Below, piece by piece: positions 1 to 64,000 of a stretch of DNA of 64,000 nucleotides. The stretch covers positions 1 through 64,000 of the forward strand of contig JADLGO010000050.1 in the NCBI GenBank assembly GCA_020849275.1. Reading direction: 5' to 3'. The notes under the pieces were generated by a model, which had not been told where the DNA came from, ran no database searches, and was given only the letters and a program-made list of their open reading frames with translations. Position 1 is the first letter of the stretch. The number at the start of each line of letters is the position of its first letter. The translations under genes were made by a program, and so were the position numbers. The stretch is from Chthonomonadales bacterium (GTDB lineage Bacteria; Armatimonadota; Chthonomonadetes; Chthonomonadales; CAJBBX01).

Positions 1-72
1 AAGCTTGCCCAAAACCTCCAAACGCCGCTGTTGTCTGACGCTCAATGTGATTGTCCCCATACCCATTAGCAT
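1..72 (-). CDS. IS transposase, N-terminal fragment (runs off window start)
   Basis: Reading the minus strand from an ATG at 72 (or the in-frame ATG at 60) gives an open frame to the window edge that includes MGTITLSVRQQRRLEVLGKL. This closely resembles the start of ISNCY/IS1202-like transposases, as I recall that family; their N-terminus is a helix-turn-helix with a sequence of this kind. The tandem terminal repeats just upstream (74-125) support an insertion-sequence end. Only about 20-24 codons lie in the window, so neither the catalytic domain nor intactness can be judged. Confidence 0.6.
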   Translation of the reverse strand, partial: MLMGMGTITLSVRQQRRLEVLGKL

Positions 73-73
73 G

Positions 74-125
74 CGGACAAAGTCCCTGAGCAATAACACC
101 GGACATATTCCCTGAGCAGTTACAC
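74..125. repeat. Two tandem 26-bp direct repeats at an IS end
   Basis: Copies at 74-99 and 100-125 share CGGACA, then TCCCTGAGCA, then T-ACAC, differing only at a few spacer bases. They sit directly upstream of the transposase fragment, as expected for multiple transposase-binding sites at an insertion-sequence terminus. The element therefore probably ends near 124-125. Confidence 0.65.
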
Positions 126-140
126 GCCATGCGCCGCGGC

Positions 141-169
141 TTGACTCGGCCGTCGGTCTCTGATATATT
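141..169 (+). promoter_or_regulatory. Sigma70-type promoter of tRNA-Ser
   Basis: TTGACT (141-146), a 17-base spacer and TATATT (164-169) lie 26 bases before the mature tRNA. Both boxes match the consensus at five of six positions. The promoter lies outside the IS repeats, so it should be independent of the element. Confidence 0.65.
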
Positions 170-194
170 GCGTCGAGTGGAATGGACTTGCCGC

Positions 195-284
195 GGAGCG
201 ATGTCCGAGCTGGCCTAAGGAGCACGACTGGAAATCGTGTAACGGGGTAAAACCTGTTCGTGGGTTCGAATCCCACTCGCTCCG
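195..284 (+). tRNA. tRNA-Ser (anticodon GGA)
   Basis: The acceptor stem GGAGCGA (195-201) pairs with TCGCTCC (277-283), with discriminator base G284. The anticodon arm CACGA/TCGTG encloses the loop CTGGAAA, giving anticodon GGA at 230-232, which reads UCC/UCU serine codons. A long variable arm and a T-loop with GTTCGAA follow, as expected for a class II tRNA. CCA is not encoded. Confidence 0.95.
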
Positions 285-326
285 CTCTTCACCCGCTTCG
301 GCGGCCGCGTGCGACCGGGAGCCCCC

Positions 327-1760
327 TTGAGCATCAAGCCTCTGCGACGCGTGCTACTGGTGTGCCTGCTTCTGCCGTTCCTGTACTTCGGGACGGCGAG
401 CGCCACCTATTTCTATCACGTGCACTCCGACGTGGCCGCCTTTGGCGGGGTCGCCATGCGCGTGCTGCCCGAGCCCTCGGCGCAGCAGCGCATCGTCATC
501 TTCTCGCCCCATCCCGACGACGAGACGCTCGGCTGCGCCGGACTCATCCGCCAGGCCGTACGCGCGGGCGCCAGGGTATGGGTGGTCTTCCTGACGAACG
601 GCGACGCCTTCACCACGGCCGTCGAGCGCCAGTACCGCGAGGTGCGCCCCCAGGCGGAGGACTACGTTCGCTTCGCCTCCCTGCGCCAACAGGAGTCGCG
701 CGCCGCGCTCTCACGCCTGGGCCTCCCGGCGAGCCAGATCCGCTTCCTGGGCTTTCCCGACCGCGGCCTGATGCGCCTCTGGGACGCCAACTGGTCGCCC
801 GATGCCCCGTACACCTCGCCCTACACCCGGCGTAGCCGCGTGCGGGACGCTCGGTCGATGGCCGAGGGCGCGCCGTACTGCGGGAACGCGCTGCTCGTCG
901 CCCTCCTCGAGGTGCTGCGCGACACCGCTCCCACCGACGTGTATGTGACGCACCCCTCCGACGACCACCCCGACCATGCGGCGGCCAGCGCCTTCGTCAC
1001 CCGCGCTCTCGACCACCTGCGCGCCGAGGGCGGGCTCGCCTGTACCCTCCGCTACTATCTGGTGCATCGCGGCGATTGGCCCCTGCCACAGGGCCTGCGG
1101 CCGGAGCTGCTGCTGGATCCGCCCGCCGGAATGCGCGGCCTGAACACCCACTGGCAGGCGCGCCCGCTCTCCCGCGACGACGTGCGGGCCAAGCGGCGGG
1201 CACTTCGCGCCTACGCCAGCCAGACCGCCATGATGGGCCGGTTCCTCACCTCCTTCGTGCGCCGCAGCGAGCTCTTCGGCGAGATGCGGGAGCCCACCGC
1301 GCCGCGCATCCCCGACGGCCGCATCCGGCTAGACGGCGACCGGCGGGAGTGGGGCGCCGTCGTGCCGGCCGTCCTCGACCCGGTGAGCGACAGCCTCCTC
1401 CGCAGTCTTCAGCAGGGCGGCGACGTGGCCGCCATCTACGCCTGCCGCGATACGCGCAACCTCTACCTGGGCATTGCCATGTACCAGAGCGTGGCGCGCG
1501 GGCTCCGCGTGCGGATGCACCTGCGCTACTTCGGCGACCCGGCCGCCGGCGAGGCGGGCGGCCGCTACGATGTGAGTGTCGCTGCTCCCGTGCTGCCGCT
1601 GCGCGAGGGCCGCGGCCCGCACCTGGACCGCGATTGGGTGGAGGTCGCTGTGCCGCTGCGCGAGATCGGCTACGCGCGCCGCGTGGCCGTGAGCGTCGAT
1701 ACGCGCGTGGCTGGCCTCACCGTGGACCGAACCGGCTACCGGTTCCTCCACGTCCAGTAG
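327..1760 (+). CDS. PIG-L (LmbE-like) family deacetylase with C-terminal beta-sandwich domain
   Basis: This is a membrane-anchored or exported protein of 477 aa. The TTG at 327 is chosen because GGGAG lies 5 bases upstream and the hydrophobic segment begins soon after; an in-frame GTG at 309 is the alternative. An N-terminal transmembrane or signal segment (about residues 5-25) precedes the PIG-L fold, whose metal-binding motif HPDDE lies near residue 62 and is followed later by HPSDDHPDH. This family removes N-acetyl groups from GlcNAc-containing substrates. The last ~150 residues (from about DGRIRLDGDRREW) look like a CBM9-type carbohydrate-binding beta-sandwich. The actual substrate is unknown. 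Confidence 0.85.
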   Translation: MSIKPLRRVLLVCLLLPFLYFGTASATYFYHVHSDVAAFGGVAMRVLPEPSAQQRIVIFSPHPDDETLGCAGLIRQAVRAGARVWVVFLTNGDAFTTAVERQYREVRPQAEDYVRFASLRQQESRAALSRLGLPASQIRFLGFPDRGLMRLWDANWSPDAPYTSPYTRRSRVRDARSMAEGAPYCGNALLVALLEVLRDTAPTDVYVTHPSDDHPDHAAASAFVTRALDHLRAEGGLACTLRYYLVHRGDWPLPQGLRPELLLDPPAGMRGLNTHWQARPLSRDDVRAKRRALRAYASQTAMMGRFLTSFVRRSELFGEMREPTAPRIPDGRIRLDGDRREWGAVVPAVLDPVSDSLLRSLQQGGDVAAIYACRDTRNLYLGIAMYQSVARGLRVRMHLRYFGDPAAGEAGGRYDVSVAAPVLPLREGRGPHLDRDWVEVAVPLREIGYARRVAVSVDTRVAGLTVDRTGYRFLHVQ

Positions 1761-1971
1761 GCCTCGCGCCCTCGGCAGCGGTCTATCGCTCCCGGCCGCC
1801 GAACCCCTATACGCGCGCTGCCGGCCCCGCGAGCGATGCGCCAGCGCCGGAGAGGCGCATACCCGCCCGGCGCGCGCGATCGGCGGCGCAGGGGGCTCCG
1901 CGCGGATGCCGCCGGAGCAGCGGCGAGTACCCGCGGGATCGGGGCATTCGCCCGTCCCTGGGTGAACGCGC

Positions 1972-1990
1972 TATGTAGTCAGGCTACATA
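1972..1990. promoter_or_regulatory. Perfect 7-bp inverted repeat, candidate operator
   Basis: TATGTAG (1972-1978) and CTACATA (1984-1990) are separated by 5 bases, 86 bases before the start of the small YHS-like gene. A weak -10 box, TACAAT, lies at 2008-2013, so a bound protein would cover the -35 region. The spacing suits a dimeric winged-helix repressor of the BlaI/CopY kind, but no regulator gene is adjacent. The rest of the 1761-2075 gap shows nothing else I can support. Confidence 0.45.
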
Positions 1991-2075
1991 AACCCGCCTT
2001 CATCGAGTACAATGTCAAGGAGCAGCCTTGCCGGTCGGCGAGGCCGCCCGACCACGATCGAGGAAGGGCCTCCTG

Positions 2076-2375
2076 ATGATGAAGGGGTTTCTGCTCGGCG
2101 GCGCGCTCGTCGCTCTAGCGGCGCCGGCCGTCGCCGGGCCGAGCAAGGGAAAGCACAAGCCGGCCGTGCCGGCCAGGATCAAGTGCGCGGTGATGACCAG
2201 TATGTACGTGAACGTCAAGCAGGCTACGAAGGCGAAGATGTACGCCGACTACAAGGGCGGACGCTACTTCTTCTGCTGCCTTGCCTGCCCGCGCATGTTC
2301 AAGGGCTCGCCCGCGCGCTACGCGAGCAACCCGCACATCGCCGTCCCCACCAGGAAGGCCCACGGCCATTCCTGA
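2076..2375 (+). CDS. Small exported YHS-like metal-binding protein
   Basis: The ATG at 2076 follows GGAAGG (2062-2067) by 8 bases and gives 99 aa beginning with a clean signal peptide (MMKGFLLGGALVALAAPAVA). The mature part has IKCAVMTSMYVN, then YADYKGGRYFFCCLACPRMF and a final SPARYASNP. This matches the YHS pattern of Cys/Met followed by Y-x-G-x-x-Y-x-F-C-C and P-x-x-Y. YHS domains bind metals (often copper, silver or iron) in heavy-metal ATPases and periplasmic chaperones, so a periplasmic metal-binding role is inferred. It is monocistronic, with an inverted repeat in its promoter region. Confidence 0.75.
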   Translation: MMKGFLLGGALVALAAPAVAGPSKGKHKPAVPARIKCAVMTSMYVNVKQATKAKMYADYKGGRYFFCCLACPRMFKGSPARYASNPHIAVPTRKAHGHS

Positions 2376-2680
2376 GCGCTCCCGCGCCGGGGGCGTCGGC
2401 GCTCGGTGGCTGCCCTCGCCTGCACCTCGCCGTGCCGCCCCCGGGCGGGCGCCTCGCGCCTCCCGCTGACGGCCGCCTCGCCGGCCTCGACGCTCCGCGC
2501 GGCCGCCCGTCGTTGGCCTGAGCGGTGGTCCGGCGTTCGGCTGCCGTCGCGCGAGGGCGGGGATCCGTGATTCACGACTCTGGGGGCGTCGCCTGCAGGA
2601 ATGGCCCCGCGCGCCGCGGAAAGAGCCCGTGGCGGGTCGGCGCGCCGCCGTGCCTCGCGCCGCCGCGCCGCCCGGAGAGC

Positions 2681-5122
2681 ATGACCGACACGCCTGCCTG
2701 CCCCCACTGCGCCGGCCCCCTGGCCGCCGGCGACTTTCACTGTCCGCGATGCGGCGGCCCCACCGGCCGCATCGAGTGGTCTCTCTCGTCCGGCCGGGAG
2801 CCCGCGCTCGGGCCGGTTGTCGTGCGCCCGGGTGAGTCGTTCTATCTGGTGGCCTCCAACTCCGGCGAGGCCGGTGTGCGCGTCACGGTCGACGCCTCGG
2901 CCGCCAGCGGGGTCCGCCTGACTGGCGCCCCGTCGCTACGCGTCGACGCCGGCGCCTCCCAGGCCTTCGCCTTCGCGCACCTCGTCGGGTCAGAGCCGGG
3001 CGGCGCCCTCACCGTTCGGAGCGAGGACGCGCCCCGCCGTGAGTGGTGGGAGCGGCGCTCGTGGCGAGAGCGCAAGGTTCGTCTGGCCCCGCACGTGCGC
3101 GTCCGCGACGAGCGCTGGGTGCTCGGGAGCGCCACCCTCGTCTTCCCGGCCGGCGTGCGGCGGCAGCGCCTGTGTGTGTGGAACGACTCCGAGCGACCCC
3201 GCGCCCTCGAGACCCAGACGCCGGCCGGCTTCCGCGTGACGCACCTGGGGACGCCGCTCGGCCTGACGCCCATTGCCGCGCCGGCCGGAGAGTGCGTCGA
3301 GCTCGCCCTGGAGATGGCGCCCGACACACCGGGCGCGCCGGATGCGCAGTGGGCCGGGGGCCCGGCGGGCCAATCGGTGCCCATCGTGCGTCTGCCGATG
3401 CCCGCTGTCGCGCCTGGCGCCGACCTGGTGGTCGCCATGGACTTCGGCACGCGCAACACGCGCGTGCGGGTGCGCTGGCGCCGCGCGCTCGTCGCGACCC
3501 GGCCTGCAGGCGCCGTCGACGCGGTTGGCGACCGTGGCGACGCGCCCTGGTTTCCTTCCGAGATGGTGTTGGACGAGCGCGAGCGCGGCTTCCGCTGGGG
3601 GTCCGACGCCGCACGCCACTCCCAGTTGAGCCCTCTCGCGGCCGGCGAGGTGCACGTTGAGAACCTGAAAACCGACCTGCGCGAGGGCACGGAGCGCTAC
3701 ACGCGCCACCGGCCGGAGTGGACCAACGAGGAGCTTCTGCGCCGTTTCTTCGCGCGCATCCTCCACCGCGTCGACGAGCTCCTGCGCACGATTGACCCGG
3801 CCCAGCCGCTTGCCCGCGAGGCCCTCGACGTCCGCTACGTGGTCTGTCGGCCCGTGCTGGACGCGAACGAGGGCGACGAGCGCGGCCGTGCCTACGAGGT
3901 CGCGCTGCGCGGCGCCCTCGCGCGCTGCGGCGTACCGGAGCGCGCGGTGGAGTTCGTGCTGGAGCCGGTGGCCGCCATGATCGGAATCGCCCGCCGCCGC
4001 GACAGTGAGCTGCTCGGCCTGCCGGAGGGCACCCCCATCGCCCTGATCGACAGCGGCGGCGGCACCACCGACGTGGTGCTCGCGCGGCTGCGGGTGGGCA
4101 ACGGCCAGGTGGGCCTCGACGTGGCCGGCAGTTACGCCCTCCGCATTGGGGCCGGGAACCCCGCCATGCGGCTCCCGTTTCTGCCCGACAGGGATCGGCG
4201 CGAGGTGGGCGGCAACGTGCTCGACTACGCGCTGGCGCACTGTCTTCTCACGCGGGCCGCCGATGTGCTGGAGGCCGACGGCCGTCCGGCGCCCTCGGCC
4301 GTGCTGCGGGTCACAGGCAAGGAGATCGACCTGCCGTGGTTGCGCGAGTTCGTGGCGATCTGCCGCCGCATGAAGGAGCGCTTCGCCCGCGCCAGCACGC
4401 TGTACCTCAACCGCGCGCCCGGGGAGGGCGCCTCCGAGGCCGCGCCGTTCCCCAACCGACCCGAGCTCCAGGGCGTGCGTCTGGTGCACGCCCTCTACGA
4501 CGAGCACATCGCCGGCCCCATCCTGCGGCCGGTCGTGGAGGAGTTCCTGGAGCGGGTCGTCGGCGCTCAGACAGACGCGTGCGCCGTGCTGCCCTCGCAG
4601 GTCAAGCGCGCATTCTACGTCGGTGGCACGAACGTCGACCCGTTCGTGCGCCGCCATTTCGGCCGCGCCTTCGCGCTGGCGCAGCCGGAGAGCGACGCCG
4701 ATCCCCAGAGCGACGAGCGGATCGCCGAGCGGCTCGAGGCCGTGGTGGAGGGCGCCGTCTGGTTCGACGAGCGGATCTTCGCCTCCTCGCCCCTGGCGCT
4801 CTCCCTGGTCACCGGCGCCGGGGAGACATCGCTGCTGGAGGAGGGCGCCGCCCTGCCGCCCGCCGGCATCGCCTTTCCCCGCTTCGTGACGGTGCCGCTG
4901 GCGCCGGGCGAGGAGATCGCCGCTTCGCTGGTGGCCTCTGGCGGCGGCCTGCCCGGCCGCGTGGTCGTGGCGCGCGCCTTCTACCGCAACGAAGCGGACG
5001 AGCCCCAGGAGGCCGTCCTCGCCGTCACGTGCAGCCGCGATCGCGGCGTCTGCGCAGCCCTCCAGGTGGATGGCCGCAAGCTAGAGCAATGGCGCTTCGT
5101 GCTGACGGAGGACGGCCAGTGA
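2681..5122 (+). CDS. Hsp70-like ATPase with N-terminal zinc ribbon
   Basis: The protein is 813 aa. The ATG at 2681 follows GGAGAG and starts exactly at a zinc ribbon (CPHC then CPRC, residues 6-23). Residues ~50-245 look beta-rich. An actin/Hsp70 ATPase domain follows: phosphate-1 loop MDFGTRNT (~252), connect segment with EPVAAMIG, phosphate-2 loop LIDSGGGTTDVV (~455) and adenosine loop YVGGTNVDPF (~645). The last ~110 residues are beta-rich and could replace the DnaK substrate-binding domain. Its stop overlaps the start of the GrpE-like gene, so the two are translationally coupled. It is far from canonical DnaK and is probably a specialised chaperone or cytomotive-type ATPase of this cluster. 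Confidence 0.85.
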   Translation: MTDTPACPHCAGPLAAGDFHCPRCGGPTGRIEWSLSSGREPALGPVVVRPGESFYLVASNSGEAGVRVTVDASAASGVRLTGAPSLRVDAGASQAFAFAHLVGSEPGGALTVRSEDAPRREWWERRSWRERKVRLAPHVRVRDERWVLGSATLVFPAGVRRQRLCVWNDSERPRALETQTPAGFRVTHLGTPLGLTPIAAPAGECVELALEMAPDTPGAPDAQWAGGPAGQSVPIVRLPMPAVAPGADLVVAMDFGTRNTRVRVRWRRALVATRPAGAVDAVGDRGDAPWFPSEMVLDERERGFRWGSDAARHSQLSPLAAGEVHVENLKTDLREGTERYTRHRPEWTNEELLRRFFARILHRVDELLRTIDPAQPLAREALDVRYVVCRPVLDANEGDERGRAYEVALRGALARCGVPERAVEFVLEPVAAMIGIARRRDSELLGLPEGTPIALIDSGGGTTDVVLARLRVGNGQVGLDVAGSYALRIGAGNPAMRLPFLPDRDRREVGGNVLDYALAHCLLTRAADVLEADGRPAPSAVLRVTGKEIDLPWLREFVAICRRMKERFARASTLYLNRAPGEGASEAAPFPNRPELQGVRLVHALYDEHIAGPILRPVVEEFLERVVGAQTDACAVLPSQVKRAFYVGGTNVDPFVRRHFGRAFALAQPESDADPQSDERIAERLEAVVEGAVWFDERIFASSPLALSLVTGAGETSLLEEGAALPPAGIAFPRFVTVPLAPGEEIAASLVASGGGLPGRVVVARAFYRNEADEPQEAVLAVTCSRDRGVCAALQVDGRKLEQWRFVLTEDGQ

Positions 5123-6306
5123 GCGCCACCGGGCCGGACCTGCTCGCGCTTCTTCGGCGCGACATCGCGGATCTCGGAGCGCGCATTGGCGGCATCGAGC
5201 AGATGGTGCACGAGCAGGCAGACCGGCTGCGCCGCCCGGACAGCCCGTCGACTGCCGGGACGGCTGGCGTCTGGGGCGACCTGGTGGAGCGCGTGTGGCT
5301 CGCCGCGCCGCTCGCCGCCCGGCTCGGCTTCCTACGCGAGATACTGGACCGCACGCATCCGCTCCAGACCGCGCTCCAGGAGGCCGCGGCGCTGGAGGAG
5401 CTCCGCCGCAGGGGGCCGGACCTGGAGAACTGGATCGGCAGCTACCCGTCGCTCTTCGCCGACTCGTTCGCGCGCCTGGACGCGGGCGGCCTGGGCGAGG
5501 CCGGCGGCGCCGAGCGCCTCGCCGTGGCGACCCTGGCGGAGGTGCACGAGGGGCTCGGTACGGACCTGCGGGCTCTTGGCGTCGAGTGGATCGCGCCGAC
5601 GCCGGGCGAGGCGCTCGCGCCCGACATGGACGTGGTGGGCGAGGAGGAAGCGGCGGTGCCGGCGGGCCGCGTGGCGCGCGTGCGTCGGCGCGGCCTGCGC
5701 TGGCGCGCCCGCGTGCTCCTGCCCGCGCAGGTTGTGCGGGCGTTGCCGGGCTCACGGCCCGGCCCGGCGGTCGCTCCGCGCATCGAGCCGGCGGCCGCTG
5801 TCGGCCCGCGCGGACCGGCTACCACCCCCGCCCGGTCCGTGCCCGGCTGGCTGCTCGAGCTCCGGCGCGCTCACGCGGCGCTGCCGGCCGGCACACTGCC
5901 GCCGCTCGCCCCGCTGGAGGAGCTCGCGTCGTTCGGGGAGGCGCCGGGCGCCGTGGACGCGCCGCTCGAGGCGCTGCGCGCGCTGAGCGCCCCGGCCCTT
6001 CCCTGGCTGAGCCCCGGGGGCGCCTCGGCAGCCGGCGGCATGCCGCCGGAGCGCGCCGCCGCGCTCCGAGAGGCGCGCGCAGCGCTCGCCGAGTGGCTCC
6101 GAGGGGCGCTCGGCGTGGAGGCGATCACGCCGGAGGAGGGCGCCGCCCCCGCCCCCGGCGAAGTCGAGGTGGTCGGGCGGAGGCGCACCGCCCACCCGCG
6201 CGAGGATGGCTCGGTGGCGAGACTGGAGCGCGCCGGCCTGCGTAGATACGGTGACGTGCTTTTCGCCGCGCGCGTGGTGCTCTACGAGATGGGAGACGAC
6301 CGGTGA
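5119..6306 (+). CDS. GrpE-like nucleotide-exchange factor with two head domains
   Basis: The protein is 395 aa. The GTG at 5119 overlaps the stop of the Hsp70-like gene (GTGA). Residues 6-37 form a short predicted coiled coil. Residues ~154-211 carry a GrpE beta-head pattern: GVEWIAPTPGE, then a G-R-V-A-R-V-x4-L stretch and LLPAQVVRA. A second copy occupies ~331-391: GVEAITPEEG, then GSVARLERAGLRRYGDVLF and ARVV. In GrpE this head contacts the Hsp70 nucleotide-binding domain to release ADP, so it is inferred to serve the upstream ATPase. Canonical GrpE is about 200 aa with a long coiled coil and a single head. The linker (~220-330) is Pro/Ala-rich. Confidence 0.7.
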   Translation: MSATGPDLLALLRRDIADLGARIGGIEQMVHEQADRLRRPDSPSTAGTAGVWGDLVERVWLAAPLAARLGFLREILDRTHPLQTALQEAAALEELRRRGPDLENWIGSYPSLFADSFARLDAGGLGEAGGAERLAVATLAEVHEGLGTDLRALGVEWIAPTPGEALAPDMDVVGEEEAAVPAGRVARVRRRGLRWRARVLLPAQVVRALPGSRPGPAVAPRIEPAAAVGPRGPATTPARSVPGWLLELRRAHAALPAGTLPPLAPLEELASFGEAPGAVDAPLEALRALSAPALPWLSPGGASAAGGMPPERAAALREARAALAEWLRGALGVEAITPEEGAAPAPGEVEVVGRRRTAHPREDGSVARLERAGLRRYGDVLFAARVVLYEMGDDR

Positions 6307-7730
6307 CGGCGCCGACGCGCGAGGCGGGGCCCGACCCGGTGCTGTGCCCGGCCTGCCGCGAGCCCCTTGTCGGCGACGCGGCATACTGTGGGCGCTGTGG
6401 CGTGCAGGTGCGGCATCCGTGTCCGGCATGCGGCGGCGCGGCCCGCCTGCTGTCCACCATGCCCGGCGCGCCCGAGCCCTGGTGCGCCGAGTGCGGCTCC
6501 CTTCTGCAGGCGTGCGAGCAGTGCGGCCGATGGCTCCTGCCCGGCGCCGACGTATGCCCCGACCCACAGTGCGCCGGGACGGTGTCGCCCGCGTTACCAC
6601 AGCACACCGGGCGGCGCTGGGACCTGGCGGGCCGCGGCTCCGGCTGGGTGTGGCCGGCAAGGTGGGAGAGCGCCAACCCCGATCGCACATCGCCCGTGCG
6701 CGCGACCTGGGCCGCCGGCGCGGAGGTACGCGCGGCCTTCGTGGCGCACGGCCGGCTCTACGTCTGGGAGGGAACCAACCTGGTAGCGCCGGCGCCGGTG
6801 CAGCCGTCCGCCGCCGTGACGGCGGGCGGCGCCTCTTACCGCGCTCCGCTGGGCCCCGCCGCGCGGCCAGCGCCACGCCTGGCGGCCAGCGAGCGGTGCG
6901 CGGTGGTGGGCGGCGGCGTCGTGCTGGCGATGGAGCGTCGCTTCGCGCTGGCCGGTCTGCGCGCCGGCGAAGTGGCGCCACTGGAGGCTGGCGAGCCCAT
7001 CACGCAGGTGGGTGGGCGTGCCTGGTGGGTTGCGTGGACTCGAGAGGGCGGTTCGCCCATGCTGCGGCTCGCCCGTGCCGGCGACACGTGGGACGCGCTA
7101 ACGCCCGAGTGCGTGCCTGTGCCGGAGGGCGCGGAGCCGGCCGAGGACGCACGCCTGGCCCTGATCGGTGGGCGCGCTTGCTGGCCGGGCGCCGATGGGG
7201 CGCTCTGGGGGCTCGAGTGCGCCTCGCGGCGCGTGGAGCGCATCCTGGCGCCTGCCGAGGGGTACCTGATGGTCTGGGCCGGCGACGACGGGCCGCGATC
7301 GGCGCGCGAGGCTCGCGGGGAGATCGTCGTCGGCCTCTCGAGGCCGGTGGACGGGCGCGTGGCTGTGACCGCGCCGGCCGGCGCGGGTCCGCTGCACGGG
7401 GTGTACGCGGCGGGTGACCGGGTCTTCGTCGTGGGCGATCGGGTGAGCGTTTTCGACGCGCGCACGGGCGACCGGCTGACGGAGGCGGCCCGGCCGGCCG
7501 GGCGATGGATCGAGGGGGCGGCGGTGCCGGCGTCGGGCGGTGAGCCGCGCCTGCTGGCGCTCACTCGCCACGACTCCTACGCCAGCCTGACGGCGCTCAG
7601 GGCATCGACGGGCGCGGAGGATCCTCTCTGGCACGACGGCGGGGCGCAGTCGATCGCGCTCCTGCCGGTCGGGCGCGCCCTGTACGTGGTCAGTACCTCC
7701 GGCATCGTTCGCCTTACCGAGCGGGCTTGA
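6303..7730 (+). CDS. Zinc-ribbon protein with beta-propeller-like domain
   Basis: The GTG at 6303 overlaps the preceding stop by 4 bases. The first ~95 of 475 residues contain three Cys4 knuckles: CPAC..CGRC, CPAC..CAEC and CEQC..CPDPQC, matching the zinc-ribbon style at the start of the Hsp70-like protein. The remainder is a series of short beta repeats with Gly-Arg-Leu/Val turns (GRLYVWEG, GRACWPG, DRVFVVG, RALYVVS) that look like a PQQ/WD-type propeller. No catalytic motif is visible. It is probably a scaffold or sensor in the same complex; the function is unassigned. Confidence 0.7.
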   Translation: MTAPTREAGPDPVLCPACREPLVGDAAYCGRCGVQVRHPCPACGGAARLLSTMPGAPEPWCAECGSLLQACEQCGRWLLPGADVCPDPQCAGTVSPALPQHTGRRWDLAGRGSGWVWPARWESANPDRTSPVRATWAAGAEVRAAFVAHGRLYVWEGTNLVAPAPVQPSAAVTAGGASYRAPLGPAARPAPRLAASERCAVVGGGVVLAMERRFALAGLRAGEVAPLEAGEPITQVGGRAWWVAWTREGGSPMLRLARAGDTWDALTPECVPVPEGAEPAEDARLALIGGRACWPGADGALWGLECASRRVERILAPAEGYLMVWAGDDGPRSAREARGEIVVGLSRPVDGRVAVTAPAGAGPLHGVYAAGDRVFVVGDRVSVFDARTGDRLTEAARPAGRWIEGAAVPASGGEPRLLALTRHDSYASLTALRASTGAEDPLWHDGGAQSIALLPVGRALYVVSTSGIVRLTERA

Positions 7731-7764
7731 GCCCCGGGGTCGCCGGACGGAGAGAGGACGCGCT

Positions 7765-9174
7765 ATGACGCCACAGATGCAGGGGCGCCGCCGGGCAGCG
7801 CGCCGGGTGCTGTTGCTCGCCGCCACCACGTTGCTCGCCGGCCTGGCGGGGCGCGCGGGTGCGCAGGCGCCCGCGCGCGACGACTACGCCATCGTGACGG
7901 ACGTGCCCCGCGAGTCCGTGGATCGCTGGCTGAAGGAGCAGGTGGCCCGTAGTGGCGGCGACTGGGGCGAGGACCGCTACCAGTTCGTGGTCGGGTTCTC
8001 CACGGGCCACTACGGATCCGATCCCGTGCACGCGATCGCCACGCGCCGCCTGGCCTTCTCGCTCCTCAACAACTCGCTGGCCATCGGCGACCAGGTGACC
8101 GCCGTCGCGTGGGAGATGCGCTTGTGGCGCATTGGGCCGACGGTCACCCTGGACGAGAGCCCGGAGAGCCGCGCCGAGTGGGTGAGCTCGGTGCCTTACG
8201 CCCCGCAGGCAGGCAGTCGCGGTGGGCACGACGCCGAGCGGGCGCTCTTCCAGGTGCTCACGCGCGTCGTGGAGCCGGCCGGCCATCCCCACGGCACGAT
8301 CGTCCTGCTCCTCACCAACAGCAACCAGAGCCAGGGGCCCACCGGCACGCACGCGGCGTTGTTCGGCGCCAACAACCCCCATCTGCTCGGCGTCATTCGG
8401 CGGCTCGGCTTCCGTCCGCCCGTGCGCCAGAGCTTTCAGGAGCGCGCCGCCGGCCGGACGCTCTCCATAGACGTGACGGCGCTCTTCCCGCGCAAGCTCG
8501 AGTCCCTGCCCGGCGCGCCACCGCGGTCGCGCTACCCGACCTTCGCCCCGCAGACCTGGCAGCCGCCGGCCGATCGCCCCGCCGCCTCGGAAGCGCTCCC
8601 CAATCCTGTGCGCGCGTCGGCCGGCGCGGGGGCGGCGGGGCCCGCCGGCGGGGGAGCGCGCCCACACGCTCGTGACCGCGCTCGGCCACTGCTCTGGGTA
8701 GCCCTGCTCATCGTGCTCGCGCTGGCCGCCATGTACCTCTATTGGCGGCGCGGCGGACCGCGCAAGCCCGTGCCTGTCGTCGAGAAGGCCGCGCCGAAGG
8801 GGCGCCCGGTGCCTGGCGTCATCGCCGGCACCGTGGGCGCGGCGCCGCACGCCGCGCCCGTACGTCTGGCGGACCTCACGACGGCCAGCCGGTGGCGTCT
8901 GGTCGGCTCGGATGGCGTTCCCGTAGTCGAACTCGACGAGGGCGAGCCGGCCTCCCCGCCGCTCGCGCTGCTCGCGGTCACCGAGTCCGGCGCGCTGAGC
9001 GTGGAGGCCGGCGTCGACACGGTGCTCCAGGACGCCGACGGCGCGAAGATCGACGCGCGCAACCCGCGCCGGATCGTGCTGGAGCCCGAGGGCATCCTGG
9101 TGTGCACGGTCGCGTCGACCACCACGGCGCGCAAGCCGCTGCGCCTCGAGCTCCGGCACGAGCGCGCGTCTTGA
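7765..9174 (+). CDS. Signal-peptide, single-TM protein with VWA-like domain
   Basis: This 469-aa protein starts with an Arg-rich signal peptide (to about AGAQA, residue 34). Residues ~40-255 resemble a von Willebrand A fold: strand FVVGFSTGHY at the usual MIDAS position, GDQVTAVAWE, and a second strand IVLLLTNSNQSQGP. The DxSxS metal motif is not intact, so metal binding is doubtful. A Pro/Ala-rich linker leads to a transmembrane helix (~308-328, LLWVALLIVLALAAMYLYW) and a beta-rich cytoplasmic tail. It lies between the chaperone-like genes and the nuclease/tubulin genes and may anchor the assembly to the membrane. The fold assignment is inference. Confidence 0.65.
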   Translation: MTPQMQGRRRAARRVLLLAATTLLAGLAGRAGAQAPARDDYAIVTDVPRESVDRWLKEQVARSGGDWGEDRYQFVVGFSTGHYGSDPVHAIATRRLAFSLLNNSLAIGDQVTAVAWEMRLWRIGPTVTLDESPESRAEWVSSVPYAPQAGSRGGHDAERALFQVLTRVVEPAGHPHGTIVLLLTNSNQSQGPTGTHAALFGANNPHLLGVIRRLGFRPPVRQSFQERAAGRTLSIDVTALFPRKLESLPGAPPRSRYPTFAPQTWQPPADRPAASEALPNPVRASAGAGAAGPAGGGARPHARDRARPLLWVALLIVLALAAMYLYWRRGGPRKPVPVVEKAAPKGRPVPGVIAGTVGAAPHAAPVRLADLTTASRWRLVGSDGVPVVELDEGEPASPPLALLAVTESGALSVEAGVDTVLQDADGAKIDARNPRRIVLEPEGILVCTVASTTTARKPLRLELRHERAS

Positions 9175-10187
9175 GGAAGCCGCCGCGCGTCCGCCTGGCT
9201 TTGCGTACCGCCCTGCGCGGCCTCGCCGCCGCGAACGTGCTGGCGCTCCTTGCGCTCTGGGCGCTGGAGGCGCTCGTGGCGGAGCGGTGGTGGCCCAGCA
9301 TCCTGATCACCTACGTGCCGCAGTGGCCCTTCGCGGCCCCCACCGCGCTGCTCTGCCTGCTCCTCTTGCGCCGGCCGGACGCACGGACGCTGGCGTGGTG
9401 CGCCGCCGCGGCGGCCATCCTTGCGTTCCCTCTCATGGGCCTCTGCGTGCCGCTGCCGCTCGGGATCCCGGCGGGCGTGCCCGTGCGCGTCGTCACCTAC
9501 AACGTGCACGGCGGCCGCGCTGGGGCGGGGGCTGTAGCGGCGGCGATCGCGGCGCAGCGGCCGAGCCTCTTCTGCTTGCAGGAGGCCACGCCGCCTTCGG
9601 GGGGCGCGTCGCTCCTGCCGGCCCTACGCGCCGCGCTGCCCGGCTACCGCTACGTAAGCCACGAGTCGCTGTTGATCGGCTCACGCCTGCCGGTCCGCGG
9701 GCACCAGGCGCGCGTGATCGGCCGCGCCGGGGCGCGCCGCGCAGCGCTGGCTGCGAGGCTCGACGTGAAGGGGCGGCCGCTGACCGTGGTCAATGTGCAC
9801 TTCGCCACGGGCGCGACAGCCGAGACGCTTCTGCGGCGCCGCGGCGCGCTGCGTGCCTACCTGGAGCAGACCGCGGCCGTGCGCGGCCAGCAGGTGGACA
9901 ACCTGATGGCGCTCTGCCGCGGCGTCGGCACCCCACTGGTCGTCTGCGGCGACCTGAACACTCCGCCTCGCGGCATCCTCTACCGGCGACTGACGCGCCA
10001 GCTGGACGATGCCTTCTCGTCGGCCGGCGCCGGCTTCGGCTGGACCTATCCCGCCGCGTGGCCGATGCTGCGCATCGACCACATCCTGGCCGGGCCGGGC
10101 GTCGCGGTGCGCTCGGCCCGCGTGCCGCGCGTGCGTGCATCGGACCACCGGCCGGTCGTGGCGGACCTGGTGGTGACGGGCTCGTGA
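9171..10187 (+). CDS. Membrane-anchored endonuclease/exonuclease/phosphatase family protein
   Basis: The TTG at 9171 overlaps the previous stop (TTGA). About 100 residues with three hydrophobic segments precede an EEP domain starting near residue 105. Its catalytic set is complete: TYNVHGG (Asn), LQEAT (metal-binding Glu), VNVHF (His), GDLNTPP (Asp/Asn), RIDHILA and SDHRPV. The family includes Mg-dependent nucleases and phosphodiesterases such as sphingomyelinases; the membrane anchor argues for a lipid or extracytoplasmic phosphodiester substrate, but this cannot be decided. Total length is 338 aa. Confidence 0.85.
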   Translation: MRKPPRVRLALRTALRGLAAANVLALLALWALEALVAERWWPSILITYVPQWPFAAPTALLCLLLLRRPDARTLAWCAAAAAILAFPLMGLCVPLPLGIPAGVPVRVVTYNVHGGRAGAGAVAAAIAAQRPSLFCLQEATPPSGGASLLPALRAALPGYRYVSHESLLIGSRLPVRGHQARVIGRAGARRAALAARLDVKGRPLTVVNVHFATGATAETLLRRRGALRAYLEQTAAVRGQQVDNLMALCRGVGTPLVVCGDLNTPPRGILYRRLTRQLDDAFSSAGAGFGWTYPAAWPMLRIDHILAGPGVAVRSARVPRVRASDHRPVVADLVVTGS

Positions 10188-10275
10188 TGTATACTGGTGA
10201 TCGTCGCGGCGCGTTCGACCTGTCGGCCCCCTGTCGGCCACGGCCGCGCGCCGCCCGCGTGGGAGGTTCCCTTCG

Positions 10276-13200
10276 ATGAGTGGCGCCCTGTCGGTTCGCA
10301 AGACCCTCGTGCTCGGCCTGGGCAGCACCGGCCTGGACATCTGCGAGCAGCTCGCCGAGCACCTCACCTGGCAGTTTGGCGGCTTCGAGCGCGCTGCGTG
10401 GGTGCGCCTGCTCGTGCTGGAGACCGCGCAGCCACGGAGCCCGCTGGGCGACCGGGTGCTGTGGGGAGGGATGCGCAAGGAGGAGTACCTGCCCTATCGC
10501 GCCAGCCCGCGCACCACCGGCGCCGAGTTCGGCTTCTACGAGTGGCAGGACGGGCCGACGCTCCAGGACATCGATAGCCCGGCGGACGGAGCCGGCAACT
10601 GCCGCATGCTCGGCCGCCTCTGCCTCTTCCACCCTCGCACTTACGCCAACCTGCGGCGGCGCCTGACCGAGGACATGAGCGCGCTGGAGCAGCTCACGCC
10701 CCAGGGCGTCGCCGACCGCCTGGGCGAGTCCGGCCTCACGGTGAACATCCACAACGAGGGGACCGTGGTGTACGTCGTCGGCACGCTCTGCGGCGGGACC
10801 TGCAGCGGCGGCGCCGGGGATCTGGGCTACCTGCTGGACGTGTGGACCGGCAACGCCTCGCGTCGCCAGGCCATCTTCACGGTACCCCATCCCACGCTGG
10901 CCGGGCCGCTGGCCGCGCGCTACAGGAAGAACGCCTTCTACGCGCTCCGCGAGCTCAACCACTACCAGCTTGCCGACACGTCCTGGGTGCAGACACTGCC
11001 AGGCTCCGACCGACCCTACGTGTACAACACCCGGCCCTACGACATCCTGCGCGTGGTGATGCCTGGCGGCGCCGGCGCGGATGATGTGCGCAACCTCAAC
11101 GCGATGATCGCCCAGTATCTGGCGGCCGCCGTGGGCCCTGCCGGATTCGAGATCGCGGCCAGTGACGTGGACGCCACCGGCAAGATGGTCGGCGCGGAAA
11201 GCATCGGCTTCATGCGTCCGCTCTTCAGCACGCTTGGTGTCGCGGCCCTTGAGTATCCCGGAGAGCATATTCAGCGCGCCGCCACGAGCCGGTTGCTTGC
11301 CGCCAGCTATGGTCGATGGACCGCCTTCTCGTCGGAGTCCGACGCGTTCGCCGCGGCGCTGGAGCAGGTCGGCGGTGCGGAGCTCGAGGCCGTGCTGCGC
11401 CGGCTCACCGAGGGAACGGAGTCGGTGGCGGCGGAGCCGGTGCGGCAGGCGTTCGGCGGCCTGGCCGACGGCGAGTCGCCGACGGTCGACGACGTGCGCA
11501 GGCTCCTGCGCGACCTGGACGCGCGCCTCACCTCGCAGGCGCCGCCCGGCAAGGACGCGCCCCCCACGCTGGCGCAGGTGATCGAGAAGAACCAGGCCCG
11601 GCTGATGCAGCAGGCACCGGCCAACGTGACCCGCCTGCTCGACCGGTCGCTCCTCGACCTTGAGGGCGGTCCCGGGCTCTGCGCCGCCGCCGTCCGCCAG
11701 TTCCTCTCGAGCGTGGAGGGCTGGTCCACCGCCACCTCCGATGTCCTCGCCGCGGGTGGGCAGGACTCGCGCACCAAGCGCGACATACTCGACCGCCAGA
11801 TCGACGAGGTGGAGCGCGGCCAGAAGGGGTTCGGCTGGGGTAAGCGCGAGAAGCTGCGGAGAGGATGGCAGGAGCTCCTGCCGCGGATCGAGTCCTACCT
11901 GGCCGCCGAGACGCGCACTCAGTCCCTCAACCACATTCAGCGCCGCGACTCGCTTCGTGCCGTCGCGGAACAGTATCGGCGGGTGACGGCGGTGGTGCTG
12001 CGGCGACTCGACCAGGTGCAGGCGGCCTTCCTGCAGGAGACGACCGAGCAGGAAAGGCGCTGGAAGCCGTTGGCGGCCTCCTCTCCGAGCGTGAACGGGA
12101 AGGTCTACTTCGACGCGGAGCCCCCGGCCGCGCGCGGCACGGTGACCGAGGAGTACTACGCGCTGCTGCGCCAACCTCGCTGGCCGGACGAGCCGGCGAC
12201 GGGTTGGGACGACGGCCGCAAGGAGCTCGCCGCCATGCGGAGCGTGGCCGAGGCGCTCGCTCCGCTGCGCGAGGAGCTTGCGCGCGAGGATGGCCAGAGC
12301 GCCTTCGACTCGCGGCCGGCCACGCAGACGGCGCGCGAGTCGATCCCTCGGGGCGTGCTGGCGGCCGCCGAGGAGCGCGCGCGCGCCTTCTTCGCGCCCC
12401 TGCGCGAGCAGACGCATATCGCCGACAAGGCCGGCCCGGCCGACCTGGCGGGCGTCGTGCAGGCCAGCGAGCCCAGGCTCGGCGTCTCGGCCGCGCAGGT
12501 GAGTGACCAGCTTGCCGGCGTGAAGGGCGCCGTGCCCATGGAGTCCTACTTCGCATTCATGGACCTGCCTCCGACCGAGTCTCAGCCGCGCGAGGCCATC
12601 GCGCGCGTCATCGAGCTGGTGCGCAACAGCGTGCAGCTTCGGCGCGGGACCATCAACGATAGCGGCGATCCCTACCGCCTGCTCCTGCTGCGCGAGAAGC
12701 ACGGCTTCACCCTCGGGCAGATGCAGGGCGTCGTGCGGACGGGGCCCTACGACCACCACGCCCTCCAGGCCGCCGAGGGCTGCATGGACTTCAAGTTCTG
12801 GCACACGCGCCGCGACGTGGATTGGGTCGACCCGCTCGTACCGCCGGCGCAGGTGGAGGCCACCGAGGAGGCCTGGCTGATGGCGGTGCTGCTGGGCCGG
12901 CCCGCCGACAAGGGCCTGGCCTGGCTTCCCGCGACCAAGGGCGAGATCGCGCCGGAGGGCTGGTATCAGGTGGTTTCGGGCGAGTTCTACGTCTACCATG
13001 CCGGCGAGCTGGAGGCGAGCGAGAAGGGCTGCACGCTGCCGCGCTCGTTTAACACCGCCGTCGCGCGTCTGCTCACGCCCTCATTTGCGCTGCTGCGGCG
13101 CACGCTCTCCATGCGTTTCAACACCTACGCGGGAAGCTGCGGCCACGCCCGCGTCGTGAGCGCCGTCGACACCGCGGTGCGCTCCCTCGCCACGCTTGGC

Positions 13201-13497
13201 GTGACCGAGGTGGACGCCACGCGCGCCGACCGCATCGTGCGGCGCGCCTACCGGCGCAACGACGCCCTCACGCGCGCCTTCTTTGACATGAAGACCCGGG
13301 GGGTAGATCCGTCGGAGTTCGCGCACATCCGGCGGTCGGCGGGCACGCCCATCGAAGGGAGCGGCTCCGGGACCTACCAGGCGGACGGCTACTACTGCCC
13401 ACAGGGCCACCACTGGCTCGGCGCCGAGATGCAGAAGCTGCTGGAGGGGCAGTTCCGCTGCCCCGTCTGCAACACGGAGGAGCGCTACTGGCCGTAG
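10276..13497 (+). CDS. Tubulin_2-like (FtsZ/tubulin superfamily) GTPase with C-terminal zinc ribbon
   Basis: The protein is 1073 aa. The ATG at 10276 has GGGAGG 9 bases upstream. The N-terminus [20 protein letters not shown] is a Rossmann-type nucleotide-binding start, and residues ~173-188 hold [16 protein letters not shown], the equivalent of the tubulin signature GGGTGSG. FtsZ is about 380 aa, so this is a far larger family member of the kind Pfam calls Tubulin_2. The middle (~350-800) is helix- and charge-rich. The C-terminus has CPQGH and CPVC, a zinc ribbon like those on the first and third genes of the block. An 88-base gap separates it from the nuclease gene, so it may have its own promoter. 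A membrane-associated filament role is inference. Confidence 0.8.
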
Positions 13498-13528
13498 GCC
13501 CGGGGCGTCGGGAGGCTTCGACAGACCA

Positions 13529-14236
13529 TTGGCCGGCGAGATCGGGCCGCTCGCGGTAGTCCTTCTGAGCGGCGGACTGGACTCCAGCACCGTGCTGGCG
13601 ATGGCCCGCGCCGAGGGCTTCGCGCCCTGCGCGATGACCTTCCGCTACGGCCAGCGCCACGCTGGCGAGGTGGAGTGCGCGCGACGTGTGGCCCGGGCGA
13701 TGGGTGTGGAGCGCCACGCGGTGGTGGACATCGACCTGCGGCAGTTCGGCGGGTCATCGCTGACCGCCGAGATCCCGGTGCCGAAGGGGCGCGCGGTGGC
13801 GGAGATGGCCGACTCCATCCCCCCGACCTACGTGCCCGCGCGCAACACGATCTTCCTCTCCTTCGCGCTCGCCTGGGCCGAGGTGCTCGGCGCGAGGGAC
13901 ATCTTCCTCGGAGTGAACGCGCTCGACTACTCCGGTTACCCCGACTGCCGGCCGGAGTACATCGAGGCGTTCCAGCGCATGGCCGACCTGGCTACCGCGG
14001 CGAGCGTGGAGGGCCGGCAGCGGCTGCGCATCCACGCCCCGCTCTTGCACCTCTCCAAGGCCGACATCGTTCGGCGCGGAATGGCTCTTGGCGTCGATTA
14101 CGCCCTCACCACGAGCTGCTACGATCCGGCGCCCGACGGCGCGGCCTGCGGAGAGTGCGACTCCTGCTCGTTGCGGCGCAAGGGCTTCGCCGAGGCCGGC
14201 GCGCATGACCCGGCTCGCTACCGCGCGGCAGGCTGA
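13529..14236 (+). CDS. queC: 7-cyano-7-deazaguanine synthase QueC
   Basis: QueC converts 7-carboxy-7-deazaguanine to preQ0 using ATP and ammonia in the queuosine pathway. The 235-aa protein has the PP-loop SGGLDSST (~14), the family segment [14 protein letters not shown] and [18 protein letters not shown], and the zinc-binding cluster near the C-terminus ([15 protein letters not shown]). Start is TTG 13529, with GGGAGG at 13510-13515, a rather long spacing of 13. It is followed after 14 bases by queE. Confidence in function is high. Confidence 0.95.
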
Positions 14237-14250
14237 GAGGCCGGAGCCCG

Positions 14251-14880
14251 ATGTACGCCGTTAAGGAGTGCTTCTACACGCTGCAGGGCGAGGGTGCGCA
14301 CGCCGGCCGGGCGGCGGTCTTCTGCCGCTTCGCCGGCTGCAACCTCTGGTCGGGGCGGGAGGAAGACCGGGCGCGCGCCGTCTGCTGGTTCTGCGACACG
14401 GGCTTCCTGGGCACCGACGGCGAGGGCGGCGGCCGCTTCGCCGAAGCCGCAGCGCTCGCCGAGCACATCGCCGCGCGCTGGCCGGCCGGACGCGGCGATC
14501 CGTTCGTGGTCTTCACCGGCGGCGAGCCGCTCCTGCAGCTGGACGCGCCACTGACGGCGGCCTGCCGCGAGCGCGGCTTCACCGTGGCGGTCGAGACGAA
14601 CGGCACGCAGCCCGTGCCGGACGGCGTGGACTGGTTGTGCGTGAGCCCGAAGGCCGGCGCGCCGCTGCGCGTGACCGCGGGCGACGAGCTCAAGCTGGTC
14701 TATCCGCAGGCTGGGGGCGAGCCCGAGCGGTACAGCGGGCTGGCGTTCGGGCGCTTCTACCTTCAGCCGATGGACGGCCCCGAGCGGGAGCGCAACACGC
14801 GGCTGGCGCTCGCCTACTGCCTGGCGCACCCCCACTGGCGCCTGAGCCTCCAGACGCACAAGCTCCTCGGCATCCCCTGA
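14251..14880 (+). CDS. queE: 7-carboxy-7-deazaguanine synthase QueE
   Basis: QueE is the radical-SAM enzyme that rearranges carboxy-tetrahydropterin to 7-carboxy-7-deazaguanine, the step before QueC. The 209-aa sequence opens with the family hallmark CFYTLQGEGAHAGRAAVFCR. Its cluster-binding cysteines are spaced C-x14-C-x2-C (CNLW … CWFC), the E. coli type rather than the usual C-x3-C-x2-C. TGGEPLLQLD and VETNGT are also present. queC and queE form a two-gene unit; queD and queF are not in the window. Confidence 0.95.
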   Translation: MYAVKECFYTLQGEGAHAGRAAVFCRFAGCNLWSGREEDRARAVCWFCDTGFLGTDGEGGGRFAEAAALAEHIAARWPAGRGDPFVVFTGGEPLLQLDAPLTAACRERGFTVAVETNGTQPVPDGVDWLCVSPKAGAPLRVTAGDELKLVYPQAGGEPERYSGLAFGRFYLQPMDGPERERNTRLALAYCLAHPHWRLSLQTHKLLGIP

Positions 14881-14994
14881 TGGCTGCGGCGACCCTCGGC
14901 GCGACGATCCGGGTGAGCCGCGCGCAGGAGGCCGCCTGCCGCACGGCGAATCGCGGGGGCAGATCGCGCGGCCGCGCCGCGCAGGGAAGCCAGC

Positions 14995-16128
14995 GTGAAC
15001 GCCATGACGCCAAAGGAACGAGTCTACGCCGCGCTCGAGCATCGCGAGCCCGATCGCGTGCCCACGGGCGAGTTCGCAACCGACTACCCGATGGTTGAGG
15101 CCGTCCTCGGCCGCCCCTCGTTCTATCGCGGCCACTTCAAGACGACGCGGGCGCTCTGGGAGGGCCGCCGCGACGAGGTGGTCGAGGGCATGAAGCGCGA
15201 CCTCGTCGAGTACACGCTGAAGCTTGGCCTCGATATGGTGCCCGTGCAGCTTGTGCCGCCGCGCGGCGCCCGGCCGCGTCCATTCACCCCCATCGGTCCG
15301 GACTCCTGGCGCGACGAGCACGGCAACGAGTACCGCTACGCCTCGGGCAGCGAGTGGCTGATCTGCGTTCGCCACGCCGACGCCGAGCGCGAGTTCGCCG
15401 CCGAGGACTTCATCTTCCGCGAGCCGGCTCCGCCGGACCCCTCCGAGCTGGAGTTGGTGCACCACGTGATGGAGCGGTTGGGACGCACGCATTTCATCTT
15501 CGCGCGCAGCGGCGACGGCTCGATCGTGCTGCCCGGAGGCATGGAGCGCGGCCTGCGCCTGCTCGCCGAGCAGCCGGAGGTCTATCGCGCCGCCGTCGAG
15601 AGCGCCACGCTCCATGCGATCGCTACCGACCGGGCGTTCATCGACGCGGGCGTCGACGCGCTCACCCCCGCCGCCGACTACGGCAGCACCCGCGGGCCGC
15701 TCATGTCCCCGCGTCAGGTGCGCGACATCCTCTTCCCGGCGATGCGCGCCCACGTGCAGGCCGCCCACGCACGCGGCGTCAAGGTCCTGAAGCACGCCTG
15801 CGGCAACAACTGGGCCATCATGGACCTGCTCGTTGCGGCCGGCTACGACGCCTACCAGTCGATCCAGTCGACGGCCGGCATGGACCTGGAGCGCCTGAAG
15901 CGCGAGTACGGCGCGCGCATCGCCCTGTGGGGCGGCGTACCCACGGAGACGCTGATGCAGGGCACGCCGGAGGAGACGCGGCGCGCCGTCCGCGAGGCGG
16001 TCCACGTGGCCGCGCCCGGCGGCGGCTTCATCCTCGGTTCCAGCCACTCCATCGCCGTCGGCTGCCGCCACGAGAACTACATGGCGATGCTCGACGAGCT
16101 GCGCTGCGGCGGCGCCCGCGCCGCCTAG
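14995..16128 (+). CDS. Uroporphyrinogen decarboxylase (URO-D) superfamily protein
   Basis: The 377-aa protein has a GTG start at 14995, preceded by AGGGAA. The N-terminus MTPKERVYAALEHREPDRVP is typical of the MtaA/CmuA-like branch of the URO-D fold, which transfers methyl groups to or from corrinoid cofactors or thiols, rather than of heme-pathway HemE. Candidate Zn ligands are KHACGN (~264) and SSHSIAVGC (~345). The partner gene 16137-17330 follows by 8 bases and belongs to the same superfamily. No corrinoid protein is adjacent, so the substrate is unknown. Confidence 0.8.
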   Translation: MNAMTPKERVYAALEHREPDRVPTGEFATDYPMVEAVLGRPSFYRGHFKTTRALWEGRRDEVVEGMKRDLVEYTLKLGLDMVPVQLVPPRGARPRPFTPIGPDSWRDEHGNEYRYASGSEWLICVRHADAEREFAAEDFIFREPAPPDPSELELVHHVMERLGRTHFIFARSGDGSIVLPGGMERGLRLLAEQPEVYRAAVESATLHAIATDRAFIDAGVDALTPAADYGSTRGPLMSPRQVRDILFPAMRAHVQAAHARGVKVLKHACGNNWAIMDLLVAAGYDAYQSIQSTAGMDLERLKREYGARIALWGGVPTETLMQGTPEETRRAVREAVHVAAPGGGFILGSSHSIAVGCRHENYMAMLDELRCGGARAA

Positions 16129-16136
16129 GAGACGCC

Positions 16137-17330
16137 ATGCCCGATACGGTCCTGGTGGACCTCGCCCACCAGGTGCGCGCCCTCGCCGATTCCCCGGAGC
16201 ACCGTAACCGGCGCCGTCTGTGGGAGTCGCTGCACGCCCTGCGCCCGCCGAGGGCGCTGGCGCACTACGCGCTCTACCCCAATGTGTGGGAGCGCGAGCT
16301 CGCGCCGCCCGGGCTCTTCAGCCACCCCTCCGGCCTGCCGCGCCTAATCGAGCGCGACCTGCGTGCCCGCCTGTGGAAGGCGGCCGCCATCCCGGACGAC
16401 GAGCCGGTGCTTCCCACCGTCTGGCTCGGCGCGCCGCGCCCGCCAGGAGACGACCGGCTGTGGGGTGTCCCGCTCGCAGTGAGCCGGACGGCCGAGCTCG
16501 GCGCCTACAAGCCGACGCCTCCTATCCGCGAGGAGGCGGACCTGGCCCGCCTGCGCTCGCCGCGCTACGAGGAGGATCGGCCCGCCATGCGCCGCCTGCG
16601 CGAGCAGGCGGTGGAACTACTCGACGGCCTGCTGCCCGTGAAGCTGCACACCGACGAGCTTCACTTCGGCCCGTTCGAGTGGGTGGTGCGCCTGCGCGGC
16701 ATGGACGCGCTCCTCTACGACGTGGTGGACCGGCCCGACTTCGTTCACCGGCTGATGGACTTCGCCACCTGCGGCATGGTGCACTACCACCGGCAGCGCG
16801 AGGCCGCCGGCGCCTTCGACGCCGAGGCCGGCTGGGCCATCCACCCCGTCTGGGACGAGACACCGGGCGACGGCACGCGTCTCTGCCAGAGCTGGGCCTA
16901 TCTTCACGCGCAGTCGTCCGCCTCGCTCTCGCCCGCCATGTACGCCGAGTTCGTTCAGCCCTACAACGCGCGCGTGGCGGCCCTCTTCTGGCGAGTCTAC
17001 TATCACGGCTGCGAGGATCTCTCGGCCAAGGCCGGCATCGTCCGCGACCTTCCCAACCTGCGGCTGTTCCACGTGAGTCCATGGACGCCGGTGGATCCCG
17101 TCGTCCAACGACTGGGAGCCGGGTTCGCCCTGGAGGTACACTCGCACCCCACCGGGGTCCTCTTCACGTTCGATGACGCCGACCTGCGCCGCGAGGTGCG
17201 CGCGCGCCACCAGGCGGCGCGCGGCGTGCCCCACGTCCTGAAGCTGTGTGATGTGGAGACGGTGGGCGACCGCGCGGATCGCCTGCGGCGGTGGGCCTGC
17301 GAGGCCCGGGAGGCCGTGGAGGCTTCGTAG
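16137..17330 (+). CDS. Second, divergent URO-D-like protein
   Basis: The ATG at 16137 follows AGGAG that overlaps the previous stop codon, so the pair is coupled. The 397-aa protein has the barrel-like course of URO-D proteins. It includes LLDGLLPVKLHTDELHFGPF, a central YYHGCEDLSAKAG whose His/Cys may bind zinc, LRLFHVSPWTPV and EVHSHPTGVLF. It lacks the standard N-terminal ERV..AL.. motif. It looks like a diverged partner subunit of a methyltransferase-type pair. The substrate is unknown and nothing nearby identifies it. Confidence 0.65.
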   Translation: MPDTVLVDLAHQVRALADSPEHRNRRRLWESLHALRPPRALAHYALYPNVWERELAPPGLFSHPSGLPRLIERDLRARLWKAAAIPDDEPVLPTVWLGAPRPPGDDRLWGVPLAVSRTAELGAYKPTPPIREEADLARLRSPRYEEDRPAMRRLREQAVELLDGLLPVKLHTDELHFGPFEWVVRLRGMDALLYDVVDRPDFVHRLMDFATCGMVHYHRQREAAGAFDAEAGWAIHPVWDETPGDGTRLCQSWAYLHAQSSASLSPAMYAEFVQPYNARVAALFWRVYYHGCEDLSAKAGIVRDLPNLRLFHVSPWTPVDPVVQRLGAGFALEVHSHPTGVLFTFDDADLRREVRARHQAARGVPHVLKLCDVETVGDRADRLRRWACEAREAVEAS

Positions 17331-17397
17331 CGCGCGAGCCGGGACGCCTTCGCGGCCCGCGCGCCACCGGTTGCGCGGCCAGGACGGCCGCCGCCGA

Positions 17398-17643
17398 TCA
17401 CCGCGGCTGTGACGGTGACTGGCTCGGCTGGGCCTGGCGGGCCCTCTGCATGGCCGCCGCGCGCGCCTCGTCGGCGGAGCGCTGCCGCCGAGCCATGTAC
17501 TCCTTCACCTGCGGGGGCATCGGCTTGCCCTCAAAGGAGGCAATCTCCTCGGGCGTCGCTCTCGTCTTGACTCCGCATCCCGTGAGCCCGGCCGCGCCGA
17601 GGAGGGCGGGCCCCGCCAGCGCCCAGGCGCGCAGTCGCTTCAT
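17398..17643 (-). CDS. Small lipoprotein following a DUF1559 gene
   Basis: The 81-aa protein has a lipobox LTGC at residues 20-23, so it should be lipidated and membrane-anchored. The mature part is short and charged (EGKPMPPQVKEYMARR, then a Gln/Ala/Arg tail). GGGAAAGGGA lies about 7 bases before the ATG. It follows the DUF1559 gene after 79 bases that contain a 12-bp hairpin. The position and the MPP motif parallel the two small genes after the DUF1559 gene at 41176. Function unknown. Confidence 0.7.
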   Translation of the reverse strand: MKRLRAWALAGPALLGAAGLTGCGVKTRATPEEIASFEGKPMPPQVKEYMARRQRSADEARAAAMQRARQAQPSQSPSQPR

Positions 17644-17663
17644 CGCGCATCCCTTTCCCGTGC

Positions 17664-17696
17664 CCGCGCCCGGCCGCTGTGGCGGGCCGGGCGCGG
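17664..17696 (-). other. Intercistronic 12-bp perfect hairpin
   Basis: CCGCGCCCGGCC (17664-17675) pairs perfectly with 17685-17696 around a 9-base loop, between the DUF1559 stop and the lipoprotein start. There is no T-tract, so it is more likely a 3' stabiliser or partial terminator that sets the ratio of prepilin to lipoprotein. Confidence 0.55.
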
Positions 17697-17722
17697 CGCG
17701 CGGTGCGTTTGCGTGGCCTCCG

Positions 17723-18598
17723 CTAGTTGCGGGTAGCGTCCCACATATTGTCCTGCGGGCGCCCGGCCGGGTCGGGGTTGGTGGCGGAGGGCTTCAGCGA
17801 CTTGGCGTGCCCGTCGCAGAAGACGAAGTTGGCCTGCGCCGTGTGCTTGGCGGAGACGGACCCGTTGGGACCGTTCGGGTAGGCGGAGCTCGGGTCGCGT
17901 CGGCCGTCCGGCTCGTTCTGCGGCGACCAGTCGCCGAACTCACAGACGTGGCCGGCCACCACGCCGGTCAGCCAGAAGTTGGTGGTGTTGCCCGGGTTGC
18001 CGTTGGCCAGCGCCACCACGTCGGCATTGTGCTTCTCGGTCACCAGGATCGAGTCCGCCGGGCGGTTCACCTCGGCGATGGCCATCGTGCCCTTGCCGGA
18101 GGCCAGCCAGCCCTGCACGGCGCCCGGGTCGCCGCGGCTCTCGATGCCCATCGGCCCGAGCAGCTCGAATCCGTAGCTCCAGTCCGGAGCGCAGCACCAA
18201 TCGCCGTACACTCCGTTGGAGGCGTACGAAACGCCGACGCCCATCCACGAGCTCTTCGGCGCTCCGCCCCAATCGCCCTGGAGGATGCCCTTGCCGCCGT
18301 CGGACGGGCACATGAAGAGGCCTACGTCCTTGACGTATGGCTGCACTTTCTGCACCCAGAGGTTCGTGCCGGTCCAGTCGCCCCAACTGAAGCCGGCGGG
18401 GTACATCTCGTCGTAGTCCTGCGAGTACATCAGAATGGCGGTGCCCTCCTGCTTGGCGTTGGAGAGGCACGAGATCGCCCGGGCCTTCTCGCGCGCCTGG
18501 GCGAAGACGGGGAAGAGGATCGCCGCCAGAATGGCGATAATTGCGATCACTACGAGCAACTCGATGAGCGTGAAAGCGGGTCGGTCGCACCGTCGCAT
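17723..18598 (-). CDS. DUF1559 prepilin-like protein (type II secretion/pilin N-terminus)
   Basis: The 291-aa protein has AAAGGTGAG 5 bases before the ATG. The N-terminus is a short basic leader, then [20 protein letters not shown], i.e. the prepilin-peptidase site with Glu at +5 and a hydrophobic helix, followed by [12 protein letters not shown]. Near the C-terminus [11 protein letters not shown] matches the H-x9-DG-type motif of the DUF1559 family. Members are abundant in Armatimonadota and Planctomycetota and are thought to be surface pseudopilins. It is the second gene of a LacI / DUF1559 / lipoprotein operon. Confidence 0.9.
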
Positions 18599-18663
18599 GG
18601 GATCTCACCTTTCCCGGAGGGGAAGCGGCGCCGCTCCGAGGCGGGGTGGCGCCAGAGGCTCCG

Positions 18664-19674
18664 TCAGCTCGTGTTGCCGATTACGAACGTCACAGGCAGA
18701 GTGGTCTGCCGCGGCACCTCCTTTCCCGAGAGCCGGTCCATCAGCAGCGACACGGCCGTCTCGGCGACGTGTTGCCAGGGGGCCTTCACCGTCGTGAGTC
18801 GCAGCACGGGCTCGGCCTGCATCGGAACACCGTCGAAACCGACGATCGCCAGGTCGTCCGGCACGCGACGCTCGCGTTCGGCGCAGGCGGCCAGGAGCCA
18901 GTGTGCGCACTCGTCCGCCCAGCAGACGACGGCGGAGGGACGCCCGTCGCCGCGCGCCGTCAGGTCGGCCAGCGCGCCCTCGTCCGGCCGCCCGGTCATC
19001 GGGGCGCCGCAGCGCACGCGAACGTGGATGCCGAGGGACCGGGCCTCGCGTTCAAAGGCCTCGCGGCGCGCCTCGACCGACACGTGCTCGTTGGGCAGCG
19101 TCTGGTAGAGCACCCGCCGATGACCGCGCGCGGCCAGATGCCCAGCTTGCTCGCGACCCCCGCCGTCGTCGTCCACGCCGACCGAGGGGATGCCGGGGAT
19201 CGCGTCGACGATCGCCACGACGGGCAGCGTGGACGCGGCCAGGAGGTCCACGAGCGGATCGGAGGGCGTGGTGAAGAGGATGAGGCCGTCGACGCGTCCG
19301 TTGGCGAGCTCCGCGTAGATCGCTTCCGGCGCCAGGCCGGCGTGTTTGCCGTGCAGCAGCAGGCTGCGTCCGTGCGCGTCGCAGCCGCGCTGGAGGCCGG
19401 TGATCACCTGCCCGACGAAGGGGATGCAGGCGTCCATATAGTGGTGCCCGCAGTAGAAGCCCAGGATGCCGGTGCGGCCCCGGCGCAGCGAGCGGGCGGC
19501 GGCGGACGGCACATACCGCAACTCGGCGGCGGCGGCCAGGACGCGGCCGCGCGTCTCCTCGGAGATCCGGGCGTCGGTGCGCCCGTTCAGCACGAGGGAG
19601 ACGGTGCTTTGAGAGACGCCGGCCTTGCTGGCCACGTCACGGCTGCTGACGCGCCTGCCGCCCGGTCTGGTCAT
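18664..19674 (-). CDS. LacI-family transcriptional regulator
   Basis: The 336-aa protein has the LacI helix-turn-helix at residues 10-30 (RDVASKAGVSQSTVSLVLNG), the hinge with RSLRRGRTG, and a periplasmic-binding-protein-like ligand domain (ILGFYCGHHYMDACIPFVGQ, DGLILFTTPSDP, AIVGFDGVPMQAEPVLRLTTV). It probably senses a sugar. It is first in the operon with the DUF1559 and lipoprotein genes and is divergent from the AGE epimerase. A CG-centred palindrome just downstream of its promoter suggests autoregulation. Confidence 0.9.
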   Translation of the reverse strand: MTRPGGRRVSSRDVASKAGVSQSTVSLVLNGRTDARISEETRGRVLAAAAELRYVPSAAARSLRRGRTGILGFYCGHHYMDACIPFVGQVITGLQRGCDAHGRSLLLHGKHAGLAPEAIYAELANGRVDGLILFTTPSDPLVDLLAASTLPVVAIVDAIPGIPSVGVDDDGGGREQAGHLAARGHRRVLYQTLPNEHVSVEARREAFEREARSLGIHVRVRCGAPMTGRPDEGALADLTARGDGRPSAVVCWADECAHWLLAACAERERRVPDDLAIVGFDGVPMQAEPVLRLTTVKAPWQHVAETAVSLLMDRLSGKEVPRQTTLPVTFVIGNTS

Positions 19675-19749
19675 TGGCTGGCCCCCTGGTGAGCGACCTG
19701 CGGAGCCGAGGCGTCGTTTGGTCGCGACGCCCCGCCCGGCCGAGCACGA

Positions 19750-19761
19750 TAATACGTATTA
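19750..19761. promoter_or_regulatory. LacI-type operator candidate
   Basis: TAATACGTATTA is a perfect 12-bp palindrome with the central CG typical of LacI-family operators. It lies ~10-20 bases downstream of the minus-strand start point predicted from the promoter at 19777-19805, and in the shared gap with the AGE epimerase. Confidence 0.6.
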
Positions 19762-19776
19762 GCGTGCGTCGGATGC

Positions 19777-19805
19777 ATTGTACAGACCCTCTCTGGCCGT
19801 GTCAA
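19777..19805 (-). promoter_or_regulatory. Promoter of the LacI / DUF1559 / lipoprotein operon
   Basis: On the minus strand, TTGACA (19805-19800), a 17-base spacer and TACAAT (19782-19777) form a near-consensus sigma70 promoter about 100 bases before the LacI start. The remainder of the 19675-20077 gap is GC-rich and shows no gene I can support. Confidence 0.7.
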
Positions 19806-20077
19806 GGGGATTCTTGCTGGCAAATCGGGACGCCGGCGCGGCCCGGCGGACCTCTAGGCGCGAGGCTCGACGCGCCGCGCAAGATCGTGGGGGGCGGCAG
19901 CCGAGTCGCAGGTTCGGACGGCGCGGCTTCCGACGAGCCACCACGGTGCCGCTTCCGCCCCATGGAGGCCCAGCGTTCCCGCGAGCCATGCGAGGCAGGA
20001 CTGGCGCGGCCGCGGGCGGAACAGGGACGCGCGGCCGGCAGGCCGCGCCTCGCGCCCGCGATGGTACGGAGAGGACC

Positions 20078-21244
20078 TTGCCCCACGATCAAGAGAGGAC
20101 CGCCACAGGTTGGTTCCGCGCGCATCTTCTCGACGAGCTACTGCCTCGATGGCTCGACGCCGCTGTGACCCCCGAGGGCCTCTACCTGCCGCGTCTGGAC
20201 CGGCAGTGGCGCCGGACCGGCGGCAACCACGGCACCCTCGTCTCTCAGTCAAGGCTGCTCTTCAACTTCGCGTGCGGCTACCGCGCGTCCGGCGACGCGC
20301 GCTACGCCGAGGCCGCCGCCGGCGGCGCCAGCCTCCTGCTCGAGCACTTCCGCGACCGCCGGCATGGCGGCTTCTTCTGGAGTTGCGCGCTCGACGGAGC
20401 CGTGCGCGACGACCACAAGAGCACCTACGGCCACGCCTTCGCGCTGCTGGCCCTGGCCAGCGCCTTCGGCGCGCTCGGCGACCGCGCGCTCGTCGACGCG
20501 GCCGCGGAGACCTGGGGCGTGGTGCGGAGGAGGTTTGCGGAGGCCGGCGGGGGCTGGCTGGCAGGCGCTCGCCGGGATTTCGGGTCGTTTGAGGACATGC
20601 GCTCGCAGAACCCGGTGATGCACCTGTTCGAGGCGCTCCTGGCGCTGGCAGAGCACACTGGCGCCAGGGAGTGGCTGGACGAGGCCGGAGCCGTCGCGCG
20701 CTTCGTCACCGCGCGGCTGATCGGCGAGCCTGGCCGGCCGCTGCCGGAGGTCTACTCGGCCGCCTGGGAGCCACTGCCAGCCGACCGCGGCGGGCGAGTC
20801 GACCTCGGGCACCAGGTGGAGTGGGCATGGCTCCTCTCACGGGCCGTTGAGCTCGGGCTTGACGCGAGCCTCCTGCCCTGGGGAGAGGCGCTGCTCGACT
20901 GGGGTCTGCGCGTGGGCATCGACCCGGTGCAGGGCGGCCTGAACCCGACGGCAACGCCGGAGGGGGTGGTGAGCGCGCGGACCAAGGGGTGGTGGCAGCA
21001 GTGCGAGGCGGCCCGTGCCATGCTCCACTGGGAGGCGGTCCGCGGGCGCGGCGACGTGCGGCCGACCTTCGAGGCCACCATGCGCCTGGTGCGAGAGCGC
21101 TTCCTGGACTCCGTTCATGGCGGTTGGTATATGCACGTCGGCCCGGACGGCGCGGTGCGCAACACGGACAAGGGCACGGACTGGAAGCTTGACTACCACG
21201 TGACGGGCCTCTGCATGGAGGCGATGCGGCTGGCCGGGGCGTGA
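20078..21244 (+). CDS. AGE (N-acylglucosamine 2-epimerase) family protein
   Basis: The TTG at 20078 sits after GGAGAGG (20068-20074) and gives 388 aa that begin at the expected domain edge; the same frame is open further upstream but that part reads as non-coding Arg-rich sequence. Motifs of the (alpha/alpha)6-barrel AGE family are visible: SQSRLLFNFACGY, KSTYGHAFALLALA, SQNPVMHLFEALLAL, LGHQVEWAWLL, KGWWQQCEAARAML and WKLDYHVTG. Members epimerise N-acetylglucosamine, cellobiose or mannose-type sugars. It is divergent from the LacI gene and convergent with the secreted DUF6259-like gene, suggesting one carbohydrate-use locus. Confidence 0.85.
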   Translation: MPHDQERTATGWFRAHLLDELLPRWLDAAVTPEGLYLPRLDRQWRRTGGNHGTLVSQSRLLFNFACGYRASGDARYAEAAAGGASLLLEHFRDRRHGGFFWSCALDGAVRDDHKSTYGHAFALLALASAFGALGDRALVDAAAETWGVVRRRFAEAGGGWLAGARRDFGSFEDMRSQNPVMHLFEALLALAEHTGAREWLDEAGAVARFVTARLIGEPGRPLPEVYSAAWEPLPADRGGRVDLGHQVEWAWLLSRAVELGLDASLLPWGEALLDWGLRVGIDPVQGGLNPTATPEGVVSARTKGWWQQCEAARAMLHWEAVRGRGDVRPTFEATMRLVRERFLDSVHGGWYMHVGPDGAVRNTDKGTDWKLDYHVTGLCMEAMRLAGA

Positions 21245-21261
21245 GCCGGGCCGCTCGCTGC

Positions 21262-24200
21262 CTACCGGGTCGCCCGCGGGGCGACCTGCGCCACGCAGCC
21301 GACCGCCCGCGGGCCCAGCGCCAGGGCGATCTCCGCCATGCGGCTCCGGATGGTCGGCCGCAGCGGCGTTCCTTCCCATGCGTTCACGTAGCGGGCGCCC
21401 GGCCGGTGCGGCACGCGCAGCACCACCCCGCGCACCGTGCGTCCCCCGGCGTTGTAGACGGTCCAGACGGTCTCCTTGCTCGCCGGGAATCGGTTCGCGA
21501 ACACGCCGGCGATCTCCGTGGGCACTAGAGGCTCCGGGCGCGGCGAGGTGAAAGCCTCCCGGTGCGCGCAGAGGACCTGGAGCGCGCGGCGCTGGAAGGC
21601 GAGCGAGGGTCCGTCGAAATCGGGAAGGTTGGGCTCGCCAAGGTTGTAGCTCTCGCCATTGAAGAACGGGAAGCGCAGGATCCATGCGTTGCCGGCGCGG
21701 GTGGGCACATAGTGAATGATGTGGAACTGCTTGAACGCCGGGAACGCGAAGCGCGGCAGATCGATGAAGTGGGGCGCGAGCGCCGCGGCGTCGGCGCTCC
21801 AGAGGGCCTGATAGGTGAAGGAGCCGTCCGTGATGGTGCGCGTCACCTCGGCTGGCGGGTACTCCGTGTAGAGTGCGACCTTTGGCCCCACCGCCCGCCG
21901 GATGGCCGCCAGCGTGGCGACCTCGCCGGCGTAGGGGATCTCGTAGCCGTTGTGGCCGTGGCCGCGCGCCCGGCAGAGCCAACGGCCGTCGGTCGCGCCG
22001 TACTCGTCGATGTAGAGGCCACGGGCGCCCGTCTCGCGGGCCACGCGCCCGTAGACGTCGGCGAGGTGGGCGCGCCATCCCGGCATGTAGGGGCACTCGT
22101 TGTAGGCATCGTACTCCGGGACGTAGCTGGGGATGCCGTCGGCGGCCTCTAGAGCCCATTCCGCCGCGTGCCTGCCTACCTGCACGCCCTTTGGGCTGCT
22201 CAGGTAGCCGTCCTGGTAGAGCCCGACCCCCACGCCGGCCGCCTGTGCTCGCGCGATGTTGCCGCGGAAGTAGTCGAGGCCGCCCACCGTTTCATCGTAG
22301 TGGTCGTAGTCGCCCCACATGCCGTACGTCGTCGATCCGGACCATCCGAAGAGATGCACGTAGTCGCACAGACCCAGGTAGCGCCGCGCGGAGTCGAGGG
22401 CGGGTTGGACAGCGCCGCGCGCGCGCGGGTCTGACCACGACTCCGGGCCCGCGCCGCGCGTGATGAACGCGAAGGTGCGCTCCCACCACGGCTTCGGGCG
22501 CGGCGCTCGGTACCAGGTGGCCAGCCACTCGCGGTACGCGTCGAAAACGGCGCGCCAGCCGCCCGGCCGGAGCGCCAGCGCTGCCTCCGTGGCGTGAAAG
22601 GAGGCGCCCGGCGCGATGTCGTGCTCCACGTACTCGGGCGACCACGCGCCGCCTCGGGCGTCCTTAGCGAGGCGAACGAAGTGGTGCCGCGCCGCAGTGT
22701 CGTGGGTCAGGCAGGCGAGCGCGACCCCCAGGCGGGGGCTGTGAAAGCCGTCCATCTGCAGCGGGTGCGGCTCGCCGAGCGGGTCGCGGAAGCGGACGGC
22801 CTCCGCGCTCACGATGCCGCCGCGGCGGCCGCTCACATACCACGTGCCGGCCGCGGAGCCGAGCCGCAGGCCGCGCAGAACCGGGAAGCGCACCGTCGCC
22901 GCGACGGGACGCGCACCCTCGTTGCGCAGGCTCATCCGCATCAGAAGCTCCCCGCGAGCTCCCGGCACGAGCTCCACCTCGGCGGAGAGGCCCGCGGTCC
23001 GGTTGCGGAGTCGCCAGCGGCGGCCCGCGCCGCGCGGCTCGGTTCCGAGGAGCTCCCAGGCGTCCGTGGGAAGGCTCTTGCCGCCGATCTCCACCTCAAA
23101 CACCGGCCCGGGATCACAGGCGAGCGCCCCGGGCAGCGAGGGCGCCTCTAGCGCTCGCCAGCGCAGGCCGCGCGGCCCGCCGAGCTCCACGAGGAGCGGG
23201 CCGGCGGCCACGGCGGGCGGGCGGGCGTGCGCGGGCCGAAGCCGCCCGGGCGCCGCCGCCGAAGCGATGACGAAGGGCGCCGGCTCGCGCACGCGCGGCG
23301 CGCCCGCCCGCACCGTGACCCCCAGGATGGCGAAGCTCGCCGTCTGCATGCCCTCGCGCAGTGTGAGGCGGACAGCTCGACGCCTCGCGTCGGGGTGAAC
23401 GACATGCACGCCCAGACCGCGCCGCATGCCCCACTCCCCGGTGGCCGCCTGCACGGGCAGCACGTCGTCGGACGGGCCGGTGGCGTACTCGATGCGGAGC
23501 ACCACCTTCTCGGGCTGATCCAGCACCTCCTGGGCGCGCGGGTGCTTCGGGTCCAACCCGAACGGCTCGAGGGGCGGCGCCGCCGCGGCGGTCAGCAGGT
23601 AGACCTCCCGCGCGCCGGCCGGCAGCGCCACGGCGACGGATCCGAGCTCCACGGTGCCGGTCTGCGGCGCCGCCGTCGGGTCGGCGGCCACCTCAAACGG
23701 CACGCCGTCAACGATGACGTGCGGGCCGGCGAACCAGTCGGTCAGCCGGAGGCGGTGCGCCAGGAGGCCCGGCCTTCGCCCGCCGCGAGCGGCCGGAGGC
23801 AGCGCACGGAATCCGCCACGGCCCTCCGGCCAGGCGGTCTGCCGCACGGTGTGCTCCAGAGCCTGCCGGAGGGGCCATCGGCCGGGTCGCGCGGCGAATC
23901 GAATCGGGCCGAGAGCGAGCTCGGCCGCCTCGCCGTCGCAGTCGAGCCCGATCGCCATGTTGGTCGCGCGAAAGGGCTCGCCCAGGCGCACGTCGACCGT
24001 GTGCCACCGGCCATCGGCGCGCAGGTTGCTGGCGAGCACCGGGGCCCATGCGCGCGCCCCCTTGCCCGACGGGTCTGTTCCCAGCCAGACGGCGTAGGCG
24101 GTTCGACCGGGCTGCCCGCGAAGGCGGTAACGCACCGACAGACAGGGCATCGCGGCCAGGTCGATCGGCTCGGGAAGGGCGATCGGCCAGCGCATGGCGC

Positions 24201-24888
24201 GCCCGGCGCCGCGCACCGTGAAGGTCGCCACGCCGCGTCGCACCACGGCCTGGTGGCGCGGGGCCGGGTTCGTGATCCAGCCCGGCGCGGCGAGCGGCAC
24301 GCCGATCCGCCCCCAGTCCAGCGCAACGGACGTCTCGGCCGGCGCCGGCGTGGCGGCCACCGAGGCGCCCGACGGCAGTGCACCCGCGAACCAGATCCGC
24401 TCGACGCTGAGTCGGGCGCCGCCGCCCTCGCCGACGGCCAGTTTGAGCGCGATCTGGCGGATCGGCTCGCCGGCATCGAGGCGCTCCAGGTCCACGGCGG
24501 CCACGTGCCAGCGGCCGTCGGCGACGACGCCGTCGCTGACGATCAGGGGACGGCCTCCGGGCGTGCCCTCCCATCCGTGCAGGAAGTAGTTGCCGGGCTG
24601 TGTGGAGGCGCCCTCGAGGCGGTAGCGCACGAGCAGGTAGCGGTCGTCGCCGCTCATTTCGCCGTCCCGCAGACCGAGCGTCCAGGGCATCTCGGTACCG
24701 GCGCCGCGCGCGGTGAAGACCAGGCGCTGGCCGTCGGCGGCCGCCGCGCGCTCCAACGAGGGGTTCGTCACCCAGCTCGGGCAGGCGCTCCAGCGCGCGG
24801 CGGTGCGGCCGTCGATGGGAGTTGCGCGCGCCGAGGAGAGGGCGGCGCACAGTCCCAGAAGGCAGAGGACGCCCGGAGTGCGGCGCAT
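21262..24888 (-). CDS. Large secreted DUF6259-like glycoside-hydrolase-type protein
   Basis: The protein is 1208 aa with a signal peptide ending near ARA (residue 22). The first ~350 residues hold two repeats of a jelly-roll-like unit (each begins ACPSWVTNPS or APGWITNPAP and ends near a W-H-V/W-H-T sequence). A central beta-rich region follows. Residues ~760-1150 look like a TIM-barrel hydrolase, with LFGWSG, GVGVGLYQDGYL, GARGLYIDEYGATDGRWL (carboxylates), VALYTEYPP and HIIHYVPTRAGNAW. This course fits DUF6259-type proteins of Armatimonadota and Planctomycetota. It probably acts on extracellular polysaccharide; specificity is unknown. Confidence 0.75.
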   Translation of the reverse strand: MRRTPGVLCLLGLCAALSSARATPIDGRTAARWSACPSWVTNPSLERAAAADGQRLVFTARGAGTEMPWTLGLRDGEMSGDDRYLLVRYRLEGASTQPGNYFLHGWEGTPGGRPLIVSDGVVADGRWHVAAVDLERLDAGEPIRQIALKLAVGEGGGARLSVERIWFAGALPSGASVAATPAPAETSVALDWGRIGVPLAAPGWITNPAPRHQAVVRRGVATFTVRGAGRAMRWPIALPEPIDLAAMPCLSVRYRLRGQPGRTAYAVWLGTDPSGKGARAWAPVLASNLRADGRWHTVDVRLGEPFRATNMAIGLDCDGEAAELALGPIRFAARPGRWPLRQALEHTVRQTAWPEGRGGFRALPPAARGGRRPGLLAHRLRLTDWFAGPHVIVDGVPFEVAADPTAAPQTGTVELGSVAVALPAGAREVYLLTAAAAPPLEPFGLDPKHPRAQEVLDQPEKVVLRIEYATGPSDDVLPVQAATGEWGMRRGLGVHVVHPDARRRAVRLTLREGMQTASFAILGVTVRAGAPRVREPAPFVIASAAAPGRLRPAHARPPAVAAGPLLVELGGPRGLRWRALEAPSLPGALACDPGPVFEVEIGGKSLPTDAWELLGTEPRGAGRRWRLRNRTAGLSAEVELVPGARGELLMRMSLRNEGARPVAATVRFPVLRGLRLGSAAGTWYVSGRRGGIVSAEAVRFRDPLGEPHPLQMDGFHSPRLGVALACLTHDTAARHHFVRLAKDARGGAWSPEYVEHDIAPGASFHATEAALALRPGGWRAVFDAYREWLATWYRAPRPKPWWERTFAFITRGAGPESWSDPRARGAVQPALDSARRYLGLCDYVHLFGWSGSTTYGMWGDYDHYDETVGGLDYFRGNIARAQAAGVGVGLYQDGYLSSPKGVQVGRHAAEWALEAADGIPSYVPEYDAYNECPYMPGWRAHLADVYGRVARETGARGLYIDEYGATDGRWLCRARGHGHNGYEIPYAGEVATLAAIRRAVGPKVALYTEYPPAEVTRTITDGSFTYQALWSADAAALAPHFIDLPRFAFPAFKQFHIIHYVPTRAGNAWILRFPFFNGESYNLGEPNLPDFDGPSLAFQRRALQVLCAHREAFTSPRPEPLVPTEIAGVFANRFPASKETVWTVYNAGGRTVRGVVLRVPHRPGARYVNAWEGTPLRPTIRSRMAEIALALGPRAVGCVAQVAPRATR

Positions 24889-25031
24889 GGTAGGCTCCCG
24901 TGGCGCGTGGCGCCGGGATGGCGCCCTGCCGCCGAATTGACCCGAACGGCACTTAGCGGTTCCCGCGCCCGCGGCGATATGGTATGCGGAGACTCCCCCC
25001 CGAGGGTGTCTCGGAAAGGAGGGAAACGCCT

Positions 25032-25070
25032 ATGCCGGATCTCTCCACCTCGGGAGCCAGGGGCCGCTAA
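25032..25070 (+). CDS. Leader peptide 1 (12 codons)
   Basis: The ATG at 25032 is preceded at 8 bases by AAAGGAGGG, one of the strongest ribosome-binding sites in the window. It encodes MPDLSTSGARGR followed by TAA. The last codons and the stop lie inside the 5' half of a hairpin (25052-25086), and two more hairpins follow, including a terminator-like one. This is the geometry of a translated attenuator leader. Confidence 0.55.
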   Translation: MPDLSTSGARGR

Positions 25071-25161
25071 CGCGGCAGAGGCTCCCCGGCTGCCGGCGCT
25101 CATCGCCGGCAGCCGGCCATCCTGTTCGCGCGACCCACGGCGCGGGCCTTTTGGCCCGCGC
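25052..25161 (+). promoter_or_regulatory. Three stacked hairpins, candidate attenuator
   Basis: Stem 1 pairs GGGAGCC (25052-25058) with GGCTCCC (25080-25086) and encloses GCCGC-TAAC-GCGGC; it overlaps the end of leader ORF 1. Stem 2 is a perfect 11-bp stem (25088-25098 with 25104-25114, loop CTCAT). Stem 3 is a perfect 9-bp stem with loop TTTT (25140-25161) and resembles a terminator without a T-tract. I could not match it to a known riboswitch class. Confidence 0.5.
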
Positions 25162-25180
25162 GTGTTGATGGAGGAGCCCT

Positions 25181-25255
25181 ATGCGATCACAACCGAGCCG
25201 GGCGCCCGTGACCGGGGCGGCGTGCGCCGCCCCCCGGGGGTCTCGCCCGCGGTAG
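25181..25255 (+). CDS. Leader peptide 2 (24 codons)
   Basis: The ATG at 25181 has GGAGGAG 4 bases upstream. It encodes 24 residues starting MRSQPSRAPV and ending GSRPR before TAG. Like leader 1 it ends in Arg-x-Arg-stop. An 8-bp hairpin (25214-25221 with 25226-25233) lies within it, and the 16-base palindrome CGGCGAGGCCTCGCCG (25289-25304) lies between it and the RNHCP gene. Confidence 0.45.
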   Translation: MRSQPSRAPVTGAACAAPRGSRPR

Positions 25256-25364
25256 ACCGAGCGACGCTCGTCGTCTCCTGCCGCCCGCCGGCGAGGCCTC
25301 GCCGACACCGACCGCCGGGTGCCGCCTTCGGGGGCCCGGGGCGTCACGAGCACAGGAGACCCCG

Positions 25365-25763
25365 TTGAGGACAAGAGAACGCGCCAGGCCTCGCCGCGCC
25401 GACGCCACGCGCTGGTTCCACTGCGTGCGCTGCAACAGGCCGGTTACGCCGGAGGCGTCGGGCACACAGCACCGCAACCACTGCCCCTGGTGCCTGTGGA
25501 GCCGGCATGTCGACGACGTGCCCGGCGACCGCGCCGCGGACTGCGGCGGCGCCATGGAGCCGATCGCGGTCTGGTCGCGCCGCGGAGGCGACTGGGCCGT
25601 CATTCATCAATGCCGCAAGTGCGGCGCGCTGCACTCCAACCGCATCGCTGGAGACGACGACGAGTTGGCCCTTGTGTCGATCGCGGTCCGGGCCATCTCG
25701 CAGCCGCCATTCCCGCTGCACCTGCTGCATGACGAGAGCCGCGCGCCGGCCGCGGAGGGCTGA
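25365..25763 (+). CDS. RNHCP domain protein
   Basis: The TTG at 25365 has AGGAG 5-6 bases upstream. The 132-aa protein contains FHCVRCNRPV, the diagnostic RNHCPWCLWSRHVD, DCGG and HQCRKCGALHSNRIAGDD. This is the small RNHCP family, named for that motif, with paired CxxC knuckles likely to bind zinc. The molecular role is not established. Its unusual regulation by two translated leaders suggests control by translation stress or amino-acid supply, which is inference. Confidence 0.85.
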   Translation: MRTRERARPRRADATRWFHCVRCNRPVTPEASGTQHRNHCPWCLWSRHVDDVPGDRAADCGGAMEPIAVWSRRGGDWAVIHQCRKCGALHSNRIAGDDDELALVSIAVRAISQPPFPLHLLHDESRAPAAEG

Positions 25764-25771
25764 CGGCCGGG

Positions 25772-25795
25772 GGCGGGAGGCGGGGGGCGCGCCCC

Positions 25796-25808
<13 letters not shown>
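25772..25808. terminator. Bidirectional hairpin between convergent genes
   Basis: GGCGGGAGGC (25772-25781) pairs perfectly with 25799-25808 across a GC-rich loop. It lies between the RNHCP gene and the convergent ATPase gene and overlaps the end of the latter. There is no clear T-tract. Confidence 0.5.
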
Positions 25809-26776
<968 letters not shown>

Positions 26777-26817
26777 GGTAGACCGGCGCCACGGCGCGGA
26801 ACGTGCCGGGCATTGGC

Positions 26818-26847
26818 AGTCTATCACACGCCCGCGCCGCACGTCAA
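26818..26847 (-). promoter_or_regulatory. Promoter of the ABC ATPase gene
   Basis: On the minus strand TTGACG (26847-26842), an 18-base spacer and TAGACT (26823-26818) match sigma70 boxes at five and four of six positions, about 40 bases before the chosen ATG. Confidence 0.5.
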
Positions 26848-26976
26848 ACCGCTCCTGGCCGGCATACGGGCGGCGGCGCGGAGGAACGGCGTGGGGCGCC
26901 CGCGAACATCCCGTGCGTGGCGCGACCAGCATACGCCTGTCTGCAATCTTGCGCGCCCCCAAGCATCGGAGCCGGC

Positions 26977-29325
26977 ATGGACGCCGCCGCCTTTCTCGAG
27001 AGCCTCCGACGCCAGAGGTTCTGCCACGGCCAGATCGCCCACGTACGAACGCTGCCGGCGCGCGCCGCGGACCACGCCGACGTTCCCGGCGGCGTCCACC
27101 CAGCCGTGTGGGCCGCCCTCGAGCGCGCGGGGATACACCGCCTGTACCGCCACCAGGCCGAGGCCATCGCGCGGCTGCGCGAGGGCCACAGCGTCGTCGT
27201 CGTCACCGGCACCGCGAGCGGCAAGACCCTCTGCTACAACGTGCCGGTCGCCGAGACCCTGGCCGACGACCCGATGGCGACGATGCTCTACCTCTTTCCG
27301 ACGAAGGCGCTCACGCAGGACCAGCTTCGCGGCATCGCCCACTTTGAGAGCCCCCAGGATGGCCTGCGCTTCCTCGCGGGCGCCTACGACGGCGACACGC
27401 CCACGCCGCTCCGCCGGCGCCTGCGCGATGGCGCCAACGTGCTGCTGACCAACCCCGACATGCTGCACACGGGCATCCTGCCCAACCACGCCCGCTGGAA
27501 CCGCTTCTTCTCCCACCTCCGGTTCGTGGTGGTGGACGAGGTCCACGCCTACCGCGGAGTGTTCGGATCGCACCTCGCCAACGTGCTGCGCCGCCTGGCG
27601 CGCGTCTGCCGCCACTATGGCGCCGAGCCCCAGTTCGTCTGCTGCTCCGCGACCATCGGCAACCCGAAGGAGCACGCCGAGCGCGTCACCGGCCGGCCGA
27701 TGTGCCTGGTGGCCTGCGACGGCGCGCCGCGCGGCCCCAAGCGGTTCGTGCTGTGGAACCCGCCGCCGCTGGAGGGGGCGGCCGTGGGCCAGGCGGGAAG
27801 CTGGCGCGTGGGCGGCGATCGGCGCAGCGCGCTTGGCGAGGCGGTGCACCTGATGACCTCGCTCGTCAAGGAGGGGGTACAGACGATCGCTTTCGTCCGC
27901 ACGCGCCTGGCCGCCGAGATGATCTTCAAGGACAGCCGCGACTACCTGCGCTCCGTCTCGCGCCGTCTCGCCGACAGCGTGCACGCCTATCGCGGCGGCT
28001 ACCTGCCCGACGAGCGCCGGGAGATCGAGCGGCGCCTGGTGGAGCGCGACATCCTGGGCGTCGCGAGCACGAACGCGCTGGAGCTCGGCATCGACATCGG
28101 CAGCCTCGACGCGTGCATCGTGGTCGGCTATCCCGGCACGGTGGCGAGCCTGTGGCAGCAGGCCGGGCGGGCAGGGCGCGCGGGCGAGGAGGCCGTGGTC
28201 TTCCTTGTGGCGCAGAACGCCCCCATCGACCAGTACCTGATGGCCCACAGCGACTACCTGTTCCAGCAGAGCCCCGAGCAGGCCGTGGTTGACCCGGACA
28301 ACCCGCATGTAGCCGCCGGCCACGTGCGCTGCGCGGTGCAGGAGCTTCCGCTTGGCGCGGAGGAGAGCGCGGAGTTCGGGCCCTATGCCGACGTGATCCT
28401 GGAGGTGCTGGAGGAGGATCTGGCGGTGCGCCGTATTGACGGCCGCTGGTACTGGGCCTGCAGCGATTACCCGGCCACGGAGGTGAGCCTGCGCAACATC
28501 GCCGGTCCCGTCTACACGATCCAGGACGACTCCGCCGGAGCGCGCATCGTGGGCACCATGGACGAGATGAGCGCCCTCTCGCAACTCCACGAGCACGCCG
28601 TCTACCTGCACGGCGCGGAGACCTACTTCGTCAGCCGCCTGGACCTCGGCCAGAAGGTCGCCCACGTGGAGAGGCGCGCTCTCGACTACTACACCCAGTC
28701 GATTCAGGTGTCGCAGATCCGCGTGGACGAGCGCGTGGAGGAGCGCGAGTGGAGTGGCGGTCTGCTCGGCTATGGCGAGGTCACCGTGACCACCTCGATC
28801 CCGATGTTCAAGAAGGTGCGCTTCCACTCGCGCGACAGCCTGGGATGGGAGAAGCTCGACCTGCCGCCGCAGACCCTGGAGACGGTGGCGCTCTGGGCCA
28901 GCCCGCCGCCGATGGCCTCCGAGCGCCTTTCAGAGCGCGGCATGCTGATGGGAGAGGCGCTGGTGGGCATCGCGAACGTGCTGGTGGAGATTGCCCCGAT
29001 CTACGTGATGTGCGATCCGTCGGACATCGGCGTGAGCGTCGACGCCGGAAGCCTGGGGCGCGACGCTCTTTTCCTGTTCGACAGGTTCCCCGGCGGGATG
29101 GGGTACGCCCGCCGCTGCCTGGCGCGCTTCGAGGAGATGATCGGCACGGTGCACACGGTCATCCGCGAGTGCCGCTGCGAGGACGGCTGCCCCTCGTGCG
29201 TCGGCTCGGCGGTGACGGCCTTCGCGATGACGGACCTCGACAGCGCGGTGCGCGGGCGCATCCCGGACAAGGCCGCCGCGCTCCTCCTCCTGGACGCGGT
29301 GCTGGGCGCCGCGCCGCCGGAGTAG
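26977..29325 (+). CDS. DEAD/DEAH helicase, MrfA/YprA type with C-terminal Zn-binding domain
   Basis: The 782-aa protein has helicase motifs in order: YRHQAEAIARLREG (Q-like), TGTASGKTLCYN (I), FPTKAL (Ia), TNPDML (Ib), VVVDEVHAYRG (II), CCSATIGNP (III), STNALELGIDIG (IV/V) and QQAGRAGRAG (VI). The C-terminus contains CRCEDGCPSCVGS, the four-Cys zinc cluster of the DUF1998/MZB domain. The architecture matches Bacillus MrfA, a 3'-5' helicase implicated in mitomycin-C repair. The ATG at 26977 is chosen because the domain begins there. Confidence 0.9.
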   Translation: MDAAAFLESLRRQRFCHGQIAHVRTLPARAADHADVPGGVHPAVWAALERAGIHRLYRHQAEAIARLREGHSVVVVTGTASGKTLCYNVPVAETLADDPMATMLYLFPTKALTQDQLRGIAHFESPQDGLRFLAGAYDGDTPTPLRRRLRDGANVLLTNPDMLHTGILPNHARWNRFFSHLRFVVVDEVHAYRGVFGSHLANVLRRLARVCRHYGAEPQFVCCSATIGNPKEHAERVTGRPMCLVACDGAPRGPKRFVLWNPPPLEGAAVGQAGSWRVGGDRRSALGEAVHLMTSLVKEGVQTIAFVRTRLAAEMIFKDSRDYLRSVSRRLADSVHAYRGGYLPDERREIERRLVERDILGVASTNALELGIDIGSLDACIVVGYPGTVASLWQQAGRAGRAGEEAVVFLVAQNAPIDQYLMAHSDYLFQQSPEQAVVDPDNPHVAAGHVRCAVQELPLGAEESAEFGPYADVILEVLEEDLAVRRIDGRWYWACSDYPATEVSLRNIAGPVYTIQDDSAGARIVGTMDEMSALSQLHEHAVYLHGAETYFVSRLDLGQKVAHVERRALDYYTQSIQVSQIRVDERVEEREWSGGLLGYGEVTVTTSIPMFKKVRFHSRDSLGWEKLDLPPQTLETVALWASPPPMASERLSERGMLMGEALVGIANVLVEIAPIYVMCDPSDIGVSVDAGSLGRDALFLFDRFPGGMGYARRCLARFEEMIGTVHTVIRECRCEDGCPSCVGSAVTAFAMTDLDSAVRGRIPDKAAALLLLDAVLGAAPPE

Positions 29326-29394
29326 CCCTCGGGGTCACACGCACCGCGGTATCATCAGGCCGGCGCAACGTCTCTCGCGAGGAGGTGAGCCACG

Positions 29395-29940
29395 GTGGAC
29401 GACGGGACGCTGATCGCCCGTCTGAACGGCCCGGAATCGGATCGTGTCGAGCGCAAGGAATCGCGGTCCGACGCCGGTCGCGTGCGCGAGGCGATCTGCG
29501 CGTTCGCCAACGACCTGCCCGGCAGCGGCGAGCCAGGGGTCGTCTTCCTCGGCGCGCGGGACGACGGCGCGTGCGTGGGCCTCGTCATCACGGATCGGCT
29601 CCTGCTGCAACTCGCGGACATGGAGGGCGACGGCAACGTCGTCCCTCTCCCCTCCCTCGTCGTTCAGAGGCGCGCGCTCGGCGGCTGCGAGTTGGCCGCC
29701 GTGGCCGACGACGACCGCGCCGAGGACCCCAACCTGCTGGCGATGCTGCGCCACCACCGGAGCCTGATGCCGCTTGCGCAGGAGGCGCGCAAGCCCGTCT
29801 TTCACCGGAAGGCGGCAGACGGGGCGCTCGGCGCTCACGCGACCGCGGTGCGCGGCGCCTTCGCAAAGTTCCGGGACCTCGCGCGGCGGCTCGCCGACGC
29901 CACCGGAGCGCGGTTGCCGCCGGAGCCCACCGAGGGCTGA
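29395..29940 (+). CDS. AlbA_2-like (Schlafen-type) putative DNA-binding protein
   Basis: The GTG at 29395 has GGAGGTGA about 7 bases upstream. The N-terminal ~105 residues look like an AlbA_2 domain: an Arg-Val-Glu-Arg-Lys-Glu start, ICAFANDLPGS, GVVFLGARDDGACVG, and PLPSLVVQRRALGGCELAAV. The tail does not continue the usual V-R-x-G fold. Instead it reads NLLAMLRHHRSLMPLAQEAR, then an alanine-rich ADGALGAHATAV helix-like segment. This could be a true fusion or the result of an old frameshift near 29700. Total 181 aa; function unknown. Confidence 0.6.
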   Translation: MDDGTLIARLNGPESDRVERKESRSDAGRVREAICAFANDLPGSGEPGVVFLGARDDGACVGLVITDRLLLQLADMEGDGNVVPLPSLVVQRRALGGCELAAVADDDRAEDPNLLAMLRHHRSLMPLAQEARKPVFHRKAADGALGAHATAVRGAFAKFRDLARRLADATGARLPPEPTEG

Positions 29941-29941
29941 C

Positions 29942-30931
29942 GTGCATTCACCGCTCGCGCGACCCTGGCCGCCCGAGGCCGCCACCGCGACGATCCGCCC
30001 TGCGCGCAGCCTATCGCGCCGTGAGCTGCTGCTCGCCACGGCCGCGGCTGCCGTGAGCCCCATTCCGTCGCTATCGAGGAGAGAGCCCATGCCCGAGCCG
30101 TTTCGCTATTGCCTGAACACATCGACGCTGCGCGGCTACCACCTGACGCTCGCCGAGCTCGTGGAGGTCGCCGGCGACGCCGGCTACCGGGGCATCGAGC
30201 CCTGGACCGACGAGATCGCCCGACACCGCGACGAGGGCGGCTCGCTGCCGGACCTCGCCGCGCGGATCCGCGATCGCGGCCTCGTCGTCGAGAGCGCGAT
30301 CGGGTTCGCCGAGTGGGTCGTGGACGAGCCGGAGCGCCGCGCGAAGGGCCTGGAGCAGATGCGCCGCGACATGGGGTTGGTGGCCGCGATTGGCGGCACG
30401 CGCATCGCGGCGCCGCCCGCCGGGGCCACCGACGACGCGGGCCTGAGCCTGGTGGCCGCGGCGGAGCGCTATGCCGCCGTCCTGCGCCTTGGCGAGGAGG
30501 CCGGCGTGGCGCCGCAGGTCGAGGTGTGGGGCTTCTCCAGGGCGCTGAGCCGGCTCGGCGACGCGCTCTACGTGGCGGTCGAGAGCGGGCACCCTCGGGC
30601 CTGCGTGCTGCCCGATGTCTATCACCTCTACAAGGGCGGCTCGCCCTTCAGCGGTCTGCGGCTGCTCAGCCCGTCGGCCATCGGCGTCTTCCACGTGAAC
30701 GACTACCGGGCCGACCCGCCGCGCGAGGCCATCCGGGACTCCGATCGCGTGCTCCCGGGCGACGGGATCGCGCCGCTGAGCACGGTAGTTCAGGCGCTCG
30801 CAGCGATCGGGTACCGCGGAGCCCTCTCGCTGGAGCTCTTCAACCCGGCCTACTGGCAGGGCGACCCTCGCGCCGTGGCGCGCAAGGGCCTTGCCGCAGT
30901 GCGCGCCTGCGTCCGCCGCGCCCTCGTCTGA
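29942..30931 (+). CDS. Sugar phosphate isomerase/epimerase (xylose-isomerase-like TIM barrel), Tat signal
   Basis: The 329-aa protein starts at GTG 29942, one base after the upstream stop, with GAGGG 5 bases before. This start includes LSRRELLLATAAAAVSP, a twin-arginine signal, and homologs of this family in related phyla usually carry one. An internal ATG at 30089 also has a strong site (GAGGAGAGAG) and would give a 280-aa cytoplasmic form. The barrel has FRYCLNTSTLRGYHLTL, GYRGIEPWTDEI, VESAIGFAEWVVD, VFHVNDYRADPPRE and GYRGALSLELFN. Substrate unknown. It converges on the TauE gene with a 9-base gap. Confidence 0.75.
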   Translation: MHSPLARPWPPEAATATIRPARSLSRRELLLATAAAAVSPIPSLSRREPMPEPFRYCLNTSTLRGYHLTLAELVEVAGDAGYRGIEPWTDEIARHRDEGGSLPDLAARIRDRGLVVESAIGFAEWVVDEPERRAKGLEQMRRDMGLVAAIGGTRIAAPPAGATDDAGLSLVAAAERYAAVLRLGEEAGVAPQVEVWGFSRALSRLGDALYVAVESGHPRACVLPDVYHLYKGGSPFSGLRLLSPSAIGVFHVNDYRADPPREAIRDSDRVLPGDGIAPLSTVVQALAAIGYRGALSLELFNPAYWQGDPRAVARKGLAAVRACVRRALV

Positions 30932-30940
30932 GGAGGCGCC

Positions 30941-31777
30941 TCAGCGCGGAGCGGCGGTCACGTGCCGGGCCGCCGCGCGGCGCGCCTGGCGGGTGTGGTA
31001 GGTCTGCGCGCCGGAGGCCAGGCCAACCAGGACGAGGAAGAGCGCGAAGGCGCGCTGAAGCCCACGCGGTCGCGCGCCGCGCGCCAGCCGCTGGCCGAGG
31101 GCCATGCCCACCGCGCTGGCGAGCAGGAAGAGCGCGCCGAACCCCCACGCCACGGGAACGCGCCCGTGATAGCCCAGGCTGCCGGTGGCCGCGTTCGCCG
31201 TGATGACCCAGAGCGAGGTGGCGATCGCCCGCTTCACCGGCATGCCCGCCGCGAGCGTGAGCGCCGGCACGATCAGGAAACCGCCCCCCACGCCCACGGC
31301 GCCCGTGAGGAGCCCCACGCCGCCGCCGAGCAGCGCCAGCGGCAGCGGCGCGATGGGCCGTCGGGGCGCCTCCACCGTGTCGGCGGCCGCCTGGCGCGAC
31401 GCGCGGCGGTACATCCCGACGGCGGCAGCCAGCACCGCCACCGTGAACAGCGCCATCTGCGCCGCATCCGGCAGCATCGAGCCCGCGCGCGCGCCGGCGA
31501 AGGCTCCGCCCACGCCGCCGGCCGCAAACAGCGCTGCCGCGCGCGGGTCGGCCTCCTGGCCGGGGCAGCCGCGCGCGGCGCACCGGCGCCAGGCCATCAG
31601 CGCCCCGATCAGGCTCGTGGCGCCCACCACCAGCAGGCTCGTGGCCACCGCTGGCTTGACGGCCAGACCCGCCCCGTACACGAAGCCGGGCAGCGCCAGG
31701 ATGGAGCCGCCCGAGCCGAGCGCGCCCAGCGAGAGGCCGGTCAGGAGCCCGAAAAGCAGCGTCAGCAGTTGCTGCAC
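30941..31777 (-). CDS. TauE/SafE family sulfite/sulfonate exporter
   Basis: The 278-aa protein has about eight transmembrane segments and the two family repeats: LLFGLLTGLSLGALGSGGSI with LAVKPAVATSL, and LGGGVGLLTGAVGVGGGFLI with MPVKRAIATSL. The GTG at 31777 follows GGAG by 7 bases. It sits 49 bases downstream of the persulfide-dioxygenase/rhodanese gene, so it probably exports sulfite or thiosulfate made by that enzyme, as in known blh/TauE operons. Confidence 0.9.
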   Translation of the reverse strand: MQQLLTLLFGLLTGLSLGALGSGGSILALPGFVYGAGLAVKPAVATSLLVVGATSLIGALMAWRRCAARGCPGQEADPRAAALFAAGGVGGAFAGARAGSMLPDAAQMALFTVAVLAAAVGMYRRASRQAAADTVEAPRRPIAPLPLALLGGGVGLLTGAVGVGGGFLIVPALTLAAGMPVKRAIATSLWVITANAATGSLGYHGRVPVAWGFGALFLLASAVGMALGQRLARGARPRGLQRAFALFLVLVGLASGAQTYHTRQARRAAARHVTAAPR

Positions 31778-31826
31778 GGCACGGCTCCGTCTCGTCTGGG
31801 TCTCCGGGCGTCGATGGCGGCCTGTC

Positions 31827-33200
31827 TCAGCGGGAGGCCGCCCACGCGTCCCAGCCTCCCGCGACGTTCGCCACGTCGCGGCGGCCGGCGCGCTGCAGCA
31901 GAGAGCAGGCGATGGACGAACGGTAGCCCGAGCCGCACAGCACGGCGAGCGGGCCCGCGGGTAGCTCGGACAGGCTCTCCGCCAGCCGCCCCAGCGGTAC
32001 GTGGAGCGCCCCATCCGCGTGGCCGGCCGCCCATTCGGAGGGCTCGCGCACGTCCAGCAGAGCCAGCGCGCTCGGCCCGGCGAGCCGCGCGCGGACGGCC
32101 TCCGGCTCCACCTGGAGCACCGTCTCGACCTCGCCGCCCGCCGTGCGCCAGGCGTCCATGCCGCCACGCAGCCAGCCGGCCACGCCCTCGTAGCCCACGC
32201 GGGCCAGGCGCGTGATCGCCTCGTCCTCGCGGCCCGACTCGGCCACCACGAGCACTCCGGCCGCCGGGGGCAGCAGGGACCCGACCCACGGCGCGAACTT
32301 ACCGTCGAGCGGGATGTTGAGCGCGCCCGGAACGTGACTTGCGCCGAACGCCTCGGCTCCCCGGCTGTCCAGCACGAGCAGGCCCCCCTCCGAGAGCTCC
32401 TCGAGCTCGGCCGGCTCCAGCGCACGGGCGGAGCCCATCACCTCGGAGAGCGAGGCGGCCCCTTCGCGGTTTCGCGCCGCGTCGTGCGCGAAGTAGGCCG
32501 GCGCGACCGCCAGGCCCTCCACGGCATAGCGCACGAACCCCGCCTCGTCGCCGGCCTCAACGAAGCGCACGGCCGGGTTCGTCGCGCGCTCGCGCCCGAT
32601 CGTCGAGACGCGCTCGTCCGAGAGCGCCCGCCCGCAGGCCGATCCGGCGCCGTGCGCGGGCCACACCTCCGTCGCGTCCGGCAGCGCGAGCACCCTGTCG
32701 CGCAGCGAGCGGTACATGAGCTCGGCCATCTGCTCGGCCGTGTATCTGCGGCCTCCCACCAGGTCCGGCCGCCCAACGTCGCCTATGAAGAGCGTGTCGC
32801 CGGTGAAGACCAGGCGCGGGCCGGGCTCGCCTGCCACCGAAGCGACGACGCAGACGCTCTCCGGGGTGTGGCCGGGCGTCTCCATGAACCGTAGTGTCAG
32901 GTCGCCCATCGTGATCTCGTCACCGTCGCGCACCCCATGGTGACCGAAGCCAGCGGCTGCCGCAGCGCCGAGATGGATGGTGGCCGCCGCACGGCGAGCG
33001 AGCTCAACATGACCGGAGACGAAGTCGGCGTGCAGGTGCGTCTCGATCACGTGGCGGATTCGCAGCCCGGCCGCGCCGGCATCGTGGATGTACTCGTCCA
33101 CGTCGCGGCGCGGGTCGACGACGGCGGCCTCGCCGTTGTCGCCGCCGATCAGGTACGAGGCGTGGGCCAGGCAGCCCAGGTAGTACGGCTTGAAGTGCAT
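31827..33200 (-). CDS. MBL-fold persulfide dioxygenase-like protein with two rhodanese domains
   Basis: The 457-aa protein has an N-terminal metallo-beta-lactamase domain with THLHADFVSGHVELA, FMETPGHTPES, FTGDTLFIGDVGRPDL and VWPAHGAGSACG, as in ETHE1/Blh persulfide dioxygenases. Two rhodanese domains follow. The first (about 265-345) has AESGRE at the active loop and no cysteine, so it is probably inactive; the second (about 360-457) has VLCGSGYRSS with the catalytic Cys. It oxidises glutathione persulfide to sulfite, which fits the exporter gene downstream. ATG 33200 follows GGGGAG. Confidence 0.9.
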   Translation of the reverse strand: MHFKPYYLGCLAHASYLIGGDNGEAAVVDPRRDVDEYIHDAGAAGLRIRHVIETHLHADFVSGHVELARRAAATIHLGAAAAAGFGHHGVRDGDEITMGDLTLRFMETPGHTPESVCVVASVAGEPGPRLVFTGDTLFIGDVGRPDLVGGRRYTAEQMAELMYRSLRDRVLALPDATEVWPAHGAGSACGRALSDERVSTIGRERATNPAVRFVEAGDEAGFVRYAVEGLAVAPAYFAHDAARNREGAASLSEVMGSARALEPAELEELSEGGLLVLDSRGAEAFGASHVPGALNIPLDGKFAPWVGSLLPPAAGVLVVAESGREDEAITRLARVGYEGVAGWLRGGMDAWRTAGGEVETVLQVEPEAVRARLAGPSALALLDVREPSEWAAGHADGALHVPLGRLAESLSELPAGPLAVLCGSGYRSSIACSLLQRAGRRDVANVAGGWDAWAASR

Positions 33201-33239
33201 CGACTCCCCCCCAACCTTCGTTCGATCGCGCGGATCGCC

Positions 33240-33277
33240 GCCCGGCGCTCGCCGGGTCGGCCCGGCGAGCGCCGGGC
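33240..33277. other. 17-bp perfect inverted repeat in the leader of the persulfide-dioxygenase gene
   Basis: The arm 33240-33256 pairs perfectly with 33261-33277 around the loop TCGG, 40 bases upstream of the minus-strand ATG. Smaller palindromes follow (GCCGGC-GAG-GCCGGC near 33291-33305, TACTC-AG-GAGTA near 33307-33318). The region 33278-33422 holds no gene I can support. Confidence 0.6.
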
Positions 33278-33422
33278 CAACGCCCTGCCGGCGAGGCCGG
33301 CGCATACTCAGGAGTACGCCTCCCGCGCGCCGGCGCTCCCGAAACGGCCGTCATTCGGTGTTGCAGGGCGGATCGCCAGCGCCCAGGCCCTCGGCATCGA
33401 GCGGGCGAGGTCCCTCGGGCGC

Positions 33423-33451
33423 TTGACATTATGATATACCTATGTTACTAT
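33423..33451 (+). promoter_or_regulatory. AT-rich promoter/operator region
   Basis: TTGACA (33423-33428), a 17-base spacer and TACTAT (33446-33451) form a plus-strand promoter in an unusually AT-rich island. The direct repeat CTATGT (33440-33445 and 33448-33453) and an imperfect dyad from ATACC to GTAT overlap it. Related persulfide-dioxygenase operons are controlled by ArsR-type BigR proteins at AT-rich sites, so a shared operator for both directions is plausible. Confidence 0.45.
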
Positions 33452-33555
33452 GTATCCGAGGGCACGGTTCCCTCTTCGGCCAGGCTGCCGCGCTTGGGCG
33501 CGCCATGAGCGACACCGCGGCCCGCCTGGCCCATTGGTTGGCGTGGGGCCGGGGC

Positions 33556-33584
33556 TTGCTGTCGGTCGGCATGGCGGTTATCAT
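33556..33584 (+). promoter_or_regulatory. Second plus-strand promoter before the UGA-containing genes
   Basis: TTGCTG (33556-33561), a 17-base spacer and TATCAT (33579-33584) lie about 70 bases before the GTG at 33655. Confidence 0.45.
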
Positions 33585-33654
33585 TGCCAGGCAGGGAATA
33601 CGCGCGCGATGCCAAACGTATGATTCCAGGCGCGCGGGCGCCGGGGAGGGTGAC

Positions 33655-33843
33655 GTGGGAGATCTGCTGCGATCCAGGGAGCTCCTCTGGACGGTGGTCG
33701 GCATCGGCATCGGGCTGGCGTACAACCGGCTCGGGCTGATGACGGGCAGCACTTGAGGGCTGACGTGCAACCCGTATTTCGCGATGCTCCTGGGCGGCGG
33801 GATCGGGTGGCTACTCGCTCGCGGCGCGAGCGGGCTCGAATGA
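33655..33843 (+). CDS. Candidate selenoprotein: DUF6132-like small membrane protein with in-frame TGA
   Basis: The GTG at 33655 has GGGGAGGG 4 bases upstream. Reading starts MGDLLRSRELLWTVVGIGIG, then GLMTGST, reaches TGA at 33754-33756, and continues in frame as GLTCNPYFAMLLGGGIGWLL to a TGA at 33841. With Sec at position 34 the product is 62 aa with two membrane helices flanking a STUGLTCNPY turn. As I recall, rhodanese-associated small membrane proteins (DUF6132) have GTC-x-IT at this turn, which aligns their Cys with the TGA. If TGA is a stop, only a 33-residue half-protein is made. No clear SECIS hairpin is visible for this gene. Confidence 0.55.
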
Positions 33844-33875
33844 CGCGTGCGGCGCGGCGCGCCGCGAGGTAGGCC

Positions 33876-34073
33876 ATGGACCTTCTGGTGATCGTGGGCG
33901 TGCTCATCGTGTGGGTGGTGCTGCAGCGCTGGGTGCTGCCCCGGCTCGGCGTGCCCACCTGAATGTCGCCCAACACGTGCGCGGAGGATCCGCGCCCTCA
34001 GAGCAAGGTGCCGGCGAGCCCGGCCGGTTCGGGCGAGCATGGCCGTGAAGGGCGAGGCGAGGCCGATGGGTAG
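33876..34073 (+). CDS. Candidate selenoprotein: small membrane protein with in-frame TGA
   Basis: The ATG at 33876 follows GAGGTAGG. It encodes one membrane helix (MDLLVIVGVLIVWVVLQRWV) and LPRLGVPT, then TGA at 33960-33962, then MSPNTC and a polar tail to a TAG at 34071. Read through, it is 65 aa with a U-x5-C pair (GVPTUMSPNTC) right after the helix. A perfect 6-bp hairpin with a G-containing five-base loop starts 16 bases after the TGA. The gene lies between another UGA-containing gene and a thioredoxin-like gene. As a plain ORF it would be a 28-residue helix with no function I can name. Confidence 0.55.
33979..33995 (+). other. SECIS-like hairpin after the in-frame TGA
   Basis: GCGCGG (33979-33984) pairs perfectly with CCGCGC (33990-33995), enclosing the loop AGGAT. 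The loop begins 22 bases after the TGA at 33960-33962, inside the 16-37 base window usual for bacterial SECIS elements, and has G at its second position. Confidence 0.45.
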
Positions 34074-34560
34074 GAAGGCGGCGATCGTGCTGCTGGCCCT
34101 GCTGGCCGCGGCATGGGTGAGCGCCGAGATGATGACGCGGACGTCGCGCGGCGGGCCGACCGCGATGGCCGATGTGGCCATTCGGACACCGGACGGCACG
34201 GTGCGCGTGGGCGACCTGCGCGGCAAGGTGGTGCTCGTCGACTACTGGGCGACGTGGTGCCCTCCCTGCCGCGCCTCGATCCCCGGCATCGAGGCTCTCT
34301 ATCAGCGCTATCGCGACCGCGGGTTCGCGGTGGTCGGCGTCTCGATGGACGACTCGCCGAACGTGGTTCCGCCTTTCATCCAGGAGATGGGCATGACCTA
34401 CCCGGCCGGCCTTCCCGTGGATCGTGAGAAGGCGAACGCGCCGCCCAGCCTGCCAACCATGGTGCTCCTCAACCGCGACGGAGAGGAGATATGGCGGCAG
34501 GAGGGCTTCGCGGAGTCCGTGGAGCAGGAGTTGCGCCGGCAGGTGGAGCAGGCGCTCTGA
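34066..34560 (+). CDS. TlpA-like membrane-anchored thioredoxin
   Basis: The 164-aa protein has an N-terminal membrane anchor (IVLLALLAAAWVSA) and a thioredoxin fold with active site WCPPCR (~64-70), VVGVSMDDSP and the cis-Pro region PSLPTMVLLNRDG. ATG 34066 follows GGCGAGG and overlaps the TAG of the candidate selenoprotein; ATG 34039 is an in-frame alternative. Such proteins reduce or resolve disulfides outside the membrane, e.g. in cytochrome c maturation. Its neighbours suggest service to the small U/C-containing membrane proteins. Confidence 0.9.
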   Translation: MGRKAAIVLLALLAAAWVSAEMMTRTSRGGPTAMADVAIRTPDGTVRVGDLRGKVVLVDYWATWCPPCRASIPGIEALYQRYRDRGFAVVGVSMDDSPNVVPPFIQEMGMTYPAGLPVDREKANAPPSLPTMVLLNRDGEEIWRQEGFAESVEQELRRQVEQAL

Positions 34561-34586
34561 CGCGCGGGCCGCGAGGAGGTCGCCGC

Positions 34587-35669
34587 ATGCCGTCTCCATG
34601 GCCGCTGCTTGCCGTCGGCGTGGCGCTCTGTCTGGCCGCTCCCGATGGGCGCGGCGTGCCGGAGCCATCCGCGCCCAAGCCTCGCTTCGGCCTCTGGCTC
34701 ACCGTGTGGTGGACGCAGGACGACCGCTACCGCCATTGGGTCAACTGCCGCCGTCTGCCCGTACGCGGGCCCTACACGGCGGGCGACCCGGAGGTGATCG
34801 CGGATCAGTTCGCGCGCTTTCGCGAGCTCGGCGTCGACTTCCTCATCCTGGACGACACGAACGGGGTCGGCAACGACGGCGGCCGCATCAACGACAACAT
34901 CCGCGCCTGGTTCGAGTTCATGGACGCGCGCCCGGCCGCCGAACGCATCCCCCTGTGCATCGGCAGCGGTGGCGAGATGCGAGCCGGCGGCGCGACGTCG
35001 CAGCGCGGCGCGGCGGACTTCTATTGGGCCAACTGGGCGCGGCGTCCCTCCTACTTCCGTCTCGACGGCAAGCCACTGCTCCTGGTGGATACCGACAGGA
35101 ACTACGGCCCCGGGGACTTCGACGACGCCCGCTTCGCCGTGCGCTGGGCCTACAACGGCGATAACCACGCCGTCATGGAGCGCAATCGGGCCTGGGGATG
35201 GGGCTCGTACTGGCCGCCGCCCATCCTCCCGGAGTGCATGAGCATCTGGCCCGGGCACCGGTTCCCGGCAAGCGTGGCGCGCGACGGCCAGGACCCGCTC
35301 GAGGAGCCGCGCGAGGGCGGCCGCCTCTACGCGCGCATGTGGCTGCGCGTGCTGAAGGCCCGCCCGCGCTTCGTGGCGGTGGCCGACTGGAACAACTTCG
35401 AGGAGGAGACCGCGATCGAGGACAGCCTTTCCTGGGAGGACCCGCGCGGCTACGCCGTGCCGGATATCTACACGCGCATTACCCGGGCCTACTCCCGCCT
35501 GCGGGTGGGCGCGCTCGTGAAGGGCGAGTGCTACCGCGAGGAGGACCGCCCGGAGATCTACCGCTTCGATGGGGCGCGCCTGGTGGGCCAGACCGAGGAG
35601 CCCCGGCGGGGCGTGGTGATCGTGACGCCGCCGGGCGCGCTGGCCGGCCTCCCGCGCGCGGGCGGCTAG
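34587..35669 (+). CDS. Secreted GH99-like (endo-alpha-mannosidase-type) hydrolase
   Basis: The 360-aa protein has GAGGAGG about 7 bases before ATG 34587 and an N-terminal signal. GLWLTVWWTQ opens a TIM-barrel-like domain; the stretch DPEVIADQFARFRELGVDFL with ILDDTNG, KPLLLVDTDRNYG, WAYNGDN and VAVADWNNFEEETAIEDS resemble the GH99/WbsX-like superfamily, where the conserved W-N-E/F-E segment carries the catalytic carboxylate. Specificity cannot be told from sequence. Confidence 0.7.
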   Translation: MPSPWPLLAVGVALCLAAPDGRGVPEPSAPKPRFGLWLTVWWTQDDRYRHWVNCRRLPVRGPYTAGDPEVIADQFARFRELGVDFLILDDTNGVGNDGGRINDNIRAWFEFMDARPAAERIPLCIGSGGEMRAGGATSQRGAADFYWANWARRPSYFRLDGKPLLLVDTDRNYGPGDFDDARFAVRWAYNGDNHAVMERNRAWGWGSYWPPPILPECMSIWPGHRFPASVARDGQDPLEEPREGGRLYARMWLRVLKARPRFVAVADWNNFEEETAIEDSLSWEDPRGYAVPDIYTRITRAYSRLRVGALVKGECYREEDRPEIYRFDGARLVGQTEEPRRGVVIVTPPGALAGLPRAGG

Positions 35670-36177
35670 GCACCCCCCCATGCCCGGCGTCCCCACCTCC
35701 ATCTGACGCCTGCTCCGCCCGCCCGGCGAGCCCCGCGTGCGCTCGCGCGCGGCGTGGGCGCCGCTGCCTCGGCCTCCCGCCGCGCGCCGCAATGGTCGAC
35801 CTCTGGGCGGCCCGCACCGACCGAATCCCCTCCTGTGCGCCGCCCGCAACCAGTTGGGTGTCACCATCGCGAGCTCGGTGGTGTCTATCTACACCGACTG
35901 GACCGCTGAGGGCGGCTCGCCGACTAGCGCGATCGTCCCGCGGCATAGCGCCCAGAACGCCAGGGCGCCGCGCGCTCGCCGGCTTCGCCCGCCGGGAGCG
36001 TCCCCGCGCGGCCCGCCAGATCCCCCCATGGCAAGCGCGCTTGCGCGCGCGCCTGCCCCAGACGGGCCGATCTGGTGGCGCGACAGGGTACCATTACCTG
36101 TCTGCGGCCTGGCGGCTGGCATCGACGCACGAAGCTCGGGACGGCTTCGCAACGAAGTAATGAGAGGTACAAGCGTT
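35670..36177. other. 508-base gap without a supported gene
   Basis: The region is GC-rich and open in several frames but has no ribosome site or conserved-looking protein. Its one structured feature is an inverted repeat, GACAGG (36082-36087) with CCTGTC (36097-36102), about 75 bases before the NlpC/P60 gene; it may be an operator. Confidence 0.5.
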
Positions 36178-36837
36178 GTGAAGTTGCCCGCCCTACGCCT
36201 TGTGTGCGCGGCGGCCGCCCTGGCCGCGAGCATCTGCCTGTTGTCCGTCCCATCGTTCTCCGCCGACAAGCCCCGACCACCCGACAAGAGCAAGACGGAG
36301 ACAGGCACGCCAAAGCGGCCCCTGCGGCGCGGTGAGCGCATCGTGCGCGAGGCCCTCAGCTACCGCGGTACCCGCTATCGCTTCGGCGGCACCTCGCGCA
36401 ACGGCATCGACTGCTCCGGGCTGACGATGAGCGTCTGCCGCCGCTGGGGCCTGCTCCTGCCCCGTACCTCCACCGCGCAGTTCCACCGAGGGACACCGGT
36501 GCACTGCCCGGACCTGAAGCCGGGGGACCTTGTGTTCTTCAAGGGCACCTACAAGCGCGGCATCTCCCACGTCGGCATCTACATCGGCGAGGGGCGGTTC
36601 ATTCACGCCGCAGGGCGCGGGAAGGGCGTCATCGTGAGCTCGCTCAACGAGCCCTACTACCGGCGCCACCTGGCCGGCGCGCGGCGCCTCCCGCTGGAGA
36701 GGATGAACGTGCCGCCCCCCGACGCCTCGGGCGGCGACGATGGCCAGGCCGCCGGCGCGGAGGGCTCGGCAGCTGCCCCAGGCGCGGACAGTGGCGCGCC
36801 GCGCGCCGATGGAGCGGAGGAGCCGACGCGGCCCTGA
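36178..36837 (+). CDS. Exported NlpC/P60 peptidoglycan hydrolase
   Basis: The GTG at 36178 gives a textbook signal peptide (MKLPALRLVCAAAALAASIC); GAGAGG lies 10 bases upstream. ATG 36160 is an in-frame alternative. The NlpC/P60 domain has the triad Cys in NGIDCSGLTM, His in ISHVGIYIGEG and a third polar residue in RFIHAAGRG. The enzyme cleaves gamma-D-Glu-meso-diaminopimelate-type stem peptides in the cell wall. The last ~60 residues are a low-complexity Pro/Ala/Gly tail. 219 aa. Confidence 0.9.
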   Translation: MKLPALRLVCAAAALAASICLLSVPSFSADKPRPPDKSKTETGTPKRPLRRGERIVREALSYRGTRYRFGGTSRNGIDCSGLTMSVCRRWGLLLPRTSTAQFHRGTPVHCPDLKPGDLVFFKGTYKRGISHVGIYIGEGRFIHAAGRGKGVIVSSLNEPYYRRHLAGARRLPLERMNVPPPDASGGDDGQAAGAEGSAAAPGADSGAPRADGAEEPTRP

Positions 36838-36861
36838 CGGTTGCGGCGGAAGGCGCGAGCA

Positions 36862-36895
36862 GCGAGGGACACCCGGGGCATCGGGCGTCCCTCGC
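36862..36895. terminator. Bidirectional terminator hairpin
   Basis: GCGAGGGAC (36862-36870) pairs with GTCCCTCGC (36887-36895), with an inner CCCG/CGGG helix closing a six-base loop. It separates the NlpC gene from the convergent SnoaL-like gene. Confidence 0.6.
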
Positions 36896-36917
36896 GCCGT
36901 CCGCGGCCCAGCGCGGC

Positions 36918-37259
36918 TCAGTTGTCGGCCGGGAAGCTGGTGAAGGTCTGGAACCGGATCTTGCCCTCGCGAACGACGAAGGTGTCGGTGGCCGCCGCGA
37001 CGGCAGGCATGGCCGTCCAGTAGATATACCCGACCTCGCCGACGGCCTCCAGCCGGAGCAGTGCGACGGTATCGGCAAATCCCTTCGGCAGGGTGGCGAA
37101 CAACTCCGTGAAGAACCGCCGGATCTCGGCCAGTCCGCGGTACGTGGCGGTGCTGGTGATCAGCACCGAGTCGTCGGCGAAATCCTCCATCACCGCGTCC
37201 ACGCCGACCCGGGCGGCGCGCAGATGGTTGTGAATCACGGCTTCGGTGCTCGGGGTCAT
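36918..37259 (-). CDS. SnoaL/NTF2-like protein
   Basis: The 113-aa protein fits the cone-shaped NTF2 fold of SnoaL-like proteins: an N-terminal helix pair, DFADDSVLITSTATYRG, AEIRRFFTELFATLP, and strands WTAMPAVAAATDTFVVREGK ending in FQTFTSFPADN. Such proteins are small polyketide-cyclase-like enzymes or ligand binders. It lies 41 bases downstream of the FAD oxidoreductase on the same strand, so the two are probably co-transcribed. Function unknown. Confidence 0.75.
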   Translation of the reverse strand: MTPSTEAVIHNHLRAARVGVDAVMEDFADDSVLITSTATYRGLAEIRRFFTELFATLPKGFADTVALLRLEAVGEVGYIYWTAMPAVAAATDTFVVREGKIRFQTFTSFPADN

Positions 37260-37300
37260 ATCGGTCTCCTCTCCTCGAGTGAATGACCCGGCTCAGGGGC

Positions 37301-38722
37301 TCACGCCGGGCGGATGTTCTGGTTCTCGCGAAAGGCGTTCGTCGGGTCATAGGTGCGCTTCACGCGGGCCAGCCTCTCGTAGTTCGGGCCATAGGCGGCC
37401 GACAGCCGGTCGCGCTCGTCGGCGGTCATGAAGTTGACGTAGGCGCCCTCGCCCGCGTACCGGGCCGTTGCCGCGTGGAAGCTCCTGGCCCAGGCGATGC
37501 ACCGCGCGTCGTCGGACGGGTCATCCCATCTCCCATGCGCGTTCATCACGAACCGGGCGTCGCGGTGCGCGTAGGCGGTCGCGTCCGGAGCCGGGCGGGC
37601 GGTCGCCCCGCCGATGGCGCCAAGGAAGATCTCGCACTGAGCGGAGGGCAGCTTCCCGGCGTACTCGGCCGCGGCGCCGAGGAAGCCGTCGTCGAGCGTG
37701 ATCAGGTTGTGCGTCTTCCAGTAGTTTCGTGCCCCGGGGGTCAGCAGCGGATCGAAAGCTCGCTGCCAGGCCGCGAAGGGCTGCAGGCCGACGTGCTCGC
37801 CGAGAGGCGTTCCGAACCGGCGCAGCGGCTCGACCATGGGCTCGCCCCGGGCGGGGTCGCCGGCGTACATGATGGCGAGCGCGAGCATGTCGGCGCCGTG
37901 TGCCTGGGCGGGCAGGAACGGCAGCAGAGGCGCCTTGCGCATCACCACCCACACCGAGAGCTCGTCCGGAGCGGACCCCGCGAACCCCCGGTACTGCCGG
38001 AGCACCGGCTCCGCTTCGGCGAGCGAGTAGACGATCAGGCCACACAGGACCTCCGGGCCGACCGGATGCAGCTCGAGCTCGAAGCGCGCGACGACGCCGA
38101 AGTTGCCTCCGCCCCCCCGGATCGCCCAGAACAGGTCAGGATGCTCCGTGGCGCTGGCGCGAACGACCTCGCCGGCCGCCGTCACGACCTCGGCGGAGAT
38201 CAGGTTGTCGATGGTCATGCCGTACTTGCGGCTGAGCCAGCCGAAGCCGCCGCCGAGCGTGAGGCCGGCGAGACCCGTGGTGGAGTTGATCCCGACGGGC
38301 GCGGCCAGACCGTAGGGCTGCGTCGCGGCGTCGAGTTCGGCCAGTGTCGCCCCCGCCTCGATGGTCACGCGGCGGCGCTCCGGATCGACCCGTGCCGCCT
38401 TCATCGGCGAAAGGTCGATGACCAGCCCGCCCTCGCACATCGCGGTGCCGGCGATGCCGTGCCCGCCGCCGCGGACGGCGGTGAGCAGGCCGTGCTTGCG
38501 CGCGAACCGGACGCACTGGACGATGTCGGCGGTCGTGGTGCACCGCGCGATCAGGCCGGGGCGCTTGTCGATCATCGCGTTCCAGATCGTTCGAGCCTCG
38601 TCGTAGGCCGGGCTGTCCGCGCCGATGAGCGGCCCGCGAACCTCCGCGGCCAGGGCGGCGATCTCGTCCGCCGACAGGCGTACCGAGGCGCCCTCGAGCG
38701 TCGTCATGTCGATAGCGGTCAT
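37301..38722 (-). CDS. FAD-linked oxidase of the berberine-bridge (BBE-like) type
   Basis: The 473-aa protein has AAGGAG 7 bases before ATG 38722. The PCMH-type FAD domain shows AVRGGGHGIAGTAMCEGGLV, with His for covalent flavin attachment, then GLAGLTLGGGFGWLSRKYG and DLFWAIRGGGGNFGVV. The C-terminal BBE motif is DRLSAAYGPNYERLARVKRT followed by YDPTNAFRENQNI. It oxidises alcohols, sugars or amines using oxygen; the substrate is unknown. It is divergent from an HxlR regulator, which likely controls it. Confidence 0.85.
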   Translation of the reverse strand: MTAIDMTTLEGASVRLSADEIAALAAEVRGPLIGADSPAYDEARTIWNAMIDKRPGLIARCTTTADIVQCVRFARKHGLLTAVRGGGHGIAGTAMCEGGLVIDLSPMKAARVDPERRRVTIEAGATLAELDAATQPYGLAAPVGINSTTGLAGLTLGGGFGWLSRKYGMTIDNLISAEVVTAAGEVVRASATEHPDLFWAIRGGGGNFGVVARFELELHPVGPEVLCGLIVYSLAEAEPVLRQYRGFAGSAPDELSVWVVMRKAPLLPFLPAQAHGADMLALAIMYAGDPARGEPMVEPLRRFGTPLGEHVGLQPFAAWQRAFDPLLTPGARNYWKTHNLITLDDGFLGAAAEYAGKLPSAQCEIFLGAIGGATARPAPDATAYAHRDARFVMNAHGRWDDPSDDARCIAWARSFHAATARYAGEGAYVNFMTADERDRLSAAYGPNYERLARVKRTYDPTNAFRENQNIRPA

Positions 38723-38795
38723 GTGTGCTCTCCTTCGTGGGAAACGCAATCACGTCGTCCATGAGCAGGGTATCACGGTTTCGAGGGACGATCCA

Positions 38796-38810
38796 GTACA
38801 ATGTCTGTAC
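38796..38810. promoter_or_regulatory. Candidate HxlR operator
   Basis: GTACA (38796-38800) and TGTAC (38806-38810) form a dyad with a 5-base spacer between the divergent oxidase and HxlR genes. It overlaps a plus-strand -10-like TACAAT (38797-38802), so binding would repress the regulator. HxlR-family regulators usually bind short GTAC/TACT-type dyads. Confidence 0.5.
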
Positions 38811-38849
38811 CGAATCGGACCACCAACGGACGGGAGGGGATCGCCCACG

Positions 38850-39542
38850 ATGGCGAGGCTAACCGGCTACGGGCAGTTCTGCCCGCTCGCCAAGGCGAGC
38901 GAGGTCTTCGCGGAGCGCTGGACGCCGCTGATTCTGCGCGAGGTCATGATTGGCAGCACCCGCTTCAGCGACATCCAGCGCGGGGTGCCGCTCATCTCGC
39001 GCAGTCTGCTCTCGAAGCGCCTGCAAGACCTGGTGCGCGCGGGGGTTCTGCAGCGTGTAGACTCTGGAAAGGGGTACGATGAGTACCTCATGACGGCGGC
39101 CGGCGAGGATCTGCGGCCCATCATCTTCCAGCTTGGTGCGTGGGGCAAGCAGTGGACCCGGCGCGAGTTACCCGCCGGCGACCTCGACGTGAGTCTGCTG
39201 ATGTGGGACATGCGGCGCCGCGTGAACCGGAGCGGACTCCCCGAGCGCCGCGTCGTGGTTCAGTTCCAGTACCGCGACGCGCCGATCCATCGCCGAAGAT
39301 GGTGGCTGGTGCTCAACCGGGACGACATCGACCTGTGCGTGGTAGATCCGGGCCTGGAGGCCGACGTCACGGTGAGAACCGACGTGCGCACGATGGTCGG
39401 CATCTGGATGGGCGACCTCTCGTTCGGCGCGGCGCTCCAGGGACGTGCGCTGGAGATCGAGGGCCCGGCCGAGATGCGGACGCGGTTTCCGGCCTGGCTG
39501 CTCCTCAGCCACTTCGCCGAGATCGACCGTCGCGTGGACTGA
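38850..39542 (+). CDS. HxlR-family regulator with SCP2-like C-terminal domain
   Basis: The 230-aa protein has GGGAGGGG about 10 bases before ATG 38850. Residues 1-100 carry the HxlR winged helix: FCPLAKASEVFAERWTPLIL, TRFSDIQRGVPLISRSLLSK and RLQDLVRAGVLQR. The rest (about 120-230: WWLVLNRDDIDLCVVDPGLE, ADVTVRTDVRTMVGIW, ALQGRALEIEG) resembles an SCP2 sterol-carrier domain, which may bind a hydrophobic ligand. The first Cys (residue 9) may be redox-sensing, as in other HxlR proteins. Confidence 0.9.
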   Translation: MARLTGYGQFCPLAKASEVFAERWTPLILREVMIGSTRFSDIQRGVPLISRSLLSKRLQDLVRAGVLQRVDSGKGYDEYLMTAAGEDLRPIIFQLGAWGKQWTRRELPAGDLDVSLLMWDMRRRVNRSGLPERRVVVQFQYRDAPIHRRRWWLVLNRDDIDLCVVDPGLEADVTVRTDVRTMVGIWMGDLSFGAALQGRALEIEGPAEMRTRFPAWLLLSHFAEIDRRVD

Positions 39543-39637
39543 GGGCCCTCTGGGAGCGTCGACACGAGCCTGCCGCGACCACGGCGCGGAGAGCAGAGGG
39601 ACCGATGGACCGCGCGACCACGGCCAGGGAGACAGAC

Positions 39638-40426
39638 ATGCATGGAAGCACTCCTTCTCAACTCATCGATGCCCGAATCGAGGAGTTGGGCGACTGGCGG
39701 GGTGCGACGCTCGCCCGCGTTCGGGCTCTCATCCGGCAGGCCGATCCCGAGGTCGTCGAGGAGTTCAAATGGAGAGGGGTCCCGGTGTGGTCCCACGGCG
39801 GGCTCCTTTGCACCGGGGAGACCTACAAGGACATGGTGAAGATGACCTTCGCGAAGGGCGCCTCGTTGGAGGATCCGGCGGGCCTCTTCAACGCAAGCCT
39901 CGAGGGGAGCACGCGGCGGGCCATCGACCTGCGCGAGGGTGACCCGATCGATGAGGGGGCGCTCAAGGCGCTCGTTCGGGCCGCCGTGGCCCTGAACACA
40001 GGCCCGGCCCCCAGACGGCCGGCCGCCGGGCCCAGGCTTCTCGCGGGCGGCAATCCGCAGATCGCAAGGGCCGACGGCGATGCCCCCGTGCAGTCCTACA
40101 TCGCGGCAATGCCGGGCTGGAAGAGCGACGTGGGGCGTCGCCTCGACGCGCTCGCCGACACCGTGCCCGACGTCCGCAAGGCGGTGAAGTGGAACTCGCC
40201 CTTCTACGGCGTCGAGGGCCAGGGCTGGTTCCTGAGCTTCCACTGCTTCGCGAGGTACGTCAAGGTGGCCTTCTTCCGGGGATCCTCGCTGAGCCCGGTC
40301 CCGCCCGGTCCCTCCAGGGACAAGGACGTCCGCTACCTCCATGTCCACGAGGGCGAGGAGCTCGACGAGGCGCAGTTGGCGGCATGGATCCGGCAGGCGG
40401 CCGCCCTTCGCGGTTGGGTGCCGTAA
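39638..40426 (+). CDS. Tandem DUF1801 protein
   Basis: The 262-aa protein has two copies of the YdhG-like DUF1801 fold. The first (about 5-105) has RVRALIRQADPEVVEEFKWR, GVPVWSHGGLLCTGE, KMTFAKGASL and RRAIDLREGD. The second (about 145-262) has IAAMPGWKSDVGRRLDALAD, VRKAVKWNSPFYGVEG, VKVAFFRGSSL and RYLHVHEGEELDEAQ. AGGGAG lies 7 bases before ATG 39638; ATG 39605 is an alternative. DUF1801 proteins are small and functionally uncharacterised; fused pairs are less common. Confidence 0.8.
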   Translation: MHGSTPSQLIDARIEELGDWRGATLARVRALIRQADPEVVEEFKWRGVPVWSHGGLLCTGETYKDMVKMTFAKGASLEDPAGLFNASLEGSTRRAIDLREGDPIDEGALKALVRAAVALNTGPAPRRPAAGPRLLAGGNPQIARADGDAPVQSYIAAMPGWKSDVGRRLDALADTVPDVRKAVKWNSPFYGVEGQGWFLSFHCFARYVKVAFFRGSSLSPVPPGPSRDKDVRYLHVHEGEELDEAQLAAWIRQAAALRGWVP

Positions 40427-40502
40427 CGCCGCCCCGGCGCGATGCTCGTCCCCGGAAGGGCTGCGGAGCGAGGGACCGCATGGCGGCCCCGCTCTGGGGC
40501 GA

Positions 40503-40754
40503 TCACCGGGGCTTCTGCGCGCCCGGCGGAGGCCCGAGCGCGCCGCCCCGGGGCGCGAAGTAGCGCCCGCTGGGCATCGGCATCGGAGGCATCGGCTGCG
40601 GCCCCTTCTCGCGGATCGCGCGCACGACCTTCGGCGGAAGCTGCGTGTCTCCGGCCCCTTGCACGAATGACCTGTAGTAGAGGATGTAGCAGACGCCACC
40701 GATGGCGATCAGCAGCAGAACGCCGCCGGCCAGCGGGCCGATCTGTCTCTTCAT
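40503..40754 (-). CDS. Small single-TM protein with PMPPMPMP motif (paralog 2)
   Basis: The 83-aa protein has one N-terminal membrane helix (GPLAGGVLLLIAIGGVCYIL) and then LPPKVVRAIREKGPQPMPPM followed by PMP, and a Gly/Pro-rich tail. It is clearly paralogous to the next gene upstream (40850-41092). It is the fourth gene after the LacI and DUF1559 genes. I do not recognise the family. Confidence 0.7.
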   Translation of the reverse strand: MKRQIGPLAGGVLLLIAIGGVCYILYYRSFVQGAGDTQLPPKVVRAIREKGPQPMPPMPMPSGRYFAPRGGALGPPPGAQKPR

Positions 40755-40849
40755 TGTGATCCGCTCCCACGCAGAGGGGGCGCCGTTCGCGGCGACGCAG
40801 GTCGAGCCGCCTCCCTCTCGATGGCCGTGAGTCCTCGGTCCGGCCGCGG

Positions 40850-41092
40850 CTAGCGTCGCACGGGGGGGCCGGTCGGCAGCGGCGCATTCGAGACGCCGCC
40901 GCCCGGCATCGGCATCGGCGGCATGGGCCGGGGCCCCTGCTCCCGGATCCGCGCGGCGACTTCCGGCGGCAGGCCGGTGTCGACGGTCGCCTTCGGCCCC
41001 CTGGACGGGCCCGCCCACATCCAGGCCACGACGGCAGCGAGCACGATCAGGACCACGGCCGCGGCGGCCACCGGGTTAATCTGAGCCTTCAT
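40850..41092 (-). CDS. Small single-TM protein with PMPPMPMP motif (paralog 1)
   Basis: The 80-aa protein is preceded by a full AAGGAGGT ribosome site. It has an N-terminal helix (AAAAVVLIVLAAVVAWMW), then LPPEVAARIREQGPRPMPPM and PMPG. The conserved core LPP-V-x3-IRE-GP-PMPPMPMP is shared with 40503-40754. It sits downstream of the DUF1559 gene beyond an 18-bp hairpin. A role as an accessory membrane subunit for the pseudopilin is inference from position only. Confidence 0.7.
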   Translation of the reverse strand: MKAQINPVAAAAVVLIVLAAVVAWMWAGPSRGPKATVDTGLPPEVAARIREQGPRPMPPMPMPGGGVSNAPLPTGPPVRR

Positions 41093-41122
41093 CGCCGGTT
41101 ACGACCTCCTTGCAGTGGGCGA

Positions 41123-41163
41123 CCCGCGCCGGCGAGCGCGTGTTGCGCGCTCGCCGGCGCGGG
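41123..41163 (-). other. Intercistronic 18-bp perfect hairpin
   Basis: The arm 41123-41140 pairs perfectly with 41146-41163 around the loop TGTTG, between the DUF1559 stop and the small membrane gene. It has the same position as the hairpin at 17664-17696 in the other DUF1559 operon and no T-tract. Confidence 0.65.
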
Positions 41164-41175
41164 ATGTGGCCGGAC

Positions 41176-41931
41176 CTAGGGGTGCGTGTAGCCCGCCTTG
41201 TCGAGAACCCAGTAGTACTGGTTAACCGTGCCTGCGCTCACGTTCTGCACGAAGGTCGAGAAGGTGATCCACTTCGCATGTCCATCGGACCAGACGACGT
41301 TCATGCCGCCCGTGTGCGCGTTCGGTGGCCGCCACCACTCCGATGGCCCGAAGTCGTAGTAGTAGTTGATGTACCAGAACGGCACCATGTAGGTCCCGTA
41401 CCGGCTTCCGCCGTCGACCGTGCCGCACTCGGCATCAACGATCGTCTCGGCCGGAATCTGCACCTGCCCCAGGGATGTGAAGGTGTTGGGGCCCATCTGC
41501 TGGTTCAGCGAGTTCAGGCCAAACATGTGGTTTCTCGCGTAGGAGGGACCCATGTTCGTGGCCGCCCTGTTGCCGTCGTTCGGATCGGGCAGCTCGCCCC
41601 ACGGGGAGCGAGGATGGCGGGCGCTGGGGCACCCGTTCTCGGAGAGCTGGTAGCTCTTGATGTAGGGCTGGAGCTGCGACGTCCAGTTGGGGAAGCCGGC
41701 CTCCCAGGGAGCGTGCCGCTGGTTCCAGTCCGAGATGGTGCAGTAGGTCTCGTCGTAGTCCTGAGCATACATCATCTCGGCCAGGCCGATCTGTTTGCTG
41801 CTGCTCAGGCAGGCGGATTTGCGGGCCTGCTCGCGCGCCTGGGCGAAAACCGGGAACAGGATTGCCGCTAAGATCGCGATGATCGCGATCACCACAAGAA
41901 GCTCGATCAGCGTGAAACCGGTGCGTCTCAT
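41176..41931 (-). CDS. DUF1559 prepilin-like protein
   Basis: The 251-aa protein starts at ATG 41931, with GGGGGTGA upstream; an in-frame GTG at 41955 is possible. The pilin leader [21 protein letters not shown], Glu at +5, then [18 protein letters not shown] are present. The C-terminal half has [20 protein letters not shown], the H-x9-DG-like motif. It is second in a LacI / DUF1559 / small-protein operon. It is slightly shorter than the other two copies and the most aromatic ([14 protein letters not shown]). Confidence 0.9.
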
Positions 41932-42014
41932 CGAGGAGTTCACCCCCTGGGCCACGGATGGCCCGGTTGCAGGCGCCGTGGCGCCCGCGATAGAGTATCC
42001 CGCATGGCACGGGA

Positions 42015-43028
42015 TCAGACTGCCGCCGCATCACCTCCCCCCGTGTCACCTGAACAAGACGAGGACGCCCGAACCAGAAGCCGCGAGGGCAGTACGGCCG
42101 ATTGCGGGAGTGCGCTCGGGTCCGCCATGCGCCGCTCCAGGAACCGCCAGGCCAGTGCCACCATCTCGCCGACCGGGTGGACCACGGTGGAGAGGGGAAC
42201 TTCCAGGTACTCCGTGTCCTCGATGCCGTCGCAGCCCACCAGGGCCACGTCGTCGGGCACGCGAAGGCCGCAGTCGAGCGCCGCCCGGTAGGCGGCAAGG
42301 GCGACGTCGTCGTTCTGACAGAAGAGCGCGCCAGGACATCCCCTGGCCTCGATGTAGTCGCGAACGCGGCGTCGGTTGGTGGCTCGGGCCTCGTCGGGAA
42401 TCGGTACCACGTCGGGCTCCCGTCCGGCCCGGCCCATCACGTCGCGGTACGCTTCGGTACGCGGGTCTCGCTCGGCATACATCAGCGCCACGATGCGGCC
42501 AGACCGGGTGGCGACCAGGTGCTCGACCGCCTCGACCGAGCCCCGATAGAGGTCGATGCGCACGTGGTCGACCTTCGTGGTGCAGAGCGAGCCCATCGCG
42601 ACGAGCGGACGACGGAACGCCGGGCGCGCCCTGAGGAAGCGCTCGAGCGGGTCATTCACATCCACCACCAGGATCCCCTCCGCCAACCCGTCGGGGGCCT
42701 GCCAGTCGATGGCGCCCTGGCTCTGCGTGCTCACGCCGCGCACCACCGGTTGATAGCCGCGACGCTCCGACTCGACCTGCAGGTGGTGACCGATGAGCGC
42801 GTAGTAGGGGGTGTACGGGTCGTTGATCCACAGGCTGACGAGGTTGGTCCGCCCGGTCACCAGGGCGCGTCCCGTCGGGTTCGGAAGGTACCCGAGCCGT
42901 TCCGCGGCCTCGCGCACCCTGCGGCGTGTCTCGGCAGACACGAAGGGGCTGTCGGCATCGTGCAGAGCGCGCGATACCGTCGCCGACGAAAGACCCAGTT
43001 GCCTGGCGATGTCCTTGATCGTGGGCAT
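42015..43028 (-). CDS. LacI-family transcriptional regulator
   Basis: The 337-aa protein has the [23 protein letters not shown], hinge [15 protein letters not shown] and a ligand domain ([71 protein letters not shown]). A CG-centred operator at 43100-43113 overlaps its predicted transcription start, implying autoregulation of the whole operon with the DUF1559 and small membrane genes. Confidence 0.9.
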
Positions 43029-43099
43029 GAGGATGGGTCCAAGTTACTGGGCGATTCGGACGCGAGTGGGCGGCCGGCGCGCCATAGCAAACGTGCTCT

Positions 43100-43113
43100 A
43101 GAAAACGATTTCT
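43100..43113. promoter_or_regulatory. LacI-type operator candidate
   Basis: AGAAAACGATTTCT is a dyad (AGAAA and TTTCT arms) centred on CG, the usual LacI-family core. It sits just downstream of the -10 box at 43117-43122, at the expected transcription start. Confidence 0.65.
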
Positions 43114-43116
43114 GCC

Positions 43117-43145
43117 ATGGTACAGCGACCTCGGGCGGATGTCAA
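43117..43145 (-). promoter_or_regulatory. Promoter of the second LacI / DUF1559 operon
   Basis: On the minus strand TTGACA (43145-43140), a 17-base spacer and TACCAT (43122-43117). The layout matches the promoter of the first LacI operon at 19777-19805. The rest of the 43029-43356 gap contains no gene I can support. Confidence 0.7.
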
Positions 43146-43356
43146 GGCCTGAGGAGGGGATTTCGTCGCGGAACGAGGGGATTCGGGGTAGCCGCTGCGA
43201 TGCCGGGCCGCGCCGGCGCGCCGCGGCATCGCCCGCGTCGGCGGAGCGTCAGCGCGATGGGGAGCGCGGGGCGCTCCGGGCGAGGCCCCGATGACTCCAT
43301 GCCCTCGCCAGGAGCGGGCCGTACCGCGGATCGGCGTGGCCCGCTCGGCCAGTAGC

Positions 43357-43785
43357 CTATGTGCCGCGCTCATCGAGCGCGGCGCCGATCCTGAGGAGCG
43401 TGCTCTCGTCGAGGGTTCGCTCAAGCGAACGGAAGAGCTCGCGTTCCTCCCATCGGATGTGGCTCTCTAGCCTCTCCGCCAACTCGCGGCATTGCTCGGC
43501 CGTCACGGTGCCCGGGTCGGATGCCGCCCTCGCCAGGTCCCGCAGTGCCGCGTGGTCGGTCACCAGCCTGGCTGCGTGAGCCTCGGGCGTCACGTACGGC
43601 AGCAGGCACCTCTCCTCGCGGTCGAGGTGCGGCGCGATCTGGCCGCGCCAGGCGGCGGCGAAGTCCTGGACGGCGCGCGTTCGCGCCCCCGCGTCGCGCT
43701 CCGCGGCCAGGCGCAGACGCCGTGCCTGCACCAGTCCGTGATGGTGATCGTGCGACAGGGGGACGAGGCTCGGATGGCGCTTCAT
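43357..43785 (-). CDS. Hemerythrin-like (HHE) protein
   Basis: The 142-aa protein is a four-helix bundle with the carboxylate-bridged di-iron ligands of the HHE family: VPLSHDHHHGLVQARRL, IAPHLDREERCLLPYV, DHAALRDLAR and HIRWEERELFRSLER. Its start overlaps the stop of the upstream HHE gene by 4 bases. Such proteins bind oxygen or NO or repair iron-sulfur clusters; the neighbouring NnrS-like protein favours nitrosative stress. Confidence 0.85.
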   Translation of the reverse strand: MKRHPSLVPLSHDHHHGLVQARRLRLAAERDAGARTRAVQDFAAAWRGQIAPHLDREERCLLPYVTPEAHAARLVTDHAALRDLARAASDPGTVTAEQCRELAERLESHIRWEERELFRSLERTLDESTLLRIGAALDERGT

Positions 43786-44258
43786 CGACTCAGGATGGCC
43801 CGCCTCTCCTCGGCGCTAGCGACGCGGTCCAGCACCGGGTAGAGGATGTTCCGTTCGCGCAGGTCATGATGCTCCATCAGATGCTTGAAGCGCGTCTCCT
43901 CATCCAGGAGGCGCAGGATGGCCTGGGCGTCGGCGTCCCCGCACCGCAGCGCGGCGACCATGTCGCGGAAGCGATCCAGGTACTGCTCCATCTTGCGATG
44001 CTCGGCCTGGTAGAAGGTCACGTCGCCGCCAAGGATGTCGCCCGCGCGGCGATAGATCGGAAAGAGGGTGTCTTCCTCGAGCGCGATGTGCTCACGGATA
44101 TCGGCATCGACGGCGGCTAGCTTCCGGGAGGCCACGGCGATGTCCCGATCGAGCAGGGCCTCCTGGTGCTCCGCGAAGAGCTCGTCGAACGCCCGATGCG
44201 CGGCCAGCAAGGAGTCGAAGCTGGCGACAACCTCCAGTTCCGACGCGCCTCGTTCCAT
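43782..44258 (-). CDS. Hemerythrin-like (HHE) protein
   Basis: The 158-aa protein has EVVASFDSLLAAHRAFDELF, ADIREHIALEEDTLFPIYRR, DVTFYQAEHRKMEQYLDRFR and HLMEHHDLRERNILYPVLDR, giving a full His/Glu di-iron set in a four-helix bundle. GGGGGAGGG precedes the ATG. It is 22 bases downstream of the NnrS-like gene and translationally coupled to the second HHE gene; the three probably form one unit. Confidence 0.85.
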   Translation of the reverse strand: MERGASELEVVASFDSLLAAHRAFDELFAEHQEALLDRDIAVASRKLAAVDADIREHIALEEDTLFPIYRRAGDILGGDVTFYQAEHRKMEQYLDRFRDMVAALRCGDADAQAILRLLDEETRFKHLMEHHDLRERNILYPVLDRVASAEERRAILSR

Positions 44259-44280
44259 GCGCCCTCCCCCTGGCCGGCCG

Positions 44281-45939
44281 TTAGCGTCCTGTCGCCATGC
44301 CGGGCAACTCCGATGGCGGCGCCAACGTGCCTGCCGGACGGGCAGGCGGCTCGTCCAGCCGGGGTGACCGCCACATGATGGCGAGCAGCTCGACCGCCCA
44401 GATGACCAGCCCGACGACCTCGATGAAGCCGCTCAGGCCCATGATGGCGTAGGCGGAGTGCGTGAAGTCGGTTGCGATCTGCGTCCCCACTCGCAGCACG
44501 TTCCCCGCATTGATCAGGACGAACGGGAGCCAGAGCCCGTTCAGTGTGCGGGGGTCGATTCCGCGCAGCATCGGCACGACGCGTGCCGAGATGCCCACGA
44601 TCATCAGCGTGATGAAGCCGACCGTCAGCGCGTGGCGCACCGCGCCAAGGTAGGCGTGCGAGAAGGCCTGGCCCCGGAACATGGAGTATGGGAACATGAA
44701 GTTGAGCATGACGAGGCCGACGAGCAGCCAGACGTAGGCCGCGCGCACGAGCTTCAGGCTCCTGTCCGGCTTGCGCGCGGGCCCGAAGATGCCCAGCGCC
44801 GAGACAACGAGGATGGCGGACACCAGCAGGCCGATGAAGGAGACGCGGAGCAGGAACAGCAGGCCGGGCAACTGATACACGAAGAGCCCGATCCAGCCCG
44901 CCATGTCCGCGATGATGGAGAGCGCGAAGACCCCAAGGATGATGCGCGCATCGCGGCGACTTCTGGCCGTCTGAGCGGCCCGCTCAGCCTCCGTCGCCGC
45001 CTGGGCGTTCAGGCCGAAGATGGCCGGCAGCAGGCGAATGCTCACGCCGAAGATCATCATGGTGATGAAGCCGAACACCTGCAGCTCTCGCATGGCCGTC
45101 ATCCAGCCGGCGAGCAGGGGGACCATCGTGAACTCGTCCGGCGCGGTCGCCACCGCGTGGAAGAGGAGCGGGCCGAGCGCGGTCTGGAGCCAGAACGCCG
45201 CCAGCGCCGCCATGATGAACGGCGCGCCAACCATCGTCTCCCGCGTGCTCCGGTCGCCTCCGTGCATCGTCCGGAAGATCAGCGCCAGGAAGATCGTGAC
45301 GGCAACGACCTCCAGCGCGCCGCCCGTGATGCCCAGCGCCAGCATGCTCCGGGCGTGGGAGTACGTCTGGCCCACGGCCGAGGCGACGATCCCGGCCAGC
45401 ATCAGGCCGAGCGAGAGGTGCGCCAGGCCGGGCGCTTGGAGCCTCGCGCCGCGGAAGCGCGGGAAAGCCTGATAGGCGAAGCCCATCACGAACAGGCCGA
45501 CCCAGCCGAGTATCTGCGCGTGGGCGTGCGCCAGCGTCCAGTCCAGCGGGACGGCGAAGAAGTCGCCGCGACTGCCGATGCGGTACAGGTTGGCCGCGCC
45601 CCAGACACACCCGGCCGTGAGCATCACCACGACCGCGCCCAGGAAGAAGGGGCGATAGATGGTGTCCGCGGCTCCACCCTTCGCGCCTGATGGGAACGGG
45701 CTACCCGGCGGCGCGGCGCAGACGACCGCAGCCCTTGGCAGCGCGACCACCGCGTTCAGCTCGTCCATCAGGTCGAGAAGCGAGGCGCCGTGCGCCTCGG
45801 CGAAGAACCGGATCGATTCGTGCGGTCCGAGCGGGCCGCCGCAGCCCTGCAGCCCGTGACGGTCGAGGACCTCGCGGCACTCCGGATGCGCGCGAAGCAC
45901 GTCGGGGATCATCTCGTCCGTCGTGATGTGAACACTCAC
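44281..45939 (-). CDS. NnrS-like multi-TM heme protein with N-terminal DUF1858 domain
   Basis: The 552-aa protein starts at GTG 45939 (AGGAG 7 bases upstream). Residues 1-65 are a DUF1858 domain (ITTDEMIPDVLRAHPECREV, GLQGCGGPLG), often found with Fe-S repair and anaerobic redox proteins. About twelve transmembrane helices follow, with His residues at AHAHAQILGWVGLF, QTYSHARSM, LLFHAVATAPDEF and SHAYLGAVRHALTV. This fits the NnrS/heme-copper-like family linked to nitric-oxide resistance; the exact heme ligands are not proven. Confidence 0.75.
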   Translation of the reverse strand: MSVHITTDEMIPDVLRAHPECREVLDRHGLQGCGGPLGPHESIRFFAEAHGASLLDLMDELNAVVALPRAAVVCAAPPGSPFPSGAKGGAADTIYRPFFLGAVVVMLTAGCVWGAANLYRIGSRGDFFAVPLDWTLAHAHAQILGWVGLFVMGFAYQAFPRFRGARLQAPGLAHLSLGLMLAGIVASAVGQTYSHARSMLALGITGGALEVVAVTIFLALIFRTMHGGDRSTRETMVGAPFIMAALAAFWLQTALGPLLFHAVATAPDEFTMVPLLAGWMTAMRELQVFGFITMMIFGVSIRLLPAIFGLNAQAATEAERAAQTARSRRDARIILGVFALSIIADMAGWIGLFVYQLPGLLFLLRVSFIGLLVSAILVVSALGIFGPARKPDRSLKLVRAAYVWLLVGLVMLNFMFPYSMFRGQAFSHAYLGAVRHALTVGFITLMIVGISARVVPMLRGIDPRTLNGLWLPFVLINAGNVLRVGTQIATDFTHSAYAIMGLSGFIEVVGLVIWAVELLAIMWRSPRLDEPPARPAGTLAPPSELPGMATGR

Positions 45940-46216
45940 AGGCGATCTCCTGCTCGCTGATTAGAGCGGCCCACATCGCAACACCCTGTTGACCGCCGCC
46001 GAAGGCCGCGAACCCCTCGCGCAGCCCGCGGACATGCGCGAGCCGGCCCGATTCGGCGCGAGGGCGCGCCACGCCGCGACCTCGGCCGCACGATGGCGCC
46101 GCCGGGCCAGGGGCGAGGCACGGCCAGTGGGCGTGCGTTCGCATACCCTGACCCGCCCGCACGCGGAGGAGGAGTAGCCCCACGAACCGCGCGACCTTGC
46201 CAGGCTCAACGGTGGG

Positions 46217-46510
46217 CTATCGCGGGGTGCTTGCCTCGACGACGCCGTTGACGCGGAAGAAACCGGCGTTGATCTCGATGAAGCGCTCCTGATCCTTGGG
46301 GACGTCCGTATCGGCGAAAATCGCCGTCACCGGACACTCTGGCTCGCAGAGGCCGCAGTCGATGCACTCATCCGGGTCGATGAAGAGCATGTCGTACCGC
46401 TTGCCGTCGCCATCCGTAAAAACGCCCTCGTGGATGCAGTCGACGGGGCAGACCTCCACACAGGCCTTGTCCTTCACTCCAATGCACGGTTCGCAGATGA
46501 CATACGCCAT
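46217..46510 (-). CDS. Seven-iron (3Fe-4S/4Fe-4S) ferredoxin
   Basis: The 97-aa protein starts at ATG 46510 after AAGGAG. The cluster motifs are CIGVKDKACVEVCPVDC (the Azotobacter FdI-like C-x7-C-x3-CP pattern) and CIDCGLCEPECP (C-x2-C-x2-C-x3-CP). It carries low-potential electrons; partners could be the molybdenum oxidoreductase or the NnrS-like protein. It lies 42 bases downstream of a small helical hypothetical gene. Confidence 0.9.
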   Translation of the reverse strand: MAYVICEPCIGVKDKACVEVCPVDCIHEGVFTDGDGKRYDMLFIDPDECIDCGLCEPECPVTAIFADTDVPKDQERFIEINAGFFRVNGVVEASTPR

Positions 46511-46552
46511 CGTGGTTCTCCTTCTCGCTGCCACCCGGCCGCCGCGACGACC

Positions 46553-46930
46553 TCAGTGGCACTGATCCAGCCACCGGCGGAGCCTTGCCAGCTCATCGAG
46601 CCGTCGGCCCATCGCGCGGCGAATGCGCGCGGCGCCGTCGTCGCGCGAGGCTCCTCCCGTGTACGGCGTCGTTGCCGACAGGCCGTCCACGGCCATCTGA
46701 TACACGTCGGCCACCGTGGGAGCGATGAACAGGTCCCGCAGCCTCCCCTTGGCGCGGCTTGTCCAGCCGGCCAACCGCGCGCGAGCATGGGCCAGAGGGA
46801 CGTTCGAGTGCATGGCCTCGCGCCCCATTTCGCGCCCGCTCTCCAGCAGATCGTCCAGCGCCCGCACCGCTTCGGCGCGCGACACGCGCAGTTGCTCGCA
46901 GGTCTCGCGTGCGTCCGGGCTCGTACCCAT
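46553..46930 (-). CDS. Helical hypothetical protein
   Basis: The ATG at 46930 has GGAGG 5 bases upstream. The 125-aa product is strongly helical and charged (RVSRAEAVRALDDLLESGRE, ARARLAGWTSRAKGRLRDLF, RIRRAMGRRLDELARLRRWL), without a recognised motif. It is the first gene after the dyad-containing promoter at 47013-47041 and precedes the ferredoxin. Function unknown. Confidence 0.5.
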   Translation of the reverse strand: MGTSPDARETCEQLRVSRAEAVRALDDLLESGREMGREAMHSNVPLAHARARLAGWTSRAKGRLRDLFIAPTVADVYQMAVDGLSATTPYTGGASRDDGAARIRRAMGRRLDELARLRRWLDQCH

Positions 46931-47012
46931 CACTTCCTCCGCCACTCCTTCGGCCACTCGCCGACGGCCGGGCCAGACCGCATCCGGGCGCCCGCGGCGA
47001 CCTCGGAGCTAA

Positions 47013-47041
47013 ATTGGATATCTTTATCCAGTACGTGGTAA
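47013..47041 (-). promoter_or_regulatory. Promoter with 6-bp dyad between and over its boxes
   Basis: On the minus strand TTACCA (47041-47036), a 17-base spacer and TCCAAT (47018-47013) make a weak promoter. The perfect dyad TGGATA-TCTT-TATCCA (47015-47030) overlaps the spacer and -10 box. The core resembles Rrf2-type sites (NsrR/IscR relatives), which would suit the NO and Fe-S related genes here; the family assignment is inference. Confidence 0.5.
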
Positions 47042-47333
47042 CTGTACCCGATCCTCCCGCGAATCCGCCCGCCGTCTCGCATTCCAGGGCGGCATCGCGG
47101 TCCGCGTTGCACGCGCCGATCCGCGGTGGGCGGAGCCCGCGCCAGCATCGCCCCGTCGCGCTACTCGTCCGATGAGCTCGGCGGAAGGCCGATCGTACTC
47201 GCGACAACAGGGCTTGATGGGCTTGCTTATGAGCGTCGGGGGCGTCACTGCCGCTCCAGCGCTCCGGATCCCGCATGCCGGGTGGTTCGGCGCGGCGGGC
47301 GCCCGCGGAGGAACCGATCGCGCCGGAACGCGG

Positions 47334-47339
47334 TATACT
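47334..47339 (+). promoter_or_regulatory. -10 box before the electron-transfer operon
   Basis: TATACT (47334-47339) lies about 65 bases before the chosen ATG at 47406. No good -35 box is seen at the usual distance, so it may need an activator. It shows that the long in-frame extension back to 47172 is unlikely to be translated. The rest of the 46931-47405 gap holds only the dyad promoter described separately. Confidence 0.35.
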
Positions 47340-47405
47340 CGGATCGGTTGGGGCAGCGGTTGGGATGGCCTCGACGCCATAGCGGTTCGGAAAGTGGAAC
47401 TGGCC

Positions 47406-48560
47406 ATGAGGCGCGAAGTAACACGATCCGCTCTCTGGGGGATCCTGGTCACGGCGTTGTTGGCCGTGCTGATCGTCATCGGATCTCGCAACCTCGCGCA
47501 CTTCGATGCCGCGCTCGTCGGCTATACGTTCGCCATCCTCTTCACCACCTTCGGCATCACCTACCGCTATGCGATGTGGCTTCAGCGCCCGCCGACCGCG
47601 GTCTACTGGCGGCGTGGCTGGCAGACATTCCTGAGCCGCCGCTACCTGGCGCGCAACCTGGCCGCATGGGCCGATCGCGCCGTTACCGACGTGGCGCTCA
47701 ACCGCTTCATCTGGCGCCGCGCCCGGCTGCGATGGGCGGCCCACTGGCTGATCATGTGGGGATGCGTCCTCGCCGTGCTGATCACCTTCCCGCTCGTCTT
47801 CGGCTGGCTCCACTTCGAGACGGTTCCCGGCGACATCCGAATGTACCGGATGTTCGTGTTCGGGTTCCCGATCGCCAGCTTCCCGGCGTACTCCGTGCTC
47901 GCGTTCACTCTGTACCACGGGCTCGTGTGGGCTTCGTTCCTGGTCATTCCCGGCGTGATGATCGCCTTCCGTCGGCGCATGCGAGACTACGGAGCCGCGG
48001 CGGTCCAGACGTTCTCTCAGGACTTCATGCCGCTGATCCTCCTCTTCGCGGTCAGTCTGAGCGGGCTTCTGCTCACCGTGAGCTACACCTGGATGCAGGG
48101 CTATGCCTATACCTTCCTGGCGATCCTGCACGCCGTGACGGTCATCACGACCCTGCTCTTCCTGTCGTTCGGCAAGTTCTTCCACGTCCTCCAGCGGCCG
48201 GCGCAACTCGGCGTCTCGTTCTACAAGGACGTGGGCCAGAGCGAGGATCAGGCGCACTGCCGTCGGTGCGGGGAGCCATTCACCTCGCGGATGCACGTGG
48301 AGGACCTGATCGATGCGCAGCGCGGCCTCGGGTTCCAGTATGAGATGCCCGGGTCGCCGGTCGAGCACTACCAGTGGATCTGTCCGCACTGCCGCCGCGC
48401 GCTGATCGGCATCGCCCAGGGAGCCGCGGCCAACCGCGGGCAGGCGGCGCTGCTGGAGACCGGCCTCGCACCCGCTCCGATCCCGCGACCGACGTACGCG
48501 AACCCGGGGTTGGGCCAGGGCCCCCTCGGCGAGGAAGACCGGCGCAACTACCACCCCTGA
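47406..48560 (+). CDS. Cytochrome-b/NarI-like membrane electron carrier
   Basis: The 384-aa protein has six or so transmembrane helices with paired histidines ([42 protein letters not shown]), the layout of NarI/DsrM-type di-heme b subunits. The C-terminal ~110 residues are soluble and hold CRRC and CPHC, probably a zinc ribbon. ATG 47406 is used; GTG 47394 is an in-frame alternative. It is the first gene of the operon with the molybdoenzyme and Fe-S proteins and likely passes electrons between them and the quinone pool. Confidence 0.7.
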
Positions 48561-48570
48561 GTAGGGAACC

Positions 48571-50817
48571 ATGGCCACGCTGCCTGTTGCCGACGAAGAG
48601 ATCATCCGCCGTTTCGGGCCGCACCGGGCGTACGACCGCGGCGCGCGCGTGAGCTCCGCGGCCGAACCCGACCGCGAGGTGAAGACGCACTGTTGCTTCT
48701 GCGGACAGCAGTGCGGGGTCATCCTCAAGGTCAAGGACAACACGGTGATCGGCTTCGAGCCCCGCTACGACTTCCCGTTCAACCAGGGGAAGGCGTGCCC
48801 CAAAGGCGTGAAGCGCTACCTGCAGGGCGCGCACCCGGACCGGTTGCTCCACGCGTTCGAGCGCGCGCCCGGCGCTCCTGGCGGGTTCCAGGAGCTCGCC
48901 TATGCGCGGGCGATCGAGAAGGTCGCCGGCGAGGTCGCCCGCATCCAGTCCGAGCATGGCAGGGACGCGTTCGCCGTCCTCACGGGCGCGAGCCTCACGA
49001 ATGAGGCGGCCTACTTCGTCGGCAAGTTCGCCCACATGTGCCTGCGCACGGCCAACCTCGACTACAACGGCCGGCTCTGCATGGTGAGCGCCGTCGCGGG
49101 GAACGCGATGAGCTTCGGGGTCGATCGCGCGGCCAATGCGTGGTCCGACATTCCGAGGGCGGAGGTCGTCTGGCTCAGCGGCGCCAACGTGGGCGAGTGC
49201 GCTCCCATCACGACCGACTACGTCTGGAACGCGCGCGAGAACGGCGGCCGGGTCATCGTGGTCGACCCGCGGATCACGCCCATCGGTCGCGTGTGCGACC
49301 TCTTCCTTCCCATCAAGCCGGGCCGCGACGTGGCGCTCTTCAACGGCATCCTGCACCTGATGATCGAGAACGACTGGCTCGACCACCGATTCATCGATTC
49401 CCGAACCAACGGGTTCGACGCCGTGGCCGAGCACGTGAAGGAGTGGACACCGGCGCGCACGGCCGAGGTGACGGGGGTCGCCGAGAAGGCCATTCGCCAG
49501 GCCGCGGAGTGGTGGGGTACCGCGAAGACGAGCTTCTTGCTGCATGCCCGCGGGATCGAGCACAGCAGCCACGGCGTTCAGAACGTGCTCGGCGCCATCA
49601 ACATGGTCCTGGCCTCCGGCAGGATCGGCCGCGAGGGGTGCGGCTACTCGACGATTACCGGGCAGGGCAACGGCCAGGGAGCTCGCGAGCAGGGGCAGAA
49701 GTGCGATCAGTTGCCCGGCGCTCGCCATCTCGACGACCCCGAAGCGCGCGCCCACATTGCCGGCATCTGGGGAATGGCGCCCGACGACCTCCCGATGCCT
49801 GGCGTCGATGCGTACGAGATCATCCGAAAGATCGACCGCGGCGAGATCCGCGGCCTGCTGAGCCTCTGCTTCAACCCGATGGTCTCGCTGCCGGACAACC
49901 ACTTCGTGAGCGCCTCGCTCGACAAGTTGGAGTTCTACGCGGCCATTGACTTCTTCCTCAACGAGACCGCGCGTCACGCCGACATCGTGCTTCCAGCCGC
50001 GCTGCAGGAGGAGTTGGAGGGCACCGTCACCACGACGGAGGGCCGCGTCGTCAAGATCAACAAGGCGATCGACTGCCCCGGCGAGGCGCGGCCGGACTTC
50101 GTGATTCTACAGGACATCGCCAGGGTGCTCGGCCGCGAGAAGGGGTTCACCTTCGCCTCCTCCCGTGAGATCTTCGACGAGTTGCGCGTGGCATCGCGCG
50201 GCGGCATCGCCGACTACTTCGGGATCACGTGGGAGAAGATTGAGGCGCAGCTCGGCGTGTTCTGGCCATGCCCGGAGCCGGAGGACCCCGGCCGCGAGCG
50301 GCTGTTCGAGGAGGGATCCTGGAACCCGATCGCCAAAGGCGCAGGGCCATTCTACTTCCCGGACGGACGCGCGCGCTTCAATGTAGCGCGCTACTCGCCG
50401 CCCACCGAGGATGTGGACGCCGAGTACCCGGTCATCCTGACCAGCGGCCGCGTCGTGAGCCAGTACCTGTCCGGCACGCAGACCCGCCGGATCGGTCCGC
50501 TGGTCGACCACTACCCGGTCCCGCGTGTGGAGCTTCACCCGCGGCTGGCCGAGGAGCTGGGCGTTCAGGATGGCGATTGGACGACCGTGGAGACACGGCG
50601 CGGGTCGATCACGCTGCAGGCGCAGGTCGTTCGTACGATCCGGCCGGACACCGTCTTCATCCCGTACCATTGGGCCGGGCCGAAGAGCGTGAACCAGCTC
50701 ACGATCTCGGCTCAGGACCCGATCTCGCACATCCCGGAGTTCAAGGCCTGCGCCTGCCGGGTCCGGAAGGCGCAGGGCGAACCGGAGTACGCGCGCGTGC
50801 GCGAGCCGCAGCAATAG
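48571..50817 (+). CDS. Molybdopterin (Mo/W-bisPGD) oxidoreductase catalytic subunit
   Basis: The 748-aa protein belongs to the DMSO reductase superfamily. An N-terminal [4Fe-4S] site (CCFCGQQCG … GKACPKG), the metal-ligand loop [12 protein letters not shown] with Cys as likely Mo ligand (as in assimilatory nitrate reductase and Cys-type formate dehydrogenase), [20 protein letters not shown] and the C-terminal pterin domain ([20 protein letters not shown]) are all visible. It lacks a Tat signal. It may be a nitrate reductase or formate-dehydrogenase-like enzyme; the substrate cannot be fixed from sequence. Its neighbours supply membrane, Fe-S and Rieske partners. Confidence 0.85.
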
Positions 50818-50832
50818 AAAGGAGCAGACACC

Positions 50833-51303
50833 ATGCACCCACGACTGGAGTACCACAAGGAGTTCCCGGATGCCCTGAAGGCCATGCTCGGCCTGCAGGC
50901 ATACGTGGATCGGAGCCGCCTCGACCACAAGCTGCTGGAGCTGGTGAAGATGCGCGCCTCGCAGATCAACGGCTGCGCCTACTGCATCGACATGCATAGC
51001 AAGGACGCGCGCGCGCTGGGTGAGACGGAGCAGCGCCTGTACGCCCTCTCCGCCTGGCGCGAGGCGCCCTTCTTCACCGAGAAGGAGCGCGCCGCGCTCG
51101 CCTGGACGGAGTCACTCACGCTCATATCGGAGACCGGCGCGCCGGACGAGGTGTACGAGGAGGTTCGGAAGCACTTCGGCGACGAGGACCTGGTCGTCCT
51201 GTCGCTGGCGATCGTGGCCATCAACGGCTGGAATCGCCTCGCCGTCGGGTTCCGCTCCCTCGCGGGAGCCTACCAGCCCGGGAGAAAGCCGTCGGCGGAG
51301 TAG
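50833..51303 (+). CDS. AhpD-like carboxymuconolactone decarboxylase family protein
   Basis: The 156-aa protein has the AhpD-type redox motif [18 protein letters not shown] (C-x2-C-x3-H) and the family segments [13 protein letters not shown] and [12 protein letters not shown]. Such proteins are peroxidases or disulfide reductases. GAAAGGAG precedes the ATG. It lies inside the molybdoenzyme operon, between the catalytic subunit and the Fe-S subunit, which is unusual and suggests protection or reduction of the complex. Confidence 0.9.
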
Positions 51304-51313
51304 GGGGAGACCG

Positions 51314-51958
51314 ATGCCGGTTCCCTCGGACCTCGAGTTCTTCATCGACCCGAGCCGGTGCATCGGTTGCCAGGCATGCGTCCAGGCGTGCACGGAATGC
51401 GAGACGCATCGCGGGTACTCGATGTTTCAACTCGACGTGATCGACCGCGCCCGGACGACGCAGACGATTCCGCTCGTCTGCATGCACTGCGAGACGCCGA
51501 CCTGCGCGGAGGTCTGCCCCGCGGACGCCATCAAGCGCACCGCGGACGGCGTGGTTCAGACGGCTCGTAAGCCGCAGTGCATCGCCTGCAACAACTGTGT
51601 GCTCGCGTGCCCCTTCGGCATCCCGAAGATGAACACAGGCATGGCGCTCATGATGAAGTGCGACATGTGCTACGACCGGACGACAGTCGGAAAGAAGCCC
51701 ATGTGCGCCTCGGTGTGCCCGAGCCAGGCCCTCTTCTTCGGCACGCGCACCGAGCTCGAGCAGCTTCGCCCATCTTCACGGCCGGTGAATACGTGGCAGT
51801 TCGGGCGGCAGACGATCAAGACGAAGGTGAACGTGATGGTCGCGCGAAAGACGACCGCCGACACGGTGGACGTGACGGCCGCGATGTTCGAGCCGACGGT
51901 TGGGCGGCCGCTGGACGACAACCTGCCGGAGGCGGGCGAGGAGGGGAATGCGGTATGA
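51314..51958 (+). CDS. Four-cluster [4Fe-4S] protein (DmsB/NrfC/FdhB type)
   Basis: GGGGGAGA precedes ATG 51314. The 214-aa protein has the four Cys groups of this family: [42 protein letters not shown] and CDMCYDR … CASVCP. It relays electrons between the molybdoenzyme and the membrane b-type or Rieske partners. The C-terminal ~60 residues ([20 protein letters not shown] onward) are longer than in DmsB. Its stop overlaps the start of the Rieske gene. Confidence 0.9.
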
Positions 51959-52503
51959 ACCGACCCGACCCCGAGCGCGCGACCACGCCGCCCGATGGCC
52001 GGCCCCTCAGCGAGCAGCCGCGCTGGCGGCGCGACTTCCCCATCCATCTGCCGGAGGACGAGTACGTCTCACGCAGGGACCTGGTCCGGTTCGCGGTCCT
52101 GGTCAGTGGCGCGTTCGCTGTGGGCCAGGTTTGGATCCTGGCCCAGAACGCGGTGCGCAGGATGGCCGGCCGGCCGCCGATCCGGGAGATCGCGGGCGCG
52201 GGCGCGCTGCCGCCCGGTAAGAGCCTGGTCTTCCGCTACCCGGGTCCGCAGGACATCTGCTTCCTGGCGCGGCAGTCGGATGGCCGCCTCGTCGCGTTCA
52301 GCCAGGTGTGCACGCACCTCTCCTGCGCGGTCATTCCCGATGTGCCGACCGGGAAGATCCTCTGCCCGTGCCACGATGGGGTGTTCGAGATGCGCACCGG
52401 GCGGCCCCTCGCCGGACCGCCGCAGCGCCCCCTGCCGCGCGTTCAGATCGAGCAGCGTGGCGGCCGGATCTATGCCACCGGGATGGAGGTCAGCACCGTA
52501 TGA
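51955..52503 (+). CDS. Rieske [2Fe-2S] protein with Tat-type anchor
   Basis: The ATG at 51955 overlaps the previous stop (ATGA). A 40-residue polar N-terminus leads to [20 protein letters not shown], a twin-arginine membrane anchor. The Rieske cluster ligands are CTHLSC and CPCHDG, with CTH-x17-CPCH-type spacing, and [10 protein letters not shown] follows. The 182-aa protein should face the periplasm. A Rieske subunit next to a molybdoenzyme and a cytochrome b suggests a hybrid complex rather than a standard bc1. Confidence 0.9.
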
Positions 52504-52721
52504 AGGGGCCGCGCTTCGCACGGCACGAGCGAATGACGGTCGTGAACGGCATCGGCGTTATCGTGCTGACCATCGACGTGCTGCAACTCTGGCTGCTGAC
52601 GGCCACGATGAACGCCTACATGGGCCGCGACGAGAGCGTTCTCCTTCCGGCGGCAATCGCCAGCGTCGTCTGCCTGCTGCTCAACCTCGGCCTCCTCCGC
52701 TACCTGCGCTCGCTCGACTGA
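52500..52721 (+). CDS. Small two-TM membrane protein (DUF6755-like)
   Basis: The ATG at 52500 overlaps the Rieske stop. The 73-aa protein has two membrane helices (VVNGIGVIVLTIDVLQLWLL and AAIASVVCLLLNLGLLRYL) with a short loop between. As I recall, small proteins named DUF6755 sit beside such Rieske genes; I am not certain of the match. It is the last gene of the operon. Confidence 0.7.
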   Translation: MKGPRFARHERMTVVNGIGVIVLTIDVLQLWLLTATMNAYMGRDESVLLPAAIASVVCLLLNLGLLRYLRSLD

Positions 52722-52920
52722 TCGCCCTCGCCGATTCGAAGGTGCCGGTCTGAGCGGCAGCCCGGTTGGATGACGGCGCAGCCGCATGGAGCGCGGGCGA
52801 GGCCCTGCCCGGCTCAGGTCGAGGCGGGGACAGACCCCAGAGAGCGCCGCGAGTCGAGCGCGATTCGCGGCGTCGCCAACTCCGGGGGCGAGACCCCGAC
52901 GGCGATTCGTTCCGCGACCG

Positions 52921-52950
52921 TTGACATGGAAGGGCGACTGCCGGTATACT
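52921..52950 (+). promoter_or_regulatory. Strong sigma70 promoter for the third DUF1559 gene
   Basis: Perfect TTGACA (52921-52926), an 18-base spacer and TATACT (52945-52950), in an AT-rich island that stands out from the flanks. The remaining gap 52722-53207 has no gene I can support. Confidence 0.75.
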
Positions 52951-52958
52951 GTGCCTCA

Positions 52959-52992
52959 ATACATGATATAGTCAGTCCACTAAGTCATGTAT
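52959..52992. promoter_or_regulatory. 8-bp inverted repeat downstream of the promoter
   Basis: ATACATGA (52959-52966) and TCATGTAT (52985-52992) are perfect complements 18 bases apart, starting about the transcription start. It could be an operator or two half-sites, matching the position of the LacI operators in the other two DUF1559 operons, though it lacks their CG centre. Confidence 0.5.
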
Positions 52993-53207
52993 CGGGCCGG
53001 GTCCCTGGGCGCGGCGAACGGCGACGGAGATCAACCGGTTCCCGGCGCCGGAAGGGAGCACTCGCACGCCGCGCGACCAGGGTTACGGCCGGGCCTGCCA
53101 CCCCTCGCGCGATGCTCGGACCGCGGCACCGCCGTTGCGTGAGCGCGTGGGTCCGCGCGCCCGCGACCCGCTTGCGCCCTGTCATAGCGTCACCACAGGA
53201 GACATGT

Positions 53208-53978
53208 ATGCGACGCAGAGAGCACGGCTTCACACTGATCGAACTGCTTGTCGTGATCGCCATCATCGCGATTCTGGCAGCCATCCTGTTCCCCGTCTTC
53301 GCGCAGGCCCGTGAGAAGGCCCGGCAGACCATGTGCCTCTCCAACCTCAAGCAGATAGGCACCGCCACCTACCTCTACATGCAGGACTACGACGAGCGGC
53401 TGTTCGTGCGCGAGTACCGGATCAACGGAGACCCGGTCTACAACTACCAGGTGTGGAACGCCCGCCGCCGGATTGCCGACGGCAAGTGGGACCTCAACCA
53501 GGGCCTCCTGCAGCCGTACATGCGCAACAAGGAGATCCACGAGTGCCCGACGGCCCGGTCGCTGCCGTCCGGCACGACGACGACGACCAACCTGGGCTAC
53601 GGCTTCAACCAGTCGTACCTGCTGCCGTCGGCCACCTTCAGCGCCTCCCTGGCCGACATCTCGCATCCGAGCGAGACCGTCTTCATGGCCGACACGGCGA
53701 TCATCTCCGGCGGCGTGGTGGTGCGCTTCGCTGCCAACTGGGCGCCCTCCGCCGTCTACCCGACGCTCCACGCGCGCCACACCGAGCAGGCCGGCGTGCT
53801 CTGGATGGACTCGCACGTGCACGCCCGGCGGCCGACCTACCGTAAGGACGCCACCATCCTGGGTACGCCGGGCAGCGTGTGGGAGCAGAACCACATCGGC
53901 GACCTGCTGCACCCGAGCTACCCGCGCGGCAGCCAGTACCAGAACTACTACTACATGCTGCAGAAGCCCAGCCCGTAG
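53208..53978 (+). CDS. DUF1559 prepilin-like protein
   Basis: The 256-aa protein has AGGAG 6 bases before ATG 53208. The leader MRRREHG precedes [20 protein letters not shown] and [18 protein letters not shown]. The C-terminal motif is [17 protein letters not shown]. Unlike the other two copies it has no LacI gene beside it and is followed by a TlpA fusion gene. It has its own strong promoter. Confidence 0.9.
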
Positions 53979-54004
53979 ACGGGTTGGGACGAGAGGAGCG
54001 AGAC

Positions 54005-55345
54005 GTGGCTGGAGTGAGAGCGATCGCCCTGGGGCTGCTGATGGCCGCGGCGCTCGGTGGCGCGCCCACCGCCTGCGCGGCGGCCACCGCCGACCCCGAG
54101 GGCGTGCTGAAGCAGATCACCGGGCTGCGCGAGGCACGGCTGGCTGAGGCGCGGAGCGGCGGGCGGCCCTTCGACGCGGACGCGGTGCGGAAGGAGGCGG
54201 CAGCGCTGGCGAGCTCGGCCGTCGAAGGTGTCGACGCGAGGTCCGTGGCGCCGGCGGAGTCGATGACCTGGGCCCGCCTGTTCTCCGAGGCCGGGCGCCC
54301 GCGCGAGACGGCCGACCTGGCGGCCCGGTATTTGGAGACCGGTCCGGAGCCGACGGCGCGGTTCGAGGCGCAGATGCTACGCCTCGACGCCCTTGCCGAC
54401 CAGGGCGATGGCAAACGGATCGCCGTCCTGCTGCCCACCGTCACGGCGCCCGACCCGGCGGCGGGCGGCCTGCTCGTCTCGCGGGTGACGCGGCGCTACG
54501 CTCCAATTCTGGCGCGCGCCGCCGGTCTGCCCGAGACCTTGCGCATCCTCGAGCGGGTGGAGCGGGGCATCCCGCGCGATGACCCCTCCAGGGCCGCCCG
54601 CGAGCGTCTGGACGCCGAGAAGGAGCGCCGCCGCAAGCTCAACCAGCCGCCGGTCCAGAACGAGGCCGAGCAGATCGCCACGTTCGAGCGGCAGGTGCGC
54701 GGGTCATGGGCCATTCGCGGCTACTTCTTCGCGCAGGCCAGGGCCGACCTGCTGGCCGCGGCCGGCCGGAAGGCGGACGCGGTGAGGGTGCTGGACGCGT
54801 TCACGAGCGGGCTGGGCCCGGACGATGCGGTGGCGCGGCGGGCGGCCGGCAGCGCGCGGCGGATCCTCACACTGCCGGGGACGGAGACTCCCGAGTTGCC
54901 GGCGCTCGACACCATCGGCACGTACCAGGGCATGCGGGCGCTTCGGGGCAAGGTCGTTGTGCTGGACTTCTTCGCCCATTGGTGCGGCCCCTGCGTCGCC
55001 TCCATCCCCGACATGCGCAAGCTCTACGACGACTTGCAGGGGCGTGGCCTCGCCCTCCTCGGCGTGACGGAGTACCAGGGCTGGTATGGCACGGAGGGCC
55101 GGGCGAAGCGCGACATGCCGAAGGCGGTCGAGCGTGAGCGCATGCGTGCCTTCGCTGGCGAGCACGGCGTGACCTGGCCGATCGTCTTCGTGGAGCGCCC
55201 GGTATCGGAGGCGTTCGGCGTGCAGGCCATCCCGCATGTGGTAGTGATCGACCGGGCGGGCAAGGTCCGCTCGATGGACGTGGGCTACAGCCCGGAGTCA
55301 TTCGCGCGGTTCCGGGCCGAGATCGAGGGACTGCTGCGGGGCTAA
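54005..55345 (+). CDS. Exported TlpA-type thioredoxin with N-terminal helical domain
   Basis: The 446-aa protein starts at GTG 54005 (AGGAG 6 bases upstream) with a signal peptide. About 270 residues of TPR-like helical sequence precede a thioredoxin domain (~300-446) with FFAHWCGPCVAS, LLGVTEYQGWYG and QAIPHVVVIDRAGKV. It lies 26 bases after the DUF1559 gene and is probably co-transcribed. It is likely a periplasmic disulfide reductase. Confidence 0.85.
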   Translation: MAGVRAIALGLLMAAALGGAPTACAAATADPEGVLKQITGLREARLAEARSGGRPFDADAVRKEAAALASSAVEGVDARSVAPAESMTWARLFSEAGRPRETADLAARYLETGPEPTARFEAQMLRLDALADQGDGKRIAVLLPTVTAPDPAAGGLLVSRVTRRYAPILARAAGLPETLRILERVERGIPRDDPSRAARERLDAEKERRRKLNQPPVQNEAEQIATFERQVRGSWAIRGYFFAQARADLLAAAGRKADAVRVLDAFTSGLGPDDAVARRAAGSARRILTLPGTETPELPALDTIGTYQGMRALRGKVVVLDFFAHWCGPCVASIPDMRKLYDDLQGRGLALLGVTEYQGWYGTEGRAKRDMPKAVERERMRAFAGEHGVTWPIVFVERPVSEAFGVQAIPHVVVIDRAGKVRSMDVGYSPESFARFRAEIEGLLRG

Positions 55346-55474
55346 CAGGGCGCTCTCGTCCCCGGGGCCCCCGTGGGGTGCGCAGGAAGCCGGCGGGGCC
55401 GGCGCGAATCCTCGTAGCGACGCCCGGCCGCCCACCGCTGGCGCGCCCGCCACCCATACGAAAGGGGAATCGCC

Positions 55475-56374
55475 ATGCGCCTCCGCAGGCTCGCCGGCTT
55501 CCTGTTCGTCCTCCTCGCCGCTACCGCTTGGAGCTTCGCCAGCGCGCAGACGGCCGAGCCCCAGCGCGTCCGCGACGTCATCTACCAGCACAAGGTCGGC
55601 GTCGCCCTTACCATGGACGTGTTCAAGCCAGCCCGGCCCAACGGGATCGGCGTTATCTGGATGGTGAGCGGCGGTTGGGTGTCCAACCACAACAACCTGA
55701 ACCCCGAGTTGGCCGCCGCGTTCACCGCGCGCGGCCAGACCGTGTTCGAGGTGGTGCATGGCAGCCAGCCGAAGTTCACGCTGCCCGAGATCGTGCAGGA
55801 CATCCACCGCGCGGTCCGCTTCATCCGTACTCACGCCGCCGAGTACGGCGTCGACCCCGATCGGCTCGGAATCTGCGGCGGCAGCGCCGGCGGACATCTC
55901 TCGCTGATGATGGGCGCCTACGGCGGCCCCGGCAGCCCGCAGGCCGCCGATGCCGTGGACCGCGCGTCCAGCGTCGTGCAGGCCGTGGCGTGCCTGTTCC
56001 CGCCGACGGACCTGCTCAACTACGGCAAGGAGGGCGCGAGCGCGATGGAGATCGTCACGCTGCGCCCCTTCTGGCCGGCCTTCGGCATCACGAGTACAAC
56101 GTCGGCCGAGGAGCGCGCAAGGCTCGGGCGCGCGCTCTCGCCCATCTACGGACTCACGGCACGCACGCCGCCCACGCTCATCATCCATGGTGACGCGGAT
56201 CAGCTCGTGCCGCTCCAGCAGTCCGAACGGCTGATGGCGCGGCTTGCGGAGCTGAAGGTGCCGCACCGGCTGGAGGTGCGCAAGGACAAGGCGCACGGCT
56301 GGGCGGGGATGGAGCAGGAGCTGCCGCTGATGGCGGATTGGTTCGAGAGGTATCTGGCCAGGCCGGCGCCGTAG
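55475..56374 (+). CDS. Secreted alpha/beta-hydrolase (esterase-like)
   Basis: The 299-aa protein has a signal peptide ending near SFASA. The hydrolase fold shows GVIWMVSGGWVSNHNN (oxyanion region), the nucleophile elbow GICGGSAGGHLS, and late TLIIHGDADQLVPLQQS (Asp) and KDKAHGWAGME (His). This is the BD-FAE/acetyl-xylan-esterase-like group. It may deacylate plant polysaccharide; there is no direct evidence. A signal peptide and the lack of an obvious promoter suggest it shares the transcript of the DUF1559 and TlpA genes. Confidence 0.85.
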   Translation: MRLRRLAGFLFVLLAATAWSFASAQTAEPQRVRDVIYQHKVGVALTMDVFKPARPNGIGVIWMVSGGWVSNHNNLNPELAAAFTARGQTVFEVVHGSQPKFTLPEIVQDIHRAVRFIRTHAAEYGVDPDRLGICGGSAGGHLSLMMGAYGGPGSPQAADAVDRASSVVQAVACLFPPTDLLNYGKEGASAMEIVTLRPFWPAFGITSTTSAEERARLGRALSPIYGLTARTPPTLIIHGDADQLVPLQQSERLMARLAELKVPHRLEVRKDKAHGWAGMEQELPLMADWFERYLARPAP

Positions 56375-56547
56375 CGCATCGGCGCGGCGTCGGTAGGCGG
56401 CGCGCAGCAGTTTGGCGCTCGCCAGCGCGTCGGGGGCCGTCCCGTCATGCTCGCGCAAGGGCTGGACGACGGGGCCGCGTCTGCCGATAATCCTGCTGGT
56501 CGGGGCAGCGGTGCGATCGCTCCCAGCCGCGCTCGCCGAGGATACCG

Positions 56548-59500
56548 ATGCCGTCCGTCCAGCGACGGATCATGCTGCTGCTGACGGTGCTCGTCGCCGC
56601 CTTCGTGGTCGGCCTTGTCATCTGGCAGGCCGGGCTGCGCCGGCAGAACGCCGTGCTGTCGGCGATGGAGCGGCGCGAGCGCGTGCGGGCGCTCGACGCC
56701 CTCATCGAGCTTCAGTCCGCTCCCGCCCGGAATCTCGTTGGCGACTACACGCAGTGGGACGCGATGGTCGCCTTCATTCGACGTCCGACGGACCGCTGGA
56801 AGGCCAAGAATCTGGAGCCGGCACTAACAACCTTCGGGGTGTCTGGCGCCTGGGTTTATGACCTTCGGGGACGCCTGATCGCCGGGTCCGTCCAGCGCGG
56901 CGCCGAGGGCCTGAGGGAGCTTCCCCTGCCGCCCCTGGCGCTCAACGCGATGCGCCAATGCGCACTCGGCCGACACCGGTTCTTTCAGCAGACCCCCGCA
57001 GGCGTCGTCGAGCTCTGGGGGGAGGGCGTTCACGCGACGGCCGACCACGCGCGGGCGGGGCGGCACCGGGGCTTCTTCGTGGCGGGTCGCCTGTGGGACA
57101 GCGCCCGCTTGCGGCGTCTGGCCGATGCCGGACGATGCCGCGTCCACCTCGCACTCCCCAGCGAGCCGCCTCCACGCCCTCCGCGCGACGGCTTCACGCA
57201 CGCGATCGGCCTCGCCGACCCGGATGGACGGCCGCTGGGTCGCATCGATCTCTCCGGCCATCTGCCACTGGTCACCCAGGCGCGCCGGGCCGGCGCGCAG
57301 GCCACCCTCCTTCTGCTGGCGTTCGCGCTGCTGACGCCGGGCCTCGTGTCGGCGTGCCTGATTCGGTGGGTGAGCAGGCCACTTCGCACCCTGTCGCGCG
57401 CCATCGAGCGCGAGGACACCCCGGCCGTCTCGGGCCTGGCGTCGAACCGGAGTGAGTTCGGCGAGATCGCGCGGATGCTGGAAGCCTTCTTCGGTCAGCG
57501 GGCCGAGCTGCGGGCCGAGGTGAGCGCCCGAGCCGACGCGGAGACGCGGCTCAGCCGCGAGGTGGCCCTCCTTCAAGCCATCGCGGAGGCGCTTCCCGCA
57601 CCGTTGTTCCACACCGACGCCGAAGGCCGCTGCGTGGAGTGCAACCCCGCGTTCCTGGAGCTGTGCGGCCTGGAGCGCGCGCAGGCACTGGGGCGGCGCT
57701 TTGAGGAGCTGTTCCCGTGCGACGCGCGAGCGATCCACGGCACGGTGGACGAGGCGATCCTGCGGACCTGCCAGCCTCGCTGTTACCTCTGCGAGCTGAC
57801 CGCCGGCAACGGCGCGCGGCACACGATGCTGGTGCACAAGGCCGCGCTTCGCGACGCGGAGGGCCTGCCCGCCGGCGTCCTGGCCATCCTCAGCGACATC
57901 ACCGAGCAGCAGGCGACGGCGGAGGACCTGGAACGGCACGCGGCCTACCTGCGCTGCGTGATCGACGTACAGCGACTCCTTCTGGCCCCGCTCGACGGCG
58001 AGGGCCGGCTGCAGGGCACGCTGGCGCGCCTGGGCGAGGCCGCCGGCGCCTCACGCGTCTACCTCTACGGGCACCGCCGCGACGACGAGGGCCGCCTGCT
58101 GGCGAGCCGCGAGGGCGTCTGGACCGCTCCAGGCGTCGCCCCCGGGAGCCCGGAGGCGCTGCCCGCGGAGGCGGCCTACTCCTCCGCCTGGCCCACGTGG
58201 GAGGCGCCGCTGAGCGCGGGCAACCACGTGCACGGCCTGGCGGAGGGCATGCCGGAACCGGAGCGCTCCGCGCTGCTGGCCCGGGGCGCCCGCGCCGTGC
58301 TGGTGCTGCCACTGGTCTTCCATCGTGAGCTCGTGGGGTTCGTCGGCTTTGAGAACTGCGCGGCCGCGTGCGAGTGGGAGCCCGCCGAGGTCGACCTGTT
58401 GCAGGCTGCGTCCGCCGCCCTCTCGCTCTACCACGCGCGCAAGGCCGCCGAGGCCTCCGTCCGCTGGAACGCCGCGCTTCTGCGCACCATGAGCGAGGCG
58501 GCGCCGCTCGCCCTCTATGTGGTGGACAACCGCAGCGACCGGGTCCTGTACCACAACCGGCGTTTTCTGGTGGTATGGGGGATCGAGCATATGGCGGACG
58601 AGCTCGCGGCGGGAACGGCGCGTAACGCCGACCTGCTCGCCAGCTCTCTTCCGGCCGTGGCTGACGGGCAGGCGTTCGCCGAGGCCTGTATACCGCTCCG
58701 GGAGGAGGCTAACCGCGCCGTCATCGACGACGAGATCCGCTTCGCCGACGGTCGGATCGTCCGGCGGTACTCCACACAGATCCGCGACGATGCCGACGCC
58801 TATCTGGGCCGGTTCTATATGTTCGAGGACATCACGCTGCGCCGCCGGGCGGAGGAGGCCCTCCAGCAGGCTCACGATGTCCTCGAGGCTCGCGTCGCCG
58901 CGCGCACGCTCGATCTCGCACGCGCCAACCGCAGCCTGCAAGCCGAGGTAGCCGAACGTCGGCATGCGGAGGGCGCGGTGCGGTCGCTCAACGTCGAGTT
59001 GCGGCGGCGCCTGGAGCGGCTCGACTCGCTGCGCCACGTGGACGCGGCCATCAGCGGCGGCCTGGATCTGCGCCTGACGCTGCGCGTGCTGCTCAACCAG
59101 GTGATGGCGCGCCTGGGCGTCGACGGGGCCGCGGTGCTGCTGCTCGATGCGCACACACGCAGCCTGCGGGAGACCTGCGCGCGCGGGACGGTCCCCGCCG
59201 GCCGGCAGCAGGGCGCCGAGTCGCTCCACGGCACGAGCGCCGGGCAGGCGGTGCTCCTGCGCCGCCCTGTCGTCTCGCCAGCCGCCGGCTCAGCGGAGGG
59301 CCAGGCTCCGATGGTGCACCGGTGCGCGCCGCTGATCGCCAAGGGCGACGTCAAGGGCGTGCTGGAGGTCTACCACGCGGCTTCGTTCACACCGGATGAT
59401 GAGTGGGAGGGCTTCCTGGAGGCGCTGGCGAGCCAGGCCGCCATCGCGATCGACAACTCGGCGCTCTTCGAGCAGCTCCAGCGCTCCAACGCGGAGCTCA

Positions 59501-60087
59501 CCATGGCGTACGACGCAACGATCGAGGGGTGGTCACGCGCTCTGGATCTGCGTGACCGGGAAACGGAGGGCCACACGCGCCGGGTCACGGAGCTCACCGT
59601 GGCGCTTGCACGCGCGGTCGGGCTGCCCGACGCCGACCTGGTCCACATCCGGCGTGGCGCGCTGCTGCACGACATCGGCAAGATGGGCGTGCCGGACAGC
59701 ATCCTCCTGAAGCCGGGACCCCTCACCGACGAGGAGTGGGTCACGATGCGCCGACACACGGCCTATGCCTGCGAAATGCTCTCGCCCATCGTCTTCCTTC
59801 GCCCGGCGCTCGAGATCCCGCGCTGCCACCACGAGAGGTGGGATGGCGCCGGCTACCCGTGCGGCTTGCGCGAGGAGCAGATCCCCATCGCCGCGCGTCT
59901 CTTCGCCGTCGCCGACATCTGGGACGCCCTCTCTTTCGACCGCCCCTACCGGAAGGCATGGCCCGCCGAGCTGGTGCGCGAGCACCTGCGCGGGCTTTCC
60001 GGCACGCACCTCGACCCGACCGCGGTGGATGCCTTCCTGCGCCTCGACGACACCCTCACTTCCTGCCGCCTCGAGCGCGCCGCCTGA
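56548..60087 (+). CDS. Membrane sensor: CHASE4-HAMP-PAS-GAF-PAS-GAF-HD-GYP
   Basis: The 1179-aa protein has a first membrane helix (9-28), a periplasmic CHASE4-like region (~50-235, with NLVGDYTQWDAMVAFI), a second helix (~250-270) and HAMP. Then PAS (~342-455), GAF (~470-620), PAS (~640-770), coiled coil, GAF (~825-975) and HD-GYP (~985-1165). The latter has HDIGKMGVPD, RRHTAYACEML, CHHERWDGAGYPCGL and VADIWDAL, so the HD pair and GYP motif are intact. It should hydrolyse cyclic di-GMP in response to signals sensed outside and inside the cell. Confidence 0.9.
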   Translation: MPSVQRRIMLLLTVLVAAFVVGLVIWQAGLRRQNAVLSAMERRERVRALDALIELQSAPARNLVGDYTQWDAMVAFIRRPTDRWKAKNLEPALTTFGVSGAWVYDLRGRLIAGSVQRGAEGLRELPLPPLALNAMRQCALGRHRFFQQTPAGVVELWGEGVHATADHARAGRHRGFFVAGRLWDSARLRRLADAGRCRVHLALPSEPPPRPPRDGFTHAIGLADPDGRPLGRIDLSGHLPLVTQARRAGAQATLLLLAFALLTPGLVSACLIRWVSRPLRTLSRAIEREDTPAVSGLASNRSEFGEIARMLEAFFGQRAELRAEVSARADAETRLSREVALLQAIAEALPAPLFHTDAEGRCVECNPAFLELCGLERAQALGRRFEELFPCDARAIHGTVDEAILRTCQPRCYLCELTAGNGARHTMLVHKAALRDAEGLPAGVLAILSDITEQQATAEDLERHAAYLRCVIDVQRLLLAPLDGEGRLQGTLARLGEAAGASRVYLYGHRRDDEGRLLASREGVWTAPGVAPGSPEALPAEAAYSSAWPTWEAPLSAGNHVHGLAEGMPEPERSALLARGARAVLVLPLVFHRELVGFVGFENCAAACEWEPAEVDLLQAASAALSLYHARKAAEASVRWNAALLRTMSEAAPLALYVVDNRSDRVLYHNRRFLVVWGIEHMADELAAGTARNADLLASSLPAVADGQAFAEACIPLREEANRAVIDDEIRFADGRIVRRYSTQIRDDADAYLGRFYMFEDITLRRRAEEALQQAHDVLEARVAARTLDLARANRSLQAEVAERRHAEGAVRSLNVELRRRLERLDSLRHVDAAISGGLDLRLTLRVLLNQVMARLGVDGAAVLLLDAHTRSLRETCARGTVPAGRQQGAESLHGTSAGQAVLLRRPVVSPAAGSAEGQAPMVHRCAPLIAKGDVKGVLEVYHAASFTPDDEWEGFLEALASQAAIAIDNSALFEQLQRSNAELTMAYDATIEGWSRALDLRDRETEGHTRRVTELTVALARAVGLPDADLVHIRRGALLHDIGKMGVPDSILLKPGPLTDEEWVTMRRHTAYACEMLSPIVFLRPALEIPRCHHERWDGAGYPCGLREEQIPIAARLFAVADIWDALSFDRPYRKAWPAELVREHLRGLSGTHLDPTAVDAFLRLDDTLTSCRLERAA

Positions 60088-60184
60088 GAGGTCCTCGCGT
60101 CACTTCCGCCGCCGCGCGTCGTTCCTGGTCGCATGGCCGTTGCGCGCTGTGGCGCGGGCGGCACCGCGGAGAGGAGATGCAACG

Positions 60185-60565
60185 ATGGCACGGTACGGTC
60201 GACGTTGGGCGCTTGCGGTGGCTGCCGCATGCGTGCTTGCCCTGAGCATGGCGGCGCCCGCCGCCTGGGCCGCGCCCTGGGACCGCTGGGATGGGCGCGG
60301 CGGCCGCCACGAGACGAGGCGCGATCGGCGCGAGGTGCGCCGCGGCGTGGAGGACATTCGCCGCGACGAGCGGCGCCTGTGGGAGCTCCGTCGCGACCAC
60401 GAGTGGCAGCTCCGCCGCCGCAACTACCGCGCGGCGCGCGAGATTCGCGAGCGGATCGAGCGCCTGGAGCGCGAGTTGATGCGAGATCGGCGCGAACTGC
60501 GCGAGGACATGCGCGATCTGCGCGACCGCGATCACGACAGAGGCCAGCGCCACGGGCGGCACTGA
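60185..60565 (+). CDS. Exported Arg-rich coiled-coil protein
   Basis: The 126-aa protein has GGAG 8 bases before ATG 60185 and a signal peptide ending near AWA (residue 29). The mature part is almost entirely R/E/D-rich helix with regular REL/RRD heptad-like repeats (RREVRRGVEDIRRDERRLWE). Periplasmic helical proteins such as Spy have similar properties, but there is no motif match. Function unknown. Confidence 0.7.
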   Translation: MARYGRRWALAVAAACVLALSMAAPAAWAAPWDRWDGRGGRHETRRDRREVRRGVEDIRRDERRLWELRRDHEWQLRRRNYRAAREIRERIERLERELMRDRRELREDMRDLRDRDHDRGQRHGRH

Positions 60566-60910
60566 GCTATCCGGCGGACCACGGGCGGGCAGGGCCGATG
60601 GGCTCTGCCCGCCCGCTCGCATAGGGGGGCGCGCGCCGGCCCCGGCGCCCTGTGACACGTGCCGGTTTACAGCAAACGGGCCCGGCAGTGCGGCCGCGCG
60701 GCATGGTTCATGCACCCGGGTGTGATCGGTGCTGCGGTGCCTGCCCTGGCGGTTCGCCCTTCGGCCGCCCGGACGACCGCGCCGCACCGGCCACGCCTCG
60801 GATCTCCTCCCGACGGGATGTGACGGGCCTGACGGAGCCGCGCCGGCCGCGCGAGGACTCGCGCCCGCGGGCGACACGCAGCACGAACACCCGGATGGAG
60901 GGGTTGCGTG
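60566..60910. other. 345-base gap with a terminator-like hairpin
   Basis: A 14-bp stem with one mismatch (60583-60596 with 60601-60614, loop GATG) lies just after the Arg-rich gene and likely ends its transcript. The rest has no supported gene. Confidence 0.55.
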
Positions 60911-61804
60911 ATGAAGAGCAGCATGTGGCGGGGGTTGGCGTGCGGCCTAGCGTTGCTCGCCGCGACGATGGCTCCCGCGAGCGCCGCAGGGCCCAACCTG
61001 GTGGCGTCGACCGATAAGCTGGGCTACACGCTCACCCTGGACCGCTACAATACGCTGGCCGACGCGCAGGCGGCGGGCGCCCCGGTGGCCCAGTTCGTTC
61101 TCGGCGCGGTCGACCCGGGCTTCCCGGTCCATGACGGCGCACTCTATCTCGTCAACGATGTCCCTGGCGTGAGCGCCAACTACAACATTCTGATGAGCGC
61201 CTGGTACTACACCATCGACCCGGGCCACGGCCCCTACTCGGGCTGGGGCAACCCCAGCAACACGAACACGGGCTTTGTCCAGCTCTACGACGATGACAGC
61301 TCGACGATCTCGAGCCTGGCCGGCGGCTGGACGGACACCTCATATGACACGTTCGTGCTGAACCTCAGCGGCGCGAACGCGGGCGCGGCCGACTACGCTC
61401 GCCTGTGGTACGGCGGCATCGGCGGCGCCGGCGAGCTCACCCGCGGAACGTTCATCGAGTACGCCCTCGACATGACGTTCTCCGGCATCACCGGGGCGGC
61501 CCTCGATCCCGGTCTCGGCCTGGTGGTCTCCAACGACCATCCGGGCAGCGTCAGCGGGACGTTCAGCGGAATCTTCGAGAACCAGAGCGCGACCAACCCC
61601 TCGCTCAACGGCTTCTACCGCTTCAGCGCCGCGTTCAGCGACAGCAGCTGGGCCTACGCGCAGGCCGGCGCCCTCAACGGCGCGTTCAACCCGTCAATGT
61701 TCGCGGCGGCCGCGGTTGTGCCCGAGCCGGGCGCGGCGCACCTCCTCCTACTGGCGGCCGCGACCGGCGCCGGCTGGCTGTGGCGGGTCCGGCGCGCGCG
61801 GTAG
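60911..61804 (+). CDS. PEP-CTERM sorting-domain protein
   Basis: The 297-aa protein starts at ATG 60911 (GGAGGGG 7 bases upstream) with a signal peptide ending ASA. The C-terminus VVPEPGAAHLLLLAAATGAG then WLWRVRRAR is a complete PEP-CTERM signal: VPEP, membrane helix, basic tail. The mature part is Gly/Ser/Asn-rich with little charge, as usual for this class. It should be processed by an exosortase, none of which is in the window. Confidence 0.9.
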   Translation: MKSSMWRGLACGLALLAATMAPASAAGPNLVASTDKLGYTLTLDRYNTLADAQAAGAPVAQFVLGAVDPGFPVHDGALYLVNDVPGVSANYNILMSAWYYTIDPGHGPYSGWGNPSNTNTGFVQLYDDDSSTISSLAGGWTDTSYDTFVLNLSGANAGAADYARLWYGGIGGAGELTRGTFIEYALDMTFSGITGAALDPGLGLVVSNDHPGSVSGTFSGIFENQSATNPSLNGFYRFSAAFSDSSWAYAQAGALNGAFNPSMFAAAAVVPEPGAAHLLLLAAATGAGWLWRVRRAR

Positions 61805-61830
61805 CCGGGCCGGACGTACCTTCGGCGTTC

Positions 61831-61864
61831 GAGACGGGCGGGGCCGCGCGGCCCCGCCCGTCTC
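61831..61864 (+). terminator. Hairpin after the PEP-CTERM gene
   Basis: A perfect 15-bp stem (61831-61845 with 61850-61864, loop GCGC). It ends 34 bases before the next gene's -35 box and has no T-tract. Confidence 0.6.
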
Positions 61865-61897
61865 GCGCCTGGCGGCAAGTGGGCCTGGCGGCGAGCG

Positions 61898-61926
61898 TTG
61901 ACGCGGGAGGCGCCACGCGATATAAT
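61898..61926 (+). promoter_or_regulatory. Near-consensus promoter of the small zinc-ribbon gene
   Basis: TTGACG (61898-61903), a 17-base spacer and perfect TATAAT (61921-61926), 67 bases before the ATG at 61993. It is one of the strongest promoters in the window. Confidence 0.75.
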
Positions 61927-61992
61927 CGGCGCGTGGCGCTCCGACGTGCCGCGACGGTCGCGGCGGGCCTGGCCGCCCGGGCGGAGGGTGTG

Positions 61993-62244
61993 ATGGCGGG
62001 CGTTGTCGAGTGGCGATGCGAACGGTGCGGTGAGCCGGCCGGAGCCGCGCCGGCCGCGCTGTGCGCGCGGTGCGGACGGGCGGTGTGCCGTCGCTGCCGG
62101 GCGAGAGGTGGCTGGCTCGGGCGAGCCGACGCGGCGCTCTGCCTTGACTGCTCGGCCGGCAAGCCGGTCGCCAACCGCCGCACGCACGGCGGCGAGGACG
62201 GCCCGGTGCGCGCGGCGATCGGGTGGCCGCGCCTCGAGCCTTGA
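61993..62244 (+). CDS. Small double zinc-knuckle protein
   Basis: GGAGGG lies 5-6 bases before ATG 61993. The 83-aa protein has WRCERCGEP, ALCARCGRAVCRRC and CLDC, i.e. six to eight cysteines arranged as a B-box or zinc-ribbon-like pair. A basic tail follows. It is probably a nucleic-acid- or protein-binding adaptor; the function is unknown. The strong promoter suggests high expression. Confidence 0.65.
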   Translation: MAGVVEWRCERCGEPAGAAPAALCARCGRAVCRRCRARGGWLGRADAALCLDCSAGKPVANRRTHGGEDGPVRAAIGWPRLEP

Positions 62245-62387
62245 TGGCGTGCCGCGCCCGGCCGTGCCCCGCGGCGAGCCCGGCGCGCGCCGATCCGCTC
62301 ACGCCGTGGGGCGGCGCCGGGCAAGCGCCGAACCCCGCAGGGGCGGGAGTGCGCTTCGCATTCGGGTCCTCACTCCGGAGGTCCAGC

Positions 62388-64000
62388 ATGTCCCGTGTCG
62401 CGCGCGCCACCGCCCTGCTGACCGTCTGCGTGGGAGCCCCTGCCATGTGCCAGTCCGTACTGCCCGAGCTGGATCCGGCCGAGAAGCCCGGTACGCGGCC
62501 CTACGAGATGGTGCGCGCCGGGCGACGCGAGCCGGCCCCGCCCACCCTGCGCTTCGATGACCTGCACGGCTGGACGATGAGCGTTGCGGGCGGGGCGGAG
62601 GCCGCACTTCAGGCGAGCCGGGCGCAGGACCTGTGGGGCCGGCCGGTAGCGCGCCTGCGTTACCGCGGCGCGGGCCGCGAGTCGCCGGGCGCGAGCGTGG
62701 TTCTCCGCCCGCCGGCTCCGGTTGCGCTTCCGGAGGGCGCCGACTGCGTGGACATGTGGGTCTACGGAAATCGGTGGGACTGGGTCAACCCTCCCGGCAC
62801 CCCGCCCGTGCGTGTCGTCCTGAACCTGCGCGACGGCTCCGGCCTCCATCCGCTCCAGGTGGACTCGGTCCGGTGGGAGGAGTGGTGGCTGATGCACCGG
62901 CGCCTCCCGGCGGGCATGCGCCCCCCGGCGACGCTGGATAGCGTGGAGATCGCGGGCGGCTGGCAGCCGGAGTGGCGTGACATCTATCTGGACTCGGCGC
63001 GCTTCTACCGTGAGGACCGCAAGCCCCTGCGAATCGCGCCGCGTCCCCGTCGGAACCTCTCCCTCGCCGCCGGGCAGTCACCGGGCGCCAACACCGGTCC
63101 TGGCCGCCTCGCCTTCCCCACGCGGGAGACGACGATCCTGCCTGTGCAGCTCGGCGGCAAGTTCCGCAACCGGGTCACCGCGCAGGGGGACGGCTGGGTG
63201 TTCACCTACGATGGCGCCGACACGTCGGTGGTCTACCGCTTTCATCCCGAGCGTGGACTGGGCGGCATCGAGGCGACCTGCGCGGGCAAGCCGGCGGGGC
63301 GGCCGCTGGACTCGGCCGCCGTGCAGGGCGGTGAGGCCGGCGCGCCTCGCCGGCTGGAGGCGTCGGCCGACCGTGGCGTGGTGACCTGCCTCTACGCCGA
63401 CGGGACGAAGTTGCGGCTCCAGATCCGCCAGAAGAGCCTGATCGTCGACGTCGCGAACCCCGGCGGCGCGGCGACGGGTCTCCGGCTCGGATCGTGGAGC
63501 GGAGTGCGGGAGCCGAGGGCAGTCTACGTCCCCCCCATCACCTTCGGCTCCACGAACCCGACCGTGCTGCTGGCGCGCTCCGGCACGGGCTGGTTCTGCG
63601 GCTCGGTGTGGGTGGACTGGTACCGCTCCAACGGCTCCGAGCTCTACGGCGCCGAGCAGGCGTCGGGCACGTCGGCGCGCATCAACGGGGGCGTGCGCTA
63701 CAACCTGCGGACCGACGGCCGGCGCAACCCGCTGTTCGAGCGTCTCTTCGTGACGGTGTCACCGGTGTTCGAGGAGGTGCTGCCGACGGTGCCGAACCCG
63801 GTGGGCCGGCACGCCCGGCAGGCCGCCGCGCGGCTCTGGCAGGAGTCGTGGGGGCCCGACAACTTCGAGAAGCAGGCGAAGCGTAGCGAGACGCTCCGTG
63901 CCTACGGCATTCGCATGCTCACGCAGTGCAACCACGAGATCAGTTGGCGCGACGGGGGCGAGAGCTTCACGCTGCGCGTCCATGCGGCGCCCGGCAAGGG
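62388..64000 (+). CDS. Large secreted protein, C-terminus beyond the window
   Basis: The ATG at 62388 has GGAGG 6 bases upstream and the frame stays open to the window end (537 codons). The N-terminus is a signal peptide (ALLTVCVGAPAMC, with a possible lipobox-like Cys). Residues ~45-190 look like a galactose-binding jelly roll (LRFDDLHGWTMSVAGGAEAA, then VDMWVYGNRWDWVNPP, and LDSVEIAGGWQPEWRDIYLD). The following region is beta-rich and ends in NFEKQAKRSETLRAYGIRML. It resembles the N-terminal parts of large carbohydrate-active proteins such as the DUF6259-like one at 21262; no catalytic domain is visible yet. Confidence 0.75.
   Translation, partial: MSRVARATALLTVCVGAPAMCQSVLPELDPAEKPGTRPYEMVRAGRREPAPPTLRFDDLHGWTMSVAGGAEAALQASRAQDLWGRPVARLRYRGAGRESPGASVVLRPPAPVALPEGADCVDMWVYGNRWDWVNPPGTPPVRVVLNLRDGSGLHPLQVDSVRWEEWWLMHRRLPAGMRPPATLDSVEIAGGWQPEWRDIYLDSARFYREDRKPLRIAPRPRRNLSLAAGQSPGANTGPGRLAFPTRETTILPVQLGGKFRNRVTAQGDGWVFTYDGADTSVVYRFHPERGLGGIEATCAGKPAGRPLDSAAVQGGEAGAPRRLEASADRGVVTCLYADGTKLRLQIRQKSLIVDVANPGGAATGLRLGSWSGVREPRAVYVPPITFGSTNPTVLLARSGTGWFCGSVWVDWYRSNGSELYGAEQASGTSARINGGVRYNLRTDGRRNPLFERLFVTVSPVFEEVLPTVPNPVGRHARQAAARLWQESWGPDNFEKQAKRSETLRAYGIRMLTQCNHEISWRDGGESFTLRVHAAPGK

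Follow-up and report, generated by a model that had tools for sequence, protein, structure and literature searches.

Operons in which genes for FtsZl1 proteins occur together with VWA genes were described by Makarova and Koonin in 2010 (PMC2875224). The main text of that paper names GTPases, protein kinases, and OmpA proteins and contains none of the terms Hsp70, DnaK, propeller, and zinc. FtsZl1 proteins became known some 15 years ago; the literature found reports no function for them. Similar parts are used by the GAP1-N2 DO-GTPase conflict systems of Kaur et al. (2020; PMC7159879), including tubulin-domain and vWA proteins, HSP70 with GrpE, zinc ribbons, and FNIII-like beta domains. In these systems, tubulin and HSP70/GrpE formed two non-overlapping themes, each tied to DO-GTPase and GAP1.

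The locus analyzed here is a six-gene operon from an uncultured Armatimonadota bacterium, located at 2681-13497 of a 64,000-nucleotide stretch of DNA (the window) with all genes on the + strand. In common with the FtsZl1-VWA operons, it encodes a PF13809 protein, a VWA partner, and membrane-associated proteins, and OmpA-domain proteins occur in some of those operons as they do in relatives of the window. It differs from the operons in the main text of PMC2875224 in having an Hsp70/GrpE pair and a zinc-ribbon protein, while no GTPase was found. Tubulin, vWA, HSP70/GrpE, zinc ribbons, and beta domains are likewise common to this locus and the GAP1-N2 DO-GTPase systems, but here tubulin and HSP70/GrpE were present in one operon, and a domain search of the six operon genes and five flanking genes detected no P-loop GTPase. 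The novelty originally assigned to the whole set therefore had to be narrowed, since FtsZl1-VWA operons had already been described in 2010 and the tubulin or HSP70/GrpE themes in 2020. What sets the locus apart from these descriptions is the joining of a tubulin-like protein and HSP70/GrpE in one operon without a nearby DO-GTPase.

Components of the operon

The six tightly spaced genes of the original prediction were all found in place on the + strand, with junctions of -4, -4, +34, -4, and +88 bases, so that three of the junctions overlap by 4 bases and the other two are short gaps. The features were as follows:

2681..5122, + strand: Hsp70-like ATPase, 813 aa (family profile, predicted structure, conserved Cys and nucleotide-site motifs)
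2699-2752, + strand: N-terminal zinc ribbon of the Hsp70-like protein
about 2771-3391, + strand: two beta-sandwich regions
about 3419-4774, + strand: Hsp70 nucleotide-binding domain
about 4796-5098, + strand: lidless beta substrate-binding-like domain
5119..6306, + strand: GrpE-like protein, 395 aa (family profile, Pfam match of a homologue, internal repeat)
about 5449-5736 and 5977-6279, + strand: two tandem GrpE C-terminal (beta-wing) units
6303..7730, + strand: zinc-ribbon protein with beta-propeller-like body, 475 aa (domain call; PQQ_2 match of a homologue, 5.9e-6)
6345-6572, + strand: Cys cluster of the zinc-ribbon protein
7765..9174, + strand: VWA protein, 469 aa (predicted structure, motif, TM prediction)
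N terminus of the VWA protein, + strand: signal-peptide-like
about 7957-8484, + strand: VWA domain with degenerate MIDAS
about 8686-8754, + strand: single TM helix
after the TM helix, + strand: C-terminal beta domain
9171..10187, + strand: EEP-family membrane protein, 338 aa (Exo_endo_phos match; lineage-specific, non-core)
10276..13497, + strand: Tubulin_2/FtsZl1 protein, 1073 aa (Tubulin_2 match)
10306-11304, + strand: Tubulin_2 GTPase-like domain, followed by a long middle region
about 13396-13470, + strand: C-terminal zinc-ribbon-like motif

Base composition gave no indication of a genomic island (GC 0.69-0.78 over 1-24 kb, without a clear step at the operon), and a promoter/terminator scan returned counts not above those of shuffles. 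In NCBIfam, the Hsp70-like and EEP proteins had only weak sub-cut-off matches and the other operon proteins of the window had none.

The Hsp70-like protein of the window did not itself match Pfam HSP70. Its identification as an Hsp70-type ATPase was supported by the family profile (4.6e-26 to DnaK) and by the predicted structure, which showed an Hsp70 fold aligning to DnaK with a Z score of 30.6 over 435 residues, beta domain included. Model residues 247-807 aligned to DnaK 1-471 with a high overall rmsd (11.5), which we read as a different domain orientation in the model. The actin-like nucleotide-binding domain was present with its phosphate-1, phosphate-2, and adenosine motifs, and the DnaK-equivalent sites phosphate-1 (DFGT), Lys70, Glu171, phosphate-2 (DSGGGTTD), and the adenosine GG motif were retained; in a gut clade (locus L098), the phosphate-2 motif was degenerate. 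A beta substrate-binding domain of Hsp70 type was also present in the model. The helical lid was absent, the protein stopping about 7 residues past the last beta strand of the predicted structure. Lidless Hsp70 variants exist.

The "double GrpE" nature proposed for the second protein was borne out by an internal repeat score of 132 (shuffled maximum, 75), a family profile match to solved GrpE at 9.3e-8 that included the C-terminal beta-wing domain, and an above-cut-off Pfam match of a homologue in two stretches (8.3e-11). The pair thus resembles the DnaK-GrpE system in its Hsp70 nucleotide-binding and beta substrate-binding-like folds and in its GrpE beta-wing homology, but differs from it in the added zinc ribbon and beta-sandwiches, the tandem GrpE unit, the missing helical lid, and the absence of a DnaJ gene from the operon. 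The same genome encodes two canonical DnaK proteins, GrpE, and FtsZ elsewhere, in line with the private chaperone pair first proposed.

A double zinc ribbon domain was detected in the operon at 1.8e-7, the ribbons being seen in the propeller-like protein. The propeller-like body of this protein was called from a single homologue, whose PQQ_2 match was just below the Pfam cut-off. As had been noticed at the outset, three proteins bear ribbons: the Hsp70-like protein, with four Cys invariant across its family, the propeller-like protein, and the tubulin-like family at its C terminus, where the first CxxC was altered in the window protein.

The predicted structure of the VWA protein had the expected VWA (Rossmann-like) fold, matching the CLCA1 VWA domain with a Z score of 11.1 (rmsd 2.9, 138 residues), and nearly all among the 50 structural matches listed were VWA-type domains. 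At the position of the metal-binding MIDAS motif DxSxS, the window protein reads GFSTG, while type B relatives retain the motif as DVSGS. The signal-peptide-like N terminus and the one TM helix predict a membrane-associated protein, and the order of signal peptide, VWA domain, and TM helix would place the VWA domain outside the cytoplasm and the C-terminal beta domain inside.

Encoded in the same operon, the giant protein was assigned to the tubulin superfamily, as predicted, by its sequence profile match to Tubulin_2 (PF13809; 1.1e-33, 117.4 bits vs. a cut-off of 27). Compared with solved structures, the family profile gave only chance coiled-coil matches. The signature loop GGGTG(S/T)G reads CGGTCSGG in the window and CGGTGSGG or CGGTCSGG in relatives. 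Because neither the T6-H7 elements nor a known C-terminal filament-forming domain could be identified in FtsZl1 by Makarova and Koonin (PMC2875224), filament formation by this protein is doubtful.

Conservation and distribution

Five of the genes, encoding the Hsp70-like, tandem GrpE-like, zinc-ribbon/propeller-like, VWA, and Tubulin_2 proteins, constitute a conserved module, and the EEP gene lies outside it. Among 291 genomes of the phylum, Tubulin_2 was present in 28 of the 32 with the Hsp70-like protein, compared to 84 overall (Fisher p = 2.6e-13), and in 17 of these 28 the two genes shared a contig, lying no more than about 10 kb apart. Co-occurrence of at least four genes had been proposed as a check for a real multi-gene system; at least four module genes were found together in nine other loci representing six families, and three gut genomes had four of them together, a distribution well beyond close relatives. 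The order Hsp70-GrpE-zinc ribbon-VWA-tubulin was common to the window and loci L040 and L044. It was also seen in L049, with the Hsp70 gene not in place, and in L052 and L053, with another VWA type; in genome G210, the Hsp70-like gene was on a contig other than that with the rest of the operon. Additional families, as well as gut bacteria, had partial sets. The set recurs in several bacterial groups.

None of the searched partner genes was present in the stretch fetched at 32 of the 60 fetched Armatimonadota Tubulin_2 loci, and the Hsp70-like gene is therefore not universal with Tubulin_2. Such loci are what would be expected if the genes adjoined by chance, without joint work, but the strength of the co-occurrence and the order conserved across several families and beyond the phylum make this explanation extremely improbable. 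On the tree, Hsp70 linkage required 17 changes compared to a shuffled mean of 22.5, a count made rough by truncated contigs; linkage was clustered, yet did not reflect a single gain. Viral carriage was limited to one distant viral contig, and plasmid relatives were distant and restricted to Deinococcota. A plasmid of the cultured species Deinococcus deserti encodes VWA, tubulin, and stator-like proteins.

The EEP protein matched Exo_endo_phos at 1.3e-26 and had no match among solved structures (phmmer). Its gene shares 4 bases with the end of the VWA gene and occupies the slot that separates the VWA gene from the tubulin gene, a slot that in L033, L053, L056, L062, L065, and Deinococcus holds proteins of 105-184 aa, several of them plainly membrane-spanning. 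This arrangement would suit an EEP enzyme acting as the effector of the operon in place of small membrane proteins. We consider this improbable, as the slot was empty in the closest operons, no EEP gene was found at any other locus examined, homologues were on other contigs in all 18 other genomes having both genes, and a second copy is present elsewhere in the genome of the window. The EEP enzyme, originally counted as part of the set, was accordingly ruled out as a core component and is proposed to be an accessory or chance addition.

Possible roles at the cell envelope

The probable product of the five-gene set is an envelope structure under the control of chaperones. In the mechanism that we propose from sequence and predicted structures, the VWA protein would sense or anchor at the envelope and dock the tubulin-like protein, which the Hsp70-like protein may load, remodel, or disassemble, with the tandem GrpE-like protein as its dedicated nucleotide exchanger. 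The zinc-ribbon protein could serve as a scaffold, the Hsp70-type and tubulin-type subunits bearing similar ribbons. That the module is such an envelope-associated FtsZl1 system, in which a dedicated Hsp70/GrpE cycle drives a tubulin-like assembly anchored in the membrane, has in our judgment about an even chance of being correct. The chaperone pair in the same operon represents a concrete candidate partner set for FtsZl1 and, should the tubulin-like protein prove to be a target of the Hsp70, bacteria would have a private chaperone cycle in control of a cytoskeletal-type protein.

A tubulin-like assembly with its own Hsp70/GrpE is perhaps a conflict system of the kind described by Kaur et al. 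(2020), in which the chaperone pair and the VWA protein would restrain a tubulin-like effector until infection, whereupon its assembly would confine the invader or be lethal to the cell. All three elements (HSP70/GrpE, tubulin, and vWA) are listed for DO-GTPase systems (PMC7159879), and the distribution was patchy within the family of the window, where 5 of 12 members searched had Tubulin_2, with differing neighborhood types. Type B operons encoded trypsin-like proteases matching defense-protein models such as LmuA, and the Tubulin_2-VWA pair of Allomeiothermus was near brxL and a DNA methyltransferase. In the domain search of the operon, however, no DO-GTPase, GAP1, or nuclease core was detected, none of its six proteins matched a known defense system in PADLOC, and the genes downstream in the window are for queuosine biosynthesis. 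Overall, an anti-phage role seems possible at clearly less than even chances.

Makarova and Koonin proposed a phage-unrelated role for FtsZl1 in envelope maintenance or membrane remodeling, such as vesicle formation, wall attachment, or cell shape (PMC2875224). The signal peptide and TM helix of the VWA protein, the OmpA-domain (peptidoglycan-binding type) stator proteins in relatives, and the separate canonical FtsZ are consistent with such a device, which we nevertheless regard as rather unlikely given its sparse occurrence. Tubulin_2 was present in only 84 of the phylum's 291 genomes, which argues against general housekeeping.

Many relatives may extend the proposed chaperone-run assembly with an ion-driven stator. 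Unexpectedly, MotAB/ZorAB-like genes were found beside the tubulin gene in 13 distinct loci, including a ZorB match of 3.2e-24 in L066. No ZorA or ZorB genes were present in the 64-kb window, and elsewhere in its genome there was one weak match in the OmpA region. The locus therefore differs from Zorya, which its relatives resemble in having ZorA-like and ZorB-like genes adjoining the tubulin gene. These stators speak for a conflict role, but also resemble ordinary MotAB/TolQR-type motors. A broader and tentative reading, which we consider rather unlikely, is a distinct class of envelope machine: a chaperone-gated tubulin-superfamily assembly tied to the envelope by a transmembrane VWA protein, often motor-linked through a MotAB/ZorAB-type stator, and possibly acting in phage defense. 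Given the stator genes found in relatives, a tubulin relative may be connected with ion-driven motors.

Composition of the operon and identity of its proteins

The genome holding the window is 4.8 Mb in size and 99.9% complete; Chthonomonas and Chthonomonadaceae MAGs are named members of its order, which would place the host in Armatimonadota. Six genes on the + strand, at the position originally given (2681-13497), were joined by 4-base overlaps or short gaps, with successive junctions of -4, -4, +34, -4, and +88 bases:

2681-5122, +, Hsp70-like protein
5119-6306, +, GrpE-like protein
6303-7730, +, zinc-ribbon protein, probably propeller-like
7765-9174, +, VWA protein
9171-10187, +, EEP-domain protein
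10276-13497, +, Tubulin_2 (PF13809, FtsZl1) protein

PIG-L and YHS genes were located upstream, and QueC, radical-SAM (QueE-like), and URO-D genes followed downstream. The QueC gene started 31 bases after the tubulin gene, and the QueC and QueE-like genes (13529-14880) were not conserved beside the other tubulin-gene copies seen.

The Hsp70-like protein alone gave no match to Pfam HSP70. Its family profile matched solved DnaK structures (4.6e-26), and one homologue matched PF00012 (1.8e-13). The AlphaFold2 model (mean pLDDT 83) could be superposed on DnaK along 435 residues that span the nucleotide-binding domain and reach into the beta substrate-binding domain (Z 30.6), with a high overall rmsd (11.5); rows for the nucleotide-binding domain only gave an rmsd of about 3.3 over 340 residues. 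DnaK nucleotide-site residues were retained at the aligned positions, an N-terminal zinc ribbon and beta-sandwiches were present, and a helical lid was absent. The profile and structural matches supported the proposed Hsp70-type identity, and the model confirmed the fold. At a gut bacterial locus (L098:4395-6899), the phosphate-2 motif of the Hsp70-like protein was degenerate (DIGENSSK), which suggests, from sequence, that ATPase activity was lost in this clade.

The proposed double GrpE-like protein was likewise recovered: the second protein matched solved GrpE by profile (9.3e-8), a homologue matched GrpE in two stretches above the Pfam cut-off (8.3e-11), and an internal tandem repeat scored 132 against a maximum of 75 in 500 shuffles. 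The third protein carries zinc ribbons; its body is probably propeller-like, one homologue having a PQQ_2 match slightly below the Pfam cut-off (5.9e-6). The fourth adopted a VWA fold (model pLDDT 82, Z 11.1) with a single TM helix, as predicted, and a signal-peptide-like N terminus. Its MIDAS was degenerate; DVSGS was kept in the related VWA protein of type B operons (relatives' operons with another VWA type), to which its family was linked by profile comparison (E 8.3e-9). Tubulin-superfamily identity was supported by a Tubulin_2 match at 1.1e-33. One rumen-type genome (L099) had several Tubulin_2 reading frames in tandem, some in broken pieces.

Conservation and novelty of the gene set

Within the phylum, PF13809 was present in 84 of 291 genomes and the Hsp70-like family in 32, with both in 28 (Fisher p = 2.6e-13; the test assumes independence between genomes, which does not hold). 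Comparison of two tables placed both genes on the same contig within about 10 kb in 17 of these 28; in most of the other 11, at least one of the two lay near a contig end. At least four core genes (all but EEP) occurred together in nine loci besides the window, from six family groups (f1, f2, f9, f15, f28, and f41), and three gut genomes outside the phylum had the Hsp70-zinc ribbon-VWA-tubulin set. This co-occurrence supports the original prediction of a real multi-gene system. An Hsp70-like gene adjoined the tubulin gene in Poribacteria, Myxococcota, and Desulfobacter, and the Poribacteria and Desulfobacter neighbours matched Pfam HSP70. In Desulfobacter latus (L155:8146-11847), an Hsp70-like domain fused to a protein kinase directly followed the Tubulin_2 gene. 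In the tubulin tree, the rows nearest the window belonged to f28 rather than to its own family, which fits patchy, partly horizontal inheritance.

The EEP gene (domain match 1.3e-26), originally counted in the full set, did not belong to this core. It is a lineage-specific neighbour, because it was absent from every other locus examined and, although homologues occurred in 41 of 81 genomes searched, EEP and Tubulin_2 were on different contigs in all 18 other genomes with both. The four closest operons with a VWA-tubulin junction had spacings of 54, 1, -1, and 6 bases. Since a small membrane protein fills the same slot in several type B operons, EEP may alternatively be a swapped-in accessory. 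A second EEP-family copy, 39% identical, was present in the same genome (G000:C54:66584-67570).

FtsZl1-VWA operons, which the window operon resembles in having both genes, were already known (PMC2875224), and in the DO-GTPase systems described by Kaur et al. (PMC7159879), tubulin and HSP70/GrpE are separate themes that do not overlap. No description of tubulin, Hsp70, GrpE, zinc-ribbon, and VWA as one set was found in the main texts searched, mainly outside subscription journals. The FtsZl1-VWA pairing was not new; within the literature searched, the five-gene combination with Hsp70/GrpE and zinc ribbon is apparently a new variant.

Proposed mechanism and function

From the folds, motifs, TM segments, gene order, and co-occurrence observed, we infer the following steps. 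The VWA domain would lie outside the cytoplasm and the beta domain of the same protein inside; the tubulin-like protein would assemble on the VWA protein, with the Hsp70-like protein and GrpE-like exchanger driving its loading or disassembly, and similar zinc ribbons on three proteins would allow them to dock together. That filaments form is assumed; Makarova and Koonin (PMC2875224) did not identify the usual filament interface elements in FtsZl1. Phage defence and envelope maintenance are candidate functions of similar likelihood.

Stator-like genes and other neighbours

ZorA/MotA-like and ZorB/MotB-like (OmpA) genes were found beside Tubulin_2 in 13 distinct loci (L042/L097, L032, L057, L059, L062, L065, L066, L083, L105, L108, L154, L172, and L174) from Armatimonadota (several families), Poribacteria, Deinococcus plasmids, and one other bacterium; none occurred in the 64-kb window. 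An Asp was invariant in a predicted TM segment of the ZorB-like set. The tubulin relative in G046 (L042/L097), 42% identical, fell in the window's own subclade, and the gene order there was VWA, tubulin, MotA-like, OmpA/MotB-like. OmpA-family proteins near FtsZl1 were recorded earlier by Makarova and Koonin (PMC2875224); judging by the present matches, such proteins could supply the MotB-type component of a stator, and the gene pairs seen here are possible stator partners of FtsZl1 systems.

Other neighbours varied. In type B operons, a membrane-anchored trypsin-like protease directly followed the tubulin gene (L052:4737-5501, L053:9604-10371, and L033:15018-16804, the last with two copies). 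Deinococcus deserti plasmid 2 (L172:14217-21260) carried VWA and tubulin genes and the stator-like pair, together with genes for a repeat protein and for one matching PD-T4-6/kinase-type defence models, with a stretch of approximately 2.7 kb without a listed gene ahead of the VWA gene. On an Allomeiothermus silvanus plasmid (L173), the VWA-tubulin pair was flanked by two IS701-like transposase copies, and neighbouring genes were brxL, one related to helicases, and one encoding a DNA methyltransferase.
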